Assembly (NCBI RefSeq): GCF_001999245.1
Contig: NZ_CP019630.1
Coordinates: 310,001-374,000 of the forward strand
Direction of reading: 5' to 3'
Origin: Roseibium algicola
GTDB taxonomy: Bacteria > Pseudomonadota > Alphaproteobacteria > Rhizobiales > Stappiaceae
DNA length: 64,000 nucleotides
In this document: positions 1-64,000 of the stretch, in pieces
How positions within the stretch are numbered: the first letter of the stretch is position 1
Layout of the letters: each line of letters starts with the position of its first letter
Position numbers and translations under genes: made by a program
Notes under the pieces: model-generated
What the model saw: the letters and a program-made list of their open reading frames with translations, nothing else
Database searches by the model: none
What the model was told of the DNA's origin: nothing

Positions 1-605
1 TTCACAATGAACGTTGCAAGGTTTCCTTGGTAACGCTTCATCGTGCTTTCCACTGCCGGGCCGAGCGTTCGACCTTCCAGCTCGCCCGCCGTACCGACAT
101 GGTTTTCAGCCAGCTTCAGGAACGTGCTTCGGGACTTCATGGAAGGAGAGGTTAGAAGCTCAAGCCCCGGGTTTAGGCGTACGGCCGCTGTTGCGTTCGC
201 AATCGCCTTGGTCGCACGGCCGCCACCAATCTGCAGTTCTTTTTCCCAATCGACCGTATCAAGATCATCGGTTGCCGCAGAACCGGCACTGCGCAGCTTC
301 CGGACAGCCTTCGCCAATGCGCCGCCTGGAAGCAATAGCGTAGGGCTGGCAACACTGGCGAAAATCTCGGCACCTGTACCGCCCCAACCGGCCGCCTCAA
401 TGGTTTCCCGGTCACGCTTTTCCCGGTCAATATCGGCCTTGATGGCTTCCACGACGGTTGCGTTTTGGGCTTCAAGGAAGCGGTCGGAATGCTCTTCATA
501 GCCCTTCAAGTCGCCGTTGGTGAAAGGGTTATATTCCGGATCAACCCGGAAATATTCCCGCTTGTCGAGGTCAAGAGCTTCCGAGGCGAGCAGCGAGCCG
601 TTCAA
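1..605 (-). pseudogene. Fragment of a phage virion-like protein, 5' part missing, runs off the left edge
   Basis: On the minus strand an open frame of about 200 codons runs from roughly 605 to the window edge with no stop. Early in it is FRVDPEYNPFTNGDLKGYEE; later it is rich in Ala, Lys and Glu, with a hydrophobic patch (ASVASPTLLLPGGALAKAV). This composition is like the large internal virion proteins of podovirus-type phages, but I cannot name the family. No ATG precedes the conserved part. The frame is shifted by one relative to the primase whose 3' end it overlaps. I therefore read it as the downstream remainder of a structural gene brought next to the primase by a deletion. It could instead be an intact gene with an unrecognised start. 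Confidence 0.5.
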
Positions 606-1461
606 TTTCCCAAGGGAGAGCGAGGCCGGAAAGCCCGTTAGCGGTTCTGCATGCCCAGACCGGCAGACCTGAAAGAAGGTGGACGCCGAAGCCTGTTTCT
701 ATCCCCTCGCAAACAGCAATATAACTGCCGTCTTTAGGAGGATGCAGGCGAACAGCACCGCCACCACAGGGGCCAAGGCCCTTTTTAATCTTGCTGCCGT
801 CTTCCGCGCGGAGATTGTCGCCATGCGCATCCAAGTATATGCGCCACGTTCCGACTTGCTGGCCTTCTGCGCCCTGGACGAGCGCGACAAGAGCGGGATG
901 ATATTGCCCTTTCGAGAGGAAGCATTTCGGGTGGAACCGGAGAACACCGGGCAGCTTCCCTTCAAGGCCTTTGACACGCCTACGCAGATAGTCTTCTGCC
1001 ATCGAGCCTTCAATTATTCGGGCCTCGCCCCAAAGTTCCTTGGCGACATCAAGTCGGGCAAGTTCGTCCCGCTCTTCTTCTTCCTGCCTATGCCGGTCCC
1101 GCTCTTCCGCTTCTGCCTGTCGCTTCGCCCAGGCGGCGCGCTGTTCGGGCGTGTATTCGGTGCTCCCGCTGGGGGGAGCTTCCCCGGTCAGCTTTTCGCA
1201 AGCCTGTGCGAAGGTCAGCCCGTCGCAATGCATTACCAAGCCGATGGTGTCACCGCCACCACCGGCACCCCGGCAAACCCACTTGTTTTTAGATGTGTTC
1301 ACCGCAAAGCGATCTTTCCCACCGCAGGCGGGGCACGGGCCGACGTATTCCTTACCCCCGGCAGGCTTCAGCGTTGCGCCGCACTTCTTTGCCGCGTCCA
1401 GAAGCGAAACCTTGTTGGCTCTCAGCTTGTAGTCTGTCCATGCTTGATCTAGGACGCTCAT
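571..1461 (-). pseudogene. Phage P4-type DNA primase, truncated inside the Toprim domain
   Basis: Residues about 15-85 form a zinc-binding primase domain with CPACGGKDRF, WVCRG and GGGGDTIGLV. After an Arg/Glu-rich linker, residues about 140-296 match the P4/DUF7146-type primase core ending in a Toprim segment, AVCEGIETG, where the conserved Glu is present. The protein then stops about 40 residues later (ERLAARLGSS), before the Asp-x-Asp metal motif and without a helicase or C-terminal part. An active enzyme is unlikely. I chose the ATG at 1461 because GAGGTG precedes it at good spacing. It would have made RNA primers for phage replication. Its 3' end overlaps an out-of-frame virion-like fragment, suggesting a deletion joint. 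Confidence 0.75.
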
Positions 1462-1541
1462 GCTGCACCTCGACAATTGCCTGCGCGCGTTAGCTCTGTT
1501 TTTATTCGTCCGTTGCTTAAGTCTTTTTGGAAATTGGATTT

Positions 1542-2684
1542 ATGAAGCGAGACAAATCCCCTCGCCCTAACACTTTGGCAGAACGTAGGGCCCTTAGAGA
1601 AACCAGTACCAACGCCGCGGAAATTGACCCTCTGAGCAAATGGCACCGCAGAGCTCGATGGCTGCGAAATCACCCGTTCGTTGTCATGATGGAAACCGCA
1701 GGTCTTATTGGATTGATTTTTGCGGTTGCGCTCTTCGTTCTTGAACTCCGAGAAAAGCAAGATGAGCGCGTCGCAAGGGCATGGCAATTGCTGACGACAG
1801 CGGCGTCTGGCAACAGTGGAAAGATCCATGCACTTGAGTTTTTGAACGCTCAATACGGATGCTTGCCTGCCGGCTGGGAATTTCCGACCGTTGGTCAATG
1901 CTGGAAGCATCGCACGTCCCTGACGGGCGTCAATCTGTCGTCCACCGGTCTTAAGCAAGGTGTCTATCTCGTCGGTCTCCAGTTGCCCAATGCCGACCTC
2001 GTAAAAGCTGATTTCAGTGGGGCACAATTGGCTGAGGCCAATTTCAAGAATGCTAATTTGCTCTCTGTGGATCTGAGCGGTGCCAATATGAACTCCGCAG
2101 ACCTTTCCGGTGCAAATCTCCATTTTGCAAACCTCAGTGCTGGCGTATATCTCGGCGATGCCACACTCGTTGGTGCCAACCTTCGTTATGCAAACTTGGA
2201 GAATGCGTTCCTGGTGAGTGCAAATTTGAGAAACGCAGTCTTGGCAAATGCAAACCTTGGTAATGCCGAATTGGGTTTTACCAACCTCGAAAATGCCGAC
2301 TTGTCGACCGCTTGGCTTCAAGGCGCGAAATTCGACAGCGCGACACTCGTCTGTGCTGACCTTTCGCGAGCTGATCTCACCAGTGCCAACTTCGGAACAG
2401 CAAAAGACGGCCTCGGCCGGATCTTCACCGCCGCAGACCTTCGCTACGCCAACCTTAGTGGTGCAGACCTGAATGATGCGTTTGTCTCGAGCGAACCAAA
2501 TGAATTGGAGAACCTTACTGGCATCTGGGCGTACGAAGACCTGCCTCCAAAGAACATGCCCCAAATTATCGCGAAGACCATTTCTTACAGACGGGTTGGT
2601 GAAAATTGGGACGCATTCAAGATGCGTATGGCAGAGGAAAGAATGGCTTCTAAGGATCATGCCCCCCCAATAGCCTGTCTTTAA
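1542..2684 (+). CDS. Membrane-anchored pentapeptide-repeat protein, likely prophage cargo
   Basis: The protein is about 380 residues. Residues 1-45 are basic and polar. Residues about 45-68 form one transmembrane helix (FVVMMETAGLIGLIFAVALF). A short charged helix and a Cys-containing stretch follow (QYGCLPAGWEFPTVGQCW). From about residue 130 to 310 there is a long run of A(D/N)LxX pentapeptide repeats, such as ANLRYANLENA and ADLSGANLH, which fold into a right-handed quadrilateral helix. The ATG at 1542 is preferred to a TTG at 1527. It points away from the primase and is flanked by phage genes, so I infer a lysogenic-conversion or superinfection-exclusion gene. The function is unknown; pentapeptide proteins range from gyrase inhibitors to phage-defence proteins. 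Confidence 0.8.
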   Translation: MKRDKSPRPNTLAERRALRETSTNAAEIDPLSKWHRRARWLRNHPFVVMMETAGLIGLIFAVALFVLELREKQDERVARAWQLLTTAASGNSGKIHALEFLNAQYGCLPAGWEFPTVGQCWKHRTSLTGVNLSSTGLKQGVYLVGLQLPNADLVKADFSGAQLAEANFKNANLLSVDLSGANMNSADLSGANLHFANLSAGVYLGDATLVGANLRYANLENAFLVSANLRNAVLANANLGNAELGFTNLENADLSTAWLQGAKFDSATLVCADLSRADLTSANFGTAKDGLGRIFTAADLRYANLSGADLNDAFVSSEPNELENLTGIWAYEDLPPKNMPQIIAKTISYRRVGENWDAFKMRMAEERMASKDHAPPIACL

Positions 2685-2785
2685 TTGCCTTTCCCGACGA
2701 CCTGGGACTAGCTGATGTAGGTAAGCGCTTGCACTGATGCCGCTGAGCGCATCCTGCACATTGCCGTCTGGGAAAACATGATGGT

Positions 2786-3376
2786 TCATAAGGCTTCCCC
2801 CATATCGAAGAGGCCACCAGCTGGCGCTTGTGCGCGTTGCAGCTTCATTTGAGTTTGGAGCCAGAAGGCTACCCCTGCGGCTTCGGCAGCGTCCTTGGAT
2901 TTGGCTTGGATCTTCATCATCTGGCAGACGCGCTTTGCCACGTCTTTCCAATCTTCTTCCTTTTTGGGATCCGGCTTCAGATCACCGAGGAAGGATTTGC
3001 GCCAGGATTGCACCGCGACAATTTGGAAAGGAACGTTCAGCGAGAAACAAACCTCTTGGGCACAGTTGTTGAGGTAGCTGAGCGTTGCGGCAGTCGCGTC
3101 GTTCGTGACCTCTTTAACCACGACCTTGCCGGTGACAGGGTCCTTGACCTTCTTTTTCATGTTCGCGACTGCTCGGCGCTCAATGGCAACTGCCTGCACA
3201 TCACCTGTCTTGATCAGGGACCAAAGCCATTGCCGAAAGTTCGCATTGCGCTCTGCCTCGCAAGACACCTTCCGTTTGCCGATCTTGCCGGCATCGAAAA
3301 GGCCTGTTTGGTAGGCATTGCCGTCCGCGATGCACCAGCCGGTTTTAGTTGCTACGTCGAGCCCGCATATCCGCAT
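2786..3376 (-). CDS. Phage RuvC-like Holliday-junction resolvase (RNase H fold)
   Basis: About 196 residues. The start GLDVATKTGW is the first beta strand of the RuvC/RNase H fold with its catalytic Asp. AVAIERRAV supplies the second acidic strand, and SKDAAEAAGVAFW near the C-terminus supplies the last acidic residues on a helix. Family members cut branched DNA during phage replication and packaging. The ATG at 3376 overlaps the stop of the upstream CII-like gene (TGATG), so the two are cotranslated in the leftward early operon. Nothing looks broken. The subfamily is a phage group distinct from cellular RuvC, so I give no gene symbol. Confidence 0.75.
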   Translation of the reverse strand: MRICGLDVATKTGWCIADGNAYQTGLFDAGKIGKRKVSCEAERNANFRQWLWSLIKTGDVQAVAIERRAVANMKKKVKDPVTGKVVVKEVTNDATAATLSYLNNCAQEVCFSLNVPFQIVAVQSWRKSFLGDLKPDPKKEEDWKDVAKRVCQMMKIQAKSKDAAEAAGVAFWLQTQMKLQRAQAPAGGLFDMGEAL

Positions 3377-3876
3377 CAAGCCATCTCCCCTGCGTTCGCA
3401 GAAACTTTCTCGCCGCGGAGGATGGCCAGCGTTCTTGCCGTCTGATCCAACAGCGCTTCCAAACGCTCAATGCACGCCGCCTGCTCTTCGCTGGTTAGCT
3501 TTGCATCCGCATAGGCATCGGCGACGGTTGAACTTGCTTCCGCGAAGACCTTCATTAGTTCGGAGAGAGACGTGAGCGCACAGCCGTCGCCTTTGCAGGT
3601 CCCGCGCCTCACCAGATCAAATCCCGCCATATCAGCGAGGCACTTGGTAACAGGGGGAAGGCAACCGCTCTCCACCACGTCGGCCTCAAGCTCGGCAATT
3701 GCCTTGATTGGGAAAAATCGGCGGTCCTGGCCGTCGATCGTAGTGCAGCGCTGAATTTGCGCGAGCTGCTTATATCCGGTGATTTCCCTGGCTCTCTCGG
3801 CACCGCCAGCGGCGCGCACGAGGTCTTTGCTTGCGATTGACAACCGGTCGTATTCGTCGCGGCTCAGATAATCCAT
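3376..3876 (-). CDS. Phage regulatory protein, CII-like
   Basis: 166 residues. The N-terminal half (residues about 5-60: YLSRDEYDRLSIASKDLVRA, REITGYKQLAQIQRCTT, FFPIKAIAELEADV) resembles the phage regulatory CII family: a helix-turn-helix that recognises promoter repeats, then a loop. The C-terminal half (about 100-160) is helical and acidic, suggesting oligomerisation. It lies between the Cro-like gene and the RuvC-like gene in the leftward operon, the usual place for such a regulator. Its stop overlaps the next start. I infer it activates a late or establishment promoter; the target is not visible. An alternative is a generic HTH accessory protein of the replication module. Confidence 0.6.
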   Translation of the reverse strand: MDYLSRDEYDRLSIASKDLVRAAGGAERAREITGYKQLAQIQRCTTIDGQDRRFFPIKAIAELEADVVESGCLPPVTKCLADMAGFDLVRRGTCKGDGCALTSLSELMKVFAEASSTVADAYADAKLTSEEQAACIERLEALLDQTARTLAILRGEKVSANAGEMA

Positions 3877-3878
3877 GG

Positions 3879-3995
3879 TTACTCTCTTCCAATTTTTGCA
3901 ACCGTGAAGACTTCAGAGGGCGTTCCCACCTCTTTGGACATGGAAACGAAACAGACCCCACACCCACACTGTTTGAGGCTCGTTGCCTCGGGCAC
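3879..3995 (-). CDS. Possible small Cys-containing protein upstream of the CII-like gene
   Basis: An open frame ending two bases before the CII-like start reads VPEATSLKQCGCGVCF followed by VSMSKEVGTPSEVFTVAKIG. It has a GTG at 3995 and an ATG 18 codons later. The same frame stays open upstream to about 4126 but has no ATG, GTG or TTG there. The tight junction with the next gene and the CGCGVC cluster favour a real short product. The weak start and lack of a clear ribosome site argue against it. Confidence 0.25.
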   Translation of the reverse strand: MPEATSLKQCGCGVCFVSMSKEVGTPSEVFTVAKIGRE

Positions 3996-4127
3996 CCGCA
4001 GAGCCGACAGCCTGGCCGAGAGATTGCGGAAACGCCGGATAAGATTGGTTTGGACCCGGGACGAGATACTTTCCGGGTCCGATCGCTCACCCCATAAGAA
4101 GGCGAGCGGTGTTGACCTTGTGCCGTT

Positions 4128-4376
4128 CTAGGCGGCCGCCATGTTCGCCGGGTGCTCTTCGCCGAGCGTCATGCGGGCAAGTGCCCCATAGTCGACCGCG
4201 GAAACGTCCGTCATTTCACAGGCGACCACGACAGCCGGCCAATACTGAACAGGGATTGAACCGCGGCGTTTCATTTGGCGGGCCGCCTCATATCCGCAGC
4301 CCACCAACTCAGCGAAATGCTTGATTGAGCCGAAGGCTTCAAACAAAGCGTCAATGGTTTTAGGTGTGTCAGCCAT
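4128..4376 (-). CDS. Cro-like phage repressor
   Basis: Starting at the ATG at 4376, the product is 82 residues. Residues about 5-65 form a Cro-type helix-turn-helix: IDALFEAFGSIKHFAELVGC then YEAARQMKRRGSIPVQYWP. It is divergent from the CI-like gene. Operator 1 (4385-4399) lies 8 bp upstream of this ATG. A promoter with TTGCGC and TACGTT 17 bp apart on the minus strand would start transcription almost at the ATG, so a leaderless mRNA is possible. The frame stays open upstream to a TTG at 4403, but that would place coding sequence over the operator. I infer it opens the leftward early operon and represses CI. Confidence 0.7.
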   Translation of the reverse strand: MADTPKTIDALFEAFGSIKHFAELVGCGYEAARQMKRRGSIPVQYWPAVVVACEMTDVSAVDYGALARMTLGEEHPANMAAA

Positions 4377-4384
4377 GATTGAAA

Positions 4385-4399
4385 CGTACATTTCGTACG
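4385..4399. promoter_or_regulatory. Phage operator 1 (CGTAC-N5-GTACG)
   Basis: The perfect inverted repeat CGTAC-ATTTC-GTACG overlaps the predicted -10 of the cro promoter. The same 5-5-5 pattern occurs three more times, and all four sites flank the CI-like gene. I infer it binds CI and Cro. Confidence 0.7.
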
Positions 4400-4410
4400 A
4401 CAAAAGCGCA

Positions 4411-4439
4411 AGAAAAAATCGTACACTTCGGACGATAAT
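4411..4439 (+). promoter_or_regulatory. Maintenance promoter of the CI-like repressor
   Basis: A good -10 box (GATAAT, 4434-4439) lies 20 bp before the repressor ATG, but the -35 region 17 bp upstream (AGAAAA) is poor. This matches maintenance promoters that need help from a bound repressor. Operator 2 sits in the spacer. Confidence 0.5.
4420..4434. promoter_or_regulatory. Phage operator 2 (imperfect CGTAC-N5-GGACG)
   Basis: The sequence is CGTAC-ACTTC-GGACG, one mismatch from the consensus. It touches the GATAAT -10 box (4434-4439) of the CI promoter, as expected for autoregulation. The centre is 35 bp from operator 1. Confidence 0.6.
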
Positions 4440-4458
4440 TTCGTGCGAAACAGTTCAA

Positions 4459-5139
4459 ATGGAACCGAAAGACCGTTTGAAAGCAGCAAGAGAGCGCGCG
4501 GGATATGACTCCCCAACGGAGGCATCGCGCGTGCTTCGCACTATCAACGTCAACACCATCATCAGCAACGAGAATGGCAACAGGCCGATTTCCAAGAAGA
4601 TGGCGCAGGTCTATGCGGAAGCTTTCGGGGTTTCGGCTGGATGGCTTCTTTACGGCGACAGCGGCGAGCCAGAGCAAGAACCAAAGCCGACCAGGCGCCC
4701 AGCCCTACAAATCATCGGCGAGGTGGCTGCAGGCCATTGGCTTGAGAGCGATCTTTTCGAACACGAGAAGACCGAGAATTCCAACCTTGCCGGCGGTGAC
4801 GCCCGATATTTGCCAAGTATGCAATACCTTATGAGAGTCAACGGCGAGAGCCTTAACAAAATCGCCCGGCATGGCGACCTCATCTTGTGCCTGGACTATG
4901 CACAGGCGGGAATTGAGTTGAAGTCGGGTGACTTGGTGGTTGCGGAACGCTCTAGAGACGGCGGCCTGACCTTCGAGCGGACCGCCAAGAGAATTGTTCG
5001 CCACAACGGTGAAATTGAACTCAGGCCGGAGAGTGACGACCCGCGCTTTCAAGAGCCGGTTATCTACAACGAGCACGGCGAAGAGGCTACCGAAGTGCGC
5101 GTAGTCGCTAAGGTTTTGGGCGTGTTTCGGGAGGTGTAG
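4459..5139 (+). CDS. CI/LexA-type phage repressor with S24 peptidase domain
   Basis: 226 residues from the ATG at 4459. Residues about 3-65 form the HTH DNA-binding domain (LKAARERAGYDSPTEASR, then ISNENGNRPISKKMAQVYAE). Residues about 90-225 form the LexA/CI C-terminal domain: IIGEVAAGHW is the self-cleavage site region (Ala-Gly), MRVNGESLNK carries the Ser-equivalent of the usual GDSM motif, and LVVAERSRDGGLTFERTAKR contains the lysine region. It holds the lysogenic state and is probably inactivated by RecA* after DNA damage. Note that GES replaces the common GDS. It sits between two operator pairs and is followed closely by a small membrane gene. Confidence 0.85.
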   Translation: MEPKDRLKAARERAGYDSPTEASRVLRTINVNTIISNENGNRPISKKMAQVYAEAFGVSAGWLLYGDSGEPEQEPKPTRRPALQIIGEVAAGHWLESDLFEHEKTENSNLAGGDARYLPSMQYLMRVNGESLNKIARHGDLILCLDYAQAGIELKSGDLVVAERSRDGGLTFERTAKRIVRHNGEIELRPESDDPRFQEPVIYNEHGEEATEVRVVAKVLGVFREV

Positions 5140-5147
5140 AGGCTGGA

Positions 5148-5399
5148 ATGTTAGCGCCCGCAATCGTTTTTATAGTCGCAGTTGCAGTTGTTTTAATCGT
5201 CGGGCGACTTAGCGAAACGGGCCACATCCCTTACAAATTCGGGGCACCGTTTGAATTTGCGCTGGAAAAGCTTCCGGCGTTTTTGCTTTTTGGCGGGATC
5301 GTTTTTGCGATTGCCAGCTTTCTGCTTTGGGACGGAAGCCCCATTGGAACAGATTGTCTTATCGATTGGGACGGAAGATCTAACCCGCTCTCCTGCTGA
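5148..5399 (+). CDS. Small two-helix membrane protein next to the repressor
   Basis: 83 residues with two hydrophobic helices (about 2-20, PAIVFIVAVAVVLIVG; about 42-60, AFLLFGGIVFAIASFLLW). The segment between is charged, and the tail has two Cys. AGAGG at 5138-5142 precedes the ATG by a few bases, and only 8 bp separate it from the repressor, so both are probably expressed in the lysogen. Lysogen-expressed small membrane proteins often act in superinfection exclusion. That role is inferred from position only, and no family is recognised. Confidence 0.55.
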   Translation: MLAPAIVFIVAVAVVLIVGRLSETGHIPYKFGAPFEFALEKLPAFLLFGGIVFAIASFLLWDGSPIGTDCLIDWDGRSNPLSC

Positions 5400-5711
5400 T
5401 CTATCCTCACTCTCTAACATCAGTAAGAAAATTTCTTGTCGATAGGAGGGGGAAGGGTTCCAAGCCATAGCCCCCCCTACCCCCTGGGGAAACCCAGAAG
5501 GCGGGAAATCCATGACCTGTGTCTTGTCGACCGGAGCCGGGAATGGGACACAAACGCCAGAGCGCCTTACAGCTAACTCGTCCTCTGTTTCTGGCGGCAC
5601 CGTAGGACTTTCGACCCCCGCGCCTGCAGTTTTCATCCAGCAGGGAATTGCACCCTGTCACTGCGAGCGGCGACGTTAGCCACCCTCTTGTACGACCGTC
5701 AATAAAAAAAT

Positions 5712-5726
5712 CGTACATTTTGTACT
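5712..5726. promoter_or_regulatory. Phage operator 3 (CGTAC-N5-GTACT)
   Basis: CGTAC-ATTTT-GTACT matches operators 1, 2 and 4 and abuts the -35 of the rightward early promoter. It lies about 1.3 kb from operators 1 and 2, on the other side of the repressor gene. Confidence 0.65.
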
Positions 5727-5754
5727 TGACCTCCAAACGTACGTTTTGTACGGT
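5726..5754 (+). promoter_or_regulatory. Predicted rightward early promoter
   Basis: TTGACC at 5726-5731 and TACGGT at 5749-5754 are 17 bp apart, lying directly between and over operators 3 and 4. It would transcribe the recET-xis-int operon starting at 5828. Confidence 0.5.
5738..5752. promoter_or_regulatory. Phage operator 4 (CGTAC-N5-GTACG)
   Basis: Perfect CGTAC-GTTTT-GTACG, 26 bp centre to centre from operator 3, overlapping the predicted -10. Repressor bound here would block the rightward early operon. Confidence 0.7.
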
Positions 5755-5827
5755 TTGCTCATCGAAGGCGGAACGAAGACGGCAACCGGCCAGATCTTCC
5801 GCCACGGGTTTCAAGAGGAAAAAGTCA

Positions 5828-6217
5828 ATGTCCCTCAATACCGACACCTCCTTCTTTTCCGTCCTCTGCGAGTTGAGCGGAACCACCTACTCCCCGGAAA
5901 TGGAGTTTGAAGATTTGCGCTTTTCGCAGATCGTCGCGGACATTCAGAGCGGCCAGCTTGAGAACGTGAAAGCGGTTTTCGAGTTCAACCCGGCAGAGGG
6001 TTGGTGCAACGACGTTACCGCCGACGTGATGGCGGCATCCTTCCCCGAGCTTGAAGACGACGGCGAAGACTATGCCGATTACTCACCTACTGCAGCGAGT
6101 GGGAAGAAGCACAAGAGAAGGCGGGTAAGGTTATCGTCTCTCCCGACGATATCGAGAAGATCCGCCGCATTGCGGAAGACGCTGCCCGCGACCCCATGGT
6201 GCAACAGGGCATCTTAA
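5828..6217 (+). CDS. Phage hypothetical protein with an out-of-frame tail
   Basis: From the ATG at 5828 (AGAGG 12 bp upstream) the first about 85 residues look like real coding: an acidic protein with LRFSQIVADIQSGQLENVKA and VFEFNPAEGWCNDVT, a motif I associate with small phage early proteins. From about 6,090 the frame becomes Arg/Lys/Ser-rich (GKKHKRRRVRLSSLP), unlike natural coding. There the overlapping frame 1 holds a good exonuclease sequence. I infer that the original 3' end was lost in a deletion that joined it to the exonuclease gene. It is the first gene of the rightward operon. Its function is unknown. Confidence 0.5.
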   Translation: MSLNTDTSFFSVLCELSGTTYSPEMEFEDLRFSQIVADIQSGQLENVKAVFEFNPAEGWCNDVTADVMAASFPELEDDGEDYADYSPTAASGKKHKRRRVRLSSLPTISRRSAALRKTLPATPWCNRAS

Positions 6218-6687
6218 ACGGCGCCGTTGAGCGATCCTTTTTCATCAAGGACGAGCGGACAGGTCTTTGGTTCAAGTCCCGACCGGACAACGACGCGGTA
6301 GACGGCTTCTTTGCCGATCTGAAAACCACGTCCAGCATGAGCGAAAGCTTCATTCGGCGGCAGATCAAAGACAACGGCTATTTCATTCAAGCCGGTGGAG
6401 TTCGTCGCGCAGCCCGGGAACTCGATCTGCCCTTTGACAGCTTTTGGAACGTCTACGTTTCAACCGGCGACACCCCCGACACTCAGGCCATTGAACTGGA
6501 TCCGGAAGACCTCGACCTAGGCGAGCGCGTAATCCGTCACGGCCTGGACACCATCGCCGAATGTATGGCGTCCGGCATCTGGCCCGGCGCCCGCCCCTAT
6601 GAGGCCCGCGCCGTTCGCATTGGCGATTGGGACCGCGAAGCTATTGAGCAAGACCTTAAGACCCCCGCATTGGAGCAAGCAGCATGA
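6091..6687 (+). pseudogene. RecE-like/PD-(D/E)XK phage exonuclease, N-terminus missing
   Basis: In frame 1, coding-like sequence begins about 6,091 without a start codon: YCSEWEEAQEKAGKVIVSPD, then DPMVQQGILNGAVERSFF and RPDNDAVDGFFADLKTTSS. The last block is the PD-(D/E)XK catalytic core (Asp and the DLK motif) of the DUF3799/RecE-type 5'-3' exonucleases paired with RecT. About 80-90 N-terminal residues usual in the family are absent. The first ATG (6196) would start just before the core. The gene overlaps recT by ATGA. It may make a shortened protein from 6196, but I think it is inactive. The joint with the preceding gene is discussed in the findings. Confidence 0.65.
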
Positions 6688-7724
6688 ACCAGGCACCAGC
6701 ACCCCAAGACGCGCTTGAATTGGCGGTTCACCACGGACAGTCCGTTTCGATTGACCACGTGAAGGGCGCAAAGCTTGCTCCGCAGTCCCTTGGCGAAGTT
6801 CTGCGCTTCGCTGACATCATGAGCCGGGCGGATATCGCTCTGCCAAAACACCTTCGGAACAATCCGGGCGCCTGTATGGCTGTCGCGCTTCAAGCATTGG
6901 AGTGGGACATGAGCCCGTTTGCGGTCGCGTCCAAGTCCTTTGCGGTCAACGGGCAAATCGCCTATGAGGCTCAGCTCATTGCCGCAGTGGTCAACACGCG
7001 CTCAGGCATTCAAGGGCGGCTTCGCTATGAGTTCGCGGGCGAAGGCGATAGCCTCACCTGCACCTTGCGCGGCACAATCGACGGCGAAGAATACAGCTAC
7101 ACTTCGCCCCCTTTTGGCGCGATCACCACCAAGAATTCACCACTCTGGAAGACAGACCCCCAACAGCAGCTCGGCTATTACTCGGCCCGGGCCTGGGCGC
7201 GCCGCTATACCCCCGAAGTTCTGTTGGGCGTCTACGACAAGGAAGAAGCTGCAAGCTTCCAAGGCGCAGATAATGCCCGCGACGTAACACCGGCCCGTGC
7301 GACCGGCGCGGAACGGCTTGCGGCCGCGAAGCGGGGCCAGGAACAGCCGGAACAGAGCTTTCTACCTCAAGAAGGCTTCAACCTCGATCACGTCAACGCA
7401 ACTACCGCACAGGCTGCGGCTCAACAGGACAAGCCGGATCACAGCGACAACACCCGCACGCTCGACCTTGCGCCCGTAGACAACGCGCCATTGCATCATG
7501 AAAGCGAGAACCCAGCACCGGCCGAGAAAGTCCCGGCGGAACAGCGCGCAACCGACCCGCTGGCGTCCTTCAAGGCTGAGTTGTCCAAAACCCAGACGCT
7601 GGAAGCTGTCGACGCGGTAAAGGCTGACTTTGCCGCAGGCCTTAATCAGCTTCGCCCCGAGGACAAGAAACAAGCTCGCTTGGCGATCAGTGAGCGGAAA
7701 GAGCAGATCGAGGCGGGCAAATGA
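6684..7724 (+). CDS. recT: RecT-family single-strand annealing protein
   Basis: 346 residues. Residues about 25-195 form the RecT core: LAPQSLGEVLRFADIMSRAD, NPGACMAVALQALEWDMSPF, SKSFAVNGQIAYEAQLIAAV and YYSARAWARRYTPEVLLGVY. It binds single-stranded DNA and anneals homologous strands during phage recombination, working with the exonuclease just upstream. The remaining 150 residues are low-complexity (Ala, Glu, Pro, Asn) and end in a short charged helix (KADFAAGLNQLRPEDKKQAR), possibly a contact for SSB or the exonuclease. The ATGA overlaps on both sides show translational coupling. The gene looks intact although its partner is truncated. Confidence 0.85.
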   Translation: MNQAPAPQDALELAVHHGQSVSIDHVKGAKLAPQSLGEVLRFADIMSRADIALPKHLRNNPGACMAVALQALEWDMSPFAVASKSFAVNGQIAYEAQLIAAVVNTRSGIQGRLRYEFAGEGDSLTCTLRGTIDGEEYSYTSPPFGAITTKNSPLWKTDPQQQLGYYSARAWARRYTPEVLLGVYDKEEAASFQGADNARDVTPARATGAERLAAAKRGQEQPEQSFLPQEGFNLDHVNATTAQAAAQQDKPDHSDNTRTLDLAPVDNAPLHHESENPAPAEKVPAEQRATDPLASFKAELSKTQTLEAVDAVKADFAAGLNQLRPEDKKQARLAISERKEQIEAGK

Positions 7725-8311
7725 TCACTCTTGCCCTATGCCTTGCCAACACAGGCATACAGCGCCCGGCCGCGCTCGATGATCAGCAGTACCCGCGCCC
7801 CGTCGCAATGGGTGCCGTGCAGTGGGACGCGGCTGGTGTGTTCGCCGAGTATCGCAGTTTCATCCGTCAGGAAAAGAGTGTGTCGGCGAGCGCGGAGAAT
7901 TCCCACGGGATCTGCGACCGTGTTGCCCGGAGCCGTGGGCTACCGGAACGGACCGCCATTTCATGGCTCACCAACTCGCTCAGGACCTCAACCCACCTTA
8001 TCGGCTGGGATTTGGATTTTGACCTTGACGTGATCCGGGCCGCCTTGATCCGGCACGACGCCAACCCGGCAACCCTTATCCGGCCGCAACTCCGGACAAC
8101 GAGCCTTGCCGGCATCTGCGCAACGATTGTGGGCGGCCAGGATGACAACGGCGAGGCAGTCGCACCAACGATAATCGAAGCGCTCAATGCAATAGCCCCA
8201 GACGCCAGGATCTATCCGGACAACCTGCACACCAAGGCAGAAGCCTGCCGGGCCATCTTCACCGCCCTTTGCGCCGAGAACATCATTTCTGACATGGAGC
8301 AAGCGGCGTGA
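7721..8311 (+). CDS. DnaQ-like 3'-5' exonuclease fold protein, first catalytic motif missing
   Basis: 196 residues. AENSHGICDRVARSRGLPER and STHLIGWDLDFDLDVIRAAL match motif II of phage DnaQ-like exonucleases, where the usual form is an Asn- and Asp-containing HNxxFD-type segment. The C-terminal half includes KAEACRAIFTAL, as in the last helix. The first strand, however, reads LALCLANTGIQRP where the family has the Asp-x-Glu catalytic pair. Active-site residues are therefore incomplete, and it may be a structural or inactive relative. It is translationally coupled to recT by ATGA overlap, so a part in recombination is inferred. Confidence 0.5.
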   Translation: MITLALCLANTGIQRPAALDDQQYPRPVAMGAVQWDAAGVFAEYRSFIRQEKSVSASAENSHGICDRVARSRGLPERTAISWLTNSLRTSTHLIGWDLDFDLDVIRAALIRHDANPATLIRPQLRTTSLAGICATIVGGQDDNGEAVAPTIIEALNAIAPDARIYPDNLHTKAEACRAIFTALCAENIISDMEQAA

Positions 8312-8667
8312 CCCTGATCATCACCATTCGGAACGAAAGCCGACCGGGCAAAGACGGCACCCGATCTTTCAGCATCGCGGAATGCGAGGGCCTATCGGCC
8401 GCCAAGTCCAAAGGCGGAGTTATCCACGAGCTTGCACGACTTCTGCAGGAAGCCGGGCACAACCGGGAAGCGCCCGTAATTGTTCAGCGCGACGGGGTGA
8501 CCGTCTTCGGTGAACGGCCGTTGCGGGAGTGGGCTGACTACATGCTTTACGAGCCAGACGGCGGGCCTATGCGCCTCATCAAATGGAATTACGAAGCCCA
8601 GGCAAAACTAAAAGCCGAGAGAACGGCGAAGGCGGAAAAGTCCGCGGTTAAGGAGGCTGCAGCATGA
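8308..8667 (+). CDS. Phage hypothetical protein
   Basis: 119 residues, no recognised family. The N-terminal 60 residues have a compact alpha/beta look (TLIITIRNESR, GGVIHELARLLQEAGHN). The middle has PVIVQRDGVTVFGERPLREW. The C-terminus is a charged Ala/Lys/Glu helix. It overlaps the genes on both sides by ATGA, so it belongs to the recombination operon. The overlap chain supports real coding. Confidence 0.6.
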   Translation: MTLIITIRNESRPGKDGTRSFSIAECEGLSAAKSKGGVIHELARLLQEAGHNREAPVIVQRDGVTVFGERPLREWADYMLYEPDGGPMRLIKWNYEAQAKLKAERTAKAEKSAVKEAAA

Positions 8668-8846
8668 AATCGGAAATCGTCGTTTGCCCGGGCCGCAAAG
8701 GCCTTCGCCCGATCATCATCAAGACGAAAAGCGTTTCGCTTGTCGATCATCGTTATTCGGGGAAGAAGCTGACCGGGCCGCAAGGAACGCGCTTGGTGAA
8801 AGTCACCCTGCCCTCCCTCCCGTCGCTGGAAAAGGAGGCCGTTTAA
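8664..8846 (+). CDS. Small basic phage protein
   Basis: 60 residues, basic, with short beta-like segments (KSEIVVCPGRKGLRPIIIK). No family recognised. The start overlaps the previous stop (ATGA) and its own stop TAATG overlaps the next start. It has seven Lys and four Arg, so nucleic-acid contact is possible but not shown. Confidence 0.5.
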   Translation: MKSEIVVCPGRKGLRPIIIKTKSVSLVDHRYSGKKLTGPQGTRLVKVTLPSLPSLEKEAV

Positions 8847-9244
8847 TGTCTCACCTTTGGCACAACCCACACGCCACAACCGCTTTTTCGCTCGACCCGA
8901 GTGGCAAAGGTCAGCAGCGGATGACGGATGAAACGCACCTAGCATTCATCCGGAAACTGCCGAGCCTGGTTTCAGGCGGCCAAGGCTGCGAGGCCTGCCA
9001 CGTCCGCTACGGCGACCCACGCCATAAGAAGGCGAAGACCGCCAAGGGGCGGAAGCCGGATGACGCTTGGACCGTTCCCATGTTGCCGGAGGAACACCGC
9101 CTGCAGCACAGCGGCAACGAAAAAGCCTTTTGGGATCACATCGGCATCGATCCGCTGGAAGTAGCGCACCAACTCTATGCGGTTTCCGGAGACGTGAAGG
9201 CAGGCCGCGAAATCATCATGAACGCCAGGAGGGCAACAAAATGA
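8846..9244 (+). CDS. Ref/DUF968-like HNH endonuclease
   Basis: 132 residues from the ATG at 8846, which lies in TAATG after an AAGGAGG-like site. The core has CEACHVRYGDPRHKK, then GRKPDDAWTVPMLPEEHRLQ and the NEKAFWDHIGID ending. This Cys-pair, His, Pro-Asp-Asp, His layout is that of DUF968/Ref-type HNH nucleases, such as phage P1 Ref, which cuts RecA-coated displaced loops. The second zinc pair is less clear (the family usually has a Cys-x2-Cys in the PMLPEEH position). Location beside recT fits a recombination nuclease. Confidence 0.65.
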   Translation: MSHLWHNPHATTAFSLDPSGKGQQRMTDETHLAFIRKLPSLVSGGQGCEACHVRYGDPRHKKAKTAKGRKPDDAWTVPMLPEEHRLQHSGNEKAFWDHIGIDPLEVAHQLYAVSGDVKAGREIIMNARRATK

Positions 9245-9501
9245 GCGCCATAGTCGAGAAACACCGGGACCGCATTGAGCAGCTTGCCAAGAACACGCTT
9301 GCCGACATGCTCTTAGTGACTGGCCCACTTCCCGAGGTAGAACGCCGGGCCGTCGTGATTGGAGCACTTGCAACCGCCGTCAACATCACAATCGCCGATG
9401 CGAAACAGCGGGACCCGCGCTTTGGGGAACTGGTCGAGGCGACCTTTGCCCGAAATATCAATCTCGCCATTGTCGGCGAATTTGATGAAGCCGCTGAGTG
9501 A
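9241..9501 (+). CDS. Phage hypothetical protein
   Basis: 86 residues, starting with ATGA overlap on the HNH gene. It is helical and amphipathic (RIEQLAKNTLADMLLVTGPL, RAVVIGALATAVNITIADAK), with no motif I recognise. The stop TGA at 9501 is followed by GAGGGA, used as ribosome site by the next gene. Confidence 0.55.
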   Translation: MSAIVEKHRDRIEQLAKNTLADMLLVTGPLPEVERRAVVIGALATAVNITIADAKQRDPRFGELVEATFARNINLAIVGEFDEAAE

Positions 9502-9510
9502 GGGACGCCA

Positions 9511-9870
9511 TTGCTTGCAGCCGCAAAAATAGCAGTGCTTCAAAAGGCCGTCGAAGGCGACTTGCTGACGGCGGCCGAGGAAGACACCTTGCGCGAATGC
9601 GTCGAGGACTACCGCCGACGCCTGCCACTTGGGAACGGGTTCAAGCTGACAACGACTGACGTTGCCGAGGCATTCGAAATCCTGTTTGACGACGTGCAGT
9701 TTATGACAGGAAGCCGGAGGCAAAGAGTAATCCGGCTACTGATCAAGACAGGCGCCAAGGGCTACCAGATTGGCAGCCTTCCCGTGCGCCGAGAGCACCC
9801 GACGGACGAGCATATTGCCGAAGACTTCCGCGTGCCTGTGACACCCGAAGAGATAAGGAAGGCAAGCTGA
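9511..9870 (+). CDS. Phage hypothetical protein
   Basis: 119 residues starting at a TTG preceded by GAGGGA. There are two parts: a helical N-terminus (VLQKAVEGDLLTAAEEDTLR) and a C-terminal part with a possible winged helix (RRQRVIRLLIKTGAKGYQIG). No named family. The stop TGATG overlaps the next ATG. Coupled genes on both sides support it. Confidence 0.5.
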   Translation: MLAAAKIAVLQKAVEGDLLTAAEEDTLRECVEDYRRRLPLGNGFKLTTTDVAEAFEILFDDVQFMTGSRRQRVIRLLIKTGAKGYQIGSLPVRREHPTDEHIAEDFRVPVTPEEIRKAS

Positions 9871-10274
9871 TGAACCTTCCAGATGGATGGAATGACGATA
9901 CGCCCATAACGCTTTCCGAAGCGTGCAAGGTGCTTTTTCGGAACACCATAAAACCTGCAACTTTGAAGGCAGAGGCGGAACGTGGAAAACTTGTGCTGGA
10001 AAAAATCGGCCGCTCGTATTTCACTACGCCTAAGGCAATTCGTGAAATGAGAGAGCAATGCCGCGTCCAAGAAAAGCTCCAAGGCTCTGGTTCCGCAAAG
10101 ACAAAGGCGGTGGCGGACAATGGATCATCCTCGACGGGTCAAAACAAACCCGCACAGGCTGCACTCTTGAAGACACTCGAGGGGCTGAGCAAAGGCTGCA
10201 GGAATACCTTGCCGAAAAACACCAACCGACCAACAGCCTCGATCCACGAATTATCCCGGTCGCCGACGCGCTGA
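9870..10274 (+). CDS. xis: Excisionase-like HTH protein
   Basis: 134 residues. Residues about 11-62 form an excisionase/MerR-like winged helix: ITLSEACKVLFRNTIKPATL, AERGKLVLEKIGRSYFTT. Such proteins bend att DNA and bias the integrase toward excision. The gene directly precedes the integrase and overlaps it by 217 bases in another frame. The tail over the overlap is Ser/Thr/Gly-rich and likely disordered. I have seen the same kind of tail in related rhizobial elements, so it seems a real dual-coding stretch. The alternative is a shorter protein after mutation. Confidence 0.65.
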   Translation: MNLPDGWNDDTPITLSEACKVLFRNTIKPATLKAEAERGKLVLEKIGRSYFTTPKAIREMREQCRVQEKLQGSGSAKTKAVADNGSSSTGQNKPAQAALLKTLEGLSKGCRNTLPKNTNRPTASIHELSRSPTR

Positions 10275-11134
10275 ATTTCTACGCCACACACCACATTCCA
10301 ACGCTAGCCAACCCCAGGAACGAAGCGACGATACTCAAGGCCCTGGTACCATTCTGGGGTGAGCTCAATATCGGCGACGTCGCCCGATCGAACAGCAAAC
10401 GCTACGCGACATTGCGCTACTCTCAGGGCGTTAAGCCAGGCACCGTTCGCAGGGAATTGAAGGCGCTTCAAAGCGCCCTCAATATGTACACCGAAGACCG
10501 AGAAATACCGTTCGTGTGTCGACTGGAGATGCCTAAAGCTGGTGAGAGTCGTTTGCGCTGGCTCACTCGAAACGAGGCCGCCGCGTTCGTGCACGCGGCC
10601 CGCAGACGTGGCAATCACCACGTTGCCCGGATCATCCTTATAGGGATCTACACCGGCACACGGATTGACGCCATAAAGCGCATGCAATGGCACCCCAACC
10701 CGGCAAGTGGATATTTCGACCTAAAGCAAGGCGTGATGTACCGGAAAGGTTGGGAAGAAAGCAGCACGACGAAACGTCGGCCAAGTGTTCATATTCCTGA
10801 CCGGCTACTACCTCACCTAAAACGCTGGAAGACGTTGGACAGGAACCTGCCATGGGTCATCCATTACGATGGCGGATCTGTCGTTTCTGTGAAACGCGCG
10901 TGGCGGAAAAGCCGAGAAGACGCCCAATTGGGGCTCGACGTTATCCCTCATACCCTGCGCCACACGGCTGCAAGTTGGGGGATCCAAAACGTCCAAACAA
11001 CGCAAGAATTGCAATCACTGGCCGACTTCCTGGGGATGTCACTGAAAATGCTGCTGGAGGTCTATGGGCACCAGAACCCGGTGCATCAGAAATCTGCCTC
11101 TTCTGCGATCAGTAAACGACCAGGAGCAATATGA
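10058..11134 (+). CDS. int: Tyrosine-recombinase integrase
   Basis: 358 residues. An N-terminal arm-binding part (about 1-65) is followed by a core-binding SAM-like domain (about 70-160, VADALNFYATHH to YTEDREIPF) and the catalytic domain. There, TGTRID has the first Arg, TTKRRPSVHIP gives the beta-hairpin Lys, IPHTLRHTAASW has the His-x-x-Arg, and YGHQNPVHQ has the second His. No Tyr is found after that His, where the nucleophile usually lies; the only near one is in VYGH. It would join phage and tRNA-Pro att sites. The start is in an out-of-phase overlap with xis. Confidence 0.8.
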   Translation: MPRPRKAPRLWFRKDKGGGGQWIILDGSKQTRTGCTLEDTRGAEQRLQEYLAEKHQPTNSLDPRIIPVADALNFYATHHIPTLANPRNEATILKALVPFWGELNIGDVARSNSKRYATLRYSQGVKPGTVRRELKALQSALNMYTEDREIPFVCRLEMPKAGESRLRWLTRNEAAAFVHAARRRGNHHVARIILIGIYTGTRIDAIKRMQWHPNPASGYFDLKQGVMYRKGWEESSTTKRRPSVHIPDRLLPHLKRWKTLDRNLPWVIHYDGGSVVSVKRAWRKSREDAQLGLDVIPHTLRHTAASWGIQNVQTTQELQSLADFLGMSLKMLLEVYGHQNPVHQKSASSAISKRPGAI

Positions 11135-11170
11135 CGGGTACGATATAGCTTTCAGAAGGCATAGGAACAG

Positions 11171-12103
11171 ATGACCGAGACTGAAACGATCATTGAACGG
11201 ATACAAAGAGAGAAAAAAGAGCGTGCTGCCGCACTGCGAGCACGACATGAGTCAGCACCTTACCCGCCTGCAGTGTCGTCACTTTGCCTCAACCAAACGC
11301 TTTATACTCCGATCCAATTAAATCCAGAACGCGACGACAAGTTCCTTTACTCTCTAAAGTTCGAGAAGCAGCAGTTTGATGCGCACTGCGTCTACTGCGG
11401 CAAGCAATCAACTTTTAGAACATTAACCGACCGCATGCCTTCTGACGTCGCAGCAGAAAAAGCGAGAGTGGACGCATTCAATCGGCCAGCGACGGACCGA
11501 TTGAAGCGCCTCAATTTGGCAGACGGCCAGTTTGCGCTGCATTTGGGGTGCTCTAGGCATCCTGTTCACCTGTATAGCTATTTCTTCGCTTACAACGAGA
11601 AAGAGGGTGTTCTAGAAAAAATTGGACAAACACCATCACTTGAAGATGTCGCTGGGGCAGATATAGAGCGCTACCGAAAGATACTTGGCGACGATTTTGC
11701 GGAGTTGCGCAGGGCCACTGGCTTATTTGCTCACGGCATCGGTATCGGCTCGTTTGTCTATCTTCGACGCATTTTTGAGAACCTCGTTGAATCCGCGAGA
11801 TCAGCGGCTGACCCAGAGGGGCAACGTGAGACAGAGTTCATGCGGATGCGAATGGCGGAGCGGATAAATGCACTCGCAACATACCTTCCGCCAGCGCTAG
11901 TCAAGTACAAGGATACCTATGGAATACTTTCAAAGGGCCTGCATGAGCTGACAGAGGATGATTGCAAACGTTACTTTCCTGTGGTGCGTGCCGCCGTGAT
12001 AATGATGCTGGAACAGAGGTATGAAGCTGATCAAAAAGCGAAGGTGGAGGCTGAGCTAGATCGCGCCGTCGCAGTCATCGCAGCGGAAACCAAGGACGCA
12101 TAG
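11171..12103 (+). CDS. Uncharacterised cargo protein: Cys-rich finger and DUF4145/HEPN-like C-terminus
   Basis: 310 residues. After a charged N-terminal helix, residues about 70-140 contain HCVYCGKQSTF and LHLGCSRHPVHLYSYFF, a Cys2-Cys/His treble-clef-like pattern. Residues about 175-230 include GLFAHGIGIGSFVYLRRIFE, and residues about 255-285 read KYKDTYGILSKGLHELTEDD. This last pattern is like DUF4145-type helical domains, related to HEPN, which occur in abortive-infection and restriction neighbours. I recall relatives wrongly labelled short-chain dehydrogenase. It lies alone between the integrase and the att site, a usual place for cargo and defence genes. Its codon use is lower in GC than its neighbours. 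A defence role is my inference, and no catalytic motif is certain. Confidence 0.7.
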   Translation: MTETETIIERIQREKKERAAALRARHESAPYPPAVSSLCLNQTLYTPIQLNPERDDKFLYSLKFEKQQFDAHCVYCGKQSTFRTLTDRMPSDVAAEKARVDAFNRPATDRLKRLNLADGQFALHLGCSRHPVHLYSYFFAYNEKEGVLEKIGQTPSLEDVAGADIERYRKILGDDFAELRRATGLFAHGIGIGSFVYLRRIFENLVESARSAADPEGQRETEFMRMRMAERINALATYLPPALVKYKDTYGILSKGLHELTEDDCKRYFPVVRAAVIMMLEQRYEADQKAKVEAELDRAVAVIAAETKDA

Positions 12104-12137
12104 AGTTCGACCATGCGAGTGGAAGTTTTTTAGCGTC

Positions 12138-12159
12138 GCAATGAAACCGCAATGAAACC
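12138..12159. repeat. Tandem 11-bp repeat beside the att site, possible integrase arm sites
   Basis: GCAATGAAACC occurs twice, head to tail without spacer, about 80 bp from the tRNA-derived core. Tyrosine integrases bind short repeated arm-type sites inside the element ends, so this is a fair candidate. Confidence 0.45.
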
Positions 12160-12238
12160 CGCGAACAGATCGGAACATTTATAGAACTTCTGAATACAAA
12201 AACTGCAGTATTCTGCCGTTTCTAACCAAGCCCCACCC

Positions 12239-12284
12239 ACTGGGGGTGAAGGGGTCGTCGGTTCAAATCCGGCCTGCCCGACCA
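12239..12284 (+). other. Right attachment site: 3' part of tRNA-Pro(GGG)
   Basis: From about 12,239 the sequence reads as the anticodon loop (CTGGGGG, anticodon GGG at 12,242-12,244), the 3' anticodon stem, the variable region, the T arm (GTCGG-TTCAAAT-CCGGC), the acceptor strand CTGCCCG and ACCA. The 5' half of a tRNA is absent: bases before 12,238 do not pair. This is the duplicated target piece left when a phage inserts at the 3' end of tRNA-Pro. The whole tRNA gene should be left of the window. Confidence 0.85.
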
Positions 12285-12578
12285 ACACAAACTTCCCCAA
12301 ATATTTTGCAGATTTTGAACGAGTATGCGGCTGGAACTCCATCCAGCGCCGCATTGCGTTTGCCGTTCAGCATTCCAACGTTTCACCCAGAAGTATCACA
12401 GTCTGCCGTTTTCGCTTCCCGCAGTTGCTTGCCGTCGGATGCACGCTATGCGTAAACTTACCTACCGTGACAACGTATGGCAGCTTGCGGCCACGGCACG
12501 GAACTGGCACCTGATTATGCTGTATTCCGAGTAATCATAGCTACCAATGCGTATTCGAATATTCCGAGTATTTTTTTG

Positions 12579-13664
12579 ATGAGAATAGCGACAAAATTTT
12601 CGAGAAAGTCGTCTGATGATTTTTACTATTGCTACAGCGTCCTCGCGCGTAATCTGTGTTCTTCGTTCAAAACCATTCCAACGACAGACATCTATTTTCT
12701 GAATTCCAACCGCGAGCGGAGCTTGCAGCGCGAAGGTGTCAATTCGTTTTCCACCCGTGATGCCGTTGTCGTCTGCCGTCGTGATCATCCGGGCGTCATC
12801 GAGCGTCTTTTGAATGAAAAGACAAAACGGCTCTATTACGTGATCGATGACAATTTATGGGCAGCCGACCACGATGTGTCACTGCCTGAAATTTACCGGC
12901 AACGTTTGCTGAGCCTTCGCAATGGACAGCACAACAAGCTGGCAACTGCAGCCGACACGATTGTTGTCCCTTCGCCTGCCTTGTTCGAGGTCTACGAGCA
13001 ACAAGGATTTCAGGTCAAAATGCTCGATCCGTTTTGGTCAGAAGCACTTTCGACGGACTGGTGTTTTCAAGACCTGCCGGCAGATGCACCGCTCAGGATC
13101 GGCTACCTGGGAACTGCCAGCCACGCCGCCGATCGAAAATTCGTCCTTGAGGTATTTGAAAACCTGTTGGCGACAGGCGCAAATGTCGAACTGACAATCG
13201 TTGGAGATCACGATGTACCGCCGCAGCTATCAACGCACCCCAAGCTACGGGTTTTGAGGCACCTCGACTGGTATTTCTATCGCAAGCGCCTTTTCAAACA
13301 CAGGTTTGACGTTCTTCTCTACCCGGTAATACCTTCGAGCTTCAACGATGCCCGATCCGCGAACAAGCTGGCAGAACATGCCGTTTGTGGAGGCGTTGGT
13401 GTGTACAGCGACAGCTGGGCCTATGCTGACTTCGTTCGTGTCAACCGCGTGGGCCTGGTCTGGAAAAACAGCGTTCGAACCTGGGTGGACAACCTGCTGT
13501 CGCTATCGATTGAACGGAACTTTCAGGATCTCGTCGGATCACTCACACCCGTTCATGAGCGAAATGAAATTGCCGGAAGAGAACAGAAAGCCTTCTGGTC
13601 GGCGTGTTTGGATACTTCAACGAGAACTTCCTTAAGTGAGGATACCGCTTTGGTATCGACATGA
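12579..13664 (+). CDS. Glycosyltransferase, group-1-like
   Basis: 361 residues from the ATG at 12579; a longer reading from 12477 exists but its N-terminus looks non-coding, and neither has a good ribosome site. The protein has the two Rossmann-like halves of GT-B enzymes: RLYYVIDDNLWAADHDVSLP, NKLATAADTIVVPSPALFEV and LRIGYLGTASHAADRKFVLE, then FDVLLYPVIPSSFNDARSAN with KLAEHAVCGGVGVYSDSWAY in the donor-binding part. It probably adds a sugar to a surface polysaccharide. It is the first host gene after the att site, so the insertion may have displaced its upstream region. The 294 bp before it hold no recognised gene. Confidence 0.7.
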   Translation: MRIATKFSRKSSDDFYYCYSVLARNLCSSFKTIPTTDIYFLNSNRERSLQREGVNSFSTRDAVVVCRRDHPGVIERLLNEKTKRLYYVIDDNLWAADHDVSLPEIYRQRLLSLRNGQHNKLATAADTIVVPSPALFEVYEQQGFQVKMLDPFWSEALSTDWCFQDLPADAPLRIGYLGTASHAADRKFVLEVFENLLATGANVELTIVGDHDVPPQLSTHPKLRVLRHLDWYFYRKRLFKHRFDVLLYPVIPSSFNDARSANKLAEHAVCGGVGVYSDSWAYADFVRVNRVGLVWKNSVRTWVDNLLSLSIERNFQDLVGSLTPVHERNEIAGREQKAFWSACLDTSTRTSLSEDTALVST

Positions 13665-13694
13665 AACAAAGTGATTAATTCGCGATCCTTTCCA

Positions 13695-14597
13695 CTATAG
13701 TTTTACAGTAGTCCCTGATATTCGAGCCTCGATCTCTGTACCGTCGCCCAATTTTTCCAACGGAATGGAGAACGCTCTCGCCCTAATTTCTTCGGGAAGA
13801 TCTACCTTGAAATGGCTGGATGTCCCTGCCCCGATTATCTCGCCTCCAGAGCGAATCTCGATCGAACATGCAAAATCACCAGGAAGCCTTCGGGCCCAAC
13901 CTTGAGCTACCCCGTCAATAACTCCGAAAAATTGACCTTCGTACCGGACCCGAGAACTCTGCAAATAAAGCTCTGGCCCGTTTTCAATTACAGCAAGCGC
14001 CTCAGTCCTTAAACCTTCATCGAGTTTAATTCCACAAAACTTGGCAAGTTTCTCTACAAGACAATCAGGGTCCGATAGAGCTTTTTCATAGCTAATTACA
14101 AGTATCGGCACTTCGATTGACTCGACGAAGTGTACGAGATCCAACGTCCGTTCAGCCGCTCTTTTCAGTTGCTCCAGAAAGTCGGTATGCATGGAGATTT
14201 CGTTGCGTTTTGCAATCGATGCAGGATCTCTCAGTATTACAATCAGGCGAGGGTTCCTGAATTTGTTCAACTTCTGCGCAAGCAGACCAAACGCTTCGGG
14301 CCGCTTGAACCCCCATACCTTGTGCTCTTTATTGTAGTTCTCAATAATTTGATCGAAACGAACCCAGTCGCCAGCTTCCAAAGCATTTGACAATACAGTG
14401 TCTTCAAAAACAGCCGGATCTGCTTTCTCACCAAGAAAAATGCCGAACTGTCGCAAAACAGCTCCAATAAGAGAAGTGCCACTGCGGGCCACACCAACGC
14501 AGATTAGCGTTGCGTACTCATCCGAGTGTGACTGAGAACCATTTAAAACAGTAAACCCGTCATTCTTTAGATTGCTCTCTTCACCTCTCACAAACAC
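13695..14597 (-). CDS. Sulfotransferase-like protein with C-terminal beta-sandwich domain
   Basis: 300 residues. CVGVARSGTSLIGAVLRQFG (about 32-51) is the 5'-phosphosulfate loop of the P-loop sulfotransferases, and PRLIVILRDPASIAKRNEIS contains the 3'-phosphate-binding Arg and Ser. Residues about 215-300 (QFFGVIDGVAQGWARRLPGD, FSIPLEKLGDGTEIEARI) are an extra all-beta module seen in alphaproteobacterial polysaccharide enzymes with the pattern G-x-VDGV-x-x-G-x-x-GWA. It is last in the leftward rfb-GT2 operon, so it likely sulfates, or recognises, the rhamnose-containing glycan. The substrate is unknown. Confidence 0.7.
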   Translation of the reverse strand: MFVRGEESNLKNDGFTVLNGSQSHSDEYATLICVGVARSGTSLIGAVLRQFGIFLGEKADPAVFEDTVLSNALEAGDWVRFDQIIENYNKEHKVWGFKRPEAFGLLAQKLNKFRNPRLIVILRDPASIAKRNEISMHTDFLEQLKRAAERTLDLVHFVESIEVPILVISYEKALSDPDCLVEKLAKFCGIKLDEGLRTEALAVIENGPELYLQSSRVRYEGQFFGVIDGVAQGWARRLPGDFACSIEIRSGGEIIGAGTSSHFKVDLPEEIRARAFSIPLEKLGDGTEIEARISGTTVKL

Positions 14598-14617
14598 CCT
14601 CCAGAAGAACTATGTAA

Positions 14618-16513
14618 TTATTCATATTTATACTGAAAATACGCATTATGATGCGAGAAGTTTTCATTATAATAAGGGTCCCGTTGCATGATATCACCCC
14701 AGCGCTGCCTCATGGTCATCGACTCATGCTCGAACCTTGCTATTTTCTCCGGTGAAGTATCTTGGCCACGCGAGACAGACTCATGATGAAATAATTGGGC
14801 ATATGGAGTGTATACATTCTTTAACCCAAAATCTCTTGATAGCCTTAAGCAAAAATCAACGTCGTTATACGCAACCTTTAGATCTTTATCGTCCAGACCT
14901 CCACATTTTAGGTATTTATCCTTTTCAACTACCATGCAAGCGGCAGTAACTGCGAGAAAATATTGTGGAAGTTGTAACCTGTGCTGGTAGCCGATATCGC
15001 CGCCTTGATAAAATTGAAAAGCGTGATTTGCGATACCTCCCACACCCACGATCACACCAGCATGTTGAACCAAACCGTTGGCATATAGGAGTTTCGCCCC
15101 AACAGCCCCGATATGAGGCAGTACCGCATAGGACACCATCTCCCGAAGCCATTCAGAAGAAATAACTTGAGTGTCATTGTTCAAGAGCACAACAACTGAA
15201 CCTGAAGCATGCTCAACGGCAAAATTATTCATGGCTGAATAATTAAATTCACCAGAATATGGCAATACAGTTACAGGGTGTTTTTCTGTTATTCCAGCCA
15301 GATATTCTTTTAACTCCACTTCCACACTGTCATTGTCCACGATGATAACGTCAAAACTTGGATAGTCTGTTTTATCAAACAGACTGAAGACACAGGCCTT
15401 TACAAATTCTGTGCAGTCACGGGTTGGAATAATGATGGTTACGTGCGGAACAGGGCTTGGGAGCTCCCTAACGATCCTGTTGCACGCTGAAGGGCCATTC
15501 GTTACCGATACCGGCGCGTCCGGGTAATTGTCCTTAAAGTATTCACGCACGGCGCGCTGACGCGCTTCTATGGCTTGCTGGATCCAGCGATCGGAAAAAG
15601 ATCCCGAACCGGAGAAGCATCGCCAATGGTAGAGAATTTTCGGAATATGACGAATATTTTTCTCGTCAATCCGAGCAACCACCCGGAGTGCTAGATCATG
15701 ATCCTGACTTCCCTCGAAACCTGGTCGAAACCCTCCGACATCCCTGACGATTGAAGCCCTGTATACGCTGAGGTGATTGATGTAGTTCTGGGTTAGAAAA
15801 AGTTCCAGATTCCAGTCCGGTTTGAAGTGTGGATCGGTAAGCCAGCCCTCCTTCCGAATTTTATCTTCATCCGAGTAGATGAAATCTGCCTCAGGATATT
15901 GCCGAATTTCTCTGGCAACATAATAAAGGGCATGAACTGGTAGCAGGTCATCATGGTCCATGAACGCAATGTAGGGACCGGTCGCAATATCTATGGCAGA
16001 GTTTGAAGCTCTGCAGATATGTCCGTTTTCACTCCGGTAAACGACCTTGATGCGCCCATCACTTTCTTCAAATTCCTTGAGAGCCTCTTGAACGGCTGGA
16101 TCCGTTGAGCAGTCGTCAGCAATGCACAACTCCCAATGCGGATATATCTGCTTCTTCACGGATTGGATGGCATCTCGTAGCTGAGCCAGATCTGTATTAT
16201 AGACCGGCATTACAATTGAGATTACTGGAGGATTATGCCAACCGGCAACTTCCTGCAGCATCTCTTCTCGTTCTGATATAGACGGGTTTGCTTGTGCAAA
16301 GCAGATATGTGGTCCGACACGAAGATTCTTACCTTGAATACTTGTGGCGCTGAAAACCAATCGGAATCGGTTTCGGGAACGCTGCCTTTTACCAACGACG
16401 TACCACCAGCAAGCAGCTACAAATATTCGTGGCGAGAGAAAAGCTTCGTATAGCCTTCGACAGAATTTATTAGCCTGTAAATCAATTAAATTATTATTAG
16501 ACGAGATTTTCAA
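14618..16513 (-). CDS. Two-domain GT2 glycosyltransferase (rhamnosyltransferase-like)
   Basis: 631 residues with two GT-A domains in tandem. The first starts near residue 96 (ISIVMPVYNTDLAQLRDAIQ) with a DHDD metal motif (YIAFMDHDDLLPVHALYYVA). The second starts near residue 355 (HVTIIIPTRDCTEFV) with LLNNDTQVI and the acceptor-side EKDKYLKCGGLDD and HHESVSRG. The layout is that of O-antigen or exopolysaccharide rhamnosyl transferases. A hydrophobic patch around residues 28-40 could hold it at the membrane. It is 25 bp downstream of rfbA in the dTDP-rhamnose operon, which points to dTDP-L-rhamnose as one donor. The two sites may add two different sugars. Confidence 0.85.
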   Translation of the reverse strand: MKISSNNNLIDLQANKFCRRLYEAFLSPRIFVAACWWYVVGKRQRSRNRFRLVFSATSIQGKNLRVGPHICFAQANPSISEREEMLQEVAGWHNPPVISIVMPVYNTDLAQLRDAIQSVKKQIYPHWELCIADDCSTDPAVQEALKEFEESDGRIKVVYRSENGHICRASNSAIDIATGPYIAFMDHDDLLPVHALYYVAREIRQYPEADFIYSDEDKIRKEGWLTDPHFKPDWNLELFLTQNYINHLSVYRASIVRDVGGFRPGFEGSQDHDLALRVVARIDEKNIRHIPKILYHWRCFSGSGSFSDRWIQQAIEARQRAVREYFKDNYPDAPVSVTNGPSACNRIVRELPSPVPHVTIIIPTRDCTEFVKACVFSLFDKTDYPSFDVIIVDNDSVEVELKEYLAGITEKHPVTVLPYSGEFNYSAMNNFAVEHASGSVVVLLNNDTQVISSEWLREMVSYAVLPHIGAVGAKLLYANGLVQHAGVIVGVGGIANHAFQFYQGGDIGYQHRLQLPQYFLAVTAACMVVEKDKYLKCGGLDDKDLKVAYNDVDFCLRLSRDFGLKNVYTPYAQLFHHESVSRGQDTSPEKIARFEHESMTMRQRWGDIMQRDPYYNENFSHHNAYFQYKYE

Positions 16514-16538
16514 TTTTCCTCCGAACGGATATATTTAT

Positions 16539-17417
16539 TTATGCGTTAGAGTACCCAGAGACTATTTTTCCCAAGTATTTCCCATATCCACTGCTGGAAT
16601 ATTCTTCGCTCAGCCGTTCCAGATCATTCACAGTAATCCAACCGTTCTTGAACGCAATTTCTTCCGGAACGGCGATGCGGTGGCCCTGTCTTTTCTCGAT
16701 GGCCTGCACGAAGGTCGCGGATTCTATGAGACTGTCATGTGTCCCCATGTCGAACCAGGCAAATCCCCGCCCCAGTTGTTCAACATGCAGGTCTCCGCGC
16801 TCAAGATACCGGGCGTTCACATCCGTGATTTCAAGTTCACCGCGCGCACTCGGACGGATATCGGAAGCGATGGCGGCGACGTCCTTGTCATAAAAGTAAA
16901 GCCCTGTCACCGCCCAGGACGACCGGGGGGACTTTGGCTTCTCTTCGATTGAAGCCGGTGCGCCTGACGGGTCGAACGAGATGACACCATATCGTTCCGG
17001 CTCCGCCACCTCGTATCCGAGCAGGGTCGCTCCGGACTTGCGCGCTGAAGCTCTCGCAAGAATTTCCGTCAGACCATGTCCGTAATAAAGGTTGTCACCC
17101 AGGATCAGCGCACATTCCTGTCCAGCAAGGAACTCCTCTCCGATCAGAAACGCCTGCGCGATGCCGGCCGGTTCAGGTTGAACTGCATAGCTGATATTGA
17201 TGCCCCAGCGCGCGCCGTCTTCCAGAAGGCTCTGAAAAGCCATGGCATCGCGTGGTGTTGTGATGATCAGGAGATCTCTTATCCCGGCAAGCATCAGAAC
17301 ACTCAACGGATAGTAGATCATCGGCTTGTCGTAGACAGGCAGCAATTGCTTGGAAATACACCTTGTTACCGGGAAGAGACGCGTTCCGCTTCCGCCCGCC
17401 AGCACGATGCCTTTCAT
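16539..17417 (-). CDS. rfbA: Glucose-1-phosphate thymidylyltransferase
   Basis: 292 residues from the ATG at 17417, the standard RmlA length. It joins glucose-1-phosphate and dTTP to dTDP-glucose, the first step of dTDP-L-rhamnose synthesis. It begins with the nucleotide-binding motif GIVLAGGSGTRLFPVT and contains KQLLPVYDKPMIYYPLSVLM, then LILGDNLYYGHGL with the catalytic Asp, and IEEKPKSPRS. Its ATG is 38 bp after the rfbD stop. A longer start at 17450 would add an Asn/Trp-rich stretch unlike the family. Confidence 0.95.
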   Translation of the reverse strand: MKGIVLAGGSGTRLFPVTRCISKQLLPVYDKPMIYYPLSVLMLAGIRDLLIITTPRDAMAFQSLLEDGARWGINISYAVQPEPAGIAQAFLIGEEFLAGQECALILGDNLYYGHGLTEILARASARKSGATLLGYEVAEPERYGVISFDPSGAPASIEEKPKSPRSSWAVTGLYFYDKDVAAIASDIRPSARGELEITDVNARYLERGDLHVEQLGRGFAWFDMGTHDSLIESATFVQAIEKRQGHRIAVPEEIAFKNGWITVNDLERLSEEYSSSGYGKYLGKIVSGYSNA

Positions 17418-17454
17418 TGTCCAACTCCAATTCCAATTGCTTGCCCGCAAGATA

Positions 17455-18345
17455 TCAGGCGTTTAGATACAGGCGGTCAAGCATGTCGGACAGTGCCACT
17501 GGCCAGTCCCTGGCGGAAAAGCCATGGACACGTGACAGTTTAGAGCAATCAAGCGCCGAGTTCGCGGGCCGATTTGAAAGCGTTGGAAATTCCGACGCCG
17601 GAATGCCAATCAGCTCCGGCTGTTTGCATAATCGTTCCCCGGCCAGTTCGAATATTTTGGATGCAAACCCATGCCAGCTCACCTGCCCCTGTCCGGCACA
17701 ATGAAATGTTCCGTATCCACCCTTCGGAAAATCGCCCTTCAGGACCGGCACGGATAACTGCAATGCGATTTCAGCCAGGTCGGCGGCATATGTCGGGCAT
17801 CCTGTCTGGTCGGTGACCACCCGAATTACATCCTTCTCCCGTGCGAGCCTCAGCATCGTCCGAACAAAATTCGCACCATGCACGCCGTACACCCAGGATG
17901 TGCGCAGGATCAGGTGACGTTCTGAGACTGTGCGGACGGCAGCCTCCCCGGCCTCCTTGCTTTCGCCATATACGCCTAACGGGCCGACTGTATCTTCTTC
18001 CACATAAGGCTGCGGCTTTGCCCCGTCGAACACGTAGTCCGTGGAGAAATGTATCAAGACGGCACCGCGCCGTTCGGCCACTTCCGCAAGATTGCGCGCT
18101 CCGTCGCGGTTGACCGCAAAGGCGGCCTGCCGGTCGGTCTCGGCACGGTCAACGGCAGTGTATGCAGCCGCATTGATGATCAGGTCGGGTGCCAAGTTCT
18201 GGACGATTTCCGCGACGGCTTTGCGATCGGTTATGTCGAGTGTCGATCTGTCGAGAGCCACAACATCAAGAGCCAGCGCCCGGGCTTGCCGAATGACTTC
18301 ATAACCGAGTTGACCGTTCGCTCCCGTAAGCAGAACACGGGTCAT
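17455..18345 (-). CDS. rfbD: dTDP-4-dehydrorhamnose reductase
   Basis: 296 residues, usual length. The NAD(P)-binding [17 protein letters not shown] opens the protein, and [14 protein letters not shown] and [20 protein letters not shown] follow. YGESKEAGE is the Tyr-x3-Lys pair of the short-chain family. It reduces dTDP-4-dehydro-L-rhamnose to dTDP-L-rhamnose, the last step. It overlaps rfbB by ATGA. Confidence 0.95.
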
Positions 18346-19424
18346 GGAACACCGGCAGATGCACTTGAAACACCATTTGCACCCAGTCCCAGCCTGTCGC
18401 CTCTATATTGACCGCTACGGATTGCCTCCCACCAGCTGCGATTGGCAAGGTACCAGTCCAACGTCTGGCGCAACCCGCTTTCGAATGAATGACTGGGTCG
18501 CCAGTCGAGTTCGGCAGCGATCCGCGAAATGTCCATCGCATAGCGCGCATCGTGGCCAGGACGGTCTGTCACGAACGCGATCAATTCTCGGCGGGGTTTT
18601 ACTGCGGGCACCGTTTCGTCCAGCAGATCGCAGATCAGATGGACTACATCGATGTTTCGACGCTCTGCGTCACCGCCGATGTTGTAAACTTGGCCCGGTG
18701 TGCCGCGCGTCAAGACCAGCCACAACGCATCCGCATGATCTTCGACATGCAGCCAGTCACGGATATTTGCTCCCGCGCCGTAGACCGGCAGTGGCTTTTC
18801 CTCCAGGCCGTTCAGGATCATCAACGGGATCAGTTTTTCCGGAAACTGGTAAGGCCCGTAATTGTTGGAACAATTGGTGGTGACCACCGGCACCCCATAC
18901 GTATGGTGCCAAGCCCTGACCAAGTGATCCGACGCCGCCTTTGATGCGGAATAAGGAGAATTCGGCGCGTATGCGGTCGTTTCCTTGAAGGCCCCTGTCG
19001 GACCGAGACTGCCATAGACTTCATCGGTGGACACATGATGAAAGCGAAAGGCTTCCTTTCGAGACACTGGCAAGCCGGACCAATACCCCCTCACCGCCTC
19101 CAGCAAGGTGTAAGTGCCCACGATATTTGTATCGATAAAGGCAGCCGGGCCATCGATCGACCGGTCGACGTGACTTTCTGCCGCCAGATGCATGACAGCG
19201 TCGGGTGCCTCTGTCTCCAGCAGACTGGCCATTGCCTCCCCGTCCCGGATGTCTGCCTGCACGAACCGGTGGCGGCGATCTTCCATGACCGGAGCCAGGG
19301 ACGCCAGGTTACCGGCATAAGTCAGGGCATCCACGGTGACGACTTCTGCAAGGCCTTGCAACACCAGCTTTCGCACGACCGCCGAACCGATAAAGCCGGC
19401 GCCTCCCGTGACAAGAACCTTCAT
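18342..19424 (-). CDS. rfbB: dTDP-glucose 4,6-dehydratase
   Basis: 360 residues. [15 protein letters not shown] is the NAD-binding turn, [19 protein letters not shown] follows, and [13 protein letters not shown] supplies the Thr-Asp-Glu active-site triad. [15 protein letters not shown] has the Tyr-x3-Lys. It converts dTDP-glucose to the 4-keto-6-deoxy sugar. Start and stop overlap rfbC and rfbD by ATGA, which keeps the pathway enzymes cotranslated. Confidence 0.95.
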
Positions 19425-19999
19425 CGTTCTCTGGCCTCCGGGTATGTGAAACAGCTGTCAGCATCGGCAAGGCGTGGGAGCTTCTGATCCTTTTGCGACA
19501 AGATGGCATCGGCTTCAGGTATTCGCCAATCTATGTCCAGATCGGGATCGTTCCACACGATGCCCCGGTCATGCTCCGGCGCATAGTAACGCGAGACCTT
19601 GTAGAGAACCTCCGTGTGCGCCTCCAGGGTCACCAGCCCGTGGGCAAATCCGATTGGCACCAGAATCTGATTGCCGTTTTCCGCGGAGATGACAGACGAG
19701 ACGTGTTTGCCGTAAGTCGGAGACCCTTGCCGCAGATCCACAGCGATATCCAGAATCGCTCCGCGCACGACACGCACCAGCTTGTCCTGCGCGAACGGCG
19801 GCGTCTGGTAATGCAGGCCGCGGACCGTTCCCTTTTCCGCAGAGTAGGCATGATTGTCCTGGACGAAATCGATGTCTATTCCGACGTCGGAAAGAAGCGC
19901 TTTGTTGTAGGTTTCAGAGAAGAAACCACGGCTGTCACCATGCCTCTTCGGCCGGAGAATCTTGACCTCGGGAATGTCCAGTTCAATTACTTCGAGCAT
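19421..19999 (-). CDS. rfbC: dTDP-4-dehydrorhamnose 3,5-epimerase
   Basis: 192 residues from the ATG at 19999, the family length; a start 37 codons earlier gives a non-matching leader. The cupin-like core includes [34 protein letters not shown] with the catalytic His, [20 protein letters not shown] and [10 protein letters not shown]. It epimerises C3 and C5 of the keto sugar. It is the first gene of the leftward rfbCBDA-GT2-sulfotransferase operon. The 160 bp to the next gene should hold the operon promoter, though I see no strong match. Confidence 0.95.
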
Positions 20000-20161
20000 G
20001 AATCCGTTTCGGGTCTCGCGGTCACGTTTCGTGGCAAGCCCCGCTTCAAGGCAGGTCTTGCCGCGAATCTGTATAAGATTTTCAGGTTCCTTCAAGGGCG
20101 AAGGAACCACAATCCGACCTCGTTTCCCAAAACGGCTTCGTGTCTGTTTACTGGAGTACCC

Positions 20162-21256
20162 TCACCTTACAACCGCCGAACGCGGCAGGTCGGAGAGGAT
20201 TTCCGCGCCGTCTTTCCGCAAGATGACGATTTCCTCAAGACGCAGGCCGAATTGGCCGGGGAGATAGATGCCAGGTTCGATCGAGAACACCATGCCCTCG
20301 TCCAGTACGGTTTCGGAGGTCGCCGTCAGATATGGCGGTTCATGTATGTCTATTCCGAGGCCATGGCCGGTCCGGTGTGTGAAAAAGTCACCATAGCCCG
20401 CATCTGAAATGACATCCCGAGCCGCCTTGTCGATTGATTTTGCCAAGACCCCAGGCTTTGCAGCGGCAAGCGCTGCTTCCACAGCCTTGTTGACGATGGC
20501 GTGGACCTTCTCAAATTCCGCCGTAGGCGTTCCGAAGAAGCCAACACGGGTCATGTCGGACGGGTAACCGTCCAGTCGGCCACCTGTGTCGATCAGCACG
20601 GCATCGCCGGATTTCAGCTGTGTTTCGCCGGTGTGGTGGTGCGGAAAGGCACCGTTTCCACCGAAACAGACCGAGGTGAAAACCGGGGTCGCGCCTGCCT
20701 GCTTGTAGACGTCCCGGATGACGGCAGCGATCTCAAGTTCCGTGATGCCGGGTGTCAGGGCGTCGAAGCCCGCCATGGCGGCAGTGTCGTTCAGAACGGC
20801 ACTGGCTTTAAGGCGGCGGTATTCGTCCTCTTCCTTTCGAGCGCGCAGGAAGCCGACCGTGTCATCCGTAAACCGGCGCGAAGCCCCCGGGAGCGCGTCC
20901 AGCAACAGAAGCGCAAAATCGGCACGCATGGTTTCGTCGATGACGACACTTGGCGATTGCGGAAGTCCGGAGGCTTCCAGCAAAGTTGCAAGCGCGGCAT
21001 CCGGTCCATCGTCGTCACGCCAGGGGAAGAAGGGCAAGTGCGTCTTCTGGCGCGAGCTGTCGACATTGAGCGCCGGCATCAGAAAGCCCGCATGGCTCCT
21101 GGAAACCAGAAGCATCACCGGCCGTTCGTCGCCATGGGGGTCGAGACCAGCCAGATACATCATGTGACTGGACGGACCGATGGCCACAAGGTCGGTCCCG
21201 GTCGCAGACATCCGCTCGCGCAAAGCGGCAAGGCGCTGATCGGAAAGGGAAGACAT
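20162..21256 (-). CDS. M24 metallopeptidase (Xaa-Pro aminopeptidase/dipeptidase type)
   Basis: 364 residues. An N-terminal creatinase-like domain (about 1-125) precedes the pita-bread catalytic domain. The metal ligands are visible: Asp in VLIDTGGRLDGYPSD, Asp in SDMTRVG, His in HRTGHGLGIDIHEPPY, Glu in FSIEPGIYLP and Glu in LRLEEIVIL. It hydrolyses N-terminal or dipeptide bonds, often with proline, in the cytoplasm. It is 93 bp after the peptide-type binding protein gene, with a terminator between, so it may need readthrough or its own promoter. Substrate relatives include creatinase and ectoine hydrolase. The neighbourhood argues for imported peptides. Confidence 0.85.
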   Translation of the reverse strand: MSSLSDQRLAALRERMSATGTDLVAIGPSSHMMYLAGLDPHGDERPVMLLVSRSHAGFLMPALNVDSSRQKTHLPFFPWRDDDGPDAALATLLEASGLPQSPSVVIDETMRADFALLLLDALPGASRRFTDDTVGFLRARKEEDEYRRLKASAVLNDTAAMAGFDALTPGITELEIAAVIRDVYKQAGATPVFTSVCFGGNGAFPHHHTGETQLKSGDAVLIDTGGRLDGYPSDMTRVGFFGTPTAEFEKVHAIVNKAVEAALAAAKPGVLAKSIDKAARDVISDAGYGDFFTHRTGHGLGIDIHEPPYLTATSETVLDEGMVFSIEPGIYLPGQFGLRLEEIVILRKDGAEILSDLPRSAVVR

Positions 21257-21304
21257 TTCAGGAAACTCCGGAGGGGTTGGTCAGTCAGTGTGCTGTGTCA
21301 GCGA

Positions 21305-21335
21305 ACAAAAAAGCCGCCCCGGAAACCGGGACGGC
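21305..21335 (-). terminator. Rho-independent terminator after the binding-protein gene
   Basis: On the minus strand GCCGTCCCGG-TTT-CCGGGGCGGC forms a 10-bp stem with one U-G pair, then TTTTTTG. It sits 14 bp after the stop of the substrate-binding protein. Confidence 0.85.
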
Positions 21336-21348
21336 CTGGTATCTGGCG

Positions 21349-22935
21349 TCAGTTTTTCGTTACCAGACGATAGTAGACGAAGTCGGACGTCGCACCGTTG
21401 ACGTAACCTTCGACCTTCTGGTCCATGGCGACCTGATAGGCTGCCTGGAACATGATCACGATCGGCGACTTGGCCTGAACTTCCTTCTGCAGTTCGACAT
21501 ACATCCCGTTGCGTTTTTCCGCATCGCTCTCAGCCAAGGCAGCCTTGGTCATGTCGTTCATCTCGGCCGGAACAGCCCAGGCATTCCGCCACGTGGTGGT
21601 TGCCTGGTAGTTGTCGTCGGAGTTGTCGCTGTTATAGGCAAAGGCCTTTGCGTTGGAGTGCGGGTCCATGAAGTCCGGGCCCCAATAGAGCAACATCGCT
21701 TCATGGCTGCGCTCGCGGTATTTGGTGATGACCTGCGAACCGGTCCCCGGGATGATGTCGAAGTTGATGCCGGCTTCGGCAAAGCTTGCCTGCAGCGACT
21801 GGGCCATGTCCGTGAACGGGGTGGAGTTGATCACGTCGAGGGTTACCGTGATCGGCGTTTCGATGCCGGCATCCGCCAGGATCTGCTTCGCCTTTTCCGG
21901 GTCGTAGGTGTAAGGCGTCTCGTCGTAGGATCCAGGGAAACCCTTCGGCCAGAATGCCTGATGGATTTCCATCTGGCCTTTCAGGAAGCTGTCGGTCATG
22001 CCTTTGTAGTTGACAAGGTAACGAGCAGCATCCCACACCGCTTCAGGCTGCAGCACGTCCTTCTTCTGGTTGAAGGATAGGAAGTGCACGGCTGCCTGCG
22101 GATAGGTTTCCACCTTGATGGTGTCGCCTTCCATGCCGGCAATCTGGTCCGGCGTCAGATTGCGGGCCATGTCGACATCACCGGACTGCAGCAGCAGCTG
22201 CTGGGTTGCGGCTTCGGCCACGTGACGGATGATCACGCCTTCAACCTTCGGCGCGCCCTTGAAGTAGTCGGCGTTGGACTTGTAACGCACCAGTTCGCCG
22301 GCGCGGTAGGTTTGCAGTTCGAACGGACCGGAACCGGCGGAATTGGCATTGAGCCACTTGTTGCCCATGTCGCCATCTTCCTCGTGCTCCATCACCGTCT
22401 TTTCGTCGACGATGGAAGCCGGACGGGCAGCCAGGACGTTGAGGGCGAACGCCGGAGAGAAGTCACCTTCGTATTTGACAACGACCTTGTTGCCGTCGGC
22501 CGTGACCATGTCCTCGACATTTTCCGCCGTCCAGCCAAGCTGGGCAAGGATAAAGGCCGGTGTGAGGTTCAGCTTGATGACACGGGCAAAGGAGAACACC
22601 ACGTCTTCAGCGCGGACCGGATTGCCGGAATGGAACGTTGCACCGTCGCGCAGGGTGAAGGTGATGGTCTTTGCATCAGCGTCAGCCTGCCATTCGGCAG
22701 CAAGGCCCGGTGCCAGAACTGTCGGGTCTTCGGCGTCATATTGCACAAGGCGGTCGTAGACATTGGTCACGAGCTCGCCGGAGGAAAACTCGTAAGCCTG
22801 GGCGGGGTCGATCGCGACGATATCGTCGATGTTCTGCGCCACCACCAGAATGTTGTCCGGTGTCGCGGCACCAGCAGGCATTGCCATCGGCATTGCCAGG
22901 GCGGCCGCCAGAAGCGCGGTCCTTAAAAGCTTCAT
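21349..22935 (-). CDS. ABC transporter substrate-binding protein, family 5 (oligopeptide/dipeptide type)
   Basis: 528 residues. A signal peptide (residues 1-24, LLAAALAMPMAMPAGA, cut near AGAA) leads to the periplasm. The family-5 signature region is seen at about 65-100 (GLAAEWQADADAKTITFTLR, DGATFHSGNPVRAEDVVFS). Later parts, such as AVHFLSFNQKKDVLQPEAVW and ILADAGIETPITVTLDVINS, match the typical three-lobed fold. It delivers ligand to the permeases coded divergently at 23.85-27.4 kb. Being downstream of the XRE-cupin regulator by 25 bp, it is likely co-transcribed with it. The ligand is unknown; a peptide is inferred from the adjacent M24 peptidase. Confidence 0.9.
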   Translation of the reverse strand: MKLLRTALLAAALAMPMAMPAGAATPDNILVVAQNIDDIVAIDPAQAYEFSSGELVTNVYDRLVQYDAEDPTVLAPGLAAEWQADADAKTITFTLRDGATFHSGNPVRAEDVVFSFARVIKLNLTPAFILAQLGWTAENVEDMVTADGNKVVVKYEGDFSPAFALNVLAARPASIVDEKTVMEHEEDGDMGNKWLNANSAGSGPFELQTYRAGELVRYKSNADYFKGAPKVEGVIIRHVAEAATQQLLLQSGDVDMARNLTPDQIAGMEGDTIKVETYPQAAVHFLSFNQKKDVLQPEAVWDAARYLVNYKGMTDSFLKGQMEIHQAFWPKGFPGSYDETPYTYDPEKAKQILADAGIETPITVTLDVINSTPFTDMAQSLQASFAEAGINFDIIPGTGSQVITKYRERSHEAMLLYWGPDFMDPHSNAKAFAYNSDNSDDNYQATTTWRNAWAVPAEMNDMTKAALAESDAEKRNGMYVELQKEVQAKSPIVIMFQAAYQVAMDQKVEGYVNGATSDFVYYRLVTKN

Positions 22936-22960
22936 TTCTTCGTCTCCGTCTGTCAGGGGG

Positions 22961-23629
22961 TTAGGATTTGTTCTTGTTTTTGGCGCGGCTCGGCTTCACC
23001 GCGCTCTTGTCTGGCGACACCAGCTCGATGCGGCTGGTTTTCTCGTCGCCGGCGTTGAAAATCGTTAGGGTGCCGGTCCACAGGATCTTTGCCGGCGCAT
23101 CGTTCGGGTTCGACCAGGCATGCGGGGTATTGCCCCGATAATGCAGGCTGTCGCCAGCTGTCATCACCATCGCCTCCCCGTCGAGGTACTGGGTGATGGA
23201 CCCTTCCAGAATGTAGATCAGCTCCTCGCCCTCGTGGCTCACCGTTTCCGAGGCATATCCGGGCGGCACGGTGAGAATGAACGAGGAAAGCTGATTGCCT
23301 GGAAACTCGGTTGCCAGCCGCTCATAGCTTACGGCGGAACCGGAAATGGAGAAATTGGGCCGGGTGGCGGCACGGGTCAGAGCATCCTGGGCCCGTGGCT
23401 GGGCCACGAAATAATCCAGCCCGACGCCGAGTGCCCGGGCGATTCCCGCCAGAGATCCGAGTGTCGGTGTCGCGTGATCGCGCTCGACCTGACTGAGATA
23501 CCCGACCGAGAGGTTCGAAGCGTCGCTCAGCTGTTGCAGGGTGAACCCCAGCTGCCGGCGCCGCGCACGGATCAGCGCGCCAACCTTTGTATCGACATCG
23601 GAAGCGGCACGTGCTGTCGAACTGCTCAA
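22961..23629 (-). CDS. XRE-family regulator with cupin sensor domain
   Basis: 222 residues. Residues about 15-75 form an XRE helix-turn-helix (IRARRRQLGFTLQQLSDASN, LSVGYLSQVERDHATPTLGS). Residues about 130-200 form a cupin barrel (HEGEELIYILEGSITQYLDG, GDSLHYRGNTPHAWSN). Such regulators bind a small ligand in the cupin and often control transport and use of amino-acid or peptide compounds. It lies between the binding protein and a divergent promoter region containing two dyads, so control of both arms and itself is inferred. The C-terminus is basic. Confidence 0.85.
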   Translation of the reverse strand: MSSSTARAASDVDTKVGALIRARRRQLGFTLQQLSDASNLSVGYLSQVERDHATPTLGSLAGIARALGVGLDYFVAQPRAQDALTRAATRPNFSISGSAVSYERLATEFPGNQLSSFILTVPPGYASETVSHEGEELIYILEGSITQYLDGEAMVMTAGDSLHYRGNTPHAWSNPNDAPAKILWTGTLTIFNAGDEKTSRIELVSPDKSAVKPSRAKNKNKS

Positions 23630-23642
23630 AGATTTTTACTCC

Positions 23643-23661
23643 CATCAAAATTTTTTTGATG
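23643..23661. promoter_or_regulatory. Perfect 8-bp inverted repeat upstream of the XRE-cupin gene
   Basis: CATCAAAA-TTT-TTTTGATG lies 14 bp before the regulator start. It is AT-rich and symmetric, a good candidate for the regulator's own operator. Confidence 0.55.
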
Positions 23662-23700
23662 TAACCAGATTTTTTTGTATGCTCCAAGAACTTTTTTAGA

Positions 23701-23742
23701 CAGCTTTTAAAAAAGCGCCTTACGAGCGCTTTCTGAAAGCTG
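23701..23742. promoter_or_regulatory. Nested 42-bp dyad between the divergent transport operons
   Basis: Outer arms CAGCTTT / AAAGCTG (23701-23707, 23736-23742) enclose inner arms AAAGCGC / GCGCTTT (23712-23718, 23726-23732), with almost the same centre. No T-run follows on the plus strand. It may be an operator for a dimer-of-dimers or an RNA hairpin in the leader. Confidence 0.5.
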
Positions 23743-23852
23743 TTTAAAAACAACAACCTGAAGACTCTAATTCAGAAATTGAGTCACATGAGTGTGGAGA
23801 ACGGACTTGAAGAATCCGGTTGAACAGGGAACGGCGACAAGCCGCTACCGGC

Positions 23853-24929
23853 ATGTCTTTTGAGCCTTCCGAGAGCGTAACCGACGCAAGAGAGGGCCTG
23901 TTGACGAGCCAACTGCTGGGCAGTGCGGCGGCGCTGTTGCGCTTCTGTCTTGTAACGGCCGGAACGTTCCTTGGCCTGCTTGCAATCACGTTTTTCATCG
24001 GCCGCGTGGTGCCGATCGATCCGGTTCTGGCAGTAGTCGGCGACAGGGCATCGAACGAAGTCTATGAAGCTGCCCGTCAGGCGATGGGACTGGACAGGCC
24101 ACTGGTCATCCAGTTTTTCTCCTACGTGGGCGACGTCTTCACCGGCAATCTCGGCATGTCGATTTCCACCGGTCGGCCGGTCGCTGAAGACCTGGGGCGG
24201 TTCTTCCCCGCCACCCTGGAAATGGCCACGATCGGCATCCTGATCGGTGTGCTGCTCGGCGTACCTATGGGCGTATTGGCCGCCACCCGCCAGGGAACCT
24301 GGATCGACCAGTTGATCCGCGTCCTCGGCCTTCTCGGCTATTCCGTCCCCGCTTTCTGGCTTGGGCTGGTTGGTCTTGCGGTCTTCTACGCGGGCCTCGG
24401 CTGGGTTGCCGGTCCGGGCCGTATCGACATCTTCTACGACGGCATCGTTGATCCCATAACCGGGCTTTACCTGATCGACAGTGTTGTCGCAGGCGAATGG
24501 GACATCTTCTGGAACGCGCTCGATCACCTCATGCTGCCGGCGTCGATCCTCGGTTTCTTCAGCCTTGCCTACATCGCCCGCATGACCCGGTCGTTCATGC
24601 TGGATCAGCTTGGGCACGAATATGTGACGACCGCACGAGTGAAAGGTGTGCCCGAGCGCCGCGTCATCTGGCGCCACGCGTTCTACCCGATCCGCATCCA
24701 GCTGATCACCGTGATCGGCCTGTCCTATGCCGCTCTTCTGGAAGGCTCCGTGATGATCGAGACCGTGTTCTCCTGGCCCGGTATCGGCAACTACCTGACC
24801 AGTGCCCTTCTCAATGCCGACATGAACGCCGTGCTGGGCGCGACGCTCGTCATCGGCGCCGTCTTCATCCTCATCAACAAGATTTCCGACGTGCTCTACC
24901 GCATTCTCGATCCGAGGGCCCGCAAATGA
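23853..24929 (+). CDS. Peptide-type ABC transporter permease, DppB-like
   Basis: 358 residues from the ATG at 23853; a TTG at 23820 is an alternative and neither has a strong ribosome site. About six membrane helices are seen, starting with LLRFCLVTAGTFLGLLAITF. GRVVPIDPVLAVVG is the usual periplasmic loop after the first helix. The cytoplasmic EAA loop is near residue 265 (EYVTTARVKGVPERRVIWRH). It forms the inner-membrane channel with the next gene. An ATGA overlap joins it to the DppC-like gene. A long insertion about residues 185-225 (RIDIFYDGIVDPITGLYLID) is as in opp/dpp relatives. Confidence 0.9.
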   Translation: MSFEPSESVTDAREGLLTSQLLGSAAALLRFCLVTAGTFLGLLAITFFIGRVVPIDPVLAVVGDRASNEVYEAARQAMGLDRPLVIQFFSYVGDVFTGNLGMSISTGRPVAEDLGRFFPATLEMATIGILIGVLLGVPMGVLAATRQGTWIDQLIRVLGLLGYSVPAFWLGLVGLAVFYAGLGWVAGPGRIDIFYDGIVDPITGLYLIDSVVAGEWDIFWNALDHLMLPASILGFFSLAYIARMTRSFMLDQLGHEYVTTARVKGVPERRVIWRHAFYPIRIQLITVIGLSYAALLEGSVMIETVFSWPGIGNYLTSALLNADMNAVLGATLVIGAVFILINKISDVLYRILDPRARK

Positions 24930-25822
24930 TCGACTGGCTTCTCGACGATAGCCCCGCCTCGCGCCTGCAGGCCAATCTTGGCCGCGCCTGGCGTGTCTTT
25001 GCAGCGCTCCTGCGCAATCCGCTTGCCGTGGTGGGCGGCTTCATCATCCTGGTCCTGATCGTGATGGCGATCTTCGCTCCGCTGATCGCCCCTTATTCTC
25101 CCATCGGCCAGGATCTCGCAAACCGCCTGATGCCGCCGTCCGCGGCCCACTGGATGGGAACCGACGAGCTTGGCCGGGACATCTACTCCCGCGTTGTCTA
25201 CGGTGCGCGCATCACGCTGATGATCGTTACCATGGTGGCCGTCATCGCCGCTCCAATCGGCCTCATCGTCGGTGCAGTCTCCGGATATTTCGGCGGCTGG
25301 ACCGATCGGGTGCTGATGGGCGTGACGGATATCTTCCTGTCCATGCCGAAGCTGATCCTCGCGCTTGCCTTTGTGGCGGCCCTCGGTCCCGGCATCGAGA
25401 ACGCCATCATCGCCATTGCGATCACCGCCTGGCCCGCCTATGCGCGTATCGCCCGTGCGGAAACGATTACCTTCCGCGATGCCGAGTTTATCGCGGCAGT
25501 GCGCCTGCAGGGTGCGTCTTCCACCCGCGTTATTCTCCGTCACGTTCTGCCGCTTTGCGCTTCTTCCACGATCATTCGCGTGACGCTGGATATGGCCGGC
25601 ATCATCCTGACGGCCGCCGGTCTCGGCTTTCTCGGTCTCGGCGCCCAGCCGCCTCTGCCGGAATGGGGGGCGATGATCTCGCGTGGACGAAATTTCATCC
25701 TCGACCAGTGGTGGGTCGCCACCATGCCGGGCTTTGCCATCATCCTGGTGAGCCTCGGTTTCTGTTTCCTCGGTGACGGCCTGCGCGACGTGCTCGATCC
25801 CAAGCAGGGAGACAAGCAATGA
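24926..25822 (+). CDS. Peptide-type ABC transporter permease, DppC-like
   Basis: 298 residues, start chosen at the ATG overlapping the previous stop. The N-terminal OppC segment (WRVFAALLRNPLAVVGGFII) is followed by a periplasmic part with HWMGTDELGRDIYSRVVYGA, the signature of this family, and by the EAA loop DAEFIAAVRLQGASSTRVIL. The C-terminal helix has GFAIILVSLGFCFLGDGLRD. It pairs with the DppB-like protein. The gene overlaps the next ATPase by ATGA, so the whole unit is translationally coupled. Confidence 0.9.
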   Translation: MIDWLLDDSPASRLQANLGRAWRVFAALLRNPLAVVGGFIILVLIVMAIFAPLIAPYSPIGQDLANRLMPPSAAHWMGTDELGRDIYSRVVYGARITLMIVTMVAVIAAPIGLIVGAVSGYFGGWTDRVLMGVTDIFLSMPKLILALAFVAALGPGIENAIIAIAITAWPAYARIARAETITFRDAEFIAAVRLQGASSTRVILRHVLPLCASSTIIRVTLDMAGIILTAAGLGFLGLGAQPPLPEWGAMISRGRNFILDQWWVATMPGFAIILVSLGFCFLGDGLRDVLDPKQGDKQ

Positions 25823-26667
25823 GCGCCCCGCTTCTTCTCGAGGTTGACGGCCTCACCGTCACCTTCCCGACGGCCCGTGGCCCGGTCGATGTCGTCAAGG
25901 GTATTTCGTTCACGCTTGGGCGGGAACGGCTCGGAATTGTCGGCGAATCCGGTTCCGGCAAATCCATGACCGGCCGGTCGATTCTGCGCCTGATCCGGAA
26001 ACCCGGCAAGGTCACCGCCCGGCGCATGGCCTTTGACGGCATAGACCTCCTCAGCCGAAGTGAACGCCAGATGCGCGATCTGCGCGGCGCCCGCATTTCC
26101 ATGGTCATGCAGGACCCCAAATTCTCGCTCAACCCGGTGATGACCGTAGGCGAGCAGATTGCCGAAGCCCTCGTCACCCACAAGAAGCTGCCACGCCGGG
26201 AACTGAAGGAACGGGTGCTTGCCATGCTGGAAGCTGTGCGCATCAACGATCCGGCACGGGTTGCGGGTCTTTATCCTCACGAGGTTTCCGGCGGCATGGG
26301 CCAGCGTATCATGATCGCCATGATGCTGATCCCGGAACCTGATCTCCTGATCGCAGACGAACCAACCTCCGCGCTTGATGTTTCCGTGCAGGCACAGGTT
26401 CTGGACATTATCGACGATCTGGTCACCGGCAAGGGCATGGGTCTGATCCTGATCAGTCATGACCTCAATCTGGTGTCCCGCTATTGCGACCGCATCCTGG
26501 TGATGAATAGCGGCGAGATCGTTGAGCAGTGCAAGGCGAGCGATCTGCACAACGCGCAGCATCCCTACACCCGTGGCCTGATTGCCGCGATGCCGCGCAT
26601 GAATGAAGACCGTGATGAGCTGCCCGTTCTCGACCGCAGTACCTGGACCACGGGAGCCGGAACATGA
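25819..26667 (+). CDS. Peptide-type ABC transporter ATPase, DppD-like
   Basis: 282 residues. Walker A is [11 protein letters not shown] (about 44-54), the Q-loop is in [17 protein letters not shown], and the signature is [15 protein letters not shown], where the common SGGQ reads SGGM. Walker B is [13 protein letters not shown] and the H-loop is ISHDLNLV. The C-terminal extension [12 protein letters not shown] marks the oligopeptide group. It powers import together with the DppF-like ATPase downstream, whose start overlaps. Confidence 0.9.
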
Positions 26668-27416
26668 CCGACGCCGCCATCCATCTTGAAAACCTCACCA
26701 TCAGCTATGGCGACACGGCTGTCGTTCACGACGTCACCTTCGATGTTGCTGAAGGGGAAAGTTTTGCGCTCGTCGGGGAATCCGGCTCCGGCAAATCGAC
26801 AATCCTGAAGGCAATCTCCGGACTGGCGCCGGACTGGACCGGCACCATCGCCGTTGAAGGAAAGCCTCGCGGACATTCACCGGACAGGACCTTTGCGGAA
26901 ACCTGCCAGATGGTGTTTCAGGACCCTTACGGCTCGCTTCACCCACGCAAGACCATCGATACCTGCCTTGCAGAGCCGCTCGCCATTCATGGTATTGGCG
27001 GTCGGGACGGCCGCGTGAAAGACATGCTTGCCGCCGTCGGTCTGGACCAGCGATTCCGCTTCCGCTTTCCGCATCAGCTTTCCGGTGGTCAGCGCCAGAG
27101 GGTCGCGATCGCCCGCGCGTTGATGCTGGAACCGCGCGTTCTACTGCTGGACGAGCCAACGTCCGCACTGGACGTTTCGGTACAGGCGGAAATCCTGAAC
27201 CTTCTGAAAAAGCTGCGGCGGGAACAGGGGCTGACCTATCTGATGGTCACACATAACCTTCCGGTTGTCTCCTTCCTATGCGAGCGCCTGGCCGTCATGC
27301 GCTATGGCCGCGTGGTTGAAATTGCCGGTGTCGACGCTCTCAAGTCGGGCCAGCTCTCAGATCCTTATTCCCGCGAACTCTATGCCGCCAGCGGCGGCAT
27401 CTTGCACCCTGCCTAA
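26664..27416 (+). CDS. Peptide-type ABC transporter ATPase, DppF-like
   Basis: 250 residues. Walker A is [13 protein letters not shown], the Q-loop is MVFQDPYGSLHPRKTI, the signature is LSGGQRQRVAIARAL, Walker B is [13 protein letters not shown] and the H-loop is VTHNLPVV. It is shorter than typical OppF because the C-terminal extension is only SDPYSRELYAASGG. With the DppD-like protein it would form a heterodimer. It is the last transporter gene, with a GAF-domain gene 31 bp downstream. Confidence 0.9.
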   Translation: MTDAAIHLENLTISYGDTAVVHDVTFDVAEGESFALVGESGSGKSTILKAISGLAPDWTGTIAVEGKPRGHSPDRTFAETCQMVFQDPYGSLHPRKTIDTCLAEPLAIHGIGGRDGRVKDMLAAVGLDQRFRFRFPHQLSGGQRQRVAIARALMLEPRVLLLDEPTSALDVSVQAEILNLLKKLRREQGLTYLMVTHNLPVVSFLCERLAVMRYGRVVEIAGVDALKSGQLSDPYSRELYAASGGILHPA

Positions 27417-27447
27417 CGTCAACCAGAATTGCTCGAGATTTCGATAC

Positions 27448-27954
27448 ATGACCGATTTCACCGGCCCTTTGGCCACGTTTGACCTTGCCCTTTCCACCGC
27501 GACCACACCGGATGCGCCTTTTGATGCCCTTCTGAAGCTGACGCAGGAAACCATTGGCGTGAAGCTGTTCACCTTCATGACAGCCGACATGAAAACCGAG
27601 CTTGCGCAGCGCTCCTACACTTCGCATCCGGAAGACTACCCGGTCTCCGGAACCAAACCGATCACTTTTGACCGCTGGTTTGAAACCGTACACAAGGACC
27701 GGAAAAGCTTTATCGCAAACACGCTTGCCGATATTGCGACCGTCTTTCCCGATTACGAGCTGATAGGCCGGCTTGGCTGCGGCTCAGTCATCAACCTGCC
27801 CGTTGTTCTCGGCGATACGCTGGTTGGTACCGTCAACATGCTTCACGAAGAACATCACTACACGCCGGAACGCGTCGCTCAGGCGCAGGCCTGGCTTTCG
27901 GTTCCGGCCAAGGCCGCCTATCTGGCAAGCCAGTCACTGTCGACCGCCCTCTAG
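27448..27954 (+). CDS. GAF-domain protein at the end of the transport operon
   Basis: 168 residues from the ATG at 27448. Almost the whole protein is one GAF-like domain: APFDALLKLTQETIGVKLFT, SFIANTLADIATVFPDYELI, LGCGSVINLPVVLGDTLVGT and VNMLHEEHHYTPERVAQAQA. GAF domains bind small ligands, but no output domain is present. A terminator follows, so it closes the operon. I infer it senses or handles the transported compound; direct ligand proof is absent. Confidence 0.75.
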   Translation: MTDFTGPLATFDLALSTATTPDAPFDALLKLTQETIGVKLFTFMTADMKTELAQRSYTSHPEDYPVSGTKPITFDRWFETVHKDRKSFIANTLADIATVFPDYELIGRLGCGSVINLPVVLGDTLVGTVNMLHEEHHYTPERVAQAQAWLSVPAKAAYLASQSLSTAL

Positions 27955-27981
27955 GACGGAATAGCACACGCAGTCTCTCGT

Positions 27982-28011
27982 AACCCCGCCGCTCTGGCGG
28001 GGTTTGTTTTT
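27982..28011 (+). terminator. Rho-independent terminator of the ABC transport operon
   Basis: CCCCGCC-GCTCT-GGCGGGG then TTTGTTTTT, 28 bp after the GAF gene and before the convergent DUF389 gene. Confidence 0.85.
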
Positions 28012-28021
28012 GCCTGACATG

Positions 28022-29095
28022 TCAGTCCTCCCTCACGGTATCGACAGAAGGAGCTACATCGATCGTTTCCGTGGCAAGATCCAGAAGCCAGGCAATGCGT
28101 GTCTGGTATCTGACGACCACCTTGTAATCCTCTCCCAGAACTTCACGGGCGGCCTCTCTGAACGGATGTTCCTTCATGGCGACCGGCAGAAAATCGTCGA
28201 GTGAGCCGATCTTGTACTGCGCGTCCGATGGCAGATCGAGAAGTACCCAGATTTCCGCAATCCTGGTGCGGGCGTGAACGTCGACCCTTATGATCTCGAC
28301 AGGCGTGTCGCCCGCCCACTCCTTGGTGCGCTGTGCCAGAACGGCCTCTGTCCCGGTTTCTATGTAGCGCAGGTAGGTTGCCGCCAGAAGCTGGACCAGA
28401 ACGACCGACAGGAAGGCAAGCGTGACCGTCATGCCGAGCGTGAACTTGACGCCCCGATGCGCTTTGCGGAAGAGCCGCTCCCGTGGGCCCAGGATGATGT
28501 AGACCAGGCTTGCAGAGAAGATGATCGCCCCGAAATTGGTGGCAAAGAGCAATGTGGCCTCATAAGCCGCCTCCTGTTCTCCGAAGTACAACAGGATCCC
28601 TGCTGCCGCGAGCGGCGGAACCAGGGACACGCCGATGGCTGCTCCAGGCAAAAGGCTGATTTCCGATTTCCTGATCTGCACATAGGCACCGGCAATGCCC
28701 GCGGCGAGCGCAACGACCATATCTTCCGCCCCGGGATTGCTCCGGCTGAGGACTTCATCCGGCAGCAGCAGCGTTGAAGGCGCATCCGCTATCCAGACAA
28801 TCAGCCACGAGATCACGATGCTGCAGCCGGCGGCGATCCAGACAGTCAGCATCAGGACGAGCGCTCTTCCAACCCACCCCATGACGATCGATGAGGCGAT
28901 GCCCAGGATGGGGGTCATAAGCGGGGCCACCAGCATGGCCGCAATCACGACAGCACCCGAGTTTCGCAGCAGGCCCATCGTCGCGATGATCACGGCAAGC
29001 GACAGCAGCAAAGCGAACTTGCGCCAATAGGCAGCCTTGTCGGCGCCCTCGAACCTCAGAATTTCCTTGGTGGTGGAGAACTGACTGATGGACAT
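28022..29095 (-). CDS. DUF389 family membrane protein
   Basis: 357 residues. Residues about 25-240 contain five to six membrane helices. They include FALLLSLAVIIATMGLLRNS, AVVIAAMLVAPLMTPILGIA and LLPGAAIGVSLVPPLAAAGI, the conserved DUF389 pattern of charged-free helices with APLMTP and SLVPPLAAAG. The last about 110 residues are soluble alpha/beta (VEIIRVDVHARTRIAEIWVL). Proteins of this family are in the inner membrane and their transport role is not established. It is convergent with the ABC operon. Confidence 0.85.
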   Translation of the reverse strand: MSISQFSTTKEILRFEGADKAAYWRKFALLLSLAVIIATMGLLRNSGAVVIAAMLVAPLMTPILGIASSIVMGWVGRALVLMLTVWIAAGCSIVISWLIVWIADAPSTLLLPDEVLSRSNPGAEDMVVALAAGIAGAYVQIRKSEISLLPGAAIGVSLVPPLAAAGILLYFGEQEAAYEATLLFATNFGAIIFSASLVYIILGPRERLFRKAHRGVKFTLGMTVTLAFLSVVLVQLLAATYLRYIETGTEAVLAQRTKEWAGDTPVEIIRVDVHARTRIAEIWVLLDLPSDAQYKIGSLDDFLPVAMKEHPFREAAREVLGEDYKVVVRYQTRIAWLLDLATETIDVAPSVDTVRED

Positions 29096-29260
29096 GATAC
29101 AGCTGCTCCGGACGTTATATCGTCCGAGTATGCTTCACCTCGCGGCGTTCGTCATCTCAATTGCAACGACTTGGCTCACAATCGTCGATAGGCACGACAC
29201 CAAATTCCAGGGAAACATTTCTTCCGCCAGAAATGACGTAATCCAGTCAAAAGCTTACCG

Positions 29261-29449
29261 TCAGGCCGCAGCCTTTTTCGCGCGCTCGATCTTGCCGATG
29301 AACTCGGAAAGCCAGGCAATTTCCTTCAGGTAGACTTCCATGGAGAGCGAGGCAAGTTCCATGAGGAGGGCTTGCGGATTGGGGTTGTCCAAGCCCGTCT
29401 CCCGCAAGAAGGTCCGGTACTCGTCACTGAAAGCCTTTGGCACACGCAT
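29261..29449 (-). CDS. Small helical hypothetical protein
   Basis: 62 residues from the second ATG; a longer start five codons earlier is possible. It is almost wholly helical with DEYRTFLRETGLDNPNPQAL and MEVYLKEIAWLSEFIGKIER. No family recognised. Codon use looks normal for the genome. It stands alone; the 262 bp before it up to the P450 gene hold no other gene I can see. Confidence 0.5.
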   Translation of the reverse strand: MRVPKAFSDEYRTFLRETGLDNPNPQALLMELASLSMEVYLKEIAWLSEFIGKIERAKKAAA

Positions 29450-29726
29450 TTCGGCCTCACGCACTCACGGTTCTGCTGGTCTGTGCAAGCAGGCCTCCCA
29501 GCCCGCGTTTAGGAATTGTTAAGATTTCCAAACCTCTGCCGATATCGTCAGAAATGTCATTTCCTCACAATCCCCAAGAGCTGAAGGCCTGGCTTGGGAT
29601 AACTCGCCCAAACACGTCAAAAATGGCCCATAGCTCCCGCTTTTCGCTTGCACTTGGCCAGCCAAATCTTCGACCCTGCCAAGAATCACAATTCTACCCC
29701 ATCCAACCCGACCTCAAGAGCCCTTC

Positions 29727-30962
29727 ATGAGCCCGTCCACAGACCTTTCCTTCGCGCCTTTGTCCGATGCCTTTGCACAAGACCCCTACCCGTTCTACGC
29801 CGCACTGCGTGAACGCAAGGGTCTGACTTACTTCGAGGATTTCGATATCTGGCTGGCAGCGAAGTTCGATGACGTTTCGGAAATCGTGCAGAACGGCAAG
29901 ATGGTGCGATCCATGGACCACATCGCGAGCGCGGAAGAAATCGCGGACATGAAACGTGCCCAGAACTGGCACGACATGCCGCATCATTCCCGGTTCGTGC
30001 AGTTCTCGCTGCTGGACAGCGACGGGGACATTCACGACCGGCTGCGCAAGCAGGTGTTCAGACTGTTCACGCCGGTGATGGTCGGCAAGCTGCGCGATGA
30101 CATACAGGCCTATGTCGACCGCCTTTTCGACAGTCTGTCAGACCGCACCGAAATCGACTTTATCGAAGATCTGGCCGCCCATGTTCCAGGTCACATCATC
30201 GGCCGCGTTCTCGGCGTTCCCGATGAGGACTGCCCGCAGCTGCGCATCTGGTCGGAAAACGTTGTTCAGTACTTCGACATCGACCGGACGGATGAGCGCA
30301 AGGAACTGGCCGAACGCAACACGACCGAATTCTATCACTATCTGCAAACGCTGAAGGCAGAGCGCGAACGCGCACCACAGGACGACCTTCTGTCGCTCAT
30401 GATCGAAGCTGAACGGGCCGGCCAGATGAACGAGGACGAATTCATCTCGACCGCCATGCTGATCCTGATGGCCGGTCACGGTTCAACCATCGACGTTCTC
30501 GGCAGCGGCATGCATGCGCTGCTGAAGTTTCCGAAAGAGCTGCAGCGTCTGCGTGAAGATCCGTCGCTGATGAAAACGGCCGTGCAGGAAATGTTCCGCT
30601 ATGAATCTCCCTTGCCGTTCTTCCACCGCTATTCCACCGAGGACATGACGGTTTGCGGCGACACGTATCCGCGCGGGACGAAGTTCGGCGTCCTCTATGG
30701 AGCAGCCAACCGCGACCCGGGCCAATTCCCCGACGCTGACCGCTTCGATGTTGGCCGAACGCCGAATTGGCACATTGCCTTTGGCCGGGGCGCACATTTC
30801 TGCCTGGGCAATCATCTTGCACGTCTGGACATGGACATCATCTTTTCAACACTGCTGAAAAGGTTCAGCACGATTGAGCTGGTTGACGACAACGTCACCT
30901 ACAAGCGTGGCCTGTCCGTGAGAGGCCCGGAAGCACTCAGACTTGCCTGGCAACCTGCCTAG
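29727..30962 (+). CDS. Cytochrome P450
   Basis: 411 residues, typical of soluble bacterial P450s. The I-helix oxygen-binding segment is MLILMAGHGSTIDVLGS, the K-helix Glu-x-x-Arg is in QEMFRYESPLPFFHRYSTED, and the heme loop is FGRGAHFCLGNHLARLDM with the Cys ligand. The protein oxidises a small hydrophobic substrate, with electrons from a ferredoxin pair that is not in the window. HIIGRVLGVPDED is the usual C-helix region. The next gene, a phosphodiesterase, follows on the same strand, but a functional link is not evident. Confidence 0.93.
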   Translation: MSPSTDLSFAPLSDAFAQDPYPFYAALRERKGLTYFEDFDIWLAAKFDDVSEIVQNGKMVRSMDHIASAEEIADMKRAQNWHDMPHHSRFVQFSLLDSDGDIHDRLRKQVFRLFTPVMVGKLRDDIQAYVDRLFDSLSDRTEIDFIEDLAAHVPGHIIGRVLGVPDEDCPQLRIWSENVVQYFDIDRTDERKELAERNTTEFYHYLQTLKAERERAPQDDLLSLMIEAERAGQMNEDEFISTAMLILMAGHGSTIDVLGSGMHALLKFPKELQRLREDPSLMKTAVQEMFRYESPLPFFHRYSTEDMTVCGDTYPRGTKFGVLYGAANRDPGQFPDADRFDVGRTPNWHIAFGRGAHFCLGNHLARLDMDIIFSTLLKRFSTIELVDDNVTYKRGLSVRGPEALRLAWQPA

Positions 30963-31040
30963 TTGCAGCTATTGCACTTGCTCCCGGCATGCGTGCCGCT
31001 AATTATTGCCCTTCTTGCCACGAAAGCCATTGGATACCTC

Positions 31041-32240
31041 ATGCACCTCAAACAAGTTGTTCTTTGCCTGACCGGGCTGTGTGCCGTCTTGCCTGCACAA
31101 GCAGGCACTGTCGAGCTTGGGCCCCGCCCCGCCTACCTTGTGTCCCAGATGGTTGACGGCCAGCTGAAGGAGACCTTGGAAGCCTGCATCGGCAAGCCGG
31201 CAAAACGCACCCTGTTTTCCATCAGCCATCGTGGTGCCCCCTTGCAGTTTCCAGAGCACACGGAGGAAGGCTACCGGGCCGCGGCACTCATGGGAGCGGG
31301 CATCCTGGAATGCGACGTCACCTTTACCAAGGACAAGGAACTGGTATGCCGGCATTCCCAGAACGATCTGCACACGACCACGAACATTCTGACGACCGAT
31401 CTCGCCGACAAATGCACCACGGGCTTCACTCCGGCCTCGGGTGAGACCCCGGCTGCGGCCGAATGCCGGACGAGTGATCTGACCCTGGCTGAGTTCTCGT
31501 CCTTGCAGGGCAAGATGGACAGTGCAGACAAAACGGCAACAACGCCTGAAGCTTACCAGAATGGAACCGCGCCCTGGCGCACGGATCTTTACGCGGGCAC
31601 GGGAACGCTGCTGACACACGACGCCTCGATCCGCCTCTTCAAGGACCTCGGCGTGAAATTCACTCCGGAGTTGAAGGCCCCTGAAGTCGAAATGCCTTTT
31701 GATGGCTTTACCCAGGCCGACTACGCCCAGAAACTGATTGACGAATACAAGGCGGCAGGCATTCCGGCAGAAGACGTGTACCCGCAATCCTTCAACCTTG
31801 ATGACGTTCTCTACTGGATCGAAAACGAACCGGACTTCGGCAAGCAGGCAGTCTTCCTTGAAAGCCGCCGCGATGTTGATCCCATGGATCCGGAAACATT
31901 CTCCCCTTCCATGACCGAACTGAAGGACATGGGCGTCAACTACCTCGCACCGCCGCTGTTTGTCCTTCTTGCTGAGGAAGACGGCAAGATCGTTCCCTCA
32001 GCTTATGCGGTTGCAGCAAAGGAAGCCGGTATCGAACTGATTGCCTGGACGCTTGAAAGGTCGGGACCGCTGTCGTCCGGCGGCGGCTGGTACTATCAGA
32101 CCGTCAACGATGCCATCGACGGCGACGGCAAGCTTTATGAGGTTGTGGATGTTCTGGCGCGCCAGGTTGGCGTCAAGGGCATCTTTTCGGACTGGCCGGC
32201 AACCACGAGCTTTTACGCCTCCTGCCTCGGACTGGAGTGA
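31041..32240 (+). CDS. Secreted glycerophosphodiester phosphodiesterase
   Basis: 399 residues from the ATG at 31041, which gives a clear signal peptide ([20 protein letters not shown], cut after AQA). The GDPD catalytic barrel has [20 protein letters not shown] (His-Arg and Glu), [18 protein letters not shown] (Glu, Asp, His) and FTPELKAPE. The long insertion about residues 100-180 carries several Cys and may form disulfides. It cleaves glycerophosphodiesters to glycerol-3-phosphate in the periplasm. An upstream start at 30963 would only add a hydrophobic leader. Confidence 0.88.
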
Positions 32241-32333
32241 CGTGCAGGAGCCGGTTTGGCAACCAAGGTGAGAGGCGATAAGGCCTTTTTCACCAAAGTT
32301 GCCTAACCTCCCGCATCATTCCGCAAATCAGGT

Positions 32334-33725
32334 GTGGTCTTACCGTTGAAAACGCATCCGCTTCCAAGCGTCGATTCCCAGATCCTCTACAAGCGCTATC
32401 AGCCGCTTGACGGAGACGCGATCATGGCTGTCATTGTAGCTGTTGTGGAAAAGGCGGGCGTTCCGCGCAGCGCCTGCCAGCTGTTGAACACGTCCGACGA
32501 GATCAACAAGCGTTTTCTGTGCGGCAAGTTCCATGTTCTTGTCACACAATCAGGCCTCTTCGAACACACGCCATTGATAGATGCTGCGCTTGAAACGATC
32601 TATGCCCGGACCGCTTTTCCGGAAGCGGCCGACCTTTTGAACGAGATTGCGGCCTGCACGCAGATTTCAGTCAGAAAAAGCCTCATCCCCACGGATTCGC
32701 TGCCAGAGAACCTTAAGACACTTTCCGGAGTGGAAAGTCTGGCTTTCTGCGAGGCTGAGGAAACCTTGCAAGCCATGGAGATCGCAAGGTTGATCACGGC
32801 GATCATCGTGGAAAGATCCCAGCCGGACGCCGTCTTTTGGGCTCCAAGCAGCTTCCTGCTGAAGCCGGATGCCTTCTCGGCGCTGGCTCGCGCCTCAAAC
32901 CACGACGACCTGTACCTCTTGCCCAATCCTTACGGACAACAGGATCCCGAAACCGGCGAGCAATTGATCGGCATGATGGGTATCGGCTCCCAGTGGCTAA
33001 CCGGGTACAGGGTGGAAGTGCTGCCCTGCAGGTTGCCGCTAGAGTACCTTGCCGAGATCCTCGTCGCGTTTTCAAAGTTCATGAACGAGAGTAATCGCCT
33101 GATCGATGATGGAGACGTTTTTGGCCGTGATGAAAACGAAAAGATCCAGGTGATCTACCATGAGGAAGACGATGACGGGTTGGGTACGATTGAACTCAAG
33201 GTCGTCCACAATCCCAAATTCGGCATCCTCCGTGAAGATGTGCCGACAAAATACGTTCGCTACGATGAAGACCTGAATGAATCCGGGAGCTATACAGACG
33301 GGAGCGAGGACACAGAACTGGACCCGCACGACCCCGTGGACGCAGCCATCCTGGAACGTTTACAGGAGCTGAAAGGCGAGCCTTCCTCTCAAGAGCCTTC
33401 AGACGTTCGGAGCGAGGAGGCATTCGAGCAGGAGATGTCGGCACTGGACCGGCCAGACCAGCCAGTTAAACCAGCTTACCCTGAAACTGCTAAACCCGTT
33501 TCACCGCCAACCGCATCGCAAGTTCATCAGACGATCGCCACCGCAGCCGGGCAGCTGGATGACACCCGCATTGCTGGAAAGACTTCCCCGTCATCAAAAA
33601 GGATGTCGGTTGCCGAATTGCGAGACTTCGTCAAGCAGGCTCAGGTTTCGAACGAAACTTCGGAAAAGGCCGGCAAAAAACCTGGCTTCCTGGCGAAACT
33701 TTTCAAACGCAAGGCAGACCAGTAA
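32334..33725 (+). CDS. Uncharacterised protein, DUF4261-like core with disordered tail
   Basis: 463 residues from a GTG. Residues about 40-265 form a globular part: FHVLVTQSGLFEHTPLIDAA, PDAVFWAPSSFLLKPDAFS, GMMGIGSQWLTGYRVEVLPC and LIDDGDVFGRDENEKIQVIY. This recalls DUF4261, including the DGDTFGR-like motif. Residues about 300-440 are acidic, then Pro/Ser/Thr-rich and probably disordered. The last 20 (KAGKKPGFLAKLFKRK) form a basic amphipathic helix that may bind membrane. No function is known to me. It stands between a phosphodiesterase and a convergent merR gene. Confidence 0.65.
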   Translation: MVLPLKTHPLPSVDSQILYKRYQPLDGDAIMAVIVAVVEKAGVPRSACQLLNTSDEINKRFLCGKFHVLVTQSGLFEHTPLIDAALETIYARTAFPEAADLLNEIAACTQISVRKSLIPTDSLPENLKTLSGVESLAFCEAEETLQAMEIARLITAIIVERSQPDAVFWAPSSFLLKPDAFSALARASNHDDLYLLPNPYGQQDPETGEQLIGMMGIGSQWLTGYRVEVLPCRLPLEYLAEILVAFSKFMNESNRLIDDGDVFGRDENEKIQVIYHEEDDDGLGTIELKVVHNPKFGILREDVPTKYVRYDEDLNESGSYTDGSEDTELDPHDPVDAAILERLQELKGEPSSQEPSDVRSEEAFEQEMSALDRPDQPVKPAYPETAKPVSPPTASQVHQTIATAAGQLDDTRIAGKTSPSSKRMSVAELRDFVKQAQVSNETSEKAGKKPGFLAKLFKRKADQ

Positions 33726-33740
33726 GGCGAGGTATGAAGG

Positions 33741-34340
33741 TCAGCGCGCCTGATCCAGCGTTCGCTTGCATTCCAGCAACTCAAAGAGGGTTGCCTGCAG
33801 GCGGCGGATATCCTCCTTCGTCACAGACGAATGGGACCCTGTGCCCTGAGCCGGTTTCTCACCGCGCAGGCGACCAAGAATACTGAAATGCCCGTGACCC
33901 TGGGCTGGTGCCGGTTCCGGTGCATTGTCCGCCAGAACGCCGCTTGGCAACGGGCCGTTATGGATTTCATGCTGGCCATTTTGGGAAATCATCGCAGGGG
34001 CAGGCGCAGGCTCCGCCTGTGCAGGTTCTGCAGTGGCAACGGCCTGCAGGGCCGACATGTCTTCATGCCGGATCTGCATGACGAAGCGTGGCCCCTGCTC
34101 TTTCAGGATCCGCTGTACACCCTTGATCGTGTAGCCTTCACCGTAGAGCAGATGACGGATGCCCTTCAGAAGCTCGACATCGTCCGGTCGGTAGTACCGG
34201 CGGCCTCCCCCACGCTTCAGCGGCTTGATCTGCGAGAAGCGTGTTTCCCAGAACCGCAGCACGTGCTGCGGCAGGTCAAGATCTTCTGCGACTTCGCTGA
34301 TAGTACGAAAGGCGTCGGGGCTTTTTTCCTGCGAGCTCAT
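33741..34340 (-). CDS. MerR-family regulator next to ihfA
   Basis: 199 residues. Residues about 12-80 hold the winged helix: [40 protein letters not shown] and [20 protein letters not shown]. The middle is a Pro/Ala-rich linker and the C-terminus a short helix ([20 protein letters not shown]). It lacks a known metal or effector domain. The merR-ihfA-fabH-plsX order is common in rhizobia and relatives. The target promoters are unknown. Confidence 0.85.
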
Positions 34341-34360
34341 CCGGTCTTATAATTTTCTGG

Positions 34361-34675
34361 CTATTTGCTGGCCTGTCCTGTCAGCGCATCATTGATCCGC
34401 TGTTTCAATACGTTAGACGGTTTGAACACCATCACCCGGCGCGGTGAAATAGGTACTTCCTCGCCGGTCTTCGGATTGCGGCCGATGCGCTCCCCCTTGG
34501 AGCGGACCACGAAAGACCCGAAGCTTGATAATTTTACTGATTCTCCGGTCACAAGACAGTCGGAAATTTCAGAAAGTACGCGTTCGACCAATTCAGAAGA
34601 CTCGGTCCGGGACAGACCAACTTTCTGATAAACGGCCTCACACAGATCAGCGCGGGTAATAGTCCGATTGCCCAT
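34361..34675 (-). CDS. ihfA: Integration host factor alpha subunit
   Basis: 104 residues. [20 protein letters not shown] opens the helical body. [20 protein letters not shown] and [20 protein letters not shown] form the DNA-bending beta arm with the conserved Arg-Asn-Pro tip. It pairs with IHF-beta, not in this window, to bend DNA by about 160 degrees in replication, recombination and transcription. The merR gene follows 20 bp downstream. Confidence 0.93.
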
Positions 34676-34816
34676 AACCCCTCCTCAACGACGCCATCAT
34701 CTGGCTGATTTTGCACAAGAACTCCGATGCAAGGCCATACGGTACGGCCTTGCGGCGAGCCGGTCAACCGGAACTCTTGGTGGAAATCAGATTTGTCGTA
34801 GGAAGTTAGACAGGAC

Positions 34817-35794
34817 TTACCAGCGCAGCAGAACGGAGCCCCAGGTGAATCCGCCGCCCATTGCTTCCAGCATCACGAGATCGTTCTTTTTGACACGTCC
34901 GTCCCTGACGGCCGTATCCAGCGCAAGCGGAATGGACGCGGCAGAGGTGTTGCCGTGATGCTGGACCGTGGTCACGACCTTCTCAGGTGCGATACCGAGT
35001 TTCTTGGCGCTGGCATCGATGATGCGCTTGTTGGCCTGATGCGGAATGAACCAGTCGAGATCTTCCGATGTGGTGCCCGTTGCCTTGTAGGCATCTTCAA
35101 TCACGTCGGTGATCATGCCGACCGCATGCTTGTAGACTTCACGGCCTTCCATCCGGAGATGCCCAACGGTCCCGGTCGAGGACGGTCCACCGTCGACGAA
35201 GAGCTTTTCCTTGTGTCGGCCGTCGGAGCGAAGGTGCGATGTAAGGACACCCCGGTCGGCCGTCGTGCCTTCGCCTTCCGCTGCTTCCACCACGACAGCA
35301 CCAGCGCCGTCGCCGAAGAGAACGCAGGTCGTCCGGTCGGTCCAGTCCAGAATGCGTGAGAACGTCTCTGCACCGATAACCAGGCAACGCTTCGCCAAGC
35401 CTGCCCGAATATAGGCATCGGCCGTCGTAAGGGCATAGACAAAGCCCGAGCAAACGGCGTGCACATCGAATGCGGCACCGTGATAGATGCCCAGGTTGGC
35501 CTGGACGGTGACAGCCGTTGCCGGAAAGGTGTTGTCCGGTGTGGCGGTTGCCAGAATGATTGTGTCGATCTCCTGAGCATCCCGGCCGGCGCTTTGCAGC
35601 GCCCGCTTGGCAGCTTCCAGAGCAAGATCCGAGGTCATCTGGCCTTCGGCAGCAACATGGCGCTGCTGGATGCCGGTGCGCTGAACGATCCATTCGTCAG
35701 ACGTGTCGACCATCTTGGAGAGATCGTCGTTGGTCAGGATTTTTTCCGGCAGGAAACTTCCGCAGCCGGTTACGGTCGAACGGATTACGCTCAC
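34817..35794 (-). CDS. fabH: 3-oxoacyl-ACP synthase III
   Basis: 325 residues. Active-site Cys is in [14 protein letters not shown], His in [13 protein letters not shown] and Asn in [13 protein letters not shown], the Cys-His-Asn triad of FabH. It starts fatty-acid synthesis by condensing acetyl-CoA (or another acyl-CoA) with malonyl-ACP. The GTG start overlaps the plsX stop (GTGA), as in many bacteria, so the two are cotranslated. Confidence 0.95.
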
Positions 35795-36855
35795 AAATCA
35801 CCTTCCGATGTCGGCGCGGCTTCAGCGAAGCGGCCACGATGATAATGCACAAGATCCTGGGCGATCTTGTGTGTCAGTTCGTTTTTGACCATGTCGTAGG
35901 CAAGGTCGACCGCCGAGGCATAACCCTCGGCATCCGTCCCGCCGTGACTTTTGATCACAATGCCATTCAGTCCCAGGAACACGCCGCCGTTGACCTTGCG
36001 CGGATCCATTTTCTCGCGCAGCAGATCAAAGGCGCCTTTGGCGAAGAGATAGCCGATTTTGGACATAAAGGTCCGATTCATGGCCGAACGCAAGTAACTG
36101 CCGATCTGCTTGGCTGTGCCTTCCGCGGTTTTGAGCGCGATGTTACCGGCAAAGCCTTCGGTCACGACGACATCGACAGTGCCTTTTCCAAGGTCGTCAC
36201 CCTCGACGAAACCGGCGTAATGCAGCGAGCGCAGCGGCGTTTCGCGCAGAAGCCGGCCGGCGGTGCGAACCTCTTCCAGTCCCTTGACCTCTTCCACGCC
36301 GATGTTCAGCAGGCCGACGCTCGGCTTCTGGACACCGAACAGGGCCCGCGCCATGGCGCCACCGAGAATGGCGAAATCGATAAGCTGCTGTGCGTCGGCG
36401 CCAATCGTTGCACCGACATCAAGCACCACGGACTCGCCGCGCATGGTCGGCCAGATGGCCGCGATCGCCGGACGTTCGATATTGGCCATTGTCCGCAGGC
36501 AGAACTTGGACATGGCCATGAGCGCGCCCGTGTTGCCGGCAGAGACCGCAACGGATGCATCGCCTGTCTTTACCGCCTCGATGGACCGCCACATGGACGA
36601 GCGCCAGCGACCCTGACGCAGGGCCTGACTGGGCTTGGTGTCCATCGCAATGGAGACGTCGCAATGATGGAACGTCGAAGCATCGCGAACCCTTGGATAC
36701 TTTTCCAGGAGTGGCAGCACGACCTTTTCATTGCCGAACAGCAGGAAACGGATGTCAGGATGGCGGACAAGCGCAATTTCCGCCCCGGGAATGACGACGT
36801 CAGCCCCATGATCGCCGCCCATGGCATCCAGAGAAATCGGAATAGTTTTCGCCAT
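35791..36855 (-). CDS. plsX: Phosphate acyltransferase
   Basis: 354 residues. [20 protein letters not shown] is the conserved start; [19 protein letters not shown] and [20 protein letters not shown] match PlsX. It makes acyl-phosphate from acyl-ACP for phospholipid synthesis. It lies between yceD and fabH. The rpmF gene often found between yceD and plsX is not here: 214 bp hold no gene. Confidence 0.95.
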
Positions 36856-37069
36856 CTAGAAGGTCTTTTGACGTTTCGCTACCAAGAACAGCACCGAGTG
36901 GTGCTTCCAGACAAAGTCCTGCAGGTCCGGCAAGGGCCTAGAACGGGCGCGAACATAACGGTTTTGGCAAGACTGACAACCGTTTTCCTGATCGCGGAGA
37001 GTTCTGACGTTGAAAACCTGCATGAAGACCCAGTCCAAATCGTTCCGGCACCTGTGAATACAATGGATA

Positions 37070-37642
37070 TCAGTTATCCGGCTGTTCCTTGAGTGCCTTC
37101 AAGGCGGCGAAGGGGGACGGTTTAGCCTCAGGCTCTTCATCGGCGCTGTCGTCGTCGCCATCGCCACCCTCGAACTCCACTCCCGGCTTGCGGGGGAACG
37201 GGTCGAGCGTAAGTGCAAGTTCCTCGCAGATCACGGCACCAAGGTCGAGAACACCGTCCAGAATGACATCGGGCGGGTCGAGCGTTTCCAGGTCGATTTC
37301 AATCTCGCCGTCCTCATTGAGATCGCTGACCTTGCGCGGCCGGCTGGACTGGGGCTCGAAGGTGCGATCGACATCGATCTTCAGCTGGCTTTCGAATGGT
37401 TCCAGTGAAACCACACAGGTCTGTTCCAGCGTTGCCGTCAGCGGACCGACCACGCGCAGTCCCGCCTTGCGATACGGTTTCAGAAGGAAATCCGCCTTGA
37501 GGTCGCGAATGCCATCGAGCTCATAGGTCTTGGCTATGGCCTTGAGCGCGGCTTCGTCCGGACTGACAGTGACGCGTTCGTCCTTGTCGACAACGCGGGC
37601 GGCGTTGAACTTGTACGAATAGGGGAAAGTTTCTTTTGTCAT
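37070..37642 (-). CDS. yceD: YceD/DUF177 family protein
   Basis: 190 residues. CVVSLEPFESQLKIDVDRTF and VICEELALTLDPFPRKPG are the conserved Cys-containing and Pro-rich motifs of DUF177. In other bacteria yceD lies before rpmF and plsX and influences 23S rRNA processing; a direct action is uncertain. The C-terminus is acidic (EGGDGDDDSADEE). It is in the same leftward group as plsX and fabH. Confidence 0.85.
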   Translation of the reverse strand: MTKETFPYSYKFNAARVVDKDERVTVSPDEAALKAIAKTYELDGIRDLKADFLLKPYRKAGLRVVGPLTATLEQTCVVSLEPFESQLKIDVDRTFEPQSSRPRKVSDLNEDGEIEIDLETLDPPDVILDGVLDLGAVICEELALTLDPFPRKPGVEFEGGDGDDDSADEEPEAKPSPFAALKALKEQPDN

Positions 37643-37697
37643 TTTTGTTTTTACCTTGGCACCTTTGTCGCGGTCTCTTGCACCGCCGGCTTGGCTC

Positions 37698-38246
37698 TCA
37701 GACCGGCAATGCCTTGAATTTTTCAGGGTCGGACCAGACGATGCTCCCGTTCATCAGTGCTTCCACCGTCTGCCCCTCGAGGCTTTCGGCAACTTCCAGC
37801 ATATAGTACGCCAAACGCTTCTGTGCGACCGGCTCCGGTGCATCCGGATAGATGTTGCGGCCGAGCGCCTCTGCCAGCTCCTCAACGTTTTTTGTTTCAA
37901 TCGCCGGAATATAGGCATCGGCACGACCATAAAAGGCTTCGCCCATGACTTTCACCTTCTTGGGCACGCGCGTGTCGCTGACACCCATTTCACGCAGCGA
38001 TGCATCCATGTCCAGAAAGAACAGGTCAAAGACGTTCTGCGTAAACTCCGAGACCGACTTCCCCTCCCCGCGCATTCGGCGGAAATACAGCACTGCATGG
38101 GCCACGATCATGTCAAAACGGCCGTCGACACTATCGGGCACGTGAAAGTCGGTGTAAAAGACTGGCTGCCGTGCTTGAGCCACGATTTCACAATAGACCT
38201 TGTGCTCGGCATCGCGGGTCCGACGGCGGAACAGGCCAAACAGCAT
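37698..38246 (-). CDS. Ubiquinol-cytochrome c reductase assembly chaperone (CBP3-like)
   Basis: 182 residues from the ATG at 38246, which is preceded by AAGGAGAT. LFGLFRRRTRDAEHKVYCEI and FYTDFHVPDSVDGRFDMIVA are the family N-terminus. LFFLDMDASLREMGVSDTRV and KVMGEAFYGRADAYI carry the conserved helix patterns. Mitochondrial CBP3 helps assemble cytochrome b of the bc1 complex, and this is the bacterial relative. It is divergent from bamE, sharing a 113-bp promoter region. Confidence 0.88.
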   Translation of the reverse strand: MLFGLFRRRTRDAEHKVYCEIVAQARQPVFYTDFHVPDSVDGRFDMIVAHAVLYFRRMRGEGKSVSEFTQNVFDLFFLDMDASLREMGVSDTRVPKKVKVMGEAFYGRADAYIPAIETKNVEELAEALGRNIYPDAPEPVAQKRLAYYMLEVAESLEGQTVEALMNGSIVWSDPEKFKALPV

Positions 38247-38359
38247 GGCATCTCCTTTTAAGTCAGGTGTTGCCTTGTGCCCTATCCCACGATAGTGACT
38301 TTGCCAAGCAACGAAATTCAAGAGCAGCCAGACCGGTCTGGCGAAACGGGAATTCTTAG

Positions 38360-38797
38360 ATGAACTTCAAGGCAAGCGCCCTGATCCTTCCGCTTCTGGT
38401 CACCTTACCGCTCGGCGGCTGTTTTACCTCCACCTATACGCACGGGCACGTGATCACCAGCGACATGCTGAACCAGGTTCAGGTCGGCTCCAGCCGCGAA
38501 CAGGTTGAGCTGGTCCTGGGAACCCCGTCGACAACGTCCAGCCTCAACGGCGATGCCTACTATTACATTTCGCAGAAAACCGCCACGACCGCCTTCATGG
38601 CTCCGGATATCGTCGAGCAGCGCGTCGTCGCGGTTTACTTCGATAAGGACGGCTACGTCCAGGACCTCGGCAACTACTCGCTTGAAGACGGCAAAATCGT
38701 CGACATCGTCACCCGCAAGACCCGTACGGGCGGTGCCGACTATGGCTTCCTGACGCAGATCCTGCGCGGTGCGACCAACCCGAGCCTTGGTCTCTGA
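38360..38797 (+). CDS. bamE: Outer-membrane assembly lipoprotein BamE (SmpA)
   Basis: 145 residues. The lipoprotein signal ends with LPLGGC, so Cys-21 is lipidated. The fold contains MLNQVQVGSSREQVELVLGT with the conserved G-x-S-R-x-x-V, AYYYISQKTATTAFM and VVAVYFDKDGYVQDLGNY. It is a part of the BAM complex that inserts beta-barrel proteins. A strong terminator shared with hppA follows. Confidence 0.92.
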   Translation: MNFKASALILPLLVTLPLGGCFTSTYTHGHVITSDMLNQVQVGSSREQVELVLGTPSTTSSLNGDAYYYISQKTATTAFMAPDIVEQRVVAVYFDKDGYVQDLGNYSLEDGKIVDIVTRKTRTGGADYGFLTQILRGATNPSLGL

Positions 38798-38819
38798 GGC
38801 AAAAGTCTCAACCCTATGC

Positions 38820-38854
38820 AAAAAGCCCCGGCCATCGGCCGGGGCTTTCTTTTT
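38820..38854. terminator. Bidirectional terminator between bamE and hppA
   Basis: AGCCCCGGCC-ATC-GGCCGGGGCT has a 10-bp perfect stem. A T-run (TTTCTTTTT) follows on the plus strand and an A-run lies on the other side, so it can stop both convergent genes. Confidence 0.9.
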
Positions 38855-38862
38855 CCGGGGCG

Positions 38863-40998
38863 TCAGTGCGCCAGGATCGCCAACAGCAGCAAGGCCACGA
38901 TGTTGGTGATCTTGATCATCGGGTTCACGGCCGGACCGGCGGTATCCTTGTAGGGATCTCCAACCGTATCGCCTGTCACCGAGGCCTTGTGCGCCTCGCT
39001 GCCTTTCTGGTGGGTCACACCGTCCTTGTCGGTGAAACCGTCCTCGAAGGACTTCTTGGCGTTATCCCAGGCACCGCCACCGGCGGTCATGGAAATGGCC
39101 ACGAAGAGCCCAGTCACGATCACGCCCAGCAGCATCGCACCAAGCGCTGCGAAGGCGTCGGCCGGAGTTGCCACGGCCTTGACCAGAAAGAACACCACGA
39201 TGGGCGACAGCACCGGCAGCAGCGAGGGGATGATCATCTCCCGGATCGCCGCCTTTGTTAGCATGTCCACCGCACGGCCGTAATCCGGCCGTTCCGTGCC
39301 CTGCATGATGCCCGGCTTTTCCTTGAACTGGCGGCGGACTTCCTCCACCACCGCACCGGCAGCCCTGCCGACGGCGGTCATTGAAATGCCGCCGAAGAGA
39401 TAGGGCAACAGACCGCCGAACAGGAGACCTGCAACCACATAGGGATTGGACAATGTGAACAGGGTGCCGACGTCGATGCCATAGAAGATCGACCCTTCCG
39501 CAGCATTGCTGGAGAAGAACTTCAGGTCTTCCGTATAGGCAGCAAAGAGCACCAGCGCACCTAGCCCTGCGGAGCCGATGGCATAGCCCTTGGTGACCGC
39601 CTTGGTGGTGTTCCCCACCGCATCGAGGGCGTCCGTCGTGGTACGCACTTCCGCCGGAAGATCCGCCATTTCGGCAATCCCCCCGGCGTTATCGGTCACC
39701 GGACCAAAGGCGTCGAGCGCTACCACCATGCCTGCGAGCGCCAGCATGGTCGTTACGGCAATCGCAATCCCGAAGAGGCCCGCGAAAGCGTAGGTGACCA
39801 GAATGCCCGCGATGATGATCAGCGCCGGCAGGGCCGTTGCTTCCAGTGACACGGCCAGACCCTGGATCACGTTGGTGCCATGACCGGTCACCGACGCCTG
39901 GGCGATGGATCTCACCGGACGATACTCCGTGCCGGTGTAATATTCGGTCACCCAGATGATCAGCCCGGTCACCACGAGACCTACGAGACCACAGACGAAC
40001 AGATCGAACCCGGTAAAGGTCGTGCCGCCCGATGTAGTGAACTCGGTGCCGGCACCGATCCAGCCGAAGATGATGATCGCGAGGGCAACCGCGGACAGAA
40101 CTGCCGTGGCAATGAAGCCCTTGTAGAGCGCCCCCATGATCGAGTTGTTGCTGCCGAGCTTGACGAAGAACGTGCCGATGATGGACGTCACCACGCAGCT
40201 AGCTCCGATCAGCAACGGCAGGTGCATCAGGTCGATGGCCTGGCTGCTCGTGAAGAAGATCGAGGCCAGAACCATCGTGGCAACGACCGTCACCGCGTAG
40301 GTTTCGAACAAATCGGCCGCCATGCCCGCACAGTCGCCGACATTGTCGCCGACGTTGTCGGCGATAGTCGCCGGGTTGCGTGGATCATCCTCCGGAATTC
40401 CGGCTTCAACCTTGCCGACCAGATCACCGCCGACGTCAGCCCCCTTGGTGAAGATACCGCCGCCGAGACGGGCGAAGATAGATATCAGGGAGGCACCGAA
40501 GCCGAGCGCGACCAGCGCGTCGATCACTGTACGGTCCGTCGGGTCGTACCCCATCATTCCGGTGAGGATGGCGAAATAGACTGCCACGCCAAGCAACGCG
40601 AGCCCGGCAACCAAAAGGCCGGTGACGGCACCGGCCTTGAACGCGATTTCCAGCCCTGCCCCGAGGCTTTGGCTGGCCGCCTGGGCGGTGCGCACATTGG
40701 CCCGGACGGAAACCATCATGCCGATGTAACCGGCAGCTCCCGAGAGGACGGCGCCGATGGCAAATCCGATTGCCGCGGTGCCGGAAAGCAATAGCCAGGC
40801 GAGCACGAAAACAACGGCCCCCACAATGGCAATAGTCGTATATTGACGATTGAGATAAGCGCTAGCCCCTTCCTGGATCGCCTCGGCGATCTCCTGCATG
40901 CGCGCGTTCCCTGCATCCGCTGCCATAACGGACTGGATGGCCCACGCCCCATAGGCAATGGACAAGAGGCCACAAATGATGACGACAAGCTCGATCAT
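38863..40998 (-). CDS. hppA: Membrane proton-translocating pyrophosphatase
   Basis: 711 residues from the ATG at 40998, preceded by GGGAGGAAGT. About 16 membrane helices are seen. The substrate-binding loop is [20 protein letters not shown] followed by [20 protein letters not shown] and [40 protein letters not shown] has Lys at the position that marks the K+-independent type; K+-dependent enzymes have Ala there. It couples pyrophosphate hydrolysis to H+ export. A predicted promoter lies upstream at 41,092-41,121. Confidence 0.95.
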
Positions 40999-41091
40999 AC
41001 TTCCTCCCAAAGCTGCGGCGGACTGATTTTCTTGTCGTTTTTTGCCGCCTGACGGCCCTTCACATCAATTCCTCGACGTGAGGGAGGGTAA

Positions 41092-41121
41092 CGATAGCAG
41101 CAAAGCGGCGCGCCTCGTCAA
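41092..41121 (-). promoter_or_regulatory. Predicted hppA promoter
   Basis: Minus strand TTGACG and CTATCG are separated by 18 bp, about 95 bp before the hppA ATG. This fits the alphaproteobacterial CTTGAC / CTATNN pattern. Confidence 0.5.
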
Positions 41122-41217
41122 GCTCTCACATTGTTTAATTCAAAACTTCCGTTACGGTATTGTTTGATGCAGCGCAGTAATTATGCTGCGCTGACGAAAT
41201 GGAATTTCGAAGGTACT

Positions 41218-42441
41218 TTAAGCGGTTGTATCCGCTCTTCTTTCCGCAACTGCAAGCCAGATAAGCAAGCCGATGCAGAGCACCACAAACGGAAACACCA
41301 GAAGGGTGACCGTGTTCCAGCCGTAGACATTCAGCAAAGCACCGGACGAGAACGATGCGGCAGCAACAAAGCCGAACACCAGGAAATCGTTGACCGCCTG
41401 CACCAGGTTCCGTTCTTCGGGCCGGTAGGTATCCGTCAGCATGGCGGTGGCTCCGATGAAGCCGAAGTTCCAGCCAAGGCCGAGCAGGATCAGCGCGATC
41501 CAGAAGTTGGCAAGGTCGACCCCCATCAACGCGACCACGGAACATCCGGCCAGCAGCAGCAGGCCAATCGAGACGATCCGCTCCTTGCCGAAGCGACCGA
41601 TGAGATTACCCGTGAAGAAACTCGGACCGAACATGGCAAGCACATGCCACTGAATGCCAAGCGTGGCGTCATTCTGCGACAGGCCGCAGCCGATCATGGC
41701 CAGCGGCGTGGCCGTCATCACCATGCTCATGAGTGCATAGGAGCAGATACCGCAGGCTGCCGCGACGATGAAACGGCGTTGCGACATGATCTGGCGCAGT
41801 GGACGTCCACCCGCCTGGGTATGGCTGTGCCGCTGCGGCTTTGGAATTCGGAGAAAAGCCACGAGGAAAAAGGCAATCAGGGACAAGCCCGCCTGCGCCA
41901 GATAGGTTCCGGCGAACAGGATTGGCGAGAACAGGTCCTTGGTGGCGATAACCGTTTGCGGACCAACCACCCCTGCCAGAACACCACCGGCAAGCACCCA
42001 TGAGATGGCCTTCGGCTTAAAGGCGTCACTTGCCGTGTCTGCTGCAGCAAAGCGATATTGCTGCACGAATGCGCCTGCAAAACCGCTGATGCAGCACCCG
42101 AGGGCAAACATCAGAAACTCGTCCTGGAAAACCGCGAATGCCGCCAGCAGCCCGGCGATGGCCCCAAGCAAAGCTGCCCCCATGAAACCGGTCCTGCGGC
42201 CGTATCGGCGCATGATCATGCCGGCGGGAATGGTCCCGAAAGCTGTTCCCAGGACCATCGCCGACACGGGCAAGGTCGCCAGAGACTTGTCCGTATCCAG
42301 CATCGAATACCCGACCAGCGGCGCCGTTGCGATCACGATCGACGCCGAAGCCCCACCAATTGCCTGAGCCAGAGCCAATAGCAGCGCGTTTCGTTTTGCC
42401 AGACTGTCGTCGACAAAGCTATCGGGGGTCGTCACGGTCAT
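41218..42441 (-). CDS. Major facilitator superfamily transporter
   Basis: 407 residues from the ATG at 42441; a start 13 codons earlier is possible. Twelve membrane helices are seen. After the second, GTIPAGMIMRRYGRRTG is the MFS motif A between helices 2 and 3. FTGNLIGRFGKERIVSIG in the second half is the repeated form, between helices 8 and 9. LTDTYRPEERNLVQAVNDFL is a conserved loop near helix 10. The substrate cannot be read from sequence. The gene is alone between hppA and thiL. Confidence 0.85.
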   Translation of the reverse strand: MTVTTPDSFVDDSLAKRNALLLALAQAIGGASASIVIATAPLVGYSMLDTDKSLATLPVSAMVLGTAFGTIPAGMIMRRYGRRTGFMGAALLGAIAGLLAAFAVFQDEFLMFALGCCISGFAGAFVQQYRFAAADTASDAFKPKAISWVLAGGVLAGVVGPQTVIATKDLFSPILFAGTYLAQAGLSLIAFFLVAFLRIPKPQRHSHTQAGGRPLRQIMSQRRFIVAAACGICSYALMSMVMTATPLAMIGCGLSQNDATLGIQWHVLAMFGPSFFTGNLIGRFGKERIVSIGLLLLAGCSVVALMGVDLANFWIALILLGLGWNFGFIGATAMLTDTYRPEERNLVQAVNDFLVFGFVAAASFSSGALLNVYGWNTVTLLVFPFVVLCIGLLIWLAVAERRADTTA

Positions 42442-42659
42442 TTGGATACTTTCAGGAAGGCAGAAGTTTGCATGGCACATAACACGCCAACAGCCGACCG
42501 CGAAAGACCAGAAGTTTCATTTGCAACTGGAGACCAGCCGAGAGCTGTAACGTGCGACACGTCACGGCCAAGCGGCAAGAAAGCGCAACACCATCGGAGG
42601 CGGGCATTCGGGCGATGGATCCGGCCTGGTAAAATTCCGGCACCTGCCCTTTGCGACAG

Positions 42660-43658
42660 CTAGAAGTGACTGAAGCCCGCAAAGCGACCGTAGTCGACAG
42701 GTTGCCCGGCTTCCTCAAGCCGAATTCGGCCCTCACCTGCCCGGGCATGACCGATTTGCGTGACGGCACAGCCGGCAAGATGAGCAACCCGGCAGAAGGT
42801 ACCAGAAACGTCTTCCGGCACCGCCATCAGGATTTCGTAATCGTCGCCACCGTTCAGGCACCGGGCAAAGTCCTCTGGTGACTTGATCTTGAGATGGGCG
42901 AGCGCCTGTGAAAGCGGCACCTGATCCAGGTCAATCGTGAGGTCCAACGCCGAAGCGCTGGCCATATGCGCGCAGTCGGCAAACAGGCCATCTGACACGT
43001 CCATGGCAGCCGAAGCATAATCGGTCACTGCCCCGGCAAGCCTCGTGCGCGGCCTCGGCAGCAGGTAACGGTCGAGAATATGGGCTTCTTCGCTCTCTGT
43101 CAGATCATGATCGCGGCAGAAGTCGGGATTGAGGCGCGCCTGAAGACCGGCAGCGGCGTCGCCAATGGTTCCGGTAACAAACAGAAGATCGCCCGGCCGT
43201 GCCCCGGACCGCCGAACTGCGCTGCCGGTTTCAACCTCGCCTATTGCCGTAATCGACACCTGCAGACCATTGCCGGAACGAACCGTGTCACCGCCCAGAA
43301 GATGGAAATCATAGGCCGCTTGGTCAGCCGCCAGGCCGTTGCAGAACCGCTCAAGCCAGTCGACCGTCCAGTCGGACGGCAACGACAGGCCCATCAGATA
43401 GCCACGCGGACGTGCGCCCTTCGCCGCAAGGTCGGAGAGGTTGACCCTCAGTGCCTTGGCGGCTATCGCTTCCGGTGCATCTTCAGCAAAGAAATGTATA
43501 TCGGCCGCCAGCACGTCCTTGGTCAGAACGAGGTCATGGCCTTCCCGTGGTGTCAGCACCGCGGCATCGTCGGTCAGACCGAGGCTGCCCGGGTCTTTTG
43601 CCAAAGGGGCAAAGAAACGCCGGATCAGCTCGAATTCGCCTGGCCGGTCAGCGCCCAT
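42660..43658 (-). CDS. thiL: Thiamine-monophosphate kinase
   Basis: 332 residues. EFELIRRFFAPL, GLTDDAAVL, VLTKDVLAADIHFF, LRVNLSDLAAKGARPRGYLM and AAMDVSDGLFADCAHMA are the metal and ATP-binding motifs of ThiL (PurM-like fold), and GGDDYEILMAVP follows. It makes thiamine diphosphate. It starts 2 bp after the nusB stop, at the end of the glyA-nrdR-rib-nusB cluster. No thiamine riboswitch is seen. Confidence 0.95.
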   Translation of the reverse strand: MGADRPGEFELIRRFFAPLAKDPGSLGLTDDAAVLTPREGHDLVLTKDVLAADIHFFAEDAPEAIAAKALRVNLSDLAAKGARPRGYLMGLSLPSDWTVDWLERFCNGLAADQAAYDFHLLGGDTVRSGNGLQVSITAIGEVETGSAVRRSGARPGDLLFVTGTIGDAAAGLQARLNPDFCRDHDLTESEEAHILDRYLLPRPRTRLAGAVTDYASAAMDVSDGLFADCAHMASASALDLTIDLDQVPLSQALAHLKIKSPEDFARCLNGGDDYEILMAVPEDVSGTFCRVAHLAGCAVTQIGHARAGEGRIRLEEAGQPVDYGRFAGFSHF

Positions 43659-43660
43659 GA

Positions 43661-44182
43661 TCAGGAGGCGCCGTCCGTTTTCTTTTCCTCGAGTTCGCCG
43701 CTGCGCAGTTCATGCGCAAGACGGTCGAGCACGCCGTTGACAAGGCCGGGCTCATCATCATCGAAGAAGGCCTTGGTGACGTCGATATACTCGGAAATGA
43801 TCACCTTGGCCGGAACATCCTTGCGGCGCAGCAGCTCATAGGAGCCGGAGCGGAGGATAGCCCGCAGCAGGCTGTCGATACGCTTCAGGGGCCAGTCTTC
43901 GGCCAACGCAGTGTGAATGTAGGGATCCAGAAACTTCTGGTCCTCCACAACGCCGGCAAGGATCTGCTTGAACCATTGTTCGTCGGCTTCGCGGTACTGC
44001 GCACCGTCGATTTCCTTGCCGAGGCGAAAGGCAGTGAATTCGCTGACGACACTGGTCAGCGGCGCACCGCCGACGTCCATCTGATAAAGGGCCTGAACAG
44101 CAGCAAGGCGAGCCACGCCGCGTTTGTTTGCAGGGCGCACAGTTTTTCCAGCCGGTTTTTCCGGGTCGGCCTTTCCGGTCAT
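43661..44182 (-). CDS. nusB: Transcription antitermination factor NusB
   Basis: 173 residues from the ATG at 44182; the reading further upstream does not match the family. [16 protein letters not shown] opens the helical bundle. [20 protein letters not shown] and [20 protein letters not shown] are conserved motifs. It acts with NusE and NusG in rRNA antitermination. It begins 5 bp after ribH and is followed by thiL. Confidence 0.94.
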
Positions 44183-44187
44183 TCTTC

Positions 44188-44637
44188 TTATACTCCAAGC
44201 CGCTCGCGCAGGGCGATCATGTCGAGGGCAGCACGGGCAGCCGCGCCGCCTTTGTCCTTGTCGTCCACCTTCGCGCGGGCCCATGCCTGCTCACCGTTTT
44301 CAACGGTCAGGATACCATTTCCGACAGCCAGATCCGCATCGACGATCAAATCCATGATCACCCGGTTCGATTCATTGGCAACAATATCGTAATGGGTGGT
44401 CTCGCCGCGAATGACGACACCCAGCAGAACGAAGCCGTCGTAAAGCTCGCCGTCGTTTTCCATTGCCGTCAGAGCCATGGACAGGGCAGCCGGAATTTCC
44501 AGGACACCCGGAACAGCGATCCGGTCATAGCTTGCGCCGGCAGCCTCAATGGTCTTGATCGCGCCTTCTGCGAGAGCATCGGCCAGATCTTCGTAGAAAC
44601 GGGCTTCGATGATCAGAAGTTTCGGTGCAGCGCTCAT
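44188..44637 (-). CDS. ribH: 6,7-dimethyl-8-ribityllumazine synthase
   Basis: 149 residues. [55 protein letters not shown] and [16 protein letters not shown] are the lumazine synthase motifs. It condenses the ribitylamino-pyrimidine with dihydroxybutanone phosphate. It lies between ribE and nusB, a typical order. Confidence 0.95.
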
Positions 44638-44794
44638 GGGTTTTCGTTCCTATGTAAGGCCGCGACAGGAACCACGTCTGCCCCGGTTTGTCCAGTCTCA
44701 TTCGTAAAGGACCACGATATCCCGGTGACGAGTTCGTCCCGTGGTTAAGGCGGTAAATGATATTAGCTCTTTTCGAAGGTGTTGGGACCGTCCC

Positions 44795-45406
44795 CTACCC
44801 GGTCTTGGAGAATTCCGCAAGACGGGCGGCGTAGCGGGCCATCATATCCACTTCCAGGTTGATCTTGTCACCGACCTGCCGATCAGACCAGGTCGTGACT
44901 TCGAGCGTATGCGGGATCAGGAAGACGGAGAAGAGCAACCCGTCGACCTCGTTCACCGTCAGGGACGTGCCATCGAGCGCAACCGAACCTTTCTTGGCAA
45001 TAAAGGGGGCTGCTTCCGCCGGTGCTTCGAACTGGAAATAGACCGAATCCGGATGGTCTTCACGCTTTGTCACCGTTGCAAGTCCATCGACATGGCCAAG
45101 CACCAGGTGCCCGCCCAGCTCCGCACCCATCGTCAGCGAGCGTTCCAGATTGAGTTTCTGCCCCACTTTCCAGGATGCGACGTTGGTCAGCGCCAGGGTT
45201 TCGGCGGCCGATTCCACTTCAAACCAGTTGCCATTGGAGCCGTTGTCCTTGGCTGTCACCGTGTGGCAGACGCCAGAACAGGAAATCGAAGCCCCGATGT
45301 CGAAGCCATTCGTATCGTAGGCGGTGCGGATCCGCGTCCGCATTCCGGCAGGGATCTTGTCGATAGCGAGGATCTCGCCGAGGTCGGTCACAATTCCGGT
45401 GAACAT
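44795..45406 (-). CDS. ribE: Riboflavin synthase alpha subunit
   Basis: 203 residues from the ATG at 45406 (MFTGIVTDLGEI is the family start). There are two lumazine-binding repeats. The first has GASISCSGVCHTVTAK and ESAAETLALTNVASWKVGQK; the second has ELGGHLVLGHVDGLATVTKR and SVALDGTSLTVNEVDG. It joins two lumazines to riboflavin. It starts right after ribD and 157 bp before ribH, with no separate gene between. Confidence 0.95.
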   Translation of the reverse strand: MFTGIVTDLGEILAIDKIPAGMRTRIRTAYDTNGFDIGASISCSGVCHTVTAKDNGSNGNWFEVESAAETLALTNVASWKVGQKLNLERSLTMGAELGGHLVLGHVDGLATVTKREDHPDSVYFQFEAPAEAAPFIAKKGSVALDGTSLTVNEVDGLLFSVFLIPHTLEVTTWSDRQVGDKINLEVDMMARYAARLAEFSKTG

Positions 45407-45407
45407 G

Positions 45408-46532
45408 TCAGGCTCCGCGCCGTCTGAGATAAACAAAACTGTCCGGACCGAAACGGCCCGCATCGACCCGCTCGAATTTGGGGTCTTTGAGAACATCTGC
45501 AAGGTCAAGACCGTGCAGAGCAGGTATGCCGCCTTCGCCGATTACGATATCCCCGGTAACGACACAAAGATCATCCACAAGGTCCGCCGCCAGGAAAGAC
45601 GACGCCAGACGGGAACCACCTTCAACCATCACCCGCGTTATGCCGCGTGTTGCCAGCGCACTCAGGATGACAGAGGGCTTGATGCCGGTTTCTTCAGCGG
45701 GCACCCGGATGACATTGACACCAGCAGCCGCCAGGTCCGCCAGCTTGTCAGCATCCGCCGCATTGCCACACACAAGCCAGACAGGCACGTCAACGCAGGT
45801 TTGCACCAGTTTGGAAGTCAATGGCAGCCGGGCACACCGGTCGATGATGACCCGCACAGGAGAGCGACCAGCGAGGCCTGGAAGTCTGCAGGTCAGTTGC
45901 GGGTCATCGGCAAGCGCCGTACCTGAACCGACCAGGATGGCGTCGCATTCGGCGCGAAACCCATGGACCTTGCGCATCGACAGGGCACCGGAGATCTTGA
46001 CCTGACCTTCGCCTACCCGGCCGATAAATCCATCCCTGGAAACAGCTAGCTTCAGGAACACCACCGGACGCTGTTTCAGTTGCCTGTAGGTGAACCCTCG
46101 GTACAGCGCATGCATGGCCTTTTCGCGCACACCCACTTCCACCTCGATGCCCGCATCGCGCAGCATGGCGACACCACGACCAGCGACACGCGGGTTCGGG
46201 TCCAGCATGCCGACGACCACGCGTTTCACGCCCGCCTCGATCAGAGCCTTGGCGCAAGGCGGGGTTCGGCCGTAGTGAGAACATGGCTCCAGGGTGACGT
46301 AACAGGTCGCCCCTTTCGCCCTGTCCCCTGCCTGGTTCAAGGCATTGACTTCCGCATGCGCCATGCCGGGACGGGACGTGACGCCTCTGCCCACGAGAAC
46401 AGCGGCACCTGCGTCGAAACGGACGATGAGCGCAGCCACGGAAGGATTGGGCCACACACGGCCGAGACCACGACGGGCAAGGCGTTCGGCGGCCGCCATG
46501 AAACGGGCATCAAGATTGGAAAGCTCGGACAT
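45408..46532 (-). CDS. ribD: Bifunctional riboflavin deaminase/reductase
   Basis: 374 residues from the ATG at 46532. The N-terminal deaminase has MAHAEVNALNQAGDRAKGAT and LEPCSHYGRTPPCAKALIEA, the zinc ligands His, Cys and Cys with the catalytic Glu. The reductase domain starts near residue 150 (RPVVFLKLAVSRDGFIGRVG) and ends at MVEGGSRLASSFLAADLVDD. It carries out steps two and three of riboflavin synthesis. The cluster lacks ribA and ribB, which must be elsewhere. Confidence 0.95.
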   Translation of the reverse strand: MSELSNLDARFMAAAERLARRGLGRVWPNPSVAALIVRFDAGAAVLVGRGVTSRPGMAHAEVNALNQAGDRAKGATCYVTLEPCSHYGRTPPCAKALIEAGVKRVVVGMLDPNPRVAGRGVAMLRDAGIEVEVGVREKAMHALYRGFTYRQLKQRPVVFLKLAVSRDGFIGRVGEGQVKISGALSMRKVHGFRAECDAILVGSGTALADDPQLTCRLPGLAGRSPVRVIIDRCARLPLTSKLVQTCVDVPVWLVCGNAADADKLADLAAAGVNVIRVPAEETGIKPSVILSALATRGITRVMVEGGSRLASSFLAADLVDDLCVVTGDIVIGEGGIPALHGLDLADVLKDPKFERVDAGRFGPDSFVYLRRRGA

Positions 46533-46552
46533 CAAGAACCGGATACTGCAGG

Positions 46553-47029
46553 TCAGGAGTTTTTGAGCGGCTGTCCGTCCGGATCGCTCAGCTCATCCAG
46601 AAGGGCTTCGAAATCCTTTGCCTCGCGGAAGTTCTTGTAAACGGAGGCAAAGCGGACATAGGCAACGTCATCGATGCCCTTCAGGCCTTCCATGACGTGG
46701 TTGCCGATGGTTTCCGCGGTGATTTCGGTTTCGCCCGAACTTTCGAGCTGGCGAACGATGCCGGAGACCATGCGTTCGATCTTGTCAGGATCCACGGGAC
46801 GCTTGCGCACCGCGATCTGCACGGACCGCATCAGTTTTTCCCTGTCGAAGGGAACGCGGCGCCCGGAGCGTTTGAGCACCAGGAGTTCGCGAAGCTGCAC
46901 GCGCTCGAAGGTGGTGAACCGGCCGCCGCAGGTATTGCAGATCCTGCGGCGGCGGATGGCTGTATTGTCCTCGGTCGGGCGGGAATCCTTGACCTGGGTT
47001 TCCTCACCCCCGCAAAACGGACATCTCAT
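46553..47029 (-). CDS. nrdR: Transcriptional repressor NrdR
   Basis: 158 residues. [17 protein letters not shown] and [16 protein letters not shown] form the zinc ribbon with four Cys. [20 protein letters not shown] starts the ATP-cone, which binds dATP and ATP and controls ribonucleotide reductase genes. It is between glyA and ribD, as in many alphaproteobacteria. Confidence 0.95.
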
Positions 47030-47057
47030 GTCTTAAAGCTCCTGAGCGAGCCCGCGA

Positions 47058-48368
47058 TTAGCCCCCGTAGATCGGGAACCGGGCCGTCAGTGCTTCTACC
47101 TTGGCTTTGACCGCCGCTTCAACTGCCGCGTTGCCCTCTTCACTGTTTGCGGCCTTCAAACCGTCCAACACTTCCGTGATCAGCAGACCGACTTCGCGGA
47201 ATTCCGCAACACCGAAGCCGCGTGTGGTCGCTGCCGGGGTGCCGAGACGAACGCCAGACGTGACAAACGGCTTTTCCGGGTCGAACGGGATACCGTTCTT
47301 GTTGCAGGTGATGTTGGCGCGGCCGAGAGATTTTTCAGCCACCTTGCCGGTGGCGTTTTTCGGACGCAGATCCACCAGCATCAGGTGGTTGTCGGTGCCG
47401 CCGGAAACGATATCCAGACCCTGCTCCTTCAGGACTTCAGCCAGAACCTTGGCATTTTCCTGAACGGCGCGGGCATAAGCCTTGAATTCCGGCTGCAGTG
47501 CTTCCTTGAAGGCAACGGCCTTGGCAGCAATGACGTGCATCAGCGGGCCACCCTGAAGACCCGGGAAGACGGCCGAATTGATCTTCTTGGCGATCGCTTC
47601 GTCGTTGCTCAGGATCATGCCGCCGCGCGGACCGCGCAGGGACTTGTGGGTGGTGGTGGTGACGACATGGGCGTGCGGAACCGGCGACGGGTGGACCCCA
47701 CCTGCAACCAGACCGGCGATATGCGCCATGTCGACCATGAGATAGGCACCAATGCTGTCGGCGATTTCGCGGAACCGCTTCCAGTCCCAGATACGGGAAT
47801 AGGCGGTGCCGCCGGCCAGGATCAGCTTGGGCTTGTGTTCGTTGGCAAGGCGCTCGACCTCATCCATGTCGAGAAGATGGTCGTCCTCACGCACGCCATA
47901 GGAGACGACGTTGAACCACTTGCCGGACATGTTCACCGGAGAACCGTGGGTCAGGTGACCACCGGAGTTGAGATCCAGGCCCATGAAGGTGTCACCAGGC
48001 TGCAGAAGAGCCAGGAACACTGCCTGGTTCATCTGGCTGCCGGAGTTCGGCTGAACGTTGGCAAACTGGCAGCCGAACAGTTCCTTCGCGCGCTCGATTG
48101 CCAGCGTTTCGGCAATGTCGGCGAACTCACAACCGCCATAGTAGCGCTTGCCCGGATAACCTTCGGCATATTTGTTGGTGAAGATCGAGCCCTGTGCTTC
48201 CAGCACTGCGCGGGAAACGATGTTTTCCGAAGCAATCAGCTCGATTTCATGCTGCTGACGGCCGAGTTCCTTGCCGATCGTGTCGAAGATATCCGGATCG
48301 GCTTCAGCAAGGCTGCGGGTGAAGAAACCGGACTGCAGGGACTGATCGGAGCTTTCCATCAAAGACAT
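47058..48368 (-). CDS. glyA: Serine hydroxymethyltransferase
   Basis: 436 residues from the ATG at 48368, preceded by AAGGA; a start 16 codons earlier exists. PLP-lysine is in [20 protein letters not shown]. Other motifs are [40 protein letters not shown] and [15 protein letters not shown]. It converts serine and tetrahydrofolate to glycine and methylene-THF. It heads the leftward cluster with nrdR and rib genes. The 407-bp region before it holds no recognised riboswitch. Confidence 0.96.
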
Positions 48369-48775
48369 AGCGCCATCCTTGTGTTCTTTTGATAGATCAG
48401 GAGCATCGGCGGCCAATGTCCGGAAGGACGCTTTCGACCGTCATGCCTGTGTGAGGCGAGGAATTAACACACCCCCCGACCAGAACCAAGGGGCATACCG
48501 ACGCGTCCAGTTTGGAAAACGACACAGCTGCCAAATCTTGAACGAAACAAGTTTTCGCAACCTTGGGCCAAATCTAAACTGACAACCCAACAAGTTACAC
48601 TTGCAACAGATCCGACCTTCAGCGCCGATCATTTGACCGGCACCAAAACAATACCCGGGCACAATTCAAATCTGCTCTCGCAAACCGATCTGGTGCGCCG
48701 TTCTTCTCAAAACGATTTAAATTGCTTGTTGTTTTATCGAAACCTGTTGCGGAAGCAGAGACTTAAGACAAACCA
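48369..48775. other. Intergenic region upstream of glyA, 407 bp
   Basis: No gene, tRNA or clear terminator is seen. The glyA promoter must lie here but no box stands out. The frame on the minus strand from 48,441 to 48,662 has no family look and I rejected it. Confidence 0.4.
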
Positions 48776-49003
48776 TCAATAAAGGGTCGGGTCAGGTCTG
48801 TTCTGCGCAGCCAAGCCTTCCTGTTCAAGGCGGCGGCGAAGTTTTCGAACGGCAATCCGCTTCAGATCTTCCTGAGCTGCAGAAGCTGGCCCGAAGACCG
48901 ACACTTCAAAACCGGTCGCCGCGTCAATGGCAGTGACCTTGACCTGCTGACCGATCGGCCGAAACTCAAGATAAATTTCACCAGGCCGCTCTTCGCGACT
49001 CAT
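48776..49003 (-). CDS. Small conserved hypothetical protein
   Basis: 75 residues, with GEIYLEFRPIGQQVKVTAID, ATGFEVSVFGPASAAQEDLK and a basic helix (RIAVRKLRRRLEQEGL). I think it matches DUF6898, known from alphaproteobacteria near glyA, but the function is unknown. Its ribosome site is not strong. Codon use is normal. Confidence 0.65.
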   Translation of the reverse strand: MSREERPGEIYLEFRPIGQQVKVTAIDAATGFEVSVFGPASAAQEDLKRIAVRKLRRRLEQEGLAAQNRPDPTLY

Positions 49004-49131
49004 TGCCGTTCTCCTGATCCAGCACCCCGTTGTCGAACAAGCATGCGAATGGAGCTAGAATCCATGAAACGCCGGCCTGATCAAGGCCGACGTTTCTGGA
49101 CAGGAAACAATTGTTTGACGCTTGGCGACAC

Positions 49132-50448
49132 CTACAGGCGTGCTTGCTCACCCGTTCCGTAGAGATCGTCGCGGTCGTAGATATCATCGCGGAAATGCAC
49201 CACACCGTCGGCATTTGCCCAGGCGGTGATGTAGGTGAGATAAAGCGGAATCTGCGACTTCAGTTTCACGTCTTCACGATCACCGGTGCGGATGACACCA
49301 TCGACGCGCCCCCGATCCCAGTCAGGAGTTGTCGACTGCAACAGCCAGGTCACCAGCTCTCGCACATTCTGTACGCGCACGCAGCCCGAAGAATGGAACC
49401 GGTTGGCTTCGCCAAACAGGGTCTTGGACGGCGTATCGTGCAGATAGACCTGGTGTTTGTTGTGGAAGTTGATGCGCACCGACCCGAGCGAGTTTTCCGA
49501 GCCCGGATCCTGGGTGAAGCGATACTGGGTCGCCTCATCCGTGTTCCAGTCGATCTGTTGCCAGTTCAGCTCGTTGTTGCTCCAGTCGAAGATGCGGATA
49601 TTGTTTTTCGCAAGATACTGCGGATCCTCTTTCATCTTCGGGATCAGGTCCTTGCGGATGATCGACTTCGGCACCGTCCAGTACGGATTGAAGTTCAACT
49701 CGTAGATCTTGCTGTTGAGAATCGGCGTCTGGCGGTCGATCTTGCCCACAACGGCCGTGTGGCGCGAACGGACCATGCCGTTTTCAACAGCCTCGATCTC
49801 TGCTGCCGGAATGTTGACCATCACATAGCGGTCGCCTAGGAAACCGGACATGGACCGCATACGGATCATGTTGGTTTCGAGCTGGCGCAGACGTACGTCG
49901 GCCGAAATGTTCAGCGCAGTCACGGTGCCGTCGCCCATCACACCGTCCGGAATAAGACCGTGACGAAGCTGAAAACGACGCAGACCTGCATCCACGTAAG
50001 AATCGAAGGTGTCGGAGAGGCCTGCCTGCTGTTCAAGATCGCCGGAAACGATCAAGCGGCGGCGAAGTTCCACGACGCGCGGATCCTTGGCACCGATGCG
50101 AAGCGCCTTGCCACCAGCAGACACTGTTCCCCAGCCACCGGCCTGGACAATGCGCTGATAACGATCGATCGCTGCTGCGATATAGTCGGCCGTCTGCGGT
50201 GACAACGTCGGAGCAGAGGATTTCACTTCCGTGATGTGATCCGTCGCGATGTCAAAGTTATCCGCCCATTCAACCTGCTGGTTCTGTGCGAATGTCATCG
50301 GGGCCGTCTGTGCCTGCGCACCGGATGCGATCATGACTGGAGTCACCACGCCCAGCATCATCATGCTCTTGAGCGTTTTTCCAGCAGTCCACTTCCAGTG
50401 ACGCTTTATCCCGAACGGTCCGGATAAAAGGTTCATCGCCGACCCCAT
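49132..50448 (-). CDS. ldtP: L,D-transpeptidase (YkuD type), LdtP-like
   Basis: 438 residues from the ATG at 50448; further starts lie upstream. After a signal segment (TLKSMMMLGVVTPVMIASGA) comes a peptidoglycan-binding helical part (LRIGAKDPRVVELRRRLIVS and AGLRRFQLRHGLIPDGVMGD). The YkuD domain follows, with RYVMVNIPAAEIEAVENGMV and the catalytic HSSGCVRV (His-x-x-Ser-Gly-Cys). It cross-links peptidoglycan in the periplasm. The MarR-type regulator just upstream is like LdtR of Liberibacter, which is known to control its neighbouring transpeptidase LdtP; I transfer the names on that basis. Confidence 0.85.
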   Translation of the reverse strand: MGSAMNLLSGPFGIKRHWKWTAGKTLKSMMMLGVVTPVMIASGAQAQTAPMTFAQNQQVEWADNFDIATDHITEVKSSAPTLSPQTADYIAAAIDRYQRIVQAGGWGTVSAGGKALRIGAKDPRVVELRRRLIVSGDLEQQAGLSDTFDSYVDAGLRRFQLRHGLIPDGVMGDGTVTALNISADVRLRQLETNMIRMRSMSGFLGDRYVMVNIPAAEIEAVENGMVRSRHTAVVGKIDRQTPILNSKIYELNFNPYWTVPKSIIRKDLIPKMKEDPQYLAKNNIRIFDWSNNELNWQQIDWNTDEATQYRFTQDPGSENSLGSVRINFHNKHQVYLHDTPSKTLFGEANRFHSSGCVRVQNVRELVTWLLQSTTPDWDRGRVDGVIRTGDREDVKLKSQIPLYLTYITAWANADGVVHFRDDIYDRDDLYGTGEQARL

Positions 50449-50795
50449 GTTGCAGCGCCATTCGGCGCAAATGTTCTTCAAATACGCGGGGTTGAGACCA
50501 ACAAAACAGGCCACCCCGGCGGTTCCTGCTCCCAGTCCTAACGGAAGGGAGTTAACAAATCGCTTGATTTTTTAACCATCTCGGATTCAGGAGCACTGCA
50601 CAAAGCCATTCCAATGTGACCACAAGATGTCAACTTTGCCTCAGCAGTTAAAACTGCCTGCACCATAGCTTTGTTTCTCCGCCGTTCGAGAATTCTGGCT
50701 GTGCAAATTTGCGTGAGGTCGGCAACTTGAGGCTGAAAAACAGAAAGCACCGCCCAATGGGCGGTGCCTTGTCATCTGAATGTTCTGCGAATGTC
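50449..50795. other. Region between ldtR and ldtP with palindrome GCAGTT-AA-AACTGC
   Basis: This region of 347 bp holds the ldtR terminator and the ldtP promoter. A perfect 14-bp palindrome at 50,644-50,657 is a candidate operator for a dimeric MarR protein. I see no gene. Confidence 0.45.
50736..50768 (-). terminator. Rho-independent terminator of ldtR
   Basis: Minus strand GCACCGCCC-ATT-GGGCGGTGC, a 9-bp stem, then TTTCTGTTTTT, 28 bp after the ldtR stop. Confidence 0.85.
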
Positions 50796-51311
50796 TTACA
50801 GGCGGTAAAGGATCTGGTCGGTCCAGAACCGCTCCAGACGGCGCAGGGACTTGTTCAGTGCCACAAAGTCCTGCGGACCGATTTCGCCGACCTGTTCCAC
50901 GGACAGCATGTGACGCTCGTAAAGATCGTTCACGATCTTGGCCACTTCCCGTCCCTTTTCCGTCAGGCTGACACGGACAGACCTGCGGTCCATACGCGAA
51001 CGCTGATGGTGGATGTAACCGGTCTCGACCAGCTTCTTCAGGTTGTAGGAGACATTCGACCCCAGGTAGTAACCGCGTGTCCGCAGTTCACCGGCGGTCA
51101 GTTCGCTGTCGCCGATGTTGAACAGCAGCAGTGCCTGCACGCTGTTTACGTCGGACCGGCCCATGCGGTCGAATTCGTCCTTGATGACGTCGAGCAGACG
51201 CCGATGCAGTCGCTCAACGAGCGTAAGAGCCTCTAGGTAAAGCGGCTTGATCTCAAGCTCTTCCCCTTCACTCTGTGCAACAGCGTCGACTGCCCTACTT
51301 GCGGTGATCAT
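50796..51311 (-). CDS. ldtR: MarR-family regulator LdtR
   Basis: 171 residues. The winged-helix core has SVQALLLFNIGDSELTAGEL, GYYLGSNVSYNLKKLVETGY and HHQRSRMDRRSVRVSLTEKG. The N- and C-terminal helices make the dimer. By similarity it is LdtR, which in Liberibacter and Sinorhizobium controls L,D-transpeptidase and stress genes. It is upstream of ldtP in the same direction, separated by a terminator, so ldtP has its own promoter. Ligand control cannot be read from sequence. Confidence 0.85.
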   Translation of the reverse strand: MITASRAVDAVAQSEGEELEIKPLYLEALTLVERLHRRLLDVIKDEFDRMGRSDVNSVQALLLFNIGDSELTAGELRTRGYYLGSNVSYNLKKLVETGYIHHQRSRMDRRSVRVSLTEKGREVAKIVNDLYERHMLSVEQVGEIGPQDFVALNKSLRRLERFWTDQILYRL

Positions 51312-51465
51312 GTGATTGCGCCTCTTTTAGTACCTGTCGTTGGACGGATATTTTTCCCGCCTTGTTTCGCAATCTAACCGAGCGATTCTAAAATCCGCTT
51401 AAGAGACACGCTGAATCATCCGTTAACTTCCAAGGGGCGTTTTAGACTTCCCTTTAACAAGTTGT

Positions 51466-52356
51466 TTACGATGTTCCGCGGAGGAACTTCACAATCCCTG
51501 AGAAATCCTGGGCTTCGCCACCTGAATTGCAGAACAGCGAGTAGAGAGCTGCCGCTTCCGCGCCCAACGGCGTTGCCGCGCCGGCCGAATTTGCTGCTTC
51601 CTGAGCAAGTTTCAGATCCTTGAGCATCATCGCGGCTGCAAACCCAGGTTGATAATCCCGGTTCGCAGGAGACGACGGCAGCGGTCCCGGCACCGGGCAG
51701 TAGGATGTCAGGGACCAGCACTGACCAGACGCCGTCGAGGAGATGTCAAACAACTTCTGCTTGTCCAGACCAAGCTTCTCGGCGAGCACAAATGCCTCCG
51801 ATACGGCGATCATGGAAATGCCGAGGATCATGTTGTTGCAGATCTTCGCCGCCTGACCGGTTCCGGCGTCGCCTGCATGCACGATGGTCTTGCCCATGAT
51901 GTCGAGATAGGTTTTCGCCGCTTCGAATGCCTCGGCGGATCCACCGACCATGAAGGTCAGCGTTCCACCCGCTGCGCCGGCAACACCGCCGGAGACCGGC
52001 GCGTCGACCATTTTCATGCCCCTGGCCTCTGCCGCAGCGCTGACCGCACGGGCGCTGTCGACGTCGATAGTCGAGGAATCGATCATGAGAGTGCCGGGCT
52101 TGGCGTTGTCGAGAATACCGCCCTCGCCTTCATAGATCTGGCGGACATGCTTTCCGGCGGGCAGCATGGTGACGATCACGTCGGCAGCAGCAGCCAGGTC
52201 AGCGACACTAGCTGCCTTTTCACCACCCTCCGCTTCGTGTGCTGCCATGGCCGCATCGGACAGATCAAAGCCGAGTACCTTGTGCCCTGCCTTGACGAGA
52301 TTGATCGCCATCGGTCCGCCCATGTTGCCAAGACCGATAAATCCGATAGTGCTCAT
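51466..52356 (-). CDS. mmsB: 3-hydroxyisobutyrate dehydrogenase
   Basis: 296 residues from the ATG at 52356. GFIGLGNMGGPMAINLVKAG binds NAD. DAPVSGGVAGAAGGTLTFMV contains the substrate Ser-Gly-Gly. GTGQAAKICNNMILGISMIA contains the catalytic Lys. ASGQCWSLTSYCPVPGPLPS is typical of the valine enzyme. It oxidises 3-hydroxyisobutyrate to methylmalonate semialdehyde. It closes the valine operon that starts with the acyl-CoA dehydrogenase. Confidence 0.93.
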   Translation of the reverse strand: MSTIGFIGLGNMGGPMAINLVKAGHKVLGFDLSDAAMAAHEAEGGEKAASVADLAAAADVIVTMLPAGKHVRQIYEGEGGILDNAKPGTLMIDSSTIDVDSARAVSAAAEARGMKMVDAPVSGGVAGAAGGTLTFMVGGSAEAFEAAKTYLDIMGKTIVHAGDAGTGQAAKICNNMILGISMIAVSEAFVLAEKLGLDKQKLFDISSTASGQCWSLTSYCPVPGPLPSSPANRDYQPGFAAAMMLKDLKLAQEAANSAGAATPLGAEAAALYSLFCNSGGEAQDFSGIVKFLRGTS

Positions 52357-52456
52357 GATGGTTTCCTCCCAAAGAGATTTCATGTTGATTTTGAATCTGT
52401 TGGCTGGCCGTCTTGAACTGCCTTTCCAGGCACTTCAAAAACTGATTCAACCGCTG

Positions 52457-52876
52457 TCAGCCGGCATTGGCCTTATTTTCCCTGTCCATCAGGAAGGCTA
52501 GTCCGGCATAAATTGCGATTGTCAGCAGGTAGAAGGCGATTTCATATGGCCGGCGGCCGTAGAGATCGGAAAAGGCTGTGTGCATGACGATCTGGCAGAA
52601 GCAGCGGAAAATCCACATCACCGTGCCCCAGGACACGGTCAGCCAGAGGCCGGTCGCGGCCACCAAATCCAGGACGGCAAAAAAGACGATGGCTCCCTGC
52701 AGCGCCACGGGCATGTCCCAGAACCATAATCCACGCCATTCGACGATGCCGATAATGCGGGCCCAGTAGATGACGCCGCCGCCGATGAGAATGATCGCAA
52801 TGCCGCGCAGATACCAGATCAGCAGCGTGCTCCAGGGTGGGCGGGAATCGATCAGGTCCTGAAAGCTGGTAATCAT
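52457..52876 (-). CDS. DUF6163 membrane protein
   Basis: 139 residues with four predicted membrane helices (about 19-40 LIWYLRGIAIILIGGGVIYW; 55-80; 83-103; 112-130). I think it is DUF6163. It lies inside the valine operon between the hydrolase and mmsB, with short gaps, and is probably cotranscribed. No role is known. Confidence 0.7.
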   Translation of the reverse strand: MITSFQDLIDSRPPWSTLLIWYLRGIAIILIGGGVIYWARIIGIVEWRGLWFWDMPVALQGAIVFFAVLDLVAATGLWLTVSWGTVMWIFRCFCQIVMHTAFSDLYGRRPYEIAFYLLTIAIYAGLAFLMDRENKANAG

Positions 52877-52899
52877 GTGCTGTCCGGGTCAGGTTGAGC

Positions 52900-53937
52900 T
52901 CAGCTGAGCGGCAGATCTCCGTCAGCAGGTTCCTCGAAATACGACGCCAGCTCGGCGCTGTCCACTTGGCCAAACTGGGCAGGCGACCATTTTGGCGCCT
53001 GATCCTTGTCGACCAGCACAGCACGAATGCCTTCGTAGAACTCCGTCCCCTTCAAAATGCGCGAGACGATGCGATATTCAAGCTTCATGCATTCATTGAA
53101 GGAAAGCTTGCGGCCTCGCTTCATTTGCTCGAAAGCAACCAGAACGCTTGTTGGTGATTTTTGCCGGATGGCGGCCGCGGCCTTCCCCGCAAATTCACTC
53201 TGCGAGGCATCCAGGCGCGACAGAATGTCTTCCACCGATGCAGCCGAAAAGATCTCGTCGATAACGTCAAGACTTTCGCAGACGGGCCCCTTCTCCGGCG
53301 TCATCAGATACGGCGCAAGCACTGCGCCGATATCGTCTGCTGTTTCAAGGTCCTGTTCCAGGTCAGCAAGGCTTTCTTCCAAAACGGCGTGGGTCAGAAC
53401 GCCGGTAGCCAGAGCATCGCCCTGTTTCAGCCTGCCGGAGCTAAGTGCACAGTAGACGCCGCTGTTCCTGGGCATGCGCGGCAGGAAGAATGTCCCGCCG
53501 ACATCCGGAAAGAAGCCAATTCCGGTCTCAGGCATCGCAAACAACGTCTTTTCCGTGCCGATGCGATAGCTGCCATGAACCGACACCCCGACACCGCCGC
53601 CCATGACAATCCCGTTGACGAGAGCGATGTATGGCTTCGGATAGGCCTTGATCTGTGCATTGAGCATGTACTCGTCACGGAAGAAGGCGCTCAGGCCGTC
53701 TGTCCGCCCGCTCATTCGGGCATCATAGATGCTGCGAATGTCGCCACCTGCGCAGAACGCCTTGTCGCCAGCACCCGTAACGACGATGTGTGCGATTTCC
53801 GGATCTTCCGCCCAGCGCGACAATTGCTCGGCCATTGCCAGAACCATTGCGTGGTTGATCGCGTTCAGTGCCTTCGGCCGGTTCAAGATGACAAACCCGG
53901 CCTTGCCGCGCTTCTGGAAAAGAATCTCGTCGCTCAC
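52900..53937 (-). CDS. 3-hydroxyisobutyryl-CoA hydrolase (crotonase family)
   Basis: 345 residues. FVILNRPKALNAINHAMVLA, AFCAGGDIRSIYDARMSGRT with the oxyanion-hole Gly-Gly, and YIALVNGIVMGGGVGVSVHG with PETGIGFFPDVGGTFFLPRM (Glu and Asp) are the HIBYL-CoA hydrolase pattern. A C-terminal extension (MTPEKGPVCESLDVIDEIFS onward) separates it from enoyl-CoA hydratases. It frees 3-hydroxyisobutyrate from CoA in valine breakdown, making the substrate for MmsB. Confidence 0.9.
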   Translation of the reverse strand: MSDEILFQKRGKAGFVILNRPKALNAINHAMVLAMAEQLSRWAEDPEIAHIVVTGAGDKAFCAGGDIRSIYDARMSGRTDGLSAFFRDEYMLNAQIKAYPKPYIALVNGIVMGGGVGVSVHGSYRIGTEKTLFAMPETGIGFFPDVGGTFFLPRMPRNSGVYCALSSGRLKQGDALATGVLTHAVLEESLADLEQDLETADDIGAVLAPYLMTPEKGPVCESLDVIDEIFSAASVEDILSRLDASQSEFAGKAAAAIRQKSPTSVLVAFEQMKRGRKLSFNECMKLEYRIVSRILKGTEFYEGIRAVLVDKDQAPKWSPAQFGQVDSAELASYFEEPADGDLPLS

Positions 53938-53990
53938 TGGCGCCTCGCAAAAAGAAGAGTCGTTTCAACGGAATGGGACGGAAAACTCGA

Positions 53991-57647
<3,657 letters not shown>

Positions 57648-57706
57648 AGGGCTGCCACCTCAGTCCTTCATTACACGGCTATTGATGCGGACACTTCACA
57701 CACCGA

Positions 57707-57812
57707 CCTCATCCTAGGGAGGACCGGGGGACCGTCTCGAAGGATGGGCTCCTTGCTCCGGAGTATGCCGCCCATCCTTCGAGACAGCGCTCCGCGCTTC
57801 CTCAGGATGAGG
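57707..57812. repeat. Nested palindromic repeat, copy 1
   Basis: Inner arms GTCTCGAAGGATGGG / CCCATCCTTCGAGAC (57,734-57,748 and 57,771-57,785) are perfect over 15 bp. Outer arms CCTCATCCT / AGGATGAGG (57,707-57,715, 57,804-57,812) also pair. Copy 2 is at 61,841-61,942. It lies in the 273-bp gap between ilvA and the RDD gene. Confidence 0.85.
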
Positions 57813-57920
57813 GGTTGGTGTGGATTACCCGCGGAACGGTTCGGTTTCACCCGGCAAATGATTTGCGAAACCCGGCCTCAATCCCCACATCAGGGGCATC
57901 GAACCCAAGGGAGCCGAACC

Positions 57921-58427
57921 ATGTCAGCTGAAACCACCTCCGATTATGCCCGTCAGGACGTTTTCGATCCTGTGAGCAATCCGGAGCTGTTTTCCGGCGT
58001 GCGCAGCCGGCGCATCTTTGCCTTCTTCATCGATCTGATCGTGATCACGTTGTTCACCTTCGGTGCCGGTATCGTGGTGTTTTTCCTGGGTGTCTTTACG
58101 CTGGGTCTCGGCTTCCTGCTTTACGGCATCCTGCCGACGGCGGTTGCGCTGCTCTATGTCGCCTTCACCCTTGGCGGACCGCAGGCGTCAACCCTGGGCA
58201 TGCGTGCGATGGGACTGGAAATGCGCCTCTGGTATGGCGCAAAGCCCTACCCGCTTCTGGCAGCCGTCCATGTCATCCTGTTCTGGTTTTCGGTCTCTTT
58301 GCTGACGCCGCTTGTTTTGCTCGTGTCACTGTTTTCCGACCGTAAACGCCTGCTGCACGACCTCGTACTGGGAACGGTAGTGATCAACTCGGCCTCCCAT
58401 CAAGGCTATGTGCGCGGCCAGGCGTAA
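57921..58427 (+). CDS. RDD family membrane protein
   Basis: 168 residues from the ATG at 57921, with GGGAGCC upstream. Three to four helices are seen. GVRSRRIFAFFIDLIVITLF has the Arg and Asp-Asp-type pattern (here Arg-x-x-Ala-x-x-Ile-Asp), and GGPQASTLGMRAMGLEMR is the conserved loop. The role in ion or solute transport is not established. In relatives, hemB, RDD and bpt are often adjacent; here ilvA and others are inserted. Confidence 0.85.
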   Translation: MSAETTSDYARQDVFDPVSNPELFSGVRSRRIFAFFIDLIVITLFTFGAGIVVFFLGVFTLGLGFLLYGILPTAVALLYVAFTLGGPQASTLGMRAMGLEMRLWYGAKPYPLLAAVHVILFWFSVSLLTPLVLLVSLFSDRKRLLHDLVLGTVVINSASHQGYVRGQA

Positions 58428-58429
58428 GG

Positions 58430-58915
58430 TCAGTTCAAGAGAGCCAGCGACAGGTTCAATACTCCAGCAAAGCAGGTCCAGAGCGCATAGGGAATGAACA
58501 GCTGCGCGGACAAACGATCGGTTTGCCAGCTTCCACCGATAAAGTTCAGGATCAGGTAGAGCATCGCCGCGATCACGGCAAAAGCCGTCCACATGAAGTG
58601 GAGCGTGAAGAAGAGTGGCGACCAGATCCAGTTGAGAACCATCTGCCCGTACCAGATTTTCATCACGCGGCTATCGGGTGCCCGAAGGAATGTCCGCCAG
58701 CCGGCAATCGCTATCAGAATGTAAAGAATGGTCCAGGCAGGCGCGAACACCCAGTTGGGTGGATTGAACGGCGGCTTCTGCAAGCCCTCGTACCAGGCAC
58801 CAGGGGTGTTCAAAACGCCGATCGTGATGCCGACACCCAAAACAACTGCCAGAAACAAGACGAGCGAGGGCAGGTCTTTCGGGAACGAAGGCGAAATTGG
58901 GTTATCTGATTTCAT
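58430..58915 (-). CDS. tspO: TspO/MBR family protein
   Basis: 161 residues with five helices. WYEGLQKPPFNPPNWVFAPA and WTILYILIAIAGWRTF are the TspO signature. LNWIWSPLFFTLHFMWTAF follows. TspO proteins bind porphyrins such as protoporphyrin IX in the membrane and take part in tetrapyrrole or oxidative regulation. It is convergent with the RDD gene and 2 kb from hemB. Confidence 0.92.
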   Translation of the reverse strand: MKSDNPISPSFPKDLPSLVLFLAVVLGVGITIGVLNTPGAWYEGLQKPPFNPPNWVFAPAWTILYILIAIAGWRTFLRAPDSRVMKIWYGQMVLNWIWSPLFFTLHFMWTAFAVIAAMLYLILNFIGGSWQTDRLSAQLFIPYALWTCFAGVLNLSLALLN

Positions 58916-59114
58916 GACTTCTTCAACGCGGATCGCCAGTCCGGGTTCCCATTAATCGGATCAAATCGCGGTAACGGCACATGAACTTTGACAGTGTCAT
59001 TGCCTCAAAGGAATATATCAACGGCAATATTATCTTAAGGCTCTTCCATTGCCGGGACCGCCTGCTTTAAAGTGCAGGTTCGTGAAATTGGCCAAGGTGG
59101 CTTTGGGCAGGTGA

Positions 59115-60947
59115 ATGGACTCAGTTGATATTGCAATGGCGCTGACCTTCGTGGTGATCGCGTCCACTGTCGTCCTGTACGCCGTCGAGCGGTACGCGAT
59201 TGAAACAATAGCTCTCGGGTCCGTTTCCGCCTTCATTGTCATCTTTTCGGTTTTTCCGGTCGAGAGGCCGGACGGTTCGCTTATCACCACCGGCGACTTC
59301 CTGTCCGGCTTCTCAAATCCGGCGCTGATAACAGTCATCTGCCTCCTGATCATTGGTCAGGGACTGTTCCAGACCGATGCGCTGGAAGCACCGGCAAAGG
59401 CGATCGTCAAGATGACGCGCGGCCGGTCGCTGCGGGCTGCGATCCCTGTTCTCCTGACTGTCGCGGCGCTCAGCGCATTCTTGAACAACACCCCTGTTGT
59501 GGTGATGTTTCTGCCGATCCTGACAGCTGTTGCCGCCACGGTCGGCCAGTCGCCGGCCCGTGTTCTGATGCCCCTGTCTTTCCTCGCGATCCTTGGCGGC
59601 ATGACGACGTTGATCGGCTCGTCAACCAACCTGCTGGTAGCAAATTTCGCGGCGCAAAGTTCCGATCTCAAACTGACCTTTTTCAGCTTCACCCCAATCG
59701 GACTGATCATCGCCGGTGTCGGCTCGATCTATGTGCTGTTCATCATGCCGAAGCTGCTTCCGGTGCGCAAAACCATGGCGGAAGAGTTCCAGAGTTCCTC
59801 CGGCAAGCAGTTCATCGCCCAGATCGAAATCACCTATGGTCATCCGCTGGTGGGCGTGGAATCCGTATCCGGCATGTTCCCGCAATTGAAGGACATGACG
59901 GTAAGACTGGTTCAACGAGGCCAGAAGCCAATCCTGCCCCCGTTTGAAAACGTGGTGCTCTCTCCCGGCGATACGGTGATCGTGGCGGCAACGCGTGCAG
60001 CCCTTGCCAATGCTCTGGCTCGCCGGCAGCCACTGATGGAAGCTGATTCAGATACCAGCAACTCCGGCCGCGAGGCTCAGGCACCTGCTGGTACGATCAG
60101 CCTGGCGGAAGTGGTGGTGGCCCCTGCGTCCCGCCTGATGGGACGCACCTTGCCCCAGTCGGGCTTTTACACCGACACCGGCTGTCTTGTGATGGGCATC
60201 CAGCGCCGCAGCCGCATGCCGCGCATGGCGATGAACGACATTCGCCTGGAAGCGGGTGACGTGCTCCTTGTGGCCGGCAGCGAAGAGGCGATCGCGCGCC
60301 TGCGCGGTAATCGCGACGTGCTGCTGCTGGACTGGTCAATGGCCGAAGTGCCGCGCAAACGCTACGCACCACGGGCGCTTGTCATCTTCGCTCTTGTTGT
60401 CGCGCTGGCTGCCAGCGGTCTTATTCCCATTGTCACCACCGCCGTGGCCGGGACCTTCGCCATGATTGTGTCGGGATGTCTCAACATCCGCCAGGCCATG
60501 CGCGCCATCGACAGCCGCATCTTCATGCTGGTGGGCGCCTCGCTTGCGGCTGCCGTTGCACTGGAGGGAACCGGCGGTGCGAATGCGATTGCCACCGGAC
60601 TGGTTCATTTGCTCGCCGGGGCTTCACCGACCGTGATGCTGTCGGCCCTGTTCTTCATCGTGATGATCCTGACGAACTTCCTGTCGAACAACGCGGCGGC
60701 TGTCCTGTTCACACCGATTGCGATCAATCTGGCAAATCAGATCGGTGCGAGCCCCGAAGCCTTCGTCGTCTGCCTGATTATCGCGGCCAACTCGTCGTTT
60801 GCGACGCCGATCGGCTATCAGACCAACCTGATCGTGATGGGTCCGGGTCACTACAAGTTCAACGACTTTGTGCGGGCTGGCACACCGCTTGCGCTCATTT
60901 TATGGTTGACCTTCTCTCTGGTCGCGCCATGGTATTACGGACTATAG
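59115..60947 (+). CDS. SLC13-type permease with two RCK-C domains
   Basis: 610 residues. Membrane half 1 (about 1-205) has FLSGFSNPALITVICLLIIG and LNNTPVVVMFLPILTAVAAT, the SLC13/DASS loop. Two TrkA-C (RCK-C) domains lie at about 225-300 and 320-410 (TVRLVQRGQKPILPPFENVV and LEAGDVLLVAGSEEAIARLR). Membrane half 2 (about 420-610) includes VMLSALFFIVMILTNFLSNN. It probably carries anions such as sulfate or dicarboxylates; the substrate is uncertain. Confidence 0.88.
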   Translation: MDSVDIAMALTFVVIASTVVLYAVERYAIETIALGSVSAFIVIFSVFPVERPDGSLITTGDFLSGFSNPALITVICLLIIGQGLFQTDALEAPAKAIVKMTRGRSLRAAIPVLLTVAALSAFLNNTPVVVMFLPILTAVAATVGQSPARVLMPLSFLAILGGMTTLIGSSTNLLVANFAAQSSDLKLTFFSFTPIGLIIAGVGSIYVLFIMPKLLPVRKTMAEEFQSSSGKQFIAQIEITYGHPLVGVESVSGMFPQLKDMTVRLVQRGQKPILPPFENVVLSPGDTVIVAATRAALANALARRQPLMEADSDTSNSGREAQAPAGTISLAEVVVAPASRLMGRTLPQSGFYTDTGCLVMGIQRRSRMPRMAMNDIRLEAGDVLLVAGSEEAIARLRGNRDVLLLDWSMAEVPRKRYAPRALVIFALVVALAASGLIPIVTTAVAGTFAMIVSGCLNIRQAMRAIDSRIFMLVGASLAAAVALEGTGGANAIATGLVHLLAGASPTVMLSALFFIVMILTNFLSNNAAAVLFTPIAINLANQIGASPEAFVVCLIIAANSSFATPIGYQTNLIVMGPGHYKFNDFVRAGTPLALILWLTFSLVAPWYYGL

Positions 60948-60992
60948 GACCGGGAATAGAGAACAAATCTAAAGGTTTCGCGGGACAAAACG

Positions 60993-61775
60993 GTGACACG
61001 GCACCCCACAGATCATCCGCAGTTCTACCTTACGGCGCCAGCGCCTTGCCCTTATCTTGAGGGAAAACAAGAGCGCAAGGTCTTTACCCATCTTGTCGGC
61101 CATGGCGCTCCCGCTCTCAACGAGGTGCTGACGCAGGGCGGTTTCCGGCGCAGTCAGAATATCGCCTACCGCCCGGCCTGCGAACGGTGCCAGGCCTGCA
61201 TCTCGGTTCGCGTCCGCGTCGACGATTTCAAGTGGAGCAAGTCGTTCAAGCGGGTCTGGAAATCCGGATCAGACATCGTCGGCGCCCGTCTGCCGCCCAG
61301 CCCGTCTGCCGAACAATACGATCTCTTCCGCGATTATCTTCAGGCCCGACACGAGAACGGCGGCATGACGGAAATGAGTGTCCTCGACTACGCAATGATG
61401 GTCGAAGACACACATGTCGAAACGATTGTCCTGGAGTATCGCCAACGCGGTCCGAACAGCTTCATCACCGGAGCCGGCGAAGGCCCGTTGTTGGGCGTTG
61501 CCCTTTCCGACCAGCTCTCGGACGGGCTGTCGATGGTTTATTCCTTCTACGACCCCGACTACACCAAGACCCCGCTCGGCACCTACATGATCCTGGATCA
61601 CATAGAGCGGGCCCGGAAAATGAATCTGCCCTACGTTTATCTTGGCTATTGGGTCAACGGCTCCCAGAAGATGGCCTACAAGGCCCGCTTCAAACCGCAG
61701 GAACATCTTGGCCCCAACGGCTGGCTCGTTGTCGACGCTGAGGCCTATCAAACGGAACCGCACTCGGAGGAATGA
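60993..61775 (+). CDS. bpt: Aspartate/glutamate leucyltransferase
   Basis: 260 residues. [20 protein letters not shown] carries the N-terminal Cys motif. [40 protein letters not shown] and [15 protein letters not shown] are the Bpt/Ate C-terminal motifs. It adds Leu from tRNA to N-terminal Asp or Glu, marking proteins for ClpS-ClpAP. It follows the SLC13 gene by 45 bp. The short insertion [20 protein letters not shown] is usual. Confidence 0.92.
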
Positions 61776-61840
61776 CCGTGTGGAAGGCGGCGCACGCCTG
61801 CCCTCTCCTCTAGATTGCGGCAGCTCCCACCCCAACACCA

Positions 61841-61942
61841 CATCCTGAGGAAGCGCGTCAGCGCTTTCTCGAAGGATGGGCGACACACTCTTGAGCAAGT
61901 GGCCCATCCTTCGAGACGGACCTGACGGTCCTCCTCAGGATG
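61841..61942. repeat. Nested palindromic repeat, copy 2
   Basis: Inner arms TCTCGAAGGATGGGC / GCCCATCCTTCGAGA (61,867-61,881 and 61,902-61,916). Outer arms CATCCTGAGGA / TCCTCAGGATG (61,841-61,851, 61,932-61,942). It is the same family as copy 1. It sits between bpt and the uracil-DNA glycosylase gene. Confidence 0.85.
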
Positions 61943-62031
61943 AGGTTGGAAGGGGGTGCTGCGCTCGGGAAACGGCTTATAATTTTATCGACATCACCGA
62001 ACTGCGACGAGAGCGTTAAACCGTCGTGTTC

Positions 62032-62691
62032 CTAAGGAATAAACGAGCGGATCTGCCTGAAGACCGAGTGGAACATTTCCTCGGTGAGGCGGCCTGTGTT
62101 GGTGTTGTAGCGAGAGCAGTGATAACTGTCGAAAAGCGTCAGTCCAGTTCCGGGAAGCTCATGCCTTGCGCCGTGGGCAAAGGCGAAAGATGCCCGACGC
62201 TGATCCAGGGCCGACAGAAATGTCTCATGCGCGATCCGGCCGAGAGCAAGCACAGCCTTGATCGACGGATTGGCATCCAGCGTCGACAAAAGATACGGGC
62301 GGCAGGTCTTGATTTCCGCGCCGGTTGGCTTGTTCTGCGGCGGCAGGCAGCGCACCGCGTTGGTGATCATCGCATCCTTCAACTGCAGACCGTCGTCCGG
62401 CCGGGCCTTATAGGTCCCTTCGGCAAAACCGAATTCGATCATGGTCTGGTAGAGGAGATCTCCCGCATAGTCCCCTGTAAAGGGGCGGCCCGTGCAGTTG
62501 GCCCCTTTCATGCCCGGGGCCAGGCCGATGATCAGAAGACGCGGCGCGTCGGCTCCGAATGACGGAACCGGCGCGTTGTGCCAGTCGGGATAGGCAGCTT
62601 TCAGCTCTTCACGCAGGGCAACAAGGCGGGGACAGGCCGGACAATCTGATGGGGGATCGACTGGCCCATGGTCTGCGATATAATCGGACAT
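62032..62691 (-). CDS. Uracil-DNA glycosylase family 5 (UdgB-like)
   Basis: 219 residues. GLAPGMKGANCTGRPFTGDY is motif A and SYHCSRYNTNTGRL is motif B of family-5 UDG. Iron-sulfur Cys are in CPACPRL, VRCLPPQNKP and TCRPYLLS. It removes uracil and other deaminated bases from DNA. The active-site Asp of other families is absent, as normal here. The stop is next to copy 2 of the palindrome. Confidence 0.88.
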   Translation of the reverse strand: MSDYIADHGPVDPPSDCPACPRLVALREELKAAYPDWHNAPVPSFGADAPRLLIIGLAPGMKGANCTGRPFTGDYAGDLLYQTMIEFGFAEGTYKARPDDGLQLKDAMITNAVRCLPPQNKPTGAEIKTCRPYLLSTLDANPSIKAVLALGRIAHETFLSALDQRRASFAFAHGARHELPGTGLTLFDSYHCSRYNTNTGRLTEEMFHSVFRQIRSFIP

Positions 62692-62705
62692 TGCCCGATC
62701 AAGCC

Positions 62706-63299
62706 TCAGTAGTCGTCGTCCTCGTCGTCTTCATCGACTTGCGCGGGGGTCTGCGGACGGGCAGGACGTTCGGACGGATCGCGGCCGATCTTGTTGGCAA
62801 GGCTGGCCAGATCGATGAAATGGTCGGCTTGGCGACGCAGGTCGTCAGCGATCATCGGCGGCTGGGTCTTCAAGGTCGAAACCACGCTCACCTTGCGGCC
62901 CTTGCGCTGCAGCGCCTCAACCAGGGAGCGGAAATCGCCGTCGCCCGAGAACAGCACCACGTGATCAACGGACTCGACCAGTTCCATGGCATCGACGGCA
63001 AGTTCAATGTCCATGTTGCCTTTCACCTTGCGGCGGCCGGCACTGTCGACAAATTCCTTCACCGGTTTGGTGATGACCTTGTAGCCGTTATAGTCAAGCC
63101 AATCGATCAGCGGACGGATGGAGGAATACTCCTGATCTTCGATCAGCGCGGTGTAATAGTACGCCCGCAGGAGATACGCCTGTCCCTGGAACTCTTTCAG
63201 CAAACGTTTGTAGTCGATGTCAAAACCAATTGCCTTGGCCGTTGAGTACAAGTTCGCTCCATCAATGAACAAAGCAACTTTTTCTCGAGCGTCAAACAT
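62706..63299 (-). CDS. NYN-domain (LabA/DUF88) protein
   Basis: 197 residues. VALFIDGANLYSTAKAIGFD, GNMDIELAVDAMELVESVDH and LFSGDGDFRSLVEALQRKGR are the NYN/PIN-like acidic motifs of predicted RNases. The C-terminus is very acidic (QVDEDDEDDDY). It may act on RNA. It follows the UDG gene by 14 bp on its upstream side, with both reading left. Confidence 0.88.
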   Translation of the reverse strand: MFDAREKVALFIDGANLYSTAKAIGFDIDYKRLLKEFQGQAYLLRAYYYTALIEDQEYSSIRPLIDWLDYNGYKVITKPVKEFVDSAGRRKVKGNMDIELAVDAMELVESVDHVVLFSGDGDFRSLVEALQRKGRKVSVVSTLKTQPPMIADDLRRQADHFIDLASLANKIGRDPSERPARPQTPAQVDEDDEDDDY

Positions 63300-63699
63300 C
63301 TTATTTGAAACCTTTCCGAGTCATACACGTCGCTCTTGCAATTTGGCGTAGAAGGAACCGGCTTCCCGCGACCAATTCCAGGCGCACTCTATAAGGCGAC
63401 GCATATTTTGCTGTAAGTTTACCGCGTATTCCGTGGCGTCACACAGCTTATCGTTTTGTTTTGTCAACGGCCTTCTGATTCTGAAAAGGGCCGTTACTAG
63501 TGGCCTACACCATAATATTGGAGTGCCGCAATGCAAAAGCGAGTAGCGTGCGCCAAATCAGGCAAAAAAACCGCGGATTCTTTGCCTATGCGTTCCGGTA
63601 TCTGACCTCCTCCTCTCAAATTTGACAAGGGGTTGCTTTTTGGAAACGTGAACACTATACGCTGTTTCTTCAAGTTCCTTAAGCCTATGGAGACGTCGA
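63300..63699. other. Intergenic region between NYN gene and rpoZ
   Basis: About 400 bp. It holds the rpoZ promoter and a hairpin (AACGGCC / GGCCGTT at 63,466-63,495) without a T-run. A minus-strand frame of 71 codons at 63,321-63,536 was rejected. No tRNA or other RNA gene is recognised. Confidence 0.45.
63633..63661 (+). promoter_or_regulatory. rpoZ: Predicted rpoZ promoter
   Basis: TTGCTT (63,633-63,638) and TATACG (63,656-63,661) are 17 bp apart, 39 bp before the rpoZ ATG. Confidence 0.5.
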
Positions 63700-64000
63700 A
63701 TGGCGCGCGTGACCGTCGAGGACTGCATCGACAAGGTCGAAAACCGGTTTGAGCTGGTGCTGCTTGCTGCGCATCGCGCTCGCATGATCTCGAGCGGCTC
63801 GCCGCTGACCATTGACCGTGACAACGACAAAAACCCCGTTGTTGCGCTTCGCGAGATTGCCGAGCAGACCGTCAGCCCGGAAGACATGAAAGAGGACCTG
63901 ATCCACTCGCTGCAGAAATATGTGGAAGTGGATGAGCCCGAGGCCGAAGCCGTGCCGATGGTTCCGTCCTCGAACCAGCATCAGATGACGCAGGTCAACA
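63700..64000 (+). CDS. rpoZ: RNA polymerase omega subunit (3' end outside window)
   Basis: At least 100 residues from the ATG at 63700. [35 protein letters not shown] and [20 protein letters not shown] are the omega motifs. It helps assemble RNA polymerase. The gene continues over the right edge. A promoter is predicted upstream. Confidence 0.95.

Follow-up and report, generated by a model that had tools for sequence, protein, structure and literature searches.

The cargo gene and its integrated element

The window, the whole 64,000-nucleotide stretch of the Roseibium algicola genome analyzed here, contains an ORF of 310 codons encoding a 310-aa protein, together with genes of the prophage-like element that carries it (Table 1). 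The ATG of this ORF lies 36 nt past the end of the integrase gene, on the same strand. A 49- to 50-bp att repeat is present in three genome copies, at C1:276954-277003, C1:305985-306033, and C1:322238 (the attR of the window), the first of which lies in an intact tRNA-Pro(GGG) gene (276924-277000). The three copies therefore point to two elements integrated in tandem at tRNA-Pro(GGG). These prophage-like elements span C1:276924-322287, and each has its own tyrosine integrase near its right att copy (L086:11882-12856 and the integrase of the window). The second element is about 16.3 kb long, and the ORF is its last gene, standing alone between the integrase and attR. In genome G002 of the same genus, an intact tRNA-Pro(GGG) is followed directly by the right flank of the window (query positions 9 to 771, 72% identity), and this locus is an empty site. 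Within the genus, 1 of 45 genomes carries a member of the gene family, this genome being included in the count. The att repeats, the empty site, and this rarity bear out the initial annotation, which had described a cargo gene alone between an integrase and an att site, and they establish both its cargo position and its mobility.

TABLE 1 Features of the cargo gene, its product, and the surrounding element (window coordinates)
Feature	Position	Strand	Description or basis
CI-like repressor of the element	4321..5139	+	S24 peptidase; Pfam
RecT-like annealing protein of the element	6684..7724	+	PHROGs
Tyrosine integrase of the same element	10058..11134	+	358 aa; PF00589 at 1.9e-6, narrowly passing the cut-off
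AGGAA, ribosome-binding-site-like	11163..11167	+	4 to 8 bases 5' of the cargo-gene ATG; by sequence
Cargo gene	11171..12103	+	N-terminal helices, zinc-ribbon-like beta unit, HEPN/DUF4145-like helical domain
Zinc-ribbon-like beta unit, residues 68-154	11372..11632	+	AF2 model and alignment
Predicted finger: C73 and C76; C127; H133	11387-11398; 11549-11551; 11567-11569	+	Alignment
Helical domain resembling DUF4145/HEPN, residues 157-309	11639..12097	+	AF2 model, profile comparison
YLRRIFE, residues 197-203	11759..11779	+	R199 and E203 in 119/119 members, R200 in 118/119
ILSKGLH, residues 252-258	11924..11944	+	S254 and H258 in 119/119 members; opposite DUF4145 RxLGNxAAH by eye
attR, copy of the tRNA-Pro(GGG) 3' end	12238..12287	+	Genome repeat search

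Ten ORFs, nine of them from the second element and representing part of its ORFs, were scanned against PHROGs. They include RecT-like, RuvC-like, and CII-like proteins and an HNH protein; among the remaining ORFs, one matched an unknown family weakly and one had no match, and no portal, terminase, or capsid was found among the ten. The primase match (window 571-1476, reverse strand) covers just positions 20 to 285 of the 667 in the profile, and next comes a 734-aa protein (L086:15401-17605, reverse strand) with a weak tape-measure match, both being signs that part of the prophage was deleted, and the second element looks like a prophage remnant. A 385-aa pentapeptide-repeat-like protein, recognized by eye and matching PHROGs without names, is encoded at window 1527-2684 (forward strand), on the strand opposite to the surrounding resolvase and primase genes, and this gene may be further cargo of the second element.

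A search of 5.8 billion protein sequences returned 1492 homologs of the window protein at an E value of ≤1e-3 (120 listed), and the nearest other protein among the matches listed is 80% identical over 99% of the length, which establishes that the protein is real and conserved. No Pfam match above the cut-off and no NCBIfam match were obtained, none of the PADLOC defense models matched at an E value of ≤10, and the sole significant PHROGs match is phrog_25239 (residues 37 to 301, E value of 3.7e-8), a profile without a functional description. An ordinary metabolic enzyme is unsupported by Pfam, NCBIfam, or PDB sequence matches. A GAD-like match (PF08887, residues 146 to 196) was rejected, as it is below the cut-off, with an E value of 0.016, and the window protein is the sole one of the 77 members to show it, and a likeness to the eL42/L44e zinc ribbon (E value of 0.22) is confined to the finger. 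A promoter scan around the gene found 0 sites versus 1.9 expected by chance, and a terminator scan found 2 candidate sites, which lie on the opposite strand, versus 3.3 expected, so that neither scan rose above chance. At 51.0%, the GC content of the cargo gene is lower than that of int (55.5%) and that of recT (60.3%). Its base composition, which the initial annotation took to differ from that of the phage genes, does stand apart from the region at 20 to 63 kb, where 0 of 430 segments of the same size have a GC content as low; inside the element, however, 15 of 154 such segments equal it or fall below it, and the pentapeptide-repeat-like gene has a GC content of 51.6%.

Protein architecture and comparison with DUF4145/HEPN proteins

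The AF2 model of the window protein, built from 97 sequences (pLDDT of 89.7, pTM of 0.79), consists of N-terminal helices, beta strands at residues 68 to 154, and helices at residues 157 to 309, with a final helix of 48 residues. Conservation was assessed in an alignment of 77 members (A3), which leaves out 4 of the 80 genome loci (L002, L011, L029, and L041), whose called ORFs are short, and in a larger set of 119 rows, 116 of which differ from one another. The 119-row counts and the tree include 33 of the 44 viral loci, namely, those with an ORF of ≥240 aa, plus 9 proteins from the 120 listed. C73, C76, C127, and H133 form a predicted zinc finger, in the stretch (residues about 70 to 140) where a Cys-rich finger had first been noted. 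The window protein has all four Cys/His ligands; among the 77 aligned relatives, C127 is kept in 77, C73 and C76 in 66 each, and H133 in 63, the CxxC and C127 occur together in 66, and C127 is also found in 119/119 of the larger alignment. In addition to C127, the invariant columns of the 77 members include K150, G152, G191, G193, Y197, R199, R200, E203, P240, S254, and H258. The CxxC is lost in 13 of the 119 members, 11 of which make up one clade (SH-aLRT of 90) in a quick tree without bootstrap, with two elsewhere. In alignment A3, this finger-less clade mostly has a YN-type sequence in place of the CxxC and keeps C127.

The family was compared with zinc-ribbon DUF4145 proteins (PF13643, HEPN clan), represented by 29 sequences, one such protein found in the genus together with 28 relatives. 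An hhalign comparison gave a collinear alignment from the CxxC to S254 over 153 columns, with a probability of 18% (P = 0.0014), rising to 28% when the template was trimmed or the 119-row profile was used (alignments of 153 to 155 columns). The real score of 32.3 was attained by 0 of 100 column shuffles (maximum, 25.3) and 0 of 100 ten-column block shuffles (maximum, 30.2), and the reversed template scored 16.9; with the 119-row profile, blocks of 1, 10, and 20 columns gave 0/150, 0/150, and 2/150 shuffles, respectively, that attained the real score. Other comparisons were weak, with probabilities of 0.4% (P = 0.15, same alignment path) for the closer-relative profile A2, 1.1% and 0.6% for the C-terminal domains alone, 9.5% for the finger parts alone, and 1.3% for a mixed five-sequence DUF4145 set. 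PF13643 did not match the window protein at an E value of ≤10, and no HEPN or DUF4145 model is among the 15 Pfam families matched by the 77 members at an E value of ≤0.07; at an E value of ≤10, the members matched 48 families, of which 25 were listed.

The two groups share the order of their parts and their predicted secondary structure. When the AF2 secondary structures are compared by eye, the order of zinc ribbon and helices agrees, the DUF4145 model running from a beta ribbon through an R..E helix and a short RI..L helix to a helix ending near the His. The RR..LE helix of DUF4145 corresponds to the LRRIFE of the family, the RI..L helix and the long last helix (46 residues in the DUF4145 model versus 48 in the window protein) are common to both, and the DUF4145 motif helix RxLGNxAAH is matched to the family YxILSxGxH past S254. 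Since the local hhalign alignment ends before H258, this pairing of the two His residues was made by eye. The family is set apart by an additional helix that precedes the RR helix and by its finger, which is CxxC-C-H compared with CxxC-CxxxxC in DUF4145. It also differs at the residue 8 positions before the His, which is Arg in 29/29 of the DUF4145 set versus 0/77 family members, where it is Tyr (76) or Phe (1). No Arg is found at H-4 to H-10 in the 77 members, and the HEPN Rx4-6H motif (R at H-5 to H-7) occurs in 0/77, with the His present in 77/77; the DUF4145 comparison set (R-x7-H) likewise falls outside the strict Rx4-6H spacing. The residue opposite the HEPN Arg is Gly/Ser251 by the profile alignment and Tyr250 when counted back from the His.

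The profiles thus suggest a modest resemblance of the window protein to zinc-ribbon DUF4145 proteins. The DUF4145/HEPN-like tail proposed in the initial annotation retains its collinear profile match and its order of secondary structure elements, but the other comparisons are weak, no HEPN or DUF4145 Pfam model matches, and the HEPN Arg is absent. The protein should not be filed as a DUF4145/HEPN member, because it lies below the Pfam cut-off and lacks the Arg-His motif, although its way of working may well be that of one. The excerpted text of PMC3710099 describes HEPN families, c2405 and Parep1/8, that keep the His and lack the Arg of Rx4-6H, and for Parep1/8 it proposes other conserved basic residues as stand-ins for the Arg. 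By description, the window family is like these in keeping the His without the Arg. Because the HEPN-motif Arg is replaced, the active site proposed here would consist of the invariant H258 with R199/R200, E203, and S254, in which R199/R200 are candidates for the basic residues standing in for the Arg.

The loss of the Arg in 77/77 members also bears on the strongest alternative to a defense factor, namely, a noncatalytic nucleic-acid binder whose zinc ribbon and HEPN-like domain regulate prophage or host genes (e.g., in superinfection immunity or transcription) without cutting. The excerpts of PMC3710099 take motif-less HEPN domains to be probably noncatalytic RNA binders, and in two viral contigs (L097 and L134), the relative lies, by eye, directly behind a CI-type repressor like that of the window element; the L134 relative itself appears to be divided between two ORFs (L134:9944-10480 and the one that follows). 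However, the same excerpts expect inactive HEPN domains to have no conserved charged or polar residues at all, and five polar or charged residues are invariant in the 119 members, suggesting more than a scaffold. The membership of relatives in restriction-modification (R-M) operons is also hard to reconcile with prophage regulation, and we consider such a binder rather unlikely.

Distribution and gene neighborhoods of the family

Whereas the initial annotation named a uniform spread in core genomes as evidence against its reading, the family is sporadic, occurring in 2 of 87 genomes of the bacterial family and 3 of 385 genomes of the class, its own genome included in both. A search of genome contigs confirmed 165 relatives, and the locus analyses were carried out on the best 80 of the 165. 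Judged by record title, these relatives are spread over Proteobacteria, Firmicutes, Bacteroidetes, Chloroflexi, Patescibacteria, and others, and 44 loci with relatives were found on IMG/VR viral contigs. Among 72,556 plasmid records, the window protein matches one; this relative (L140:4956-6334) is annotated as a short-chain dehydrogenase, apparently a wrong name, and is convergent with a gene annotated as super-infection exclusion protein B (SieB). The Rhizobium rhizophilum relative (L002:9974-10872) lies in two reading frames next to ordinary chromosomal genes and is apparently a broken copy.

Neighboring genes were called by a script and the calls may contain errors, above all in high-GC contigs. 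At no fewer than 7 of the 80 genome loci, the family gene adjoins an R-M gene on the same strand, within 35 bp at six of them. It lies between an hsdM-like gene and hsdS (L058), between mod and res of a type III system (L073), and between a helicase and a methylase gene (L080), and it neighbors genes for a C5 methylase (L081), an MmeI-like protein (L063), an N6/N4 methylase (L033), and, 153 bp away, a methylase-specificity protein (L071). All ten R-M neighbor proteins tested carry methylase, specificity, or restriction-helicase domains in Pfam. Methylase motifs are found in 8 of 209 genes within two places versus 6 of 413 genes five or more places off (P = 0.08), or in 7 of 209 (P = 0.14) when L046, which starts like a serine recombinase, is left out; for adjacent genes alone, a narrowing chosen afterwards, the count is 7 of 111 (P = 0.009). 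The neighborhood survey suggested in the initial annotation brought out R-M genes beside the family, but the overall excess of methylases is not significant (P values of 0.08 to 0.14). R-M genes adjoin 5 of 11 finger-less members versus 2 of 66 finger-bearing members (Fisher, 4e-4), the five being in one clade and therefore not independent.

These seven loci and the excess among finger-less members raise the possibility of an R-M companion. It would either modulate the R-M enzyme or stand guard over it, killing or arresting the cell once that enzyme is blocked or lost, with solo prophage copies relying on a host-encoded partner. In the excerpts of PMC3710099, DUF4145 is reported in an operon with R-M genes, and PrrI, a type Ic R-M system, has PrrC as its HEPN-type companion gene; unlike PrrC, which contains an ABC NTPase domain, the window family gave no NTPase domain in Pfam. 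Against such a role, R-M genes adjoin at 7 of 80 loci only, the near-versus-far count is as given above, the five finger-less cases represent one clade, and no R-M gene is among the nine ORFs of the window element scanned with PHROGs; a companion function is improbable.

Other neighbors identified by Pfam include TIR (L038), Schlafen-AlbA (L037), and phage-type integrase (L044) proteins, and at L034, a serine recombinase precedes and an HNH-CTD11 protein follows the family gene. CTD11 has been described from ABC-three-component systems. A block of serine recombinase, family gene, HNH-CTD11 protein, small ORF, and second large ORF is common to two Firmicutes (L034:8334-11763 and L047:597-4022). 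Names given by eye to a SIR2-like neighbor (L066) and to a neighbor at L022 were dropped, as Pfam gave no family, and for an integrase-like neighbor at L023, Pfam gave only DUF6538. A near set of all 133 adjacent genes of ≥80 aa matched 269 PADLOC models, and a far set matched 122; the far set took 133 of the 435 genes at a distance of six or more places, with no more than 3 from any locus. These counts are of models (25 listed) and not of proteins, so no near-gene enrichment is claimed.

The viral contigs permit a further alternative, a counter-defense or host-takeover protein made by the phage in lytic growth. Relatives on 44 viral contigs agree with it, but three family members used as queries had no match in 50,697 deposited phage records, and other relatives belong to R-M operons of bacteria or are plasmid-borne. 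In viral contigs, moreover, the gene is often on the strand opposite to the surrounding genes, and opposite-strand genes flank it on both sides at 17 of 39 usable viral loci versus 44 of 827 for all genes, although the 17 cases include very similar phages that inflate the pattern. No clear pattern of this kind emerges at the genome loci (10 of 65 usable loci versus 89 of 1031, P = 0.06). Such flanks fit what is expected of independently expressed cargo, and a lytic-growth protein is very improbable. Least probable is an accessory protein that helps the integrase in integration or excision and is encoded beside it, as the position 36 nt past int in the same orientation, the phage-type integrase neighbor at L044, and a Resolvase domain in 5 of 133 immediate neighbors might suggest, since relatives occur inside R-M operons and, by eye, between terminase and portal (viral contigs L103, L111, and L125).

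A proposed role in defense

The explanation that we favor, tentatively and without regarding it as the probable one, is that the cargo gene encodes a divergent DUF4145/HEPN-like defense factor with an altered active site, expressed in the lysogen. It is favored by the sporadic presence of the family in the genus, bacterial family, and class and its spread over many phyla; against it, the far-gene controls likewise contain PADLOC matches. Defense is the most likely role of the cargo protein, and a one-gene defense system is plausible, judging by the R-M operon, TIR, Schlafen-AlbA, and SieB neighbors. The gene would be a lysogenic-conversion (moron) gene whose product shields the lysogen from other phages. 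The zinc-ribbon unit would be the sensing or nucleic-acid-binding part, and the C-terminal helical domain would attack or bind RNA, with any catalysis, such as RNA cleavage, presumably carried out by the residues around H258.

Two anti-phage proteins are comparable in part. BxaP, which is BREX associated and contains a DUF4145-like part, is reported to be anti-phage in the excerpts of PMC10799925, in which T4 was tested; its DUF4145 part is N-terminal and a weak HEAT-like match is C-terminal, unlike the window protein. Tha of Staphylococcus aureus is a prophage-encoded HEPN anti-phage factor, according to the excerpts of PMC11087260, and its likeness to the window protein is one of description, a HEPN-type factor carried by a prophage compared with a HEPN-like candidate; activation by tail proteins is not known for the window protein. 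Among the matches listed in a search of full-text literature, consisting mostly of non-subscription papers, no description of the window-protein family was found.

A broader form of the defense reading would see a phylum-spanning family of HEPN-like effectors in which the Arg is supplied from the YLRRIFE helix, the zinc-finger form acts as a solo prophage defense, and the finger-less clade, placed within restriction operons of types I, II, and III, acts as a second line of defense; taken as a whole, this is rather unlikely. As no Pfam, NCBIfam, or PADLOC model matches the window protein above the cut-off, such proteins are listed as hypothetical or are mislabeled. If the proposed role in cell defense is true, a common single-gene system carried by prophages would be added to those known. 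The family could in that case also be used to ask whether HEPN-type RNases can function when the canonical Arg is missing, and the finger-less clade in R-M operons, if defensive, would couple restriction to a suicide module.
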